This document shows, piece after piece, positions 1-9,063 of a stretch of 9,063 bases of DNA; within the stretch, counting starts at the first letter, position 1; every line of letters begins with the position of its first letter. The DNA comes from Lachnospiraceae bacterium (GTDB lineage Bacteria > Bacillota_A > Clostridia > Lachnospirales > Lachnospiraceae): NCBI GenBank assembly GCA_017464045.1, contig JAFUEG010000031.1, positions 1-9,063 of the forward strand. Reading direction: 5' to 3'. The notes beneath the pieces were generated by a model. The model made no database searches. It saw only the letters and a list, made by a program, of their open reading frames with translations, and was not told where the DNA came from. The position numbers were made by a program, and so were the translations under genes.

Positions 1-644
1 AATATACTATTTGCAAAACACATTAAGACAGTTATGCTAAGCCAGATAATAGAAAAAATCAAATACTTGTTCGCTGTCTTTTTTATATTTGATGTAATAC
101 CGCTTTCACCATCACCAATTAAAAATTTTATGAGAAAGTCTGTTAATTTTGTCAAACTTTTAGAGATTTGTTTTTCTACCTTTTCATCTATTAAACCATA
201 TACTGTACTAGCAAGCGGAAATTTTAAATCTGCCATTTCAGAAACTGTTGTTAGCAGATTATTTACAAATTCACCTGAATTATTACCTATTGCTTCTGAT
301 AAACTTTCTCTCCACACATCTTCAGAACTATATTTTTTTAAATCCCTATATGAACTGAAGCTTACCAAACACAGCATCATCGGCATAATAATAAGAACCA
401 AAGATAAATATGCATATGCAGCCATTTTATTTTTTACCAACATAAAGAACCAACCAAAAAAAGCTTTACCATTATTCTTTTTTATTGGTTGTCCTTGAGG
501 TAAACTTACAACAGAATTATACATATTATTTTGTTGCATCTGATAGTTATTTACATCGTTATAATAAGCTTGGTATCCATTTTCTTGATATTCATTTATA
601 TTATATCCATTTTGAAATTGTTGATTATTATATCCTCCATCCAT
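1..644 (-). CDS. Membrane protein with Asn/Gln/Tyr-rich N-terminus, partial (3' end outside window)
   Basis: An open frame of 214 codons runs from ATG at 644 off the left edge without a stop, so the protein is at least 214 residues long. Of three nearby ATGs (648, 644, 640) only 644 opens a long frame, and it sits 7-8 bases after a strong TAAGGAGGAA site (651-660). Residues 1-50 are low-complexity, rich in Asn, Gln, Tyr and Gly. A lysine patch (55-60) follows, then a hydrophobic segment at about 77-97. A soluble stretch (about 98-190, helical and charged, with repeated Lys) precedes a second hydrophobic segment at about 194-212. The layout suggests a cytoplasmic disordered tail, an outside domain between two membrane helices, and more beyond the edge. 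I do not recognise the family. It is divergent from the XRE regulator at 827, which may control it (inference). Confidence 0.85.
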   Translation of the reverse strand, partial: MDGGYNNQQFQNGYNINEYQENGYQAYYNDVNNYQMQQNNMYNSVVSLPQGQPIKKNNGKAFFGWFFMLVKNKMAAYAYLSLVLIIMPMMLCLVSFSSYRDLKKYSSEDVWRESLSEAIGNNSGEFVNNLLTTVSEMADLKFPLASTVYGLIDEKVEKQISKSLTKLTDFLIKFLIGDGESGITSNIKKTANKYLIFSIIWLSITVLMCFANSI

Positions 645-748
645 TCATACTTCCTCCTTATCATCTTGTTGATATATGCACTTAACCTAAATATAATTGC
701 AAATTATATCTTTTTAATACAACAATTTAATTATATAGCTACATTTTT

Positions 749-815
749 GCCTATATAGTTTATTTAATATTAGCATAATCGCCTATACAATTCAAGTATA
801 ATTATATTGTATAGG
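749..815. promoter_or_regulatory. Divergent control region with CCTATA-type boxes around a -10 element
   Basis: A perfect 9-bp inverted repeat, CCTATACAA (782-790) and TTGTATAGG (807-815), surrounds a consensus -10 hexamer TATAAT (797-802). Its right arm overlaps the ribosome binding site of the XRE gene. A third related box, GCCTATATAG (749-758), is a direct repeat of GCCTATACAA (781-790), 32 bp away and so on the same helix face. No convincing -35 is seen for the rightward promoter. Leftward TATAAT hexamers (735-730 and 708-703 on the minus strand) also lack good -35 boxes. The arrangement fits an operator bound by the adjacent XRE protein, repressing itself and possibly the leftward gene; this binding is inferred. 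Confidence 0.55.
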
Positions 816-826
816 TGGTGATTTCT

Positions 827-1159
827 ATGGATTATTACAGTATCGGTCAACGTATAAGAAAAATTAGAAAAGCATGCAATATGTCACAGGAACAGCTTTC
901 TGAAAAAGTCAGTATATCAGTCACACATATGAGCCATATCGAAACTGGAAACACAAAACTAAGTCTGCCTGTCCTAGTAGATATAGCAGATGCACTTAAC
1001 ATATCCACAGACGAACTAATATATGACAAGCCTAAGACAAATAAAAGCATAATCAAGCAGGATATATCAGATCTGATAGATTCCTGTTCTGAAAAAGAAG
1101 CCAAAATACTTATGGAGACAATTAAGTCATTAAAGGTATCGCTTGAAAAATATAATTAA
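827..1159 (+). CDS. XRE-family helix-turn-helix transcriptional regulator
   Basis: A 110-residue DNA-binding protein. Residues about 6-61 form a classical HTH_3/XRE domain: IGQRIRKIRKACNMSQEQLS, then the recognition helix region SVTHMSHIETGN and the closing helix SLPVLVDIADALNISTDEL. The remaining ~48 residues are charged and predicted helical, probably for dimerisation. A longer reading from GTG at 815 is possible, but that GTG lies inside the AGGTGG-like ribosome binding site (813-818). ATG at 827, eight bases after it, is the better start. The gene is divergent from the membrane protein at 644 and preceded by inverted CCTATACAA boxes, so autoregulation is likely. No ligand-binding or peptidase domain is present. 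The downstream gene is missing or decayed, so a toxin-antitoxin role cannot be supported. Confidence 0.9.
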   Translation: MDYYSIGQRIRKIRKACNMSQEQLSEKVSISVTHMSHIETGNTKLSLPVLVDIADALNISTDELIYDKPKTNKSIIKQDISDLIDSCSEKEAKILMETIKSLKVSLEKYN

Positions 1160-1210
1160 TTATGTGGGTTGCCATTCTTATATTTTATTATATATAAATG
1201 AATTTTTATA

Positions 1211-1354
1211 TTATTCGGAACAAATCTCCACACTTTTACCACTGAAGGCAACTCCATATTTGAGTATATTTTCTATACCCTTTTCATTCATGTCTATATC
1301 ATATTTATTATTTATCTGTTGCAAAGCTTTTCTTGAAAGTTCTCGAAGTCTTCT
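1211..1354 (-). pseudogene. C-terminal remnant of a PD-(D/E)XK (DUF1703-type) AAA-ATPase-like protein
   Basis: On the minus strand an open stretch of 47 residues ends at TAA (1211-1213) and is closed upstream by an in-frame stop at 1355-1357. It reads LRELSRKALQQINNKYDIDM and then ENILKYGVAFSGKSVEI. From memory this matches the final residues of the AAA-ATPase/PDDEXK_9 (DUF1703) proteins common in gut Clostridia and Bacteroidetes, which end with an 'ALxQI...I.KYGIAF.GK' block. Everything upstream of this tail (ATPase and most of the nuclease) is missing, and there is no start codon with a ribosome binding site. It is a deletion remnant, not a gene. Family assignment is by motif memory only. 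Confidence 0.5.
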
Positions 1355-1358
1355 TCAG

Positions 1359-1466
1359 TTAGTCTTTCCCTTCTTTTATCTTGTTCTCACGGCATATCTG
1401 GGTAATCCTCGTATCGAAAATGCCCCAAATCTCAGAAGCCTCTCTAACACTCATCATATCAGCCAT
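1359..1466 (-). pseudogene. Truncated small helix-turn-helix protein remnant
   Basis: A minus-strand frame of 35 residues starts at ATG 1466 and stops at 1359-1361. The protein starts MADMMSVREASEIWGIFDTR and continues ITQICRENKIKEG. This resembles the N-terminal helix-turn-helix of small clostridial HTH proteins of roughly 60-70 residues (pattern 'SVKEASEKWGISxRRIQxLCxExRI'). Those normally continue with a wing containing a Gly-x-x-Trp-x-Ile-Pro motif; that wing is absent. The ribosome binding site is weak. It abuts the PD-(D/E)XK remnant, and in the junction all three frames are soon closed. Most likely a decayed gene. A short functional peptide cannot be excluded. Confidence 0.45.
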
Positions 1467-1510
1467 TTTTTCACATCAATCATTTAAAATTAAAAATATT
1501 ATATATATAA

Positions 1511-1552
1511 TTCGGAACAATATCAATAATATTCACAATAATGTATCCAAAT
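1511..1552 (+). repeat. Two diverged 21-bp units at the 5' break of the Rpn remnant
   Basis: Units start TTCGGAACAATATCAATAAT (1511) and TTCACAATAATGTATCCAAA (1532). The first matches the first unit of the array at 2274 at 17 of 21 positions, with all four differences being transitions. Read in the ATT-CGG-AAC-AAT frame they give an Asn-rich heptad pattern like that of the downstream array. The truncated Rpn frame begins inside the second unit. Confidence 0.45.
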
Positions 1553-2014
1553 ATGCCTCTTCGTTTTCTCATGTACATAACAAAACAATTGGAAAAACTG
1601 ATTGTAAACAAAGATTTATATAGTAGTAAAATTATAAAAATTCCAAATCCACGATTTATAATTTTCTATAACGGCACAAAAACACAGCCAGAATCAATAA
1701 ATCGCAAATTATCGTCATCATTTGAACATGAAAATGATGATATAAATCTTGAATTAAAGGTATTGCAATTAAATATAAATTCGGGATATAATGAAGATGT
1801 TAAGAGAAAATGTCCGACATTATTTCAGTATATGCAGTATGTTGATACAGTAAGAGAATGTTTAAAAAATAATTCTCTCGAGAAAGCTGTACCACTTGCT
1901 ATAGATTACTGTATAAAAAATGATATACTAAAAAACTTCCTGTTAGCGAACAAGGCTGAGATTGAGTCTTTAAAAAAACTTCTTGCTGAAAAAAACATAA
2001 CCATTAACTATTGA
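1541..2014 (+). pseudogene. Rpn-family PD-(D/E)XK nuclease/transposase-like protein, C-terminal two-thirds only
   Basis: The 157-residue frame matches, from memory, the middle and end of the Rpn/YhgA-like (recombination-promoting nuclease, putative transposase) proteins abundant in Lachnospiraceae. Signatures are NMPLRFLMYITKQLEKLI (residues 4-21), KIIKIPNPRFIIFYNGTK (30-47), the LELKVLQLNIN strand region with a following GYN, a YMQYVDTVREC helix and LEKAVPLAIDYCIKNDIL. The usual N-terminal part, with the start and the early catalytic acidic residues, is missing. Upstream of 1541 the frame reads through unrelated repeat sequence to a stop at 1508-1510, and no ribosome binding site precedes the ATG. 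The C-terminus is a short charged helix ending at TGA 2012-2014. I read it as a 5'-truncated pseudogene whose break lies within 21-bp repeat sequence. Confidence 0.65.
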
Positions 2015-2021
2015 GACTTAA

Positions 2022-2050
2022 CAAGAGGCGGCTTAAAAAGCCGCCTCTTG
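2022..2050. terminator. Bidirectional hairpin terminator between convergent remnants
   Basis: CAAGAGGCGGCTT (2022-2034) pairs perfectly with AAGCCGCCTCTTG (2038-2050), a 13-bp GC-rich stem with an AAA loop. It lies 8 bases after the Rpn remnant stop on the plus strand and 8 bases after the minus-strand remnant stop at 2058. The trailing T-runs are short on both strands (TTGTGTCTT; GTTAAGTCT), so efficiency is uncertain. Confidence 0.7.
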
Positions 2051-2057
2051 TTGTGTC

Positions 2058-2267
2058 TTAATACGCATTAGCAAATCCATATGGAACTTCATCTATCATA
2101 TTTCCATCTTTGTCATAGAGTCTGAAAAGTGTAAGATAATATCCGTACTGTGGCTGCCATATGGTCCACATCGTCTTACCGTCCTCAGGTGTTGCACCTT
2201 GAGCAAGCTTAATCTTACCTGTTGCATGTACCCATGGTATAGGTGAGCCTGCCGCATTTGAGTATAT
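2058..2267 (-). pseudogene. C-terminal fragment of an unidentified protein
   Basis: A minus-strand frame of 69 residues without a plausible start ends at TAA (2058-2060) and is closed upstream by two consecutive TAA codons (2268-2273). It contains AAGSPIPWVHATGKIKLAQG, a Trp/Tyr-rich stretch MWTIWQPQYGYYLTLFRLYD and the end DEVPYGFANAY. Codon choice and visibly higher GC than the flanking AT-rich DNA indicate real former coding sequence. The aromatic beta-strand-like pattern suggests the last domain of a secreted or surface protein, but I do not recognise it. The upstream part is replaced abruptly by the 21-bp repeat array, consistent with a deletion or insertion breakpoint at about 2268. Confidence 0.5.
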
Positions 2268-2273
2268 TTATTA

Positions 2274-2357
2274 TTCAGAATAATGTCAACAATATTCAGA
2301 ATAATATATGCGCTTTTTAGAATAATATTAGTGTTTTTCAGAATAATGCCAATGTTT
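2274..2357 (+). repeat. Four tandem 21-bp units, heptad-coding
   Basis: Units begin at 2274, 2295, 2316 and 2337, each starting TT(C/T)AGAATAAT and exactly 21 bp long; the second halves diverge. In the frame ATT-CAG-AAT-AAT they read FIIQNNVNNIQNNICAF, then a TAG, then NNISVFQNNANVFIK and TAA. A period of 7 codons fits a coiled-coil tail. In unit 3 the CAG of the others is TAG. No start or preceding gene body is present, so this is probably the decayed 3' end of a coiled-coil protein gene. Units are contiguous and without spacers, so it is not a CRISPR array. Confidence 0.6.
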
Positions 2358-2427
2358 TTATTAAATAAATCTTAGCATTATTTCATCATTATACATTCTT
2401 AAACAATGTGTATATTACATATAAACT

Positions 2428-2455
2428 AAAGGCGTGAAAAATACTCCACGCCTTT
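2428..2455. terminator. Hairpin terminator at the end of the lipoprotein/zinc-ribbon operon
   Basis: AAAGGCGTG (2428-2436) pairs with CACGCCTTT (2447-2455), a 9-bp stem with a 10-base loop. On the plus strand it is followed by TTATTATTATT; on the minus strand by AGTTTATAT. It lies about 30 bases beyond the last stop of the minus-strand operon (2486) and is the natural end of that transcript, although the better T-tract is on the plus strand. Confidence 0.65.
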
Positions 2456-2485
2456 TTATTATTATTCATATTATAAAATATTATT

Positions 2486-2987
2486 TTAATATACTGCATA
2501 ATTTGACAAATCACTTCCGATTCCTATTACAGAATTATATTCATCAAATGATAACTCTTTCACACTACTTGCTACCGAAAAAGCATCATGAACACTTACC
2601 CATGTGCCTTCTTCCGTAATTTTGCTCAAGGTCTTTCTTTTACATCCGAAACCACATCATATGATTGGATAACATAATTTATTGAATGCCCATCATATAA
2701 ATCAACTTCTATATTTTGACCTTCTAATGATTTATAAAAAGAATAATTCATAATTTTTTCATTGAGATTAACTGAATAATTATAACTCAATTTGCATAAT
2801 ACTAAAATTACAATAGCAATTATCAATACTACTAATAATTTTTTCCCTCTTTTTGACAATTTTCTTTTTGCTTCAATTTCACTTTCTTCTTGAGAATTTT
2901 TATTTATATCAAATTTATAGCCACAAACATAACAGGAATTACTGTTATCATCATTTTGTGCCCCACATTTTATACAATACGTAAAAT
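2486..2987 (-). pseudogene. Zinc-ribbon, single-pass membrane protein with lost start codon and a frameshift
   Basis: Two one-base repairs give an uninterrupted 167-residue protein. (1) After AAAGGAG (3000-2994) and a 6-base spacer the sequence is ATTTTACG. Restoring one G makes ATG-TTT-ACG, in frame with the rest, whereas as written the frame is preceded by TAA and has no ATG. (2) At 2633-2637 restoring one A (GAAAG to GAAAAG) joins the frame ending at TGA 2626-2628 to the one ending at TAA 2486-2488. The product has a Cys4 zinc ribbon (YCIKCG and CYVCG, Cys 5, 8, 19, 22), a charged linker, a membrane helix at about 50-66 and an outside domain of about 100 residues. The ribosome binding site overlaps the stop of the lipoprotein gene, so the two were translationally linked. 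As it stands it is broken; initiation at TTG 2859 would give only a short membrane fragment. Confidence 0.7.
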
Positions 2988-2998
2988 TTTACTCTCCT

Positions 2999-4320
2999 TT
3001 ATTCTAATGGTGTATAATTTTTAACAAACTCAGCATTTAAGAAGCCGACCTTTAATTTATCAGAAATATTAGATATATCAGGTTTTATTTCCATTTTTAC
3101 TTTTGTTACTCCAGTAAGGTCAACATTTACATTAACAGGCAAAACACCACCCGTCATAGCTTCCGAAGTATAAACAAGCACATCATCACAATATATATAT
3201 ATAACCTTGCTGATAGATCCGTATTTTTTGTATCTTGCGAAAGTGCGAACTCCCCCTGCAAAGAATCATATTGTCCATCTATCATGTATTCCAAGAATGC
3301 ATATGTGTTGCCATATTGATTTTTTGTTTTTAAATCAGGATCTCCACATGCCGCACCGGAAAATCCACTTCTACCTAAATTATCAATATCACCACTTTCC
3401 CATGGATATAAATACCAGCTGCCTTCTGTTTGAAATAAATATGTAGGCTCAGAGTATGCTTCACCATAAAGTGAATCTAATTCATTAATGCTTACCGGTC
3501 TGAAATATTCTATCCTATCCTCCTCATCAGATATTCGTTCATCATCAGGCACATTATATTTGGCTTGTGATAAAGCAGATTTTGCCTCATCATACTTTCC
3601 TTCACTTAATAATGCTTCTGCATTTTCTATAGCATAATCAACCATAGCATCTTTTACGCCATCTATTTTTACATCGTATTTTTCATCTTCTGTAATTTCA
3701 TACAAACTTTTATATTCTTTTAATGCGTTAATATAGTCCTTGTCCTCTACATACTGCTCGGCAGTTTTCTCCATTTCTGCAATCTGATTATCTAAATATG
3801 TCTGCTGTGCAGCTTCTGCTTCAGATATTTTTTTATCAAGTTCATCAGAATCAACTATTTCCTTAGCATTATTATATAATTCTATCGCCTTATCATATTT
3901 ATTAGATTCCAAATATATATCAGCCTGCTCATATACTGCCTTGAGATAATCATTCTTTGATTCATCTAATTTATCTTGTGCTATATCATAATTACTATCC
4001 TTCTCAATCACCTCACTATATGCACTTATCGCATCTGCATATTTTTCATCATCGAATGCCTTTTCGGCTTTTTCAAAAGAATCTTTAGAAACCTTTAACT
4101 CGTCAATTTCATTACGACCATCCTCAATAATACTTCTTTTTTCATCAGTATTTGCGTCAGCCAACATATTATCTAATTCAGTAATTGCTTGTTCGTACGT
4201 AATATTATACATATTATATCTATCTACAATATCTTTTGAATTGTTCTGTATTTTATTTTTACTCGCACAACCCGATATCAGTAGGCAAATGCAAAGCAAC
4301 AACAAATATTTTTTCTTCAT
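2999..4320 (-). pseudogene. TPR and NPCBM-like lipoprotein, frameshifted at an AT tract
   Basis: The start is ATG 4320, six bases after GGAGG (4331-4327). An in-frame ATG at 4359 lies inside the preceding gene and lacks a site. The N-terminus MKKKYLLLLCICLLISGC is a lipoprotein signal with lipobox LISGC (Cys 18), so the protein is exported and membrane-anchored. Residues about 50-260 hold four TPR-like helical pairs (for example EKAFDDEKYADAISAYSEVI and ADIYLESNKYDKAIELYNNA). From about 265 a beta-rich domain with NTYAFLEYMIDGQYDSLQGE and VNVDLTGVTKVKMEI resembles NPCBM/NPCBM-like carbohydrate-binding modules. The frame closes at TGA 3154-3156, but the domain continues in another frame from 3189 to TAA 2999. 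Removing one AT unit from the tract at 3191-3203 restores a protein of about 439 residues. The frameshift is either slippage-based on/off switching or decay. The operon neighbours are a small membrane protein upstream and a zinc-ribbon protein downstream. Confidence 0.75.
3191..3203. repeat. (AT)6 dinucleotide tract at the lipoprotein frameshift
   Basis: Six AT units followed by a further A lie exactly where the two reading frames of the lipoprotein meet. With five units the frame reads LYIYCDDVLVYTSEA and continues to the natural end; with six it ends after 12 unrelated residues. Dinucleotide tracts change length by polymerase slippage, so this is a candidate contingency tract, though six units is short for high-frequency switching. 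Confidence 0.6.
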
Positions 4321-4336
4321 AAAGCACCTCCAAAAA

Positions 4337-4690
4337 TCAATTATATAGGTTGTTTTCACTGTTTACATAATTAACTTCAGCATTAGACCTATATATAATT
4401 TCATTATGTAATCTATCAATTCTTACATTCAATGTATTAATTTCATTATGGATCGAAATATATACCTCGTAAATATTTAAAACTTTCTCTAATAATACGT
4501 CTATTCCATACAAAATAGATACATTCTTTATTAAGTTAAAAATAACATTTAAAATCATCCATATATCAGGGTTTCCATAATCTGCATATGTTTTATACAA
4601 ATCATATCCTTCTCTAATAGATAAAACAATTGCACATAATACACCTAACCATAAAATGTTTTGTGCTCCTTTAACTATTTTGTTATTCAT
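4337..4690 (-). CDS. Small two-segment membrane protein, second paralogue
   Basis: A 117-residue protein with a good AGGAGG site seven bases before ATG 4690. Hydrophobic segments lie at about 10-27 (AQNILWLGVLCAIVLS) and 43-68 (IWMILNVIFNLIKNVSILYG). After them a helical, heptad-like tail (about 70-105) suggests a coiled coil, and the last residues are Asn-rich and polar. The start MNNKI and the block ILYGIDVLLEKV match the upstream gene at 4923-5144 (MNNNI; ILYGIEMILEDK), so the two are paralogues. It ends 16 bases before the lipoprotein start and is clearly in the same operon. I do not recognise the family. A membrane partner for the lipoprotein is a reasonable guess from the pairing, nothing more. 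Confidence 0.85.
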   Translation of the reverse strand: MNNKIVKGAQNILWLGVLCAIVLSIREGYDLYKTYADYGNPDIWMILNVIFNLIKNVSILYGIDVLLEKVLNIYEVYISIHNEINTLNVRIDRLHNEIIYRSNAEVNYVNSENNLYN

Positions 4691-4760
4691 ACTCTGTCCT
4701 CCTAATTTTACATCTATTAATCATTGCTTTTTTATGGTTAATAATATTTAGTCTGCTTTT

Positions 4761-4895
4761 TTAAAATTTTTTACTTGTCGTGTTTAAATCGTCTGATTCT
4801 ATATCTTCTTCAATTTGTATGAATTCGGTATCATTATTACATCACTATAACGTTAAGCAACATATAATAAGTAATATTAAACATCAATTTTTCAT
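4761..4895 (-). pseudogene. Decayed short lipoprotein
   Basis: One frame of 45 codons from ATG 4895 to TAA 4761-4763 is preceded by a GGGGTG site like the GGAGGTG of the lipoprotein at 4320. It has the form of a lipoprotein signal peptide: MKN, a TGA, CLILLIICCLTL, then TAG TGA, a Cys, and NNDTEFIQIEEDIESDDLN with a KKF end. The hydrophobic core and the Cys sit where a lipobox would be, and the three stops fall at codons 4, 17 and 18. Frame continuity across the stops, the acidic tail and the position directly after the paralogous membrane protein argue for a dead lipoprotein gene rather than spacer. It is too short for the TPR and binding domains of its putative relative. Confidence 0.5.
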
Positions 4896-4922
4896 ATCGC
4901 ACCCCATTTTTTCATTTAAAAA

Positions 4923-5144
4923 TCAAATTTTATCCTCTAAAATCATTTCTATACCATATAATATTGCTAAATCTTTTATATCACTTATCAAAGACTTAAA
5001 TAAATATAAATTATTTATATCAGCAGACTCAAAAAATCTTGTCAAATCAGCTATAAAAACAAAGGCAACACATACCATACCAAAAATCAAAAGATATCTT
5101 GATGATTGTATCAGCTTTCGTCTTCGATTAATATTATTGTTCAT
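4923..5144 (-). CDS. Small two-segment membrane protein, first paralogue
   Basis: A 73-residue protein with an AAAGGAG site (5160-5154) nine bases before ATG 5144. It has an N-terminal basic stretch (NRRRKLIQSSR), a hydrophobic segment at about 17-34 (YLLIFGMVCVAFVFIADL) and a second, more amphipathic segment ending LAILYGIEMILEDKI. It is a shorter relative of the protein at 4337-4690: same start, same spacing of hydrophobic parts, same ILYGI(E/D)xxLE block. It lacks the coiled-coil tail and stops at TGA 4923-4925. It may be full-length or a C-terminally truncated copy. It is the first gene of the operon, following a recognisable promoter and ATATCGGTTA boxes. Function unknown. Confidence 0.75.
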   Translation of the reverse strand: MNNNINRRRKLIQSSRYLLIFGMVCVAFVFIADLTRFFESADINNLYLFKSLISDIKDLAILYGIEMILEDKI

Positions 5145-5175
5145 ATAATCATTCTCCTTTTGCTGTATGTCATAT

Positions 5176-5223
5176 ACCGATATCGGTTAATATTATTATA
5201 TACTAATATCGGTTATTACTCAA
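5176..5223 (-). promoter_or_regulatory. Promoter with repeated ATATCGGTTA operator boxes
   Basis: On the minus strand, -35 TTGAGT (5223-5218), a 17-base spacer and a perfect -10 TATAAT (5200-5195) form a sigma-A type promoter for the membrane protein/lipoprotein operon. ATATCGGTTA occurs twice as a direct repeat (5180-5189 and 5206-5215, 26 bp apart). The first copy is part of the 12-bp palindrome ACCGATATCGGT (5176-5187). One box lies in the spacer and the other just downstream of the -10, which is the arrangement expected for repression. The divergent XRE-type protein encoded at 5267 is the likely ligand (inference). Confidence 0.7.
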
Positions 5224-5266
5224 TTAGAAAATCATTGAATAATTAAAATATAAGAAAGCGAACAAT

Positions 5267-5488
5267 ATGATTGTATATACCAAATTATGGGAAACCATGA
5301 AGAAAAAAGGCATAACACAATATGCCCTTATTAAAAAATACAAAATAAGTCCTTCACAAATCACACGATTAAAAAGGAATGAGAGCGTCAGTACACACAC
5401 CATAGATGTATTCTGCAAAATCTTAAAATGCGACTTAACTGACATAATGGAATTTATAGATGATGGCGATATCGAAATAATCCCATAA
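5267..5488 (+). CDS. Small Cro/CI-type (XRE, HTH_26-like) transcriptional regulator
   Basis: A 73-residue protein that is almost entirely one helix-turn-helix domain. It has a first helix YTKLWETMKKKGI, then ITQYALIKKY, the recognition region ISPSQITRLKRNESVSTHTI and a closing helix DVFCKILKCDLTDIMEFI. The length and the 'L...CKILKCDLTDIMEF' ending are typical of minimal HTH_26 regulators in Clostridia. The ribosome binding site is weak (AAGAAAGCG), so expression is probably low. It is divergent from the membrane protein/lipoprotein operon, whose promoter contains ATATCGGTTA boxes about 50-90 bases upstream. It is the natural candidate for their binding protein. No partner toxin or phage gene adjoins it. 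Confidence 0.88.
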   Translation: MIVYTKLWETMKKKGITQYALIKKYKISPSQITRLKRNESVSTHTIDVFCKILKCDLTDIMEFIDDGDIEIIP

Positions 5489-5551
5489 ACAATTTAATTA
5501 TAATATTAATCTACTGCGTTACCACACATAACCTTCCTTCGTTCAATTAAT
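5489..5551. other. Short AT-rich spacer after the regulator
   Basis: I see no gene, promoter or clear terminator here. It separates the regulator from the long palindrome that follows, and transcripts from the regulator would run into that palindrome. Confidence 0.5.
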
Positions 5552-5932
5552 CACACTGCTGTGGCTCACCATGAACCTTCGGCTTTTCATCACGCGAAGC
5601 GTGTCGGCTGAATATGGGTATAACTGCTTGATTAAACAAACATAATTGGCACATAAAAAATACAGGTATATATAAGGACCGTTGCGAGACGCGTTCACTT
5701 AGCGAAAAGCAGGAAAATCAAAAAAAGATGAGAACTTTCGTTCACGAAAAAAGTTCTCATCTCTTTTTTTGATTTGAGTGATTTGAGGTTAGTGAGCCTG
5801 CGTCGAACAAGAGCGAGAGCGCGTCCTTGATATACCTGTATTATTTATGTGCCATCAATACCTTAATCCAAGCAGTTATACCCTACCGATTCAGCCGACC
5901 ATCTGTAAGTAAAAAGGAGCCACAGCACTGTG
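5552..5932. repeat. 381-bp imperfect palindrome (giant hairpin), possible MITE or structured RNA
   Basis: Complementary blocks occur in nested order: 5552-5567 with 5917-5932 (15 of 16), 5604-5613 with 5889-5898 (10 of 10), 5616-5635 with 5863-5883 (20 pairs, one bulge), 5648-5679 with 5823-5853 (about 30 pairs, one mismatch, one bulge), 5709-5713 with 5797-5801, and 5715-5738 with 5750-5775 (24 pairs, 2-base bulge). Internal loops between blocks are unequal, and the left arm carries its own small hairpin CACGC-GAA-GCGTG (5591-5603). No open frame of note lies inside. The strict nesting over the full length is far beyond chance. It could be a miniature inverted-repeat transposable element, a large structured RNA, or a fold-back duplication. 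No obvious target-site duplication flanks it. Confidence 0.8.
5720..5770. terminator. Bidirectional intrinsic terminator at the centre of the palindrome
   Basis: GATGAGAAC-TTTCG (5727-5740) pairs with CGAAA-GTTCTCATC (5745-5761, three extra A) around a TTCA loop. Seven T's (5764-5770) follow on the plus strand, and seven A's (5720-5726) give seven T's on the minus strand. Both directions therefore have a strong stem plus T-tract. It would stop readthrough from the regulator on one side and from the ribosomal operon on the other. Confidence 0.8.
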
Positions 5933-5942
5933 ACTCCCTTTT
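5911..5942 (-). terminator. Terminator of the ribosomal alpha operon
   Basis: AAAAAGGAGCCACAG (5911-5925) pairs with CTGTGACTCCCTTTT (5928-5942) over 15 positions including two G-T wobbles. On the minus strand the 3' arm ends in TTTTT. It starts 34 bases after the rplQ stop, the usual place for the operon's end. Bases 5917-5932 also form the outer right arm of the long palindrome, so the two structures compete. Confidence 0.8.
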
Positions 5943-5975
5943 AACCTTTATCATATATAATGCAGACTAATCTGA

Positions 5976-6524
5976 TTATACAAGCTCAAGTATAACCTTC
6001 ATAGCACCGTCGCCACGACGCTCACCAATCTTAACGATTCTGGTGTAACCACCGTTACGACCTGCATACTTAGTACCATATTCGTCAAATAACTTTGCAG
6101 TTAAATCAACCTTCTTAGTACCTGCCTTCTTACCTGCAGCATCAGTAGGTACCTCAACAACAGGATATAAAATCTGAAGCATCTGTCTTCTTGCATGAAG
6201 TCTTGATGGCTGATCCTTCTTGATGGTCTTTTCTACCTCATCATACTGAGTTATCTTCTTTTTCTTACCATCAACCTCGATAGTCTCTTTGATTCTCTTT
6301 CCATCCTTATCCTTCTTAGCAACCTAAGCAGATACGGTAACCTCATCATAGTTATCCTTTTCCTTAACAGCTAAAGTGATAAGATGCTCAGCAATCTTTC
6401 TAACTTCCTTAGCTCTTGCCTCAGTAGTCTCAATTTTGCCGTGATATATTAACTGTGTTACCTGATTACGAAGTAAAGCCTTTCTCTGATCAGCTTTCTT
6501 ACCAAGTTTTCTATACATTGCCAT
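5976..6524 (-). CDS. rplQ: 50S ribosomal protein L17, interrupted by an in-frame TAG
   Basis: L17 binds 23S rRNA near the exit tunnel in the large subunit and is the usual last gene of the alpha operon. The start is ATG 6524 after TAAGGAGG (6540-6533). The N-terminal core is present ([20 protein letters not shown], then [25 protein letters not shown]), as is the C-terminal core ([39 protein letters not shown] end). Between them is a Lys-rich insertion of roughly 50 residues relative to the 127-residue E. coli protein, a form I recall from Lachnospiraceae. Codon 67 (6326-6324) is TAG, and the same frame then continues uninterrupted for 115 codons to TAA. No indel is needed. Explanations are a point mutation from CAG, AAG or GAG, an error in the sequence, or readthrough. 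Because L17 is normally essential, a true null would be surprising. A GC-rich mini-hairpin CCCG-TGGC-CGGG (6541-6552) abuts the ribosome binding site. Confidence 0.9.
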
Positions 6525-6601
6525 TTTAATTTCCTCCTTACCCGTGGCCGGGTCTTCACTGTGCTTACTATTATTCAGCGTGAGTGGTAATAAGATGATT
6601 T

Positions 6602-7558
6602 TTACTCATCATCTGACTTAAGGGATAAACCTAACTCCTTAAGCTTTGCTAAAACTTCTTCAAGTGACTTACGACCAAGGTTACGAACCTTCATCATATC
6701 CTCAGAAGTCTTATTGGTTAATTCTTCTACAGTATTAATTCCTGCTCTCTTAAGACAATTATATGAACGAACTGAAAGTTCAAGTTCATCTATATTCATC
6801 TCAAGAACCTTTTCCTTCTCATCATCAGTCTTTTCAACCATTACATCAACTGTCTTGGCATTTTCCGATAAATCAATGAAAAGATTTAAGTGCTCGCTTA
6901 ACACCTTAGCAGCAAGGCTCACAGCCTCATCAGGTGCAAGGGTACCATTTGTGAATACATCAAGAGTAAGCTTGTCATAATCAGTAATCTGACCCACACG
7001 AGTATTTTCAACCGTGAGGTTGACACGCTCAACAGGAGTATAGATAGAATCTACTGCTATAGCATCGATAGATGAATCAATACCCTTATTCTTATCTGCT
7101 CCTACATATCCTCTTCCGTTAGTAATGGTAAGCTCCATCTCGAGCTTTGCGTCCGGACCGCTAAGATTAGCGATTACGAGCTCAGGATTAAGTATTTCTA
7201 TGTCACCATCAACCTGAATATCTCCGGCTGTAACAACGGTATCGCCTACTGCATCAATATAAGCAGTCTTAATCTCATTTAAAGAACCATTATTCTTTAT
7301 ACAGAGGTTCTTGATGTTCATAACAATTTCTGTTACATCTTCCTTAACTCCCGGAATAGACGAAAACTCGTGTAAAACACCTTTAATCTTGATCATGCTT
7401 ACAGCTGTACCAGGTAATGAAGATAACATAATTCTTCTTAATGAATTACCAAGTGTTGTACCATAGCCTCTCTCCAAAGGCTCTACTACAAACCTTCCGA
7501 ATTTGTTGTCCTCAGAAATTTCTGCAATTTCAATTCTTGGTTTTTCAAATTCAAACAC
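6602..7558 (-). CDS. rpoA: DNA-directed RNA polymerase subunit alpha
   Basis: Alpha dimerises to start assembly of RNA polymerase and contacts promoter UP elements and activators. The 318-residue product has the full two-domain layout. The N-terminal domain (1 to about 230) contains [20 protein letters not shown] and the [13 protein letters not shown] region used in beta/beta' contact. An acidic linker (about 232-245) follows, then the C-terminal domain (about 250-315) with [11 protein letters not shown] (Arg 264 equivalent to E. coli Arg 265, which binds DNA) and the [10 protein letters not shown] helix-hairpin-helix. The start is GTG at 7558 after AAGGAGGG (7573-7566). The stop TAA at 6602 leaves 77 bases to rplQ. 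Length and motifs are normal, nothing is missing, and rpsD lies 49 bases upstream in the same operon. Confidence 0.98.
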
Positions 7559-7607
7559 TATATAACCCTCCTTTTAAATAACCGGTGTACTAAGTTACTT
7601 CTTATTT

Positions 7608-8201
7608 TTACTTTGAATATAACTCGACGATAAGGGTTTCATTTACAGGAACATCAATCTGCTCTCTTAAAGGCTTCTCAACTACTGTTCCGCTTAATGT
7701 CTCAAGATCTGACTCAAGCCAGCCCGGAACTGTATGTCCTGCATTTGCCTCAACGATATCCTTATATCTTTGTAAAGACTTACTCTTTTCTCTTATCTCA
7801 ATCTTATCACCGGCATTTACTCTGTATGAAGGGATATTTACGCACTTGCCGTTTACTAAAACATGCTTGTGATCAACTATCTGTCTTGCCTCACGTCTTG
7901 TTCTGGCAAATCCCATACGGAATACGATATTATCAAGTCTTGACTCAAGTAAAATCATAAGATTCGGACCTGTAAGACCCGGCATTCTCTCTGCCTTGTT
8001 ATATAAGTTACGGAAAGGCTTCTCAAGCATACCATAGATAAACTTAGCCTTCTGCTTCTCACGAAGCTGCATACCGTACTCACTTACTTTTCTATTTGCT
8101 CTTGTTAACTTTCTTTTTGACTTCTTATTTACACCGAGATACATTGGCTCCATACCCAAAGATCTGCATCTCTTAAGAACTGGGGTTCTATCTACTGCCA
8201 T
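7608..8201 (-). CDS. rpsD: 30S ribosomal protein S4
   Basis: S4 binds 16S rRNA early in small-subunit assembly and affects decoding accuracy. I choose ATG 8201, eight bases after AAGGAGGT, giving 197 residues from [12 protein letters not shown]. The longer frame from 8249 would overlap rpsK and adds residues foreign to S4. The N-terminal domain lacks the Cys-rich zinc site of some S4 proteins. [20 protein letters not shown] and the S4 RNA-binding domain follow ([40 protein letters not shown]). The end is [11 protein letters not shown]. The gene begins 17 bases after rpsK. S4 is the translational repressor of this operon in E. coli; whether that holds here cannot be seen. Confidence 0.97.
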
Positions 8202-8218
8202 TTCCTTGTACCTCCTTA

Positions 8219-8617
8219 TTAGACTCTTCTTCTTTTTGGTGGACGACATCCGTTATGTGGAACAGGTGTAACATCCTTGATACTTACAACTTCAAGTCCG
8301 CTTGCTGAAAGCGCACGAATAGCCGCCTCCCTACCTGAACCCGGACCCTTAACCATAACGTCAATAGTCTTTAATCCATATGGTAAAGCTGCCTTTGCAG
8401 CAGTCTCTGCTGCCATCTGTGCAGCATAAGGAGTAGACTTTCTAGAACCTCTGAAACCTAATCCACCTGCACTAGCCCAAGATAATGCATTACCTTCGGC
8501 ATCTGTTAATGTAACAATTGTATTATTGAAAGATGACTGAATATGAGCCTGTCCACGTTCAACGTTCTTTCTGACACGCTTCTTAGCCACTTTTTTAGTA
8601 GTAACTTTCTTAGCCAT
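8219..8617 (-). CDS. rpsK: 30S ribosomal protein S11
   Basis: S11 sits on the platform of the small subunit near the mRNA exit and contacts 16S rRNA and S7. The 132-residue protein has a Lys/Arg-rich N-terminal tail ([20 protein letters not shown]). The conserved core contains [40 protein letters not shown] and [14 protein letters not shown]. The diagnostic C-terminus is [20 protein letters not shown] 8617 follows GGGAGGT by about eight bases. The stop is TAA TAA, and the second TAA overlaps the AAGGAGG ribosome binding site of rpsD, which suggests tight coupling. Length is normal (E. coli 129). Confidence 0.98.
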
Positions 8618-8675
8618 TAACCTAAACCTCCCTGGTTATTCTATAACTTCCGCGACGTTTTATCGTGGACTACAA

Positions 8676-9044
8676 TTATTTCTTCTTATTAGCTACTGTC
8701 TTCTTAGGACCCTTACGAGTTCTTGCGTTTGTCTTAGTCTTCTGACCACGAACAGGAAGTCCCTTTCTGTGACGGATACCACGATAGCATCCAATCTCCT
8801 GTAAACGCTTAATATTAAGAGCTATTTCTCTACGTAAATCACCCTCTACAACCTGAGTCTCGTTGATAACCTCACTGATTCTCTTAACCTCATCATCAGT
8901 TAAATCACGAACTCTGGTATCAGGATTAACTTTTGCTTCTGTAAGAATTCTTGTTGCTGAAGCTCTACCTATACCATAGATATAAGTAAGTCCAATCTCG
9001 ATTCGCTTGTCTCTTGGTAAATCAACACCTGAAATACGAGCCAT
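8676..9044 (-). CDS. rpsM: 30S ribosomal protein S13
   Basis: S13 lies at the head of the small subunit and forms bridges to the large subunit and contacts to P-site tRNA. The 122-residue product starts [20 protein letters not shown]. It carries the helix-two-turn-helix region [17 protein letters not shown], the [20 protein letters not shown] block with [20 protein letters not shown], and a basic tail ([12 protein letters not shown]) that reaches tRNA. ATG 9044 follows GGAGGT (9058-9053) by eight bases. It is the first gene of the operon segment in view; rpmJ and infA usually precede it but lie outside the window. Length and motifs are ordinary. A 58-base gap separates it from rpsK. Confidence 0.98.
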
Positions 9045-9063
9045 TCTAAATTACCTCCGTAAA

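What the first reader, a model, noticed from the sequence alone, without database searches (positions are those of the whole stretch)
5552..5932. A 381-bp nested palindrome next to the ribosomal operon
Six complementary blocks in strict nesting fold almost the whole segment into a single long hairpin with unequal internal loops. Length and order exclude chance. It holds no gene. Possible identities are a MITE-like element, a novel large structured RNA, or a fold-back duplication. Bulges and substitutions keep most pairing, which hints at selection or recent origin.
Basis: seen in the sequence. Interest (0 to 1): 0.7.

Follow-up and report, generated by a model that had tools for sequence, protein, structure and literature searches.

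The report
Dispersed giant hairpins at gene ends
The long palindrome beside the ribosomal genes is one copy of a family of modular, non-coding DNA hairpins found at many gene ends in a small group of related Lachnospiraceae bacteria, probably a spreading element that also serves as a gene-end stop signal.

Summary
The palindrome is real: both strands fold about 13 standard deviations better than shuffles. The element is about 310 bp (5591-5900); the outermost arms are the rplQ terminator and an inverted partial copy of it. It is not single copy: matches occur in 9 of 37 genomes of the genus, one of them weak, with 20 scored matches (the cap) in two. Elsewhere in the family the end pattern is near control level, G001 excepted. 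Aligned copies share a mini-hairpin C(GNA)G and a TCGG/CCGA clamp; inner modules differ, even at one locus. Pairs co-vary strongly (93.7% paired against 77.1% shuffled; 55 of 76 pairs with double changes). The tip looks like a two-way terminator in 17 of 22 copies. In 32 of 38 copies a gene ends within 80 nt of one side, against 3 of 34 on the other; a subfamily's tail begins exactly at the stop codon in 34 of 51 cases. Best reading: a non-autonomous, modular interspersed repeat (MITE/BOX/SPRITE-like) of a family I found no description of, tolerated at transcript ends. No target-site duplication and no mobilising enzyme were found.

The parts
5551..5567 (+). Inverted partial copy of the rplQ terminator (outermost left arm); not part of the repeat element
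   Evidence: pair I4, 94% complementary to 5917-5933; the corresponding flank differs in the other copies printed, except a partial likeness at the same locus in G006
5591..5603 (+). Boundary mini-hairpin CACGC-GAA-GCGTG (C-GNA-G triloop)
   Evidence: loop G and A and the closing C-G pair are invariant in the 23 copies aligned; copies were partly found by this motif, which favours it
5603..5675 (+). Left outer arm: clamp GTCGG, then covarying stems (CTGAATAT, GGGTATAACTGC, TGGCACAT..TACAGGTATAT)
5676..5707 (+). Inner module B, left half (GGACC..GACGCGTTCACTTAGCGAAA), conserved in sequence
5717..5773 (.). Apical hairpin with A-run on one side and T-run on the other; terminator-like on both strands; sequence differs between copies
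   Evidence: 17 of 22 copies with A-run and T-run of 4 or more; the simple scanner did not call it
5782..5826 (+). Inner module B, right half (TTTGAGGTTAGTGAGCCTGCGTCGA..GAGCGAGAGCGCGTCC), conserved, with a small GNRA-type hairpin
   Evidence: helices 6 and 9
5827..5899 (+). Right outer arm ending in CCGAC
5911..5937 (-). Terminator of rplQ (stem 5916-5937, T-run 5915-5911 on the - strand); host sequence, not part of the element
   Evidence: similar terminator in relatives without the element
5267..5488 (+). Convergent neighbour gene, Cro/C1-type HTH (PF13443)
   Evidence: a like neighbour lies across the element in G006
5976..6524 (-). rplQ (ribosomal protein L17), upstream gene of the element; reading frame interrupted in this window

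Best explanation
The palindrome is one copy of a lineage-specific family of non-coding, modular interspersed repeats that fold into very long nested hairpins. SHOWN: dispersed copies; shared ends (C-GNA-G mini-hairpin plus TCGG/CCGA clamp); different inner modules inside like ends, also at one locus; covarying arms; a fixed side and orientation relative to the gene whose stop codon lies beside it; rplQ ends without it in relatives. INFERRED: the family spreads as a non-autonomous mobile element (MITE/BOX-like), moved in trans by an enzyme not identified here. Insertions are tolerated just past transcript ends, and the element's own tip acts as a two-way transcription terminator, so it can stand in for a lost native terminator. 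Arms stay complementary because of templated correction between them and/or selection on the folded single strand. Hairpins are repeatedly shortened, swapped inside, and used as rearrangement points.
For: Divergent yet paired: 93.7% of cells paired against 77.1% shuffled and 34-44% slid; 55 of 76 pairs with double changes. Placement: a stop codon within 80 nt on the right in 32 of 38 copies, on the left in 3 of 34. Stop-codon tail: 39/35/40 matches in G017/G032/G035 against 3/3/5 control matches; 34 of 51 tails read start exactly at the stop codon and 9 more within 10 nt. At the one tailed gene compared, a terminator-like hairpin follows the stop codon in G001, G006 and G015. Same locus with module B in window and G001, module B' in G006. 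Terminator-like tip in 17 of 22 copies. Copies at different loci of G032 up to 94-95% identical over 290-308 aligned positions.
Against: No target-site duplication could be shown: at the rplQ locus the far-side gene differs between genomes with and without the element, and at the RT locus G017, which lacks the hairpin, also lacks about 50 bp beyond it (read by eye). No transposase sharing the ends was seen, but this was not searched systematically. Y1 transposases (PF01797) are in 8 of 37 genomes: present in G006 and G018, absent from the copy-rich G017, G032 and G035. The simple terminator scanner found nothing in 5480-6000, probably because of its loop limit of 8; it also missed the rplQ terminator stem. 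At the tailed gene compared, no obvious hairpin follows the stop codon in G014, G018 and G028. Exact abutment to stop codons is more than an ordinary MITE predicts. The genomes are in many contigs, so copies at contig ends are truncated.
Confidence: 0.72

Rival explanations
1. A large structured RNA (or a single-stranded DNA intermediate) made from the + strand, that is antisense to the neighbouring gene; its folded form is what is selected, and its spread is secondary.
For: Strong covariation; conserved internal-loop sequences and invariant GNA triloop in the aligned copies; G.T over A.C on the + strand at single mismatches within helices: 45:10:10 cells and 27:10 distinct contexts on strand-neutral pairs.
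Against: No G.T excess in aligned pair columns (26:26) and almost none in pairwise substitutions (846:772, not independent). No Rfam match at gathering threshold; only sub-threshold matches, many of them microRNA or snoRNA models. No sigma-70-like promoter found in 5480-6000. Copies within a genome vary by whole modules.
Confidence: 0.2
2. A 3' UTR structure of the upstream gene's mRNA (- strand), a giant terminator or stabiliser, kept by selection at each locus.
For: Fixed orientation to the upstream gene (32 of 38 against 3 of 34); same loci occupied in several genomes (for example the gene I read as guaB in G001, G006, G015 and G017); at the one tailed gene compared, the terminator-like hairpin of three relatives is missing where the tail abuts the stop codon.
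Against: At rplQ and at the RT locus the element lies beyond a terminator-like hairpin with its T-run. Wobble asymmetry, where present, favours the other strand. The rplQ ends of G017 and G032, as close to the window as G001 is (96% each), lack it. Like copies lie at unrelated genes.
Confidence: 0.15
3. A fold-back duplication accident at rplQ.
For: The outermost arms are an inverted partial copy of the rplQ terminator.
Against: Core hairpin with the same ends and module B at many unrelated loci.
Confidence: 0.02
4. Product of reverse transcription: cDNA-like hairpins written by the UG26-type reverse transcriptase found in the same lineage and inserted at transcript ends.
For: A hairpin copy lies just upstream of the RT gene in G015, G032 and G035, and a partly deleted one in G006. 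RT at 53% identity or more in 7 genomes (G006, G014, G015, G017, G018, G032, G035), all among the 9 matched; weaker relatives at 40% in G033 and 33% in G021. Precedent: msDNA-like chromosomal repeats in Nannocystis (titles seen only in the reference list of PMC6868368).
Against: The RNA next to the RT is RF03026 RT-5 in the three loci scanned and shows no clear similarity to the hairpins (best E 0.076, to another locus). RT not found in G001 or G011. Co-occurrence is confounded by shared ancestry. Hairpins are not perfect palindromes.
Confidence: 0.05

Closest known systems
BOX elements of Streptococcus pneumoniae / S. suis (PMC3049150, passages read)
   Same: Small interspersed modular repeats in Firmicutes; boxA and boxC form the rest of a stem-loop around a variable number of boxB modules; over-represented between convergent genes; regarded as non-autonomous mobile elements
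   Different: Different organism; no shared sequence was looked for. Here about 300 bp nested hairpins with different inner modules, terminator-like tip, C-GNA-G boundary hairpin, and in one subfamily a tail beginning at the stop codon
SPRITE (Rho-independent-terminator-like element) and RUP of S. pneumoniae (PMC3049150, passages read)
   Same: SPRITE is a terminator-like interspersed repeat strongly enriched between convergent genes; BOX, RUP and SPRITE form clusters
   Different: SPRITE is an 18-bp duplex with a U-rich tract; here the terminator is only the tip of a much longer hairpin
REP/BIME and CGTC-/GTAG-tagged palindromes (PMC3733652, passages read)
   Same: Palindromes located downstream of genes, dimers folding into larger hairpins; CGTC ones without a dedicated transposase
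   Different: REPs are 20-40 bp with a GTAG or CGTC tag; the words Firmicutes and Clostridi do not occur in that paper's text. Here the conserved ends are others, and Y1-type genes do not track the element
Prokaryotic MITEs (PMC10969869, passages read; definition also in PMC3049150)
   Same: Short, inverted-repeat ended, multi-copy, highly paired
   Different: No target-site duplication or parent transposon shown; asymmetric boundary hairpin; variable interior at a fixed locus

Membership tests
MITE | Short non-coding element in many dispersed copies | tested here: met
MITE | Terminal inverted repeats | tested here: met
   outermost long helix 98.4% paired in the 23 aligned copies; but one end has an extra mini-hairpin
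MITE | Target-site duplication on insertion | tested here: inconclusive
   no clean duplication at the RT locus (read by eye); at rplQ the far flank is not syntenic
MITE | Parent transposon with the same ends | tested here: inconclusive
   not sought systematically; only Y1_Tnp and RVT_1 were searched by family; many repeats lie at contig ends
REP / RAYT system | 20-40 bp palindrome with GTAG or CGTC tag | tested here: not met
   element about 310 bp; conserved ends are C(GNA)G and TCGG/CCGA
REP / RAYT system | Associated Y1 transposase in the genome | tested here: not met
   PF01797 in 8 of 37 genomes; in G006 and G018, but not in G001, G011, G014, G015, G017, G032 or G035
BOX-like modular repeat | Outer paired modules around variable inner modules | tested here: met
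   module B, B', others or almost nothing inside like outer arms
BOX-like modular repeat | Sequence homology to boxA/boxB/boxC | not tested
   no BOX sequence was fetched
Known structured RNA (Rfam 15) | Covariance-model match at gathering score | tested here: not met
   0 matches in the window; sub-threshold matches only
Retron / UG RT-associated RNA | RNA conserved next to the RT and related to the repeats | tested here: not met
   RT-5, RF03026, in the three RT loci scanned; no clear similarity of the 7 RNA sequences to the hairpin loci

The most novel reading that the evidence does not exclude
A hairpin-based mobile system that targets transcript ends and even the stop codon itself: its outermost tail (TAAATTCCGGTTTRTCSGG) takes the place of the native terminator exactly at the stop codon of dozens of genes per genome, sometimes of both convergent genes. 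Further palindromes nest inside it, and the folded + strand (with its C-GNA-G mini-hairpin, recalled to be extra stable in DNA) is the recognised single-stranded form, so that gene partners are reshuffled at these joints.
Probability: 0.17. Interest if true: 0.75.

Novelty: new variant of a known kind. Interest (0 to 1): 0.5.

Why it matters
The best described modular interspersed repeats of Firmicutes that I found in print are streptococcal. Here, in a Lachnospiraceae lineage, such repeats have grown into roughly 300-bp nested hairpins that in some genomes seem to have taken over gene ends, with a tail beginning at the stop codon. If confirmed, they would be a natural case of mobile terminators and of insertion directed to stop codons, and a good system for asking whether long palindromes keep their arms alike by template switching. 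They may also explain why these draft assemblies often break at gene ends.

Tried and rejected
Exact patterns of module B and of the element end in IMG/VR: no match. Tail pattern in IMG/VR: one contig, near its end. BLAST of the element against phages and plasmids: none. Y1 transposase as mobiliser: not correlated. Reverse transcriptase as mobiliser: adjacency at one locus, but the conserved RNA there is RT-5 in the three loci scanned and not similar to the hairpins. I first took that RNA for the terminator of the gene I read as glyS; one search corrected this. L190 against L211 was first read as an empty site of a nested insertion; it may equally be a hairpin deletion, so it is not used as proof. 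Wobble-strand counts gave mixed answers, all reported. One search timed out and was replaced. One search found no element because of an off-by-one error and was replaced. In one search the automatic tip finder missed the true tip in several copies, so its count (11 of 24) was replaced (17 of 22; one of 23 rows not parsed). In one search, 39 copies entered; flanks under 400 bp and repeated flanks were dropped (38 right, 34 left kept); three copies (L115, L160, L203) had their right end set too early by the script, L115 among the six misses.

Full report
The observation. The window's palindrome is confirmed. One search lists five nested inverted-repeat pairs between 5551 and 5933. fold the segment on either strand at -169 and -164 kcal/mol, z about -13.5, with none of 100 shuffles as stable. 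No ORF of 60 aa or more lies in it, and no Rfam family reaches its gathering score. It sits past the 3' end of rplQ (Ribosomal_L17), with a Cro/C1-type HTH gene convergent from the other side.

It is a repeat. The closest relative found is the MAG RUG13380 (L001, genome G001; RpoA 99% identical). Searching five related genomes gave 8 matches in G001, at four places, and none in the other four. The boundary pattern is found in 7 of 17 chosen genomes, with zero matches for the reversed pattern. In 397 genomes of the family the shorter end pattern has 39 listed places, six of them in G001, against 24 for the reversed control; I did not read the other 33. So the family looks confined to one clade of the genus. 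No copy was found in phage or plasmid records or, for two of the three patterns tried, in IMG/VR (the tail pattern hit one viral contig).

Anatomy. Reading the window's + strand, the element begins with a mini-hairpin CACGC-GNA-GCGTG (loop N varies; loop G and A, and the closing C-G pair, are invariant in the 23 copies aligned; copies were partly found by this motif). Then comes GTCGG, pairing with CCGAC at the far end; then covarying stems; then a conserved inner module B; then an apical hairpin whose sequence differs between copies. It is self-complementary in four of the five copies printed; the fifth has lost one half. In 17 of 22 copies it has an A-run of four or more on its 5' half and a T-run of four or more on its 3' half, as in a bidirectional intrinsic terminator. 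The plain scanner reports none here; its loop limit of 8 probably excludes this hairpin, and it also missed the rplQ terminator stem.

Modules are exchanged. Other copies have module B' or B'' or almost nothing inside like ends. At the rplQ locus window and G001 carry B while G006 carries B'; window and G006 have a like far neighbour gene, G001 another. At the locus upstream of a reverse transcriptase, G035 has a 49-bp remnant, G032 a 151-bp copy and G015 a 322-bp copy with B'.

Covariation. On 23 copies, 93.7% of cells form standard pairs (shuffled 77.1%, slid 34-44%); 55 of 76 pairs show changes on both sides. Which strand folds is unsettled. Isolated mismatches within helices favour G.T over A.C on the + strand (45:10; 37:10 cells and 27:10 distinct contexts on strand-neutral pairs), but aligned pair columns give 26:26 and pairwise substitutions 846:772 (each pair counted in both directions). 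The counts are not independent. Near-absence of wobble intermediates in the outermost helix (one G.U cell), and double changes between close copies, also fit templated correction between arms at the DNA level.

Placement. In 32 of 38 copies with enough right flank, an ORF of 90 codons or more ends within 80 nt of the right side, pointing at the hairpin; on the left this holds in 3 of 34. A subfamily carries a tail of about 23-27 bp between hairpin and gene. The tail pattern occurs 39, 35 and 40 times in G017, G032 and G035 against 3, 3 and 5 for the reversed control; in G001, G006, G014, G015 and G018 it occurs 12, 6, 7, 8 and 5 times against 1, 0, 2, 1 and 1. Of 51 distinct tails read in the fetched stretches (a chosen part of the listed places), 34 begin exactly at the stop codon of an ORF of 60 codons or more, 9 more within 10 nt, 4 lie 17-112 nt away, and 4 had no such ORF. 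In one case (L301) two tails meet back to back between two convergent genes. In G001, G006, G014, G015 and G018 the two genes lie on different contigs, and in G035 about 2.4 kb apart. In G001, G006 and G015 the first gene has another convergent partner, and its stop codon is followed by an unrelated terminator-like hairpin; in G035 the tail follows it; in G014, G018 and G028 neither is obvious (read by eye). So this joint coincides with a rearrangement, and the repeat there stands where three relatives have a terminator. Arrays of 74-bp tandem repeats adjoin several copies. Many tails lie within 80-280 bp of contig ends, as expected if near-identical repeats break the assemblies.

Is it mobile? 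Dispersal, like copies within one genome (up to 94-95%) and rplQ ends without it in close relatives (of the 30 loci read, only those of G001 and G006 carry it; 7 of 37 genomes were not read there) argue for spread. A target-site duplication was not shown, because no clean filled/empty pair with both flanks syntenic was found. Y1 transposases do not track it. A UG26-type reverse transcriptase does occur in 7 of the 9 genomes matched (class by PADLOC), and a copy lies beside it in three of them and a partly deleted one in a fourth. But the RNA there is RT-5 (RF03026) in the three loci scanned, it is not clearly similar to the hairpins, and shared ancestry explains the co-occurrence. I therefore leave the mobilising enzyme open.

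Comparison. The closest described relatives in kind are the pneumococcal BOX, RUP and SPRITE repeats (PMC3049150, passages read): modular or terminator-like, concentrated between convergent genes, clustered, regarded as non-autonomous mobile elements. REP/CGTC palindromes (PMC3733652, passages read) also lie downstream of genes but are 20-40 bp. Two paper searches with Lachnospiraceae and repeat terms listed no title or abstract start describing this family; that is a statement about the 23 papers listed by those searches of an open-access library. The exceptional stability of GNA-loop DNA mini-hairpins is recalled, not looked up. Gene names guaB and glyS are my reading of the sequences and were not run through a family search.

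Verdict. A new variant of a known kind: a clade-specific modular giant-hairpin repeat at gene ends, probably a non-autonomous mobile element doubling as a terminator. The stop-codon anchoring of one subfamily is the unexplained and most interesting part.

Noticed in passing
L383:1141-1274 and 1567-2784 (G032); also G006, G014, G015, G017, G018, G035: A UG26-type reverse transcriptase (best PADLOC model PDLC03764 in the five copies scanned from G006, G014, G017, G032, G035) preceded by a 134-145 nt RNA-like sequence in all 7 genomes; Rfam RT-5 (RF03026) in the three loci scanned. The nearest functional analogues read about are DRT9/DRT10 (PMC12632851, passages).
   Followed up: partly
window 5976-6524: rplQ reads as two pieces in this window: first stop after 66 codons, against 178-182 codons in 29 of 31 loci of 30 relatives. 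Sequencing error or real interruption not decided.
   Followed up: partly
left flanks of L082, L083, L084, L099, L105, L110, L117-L120: Arrays or partial arrays of 73-74-bp palindromic tandem repeats of two main sequence kinds near the hairpins.
   Followed up: partly
L004, L009, L266, L267, L273, L275, L278 just after rplQ: Other, apparently unrelated palindromic repeats sit just past the rplQ terminator in other genomes (read by eye), so gene-end palindromes may be common in Lachnospiraceae.
   Followed up: no
L301; G017:C98:52333-52375: Two stop-codon tails back to back form a compact two-way terminator-like hairpin joining genes that lie on different contigs in five relatives.
   Followed up: partly
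L105 and L110, and L287, L297, L305, L370, L371: A further hairpin family behind the same tail (GTCGATTATAGAGCATGGTATG and the like), not analysed.
   Followed up: no
G035:C12 (L382:1556-2839): A group II intron maturase (TIGR04416, 424 bits against a cut-off of 300).
   Followed up: no
L377 (IMGVR_UViG_3300024272_002718) 100-118: The only exact match to the stop-codon tail pattern in viral contigs, near a contig end beside phage-like genes (gene nature read by eye).
   Followed up: no
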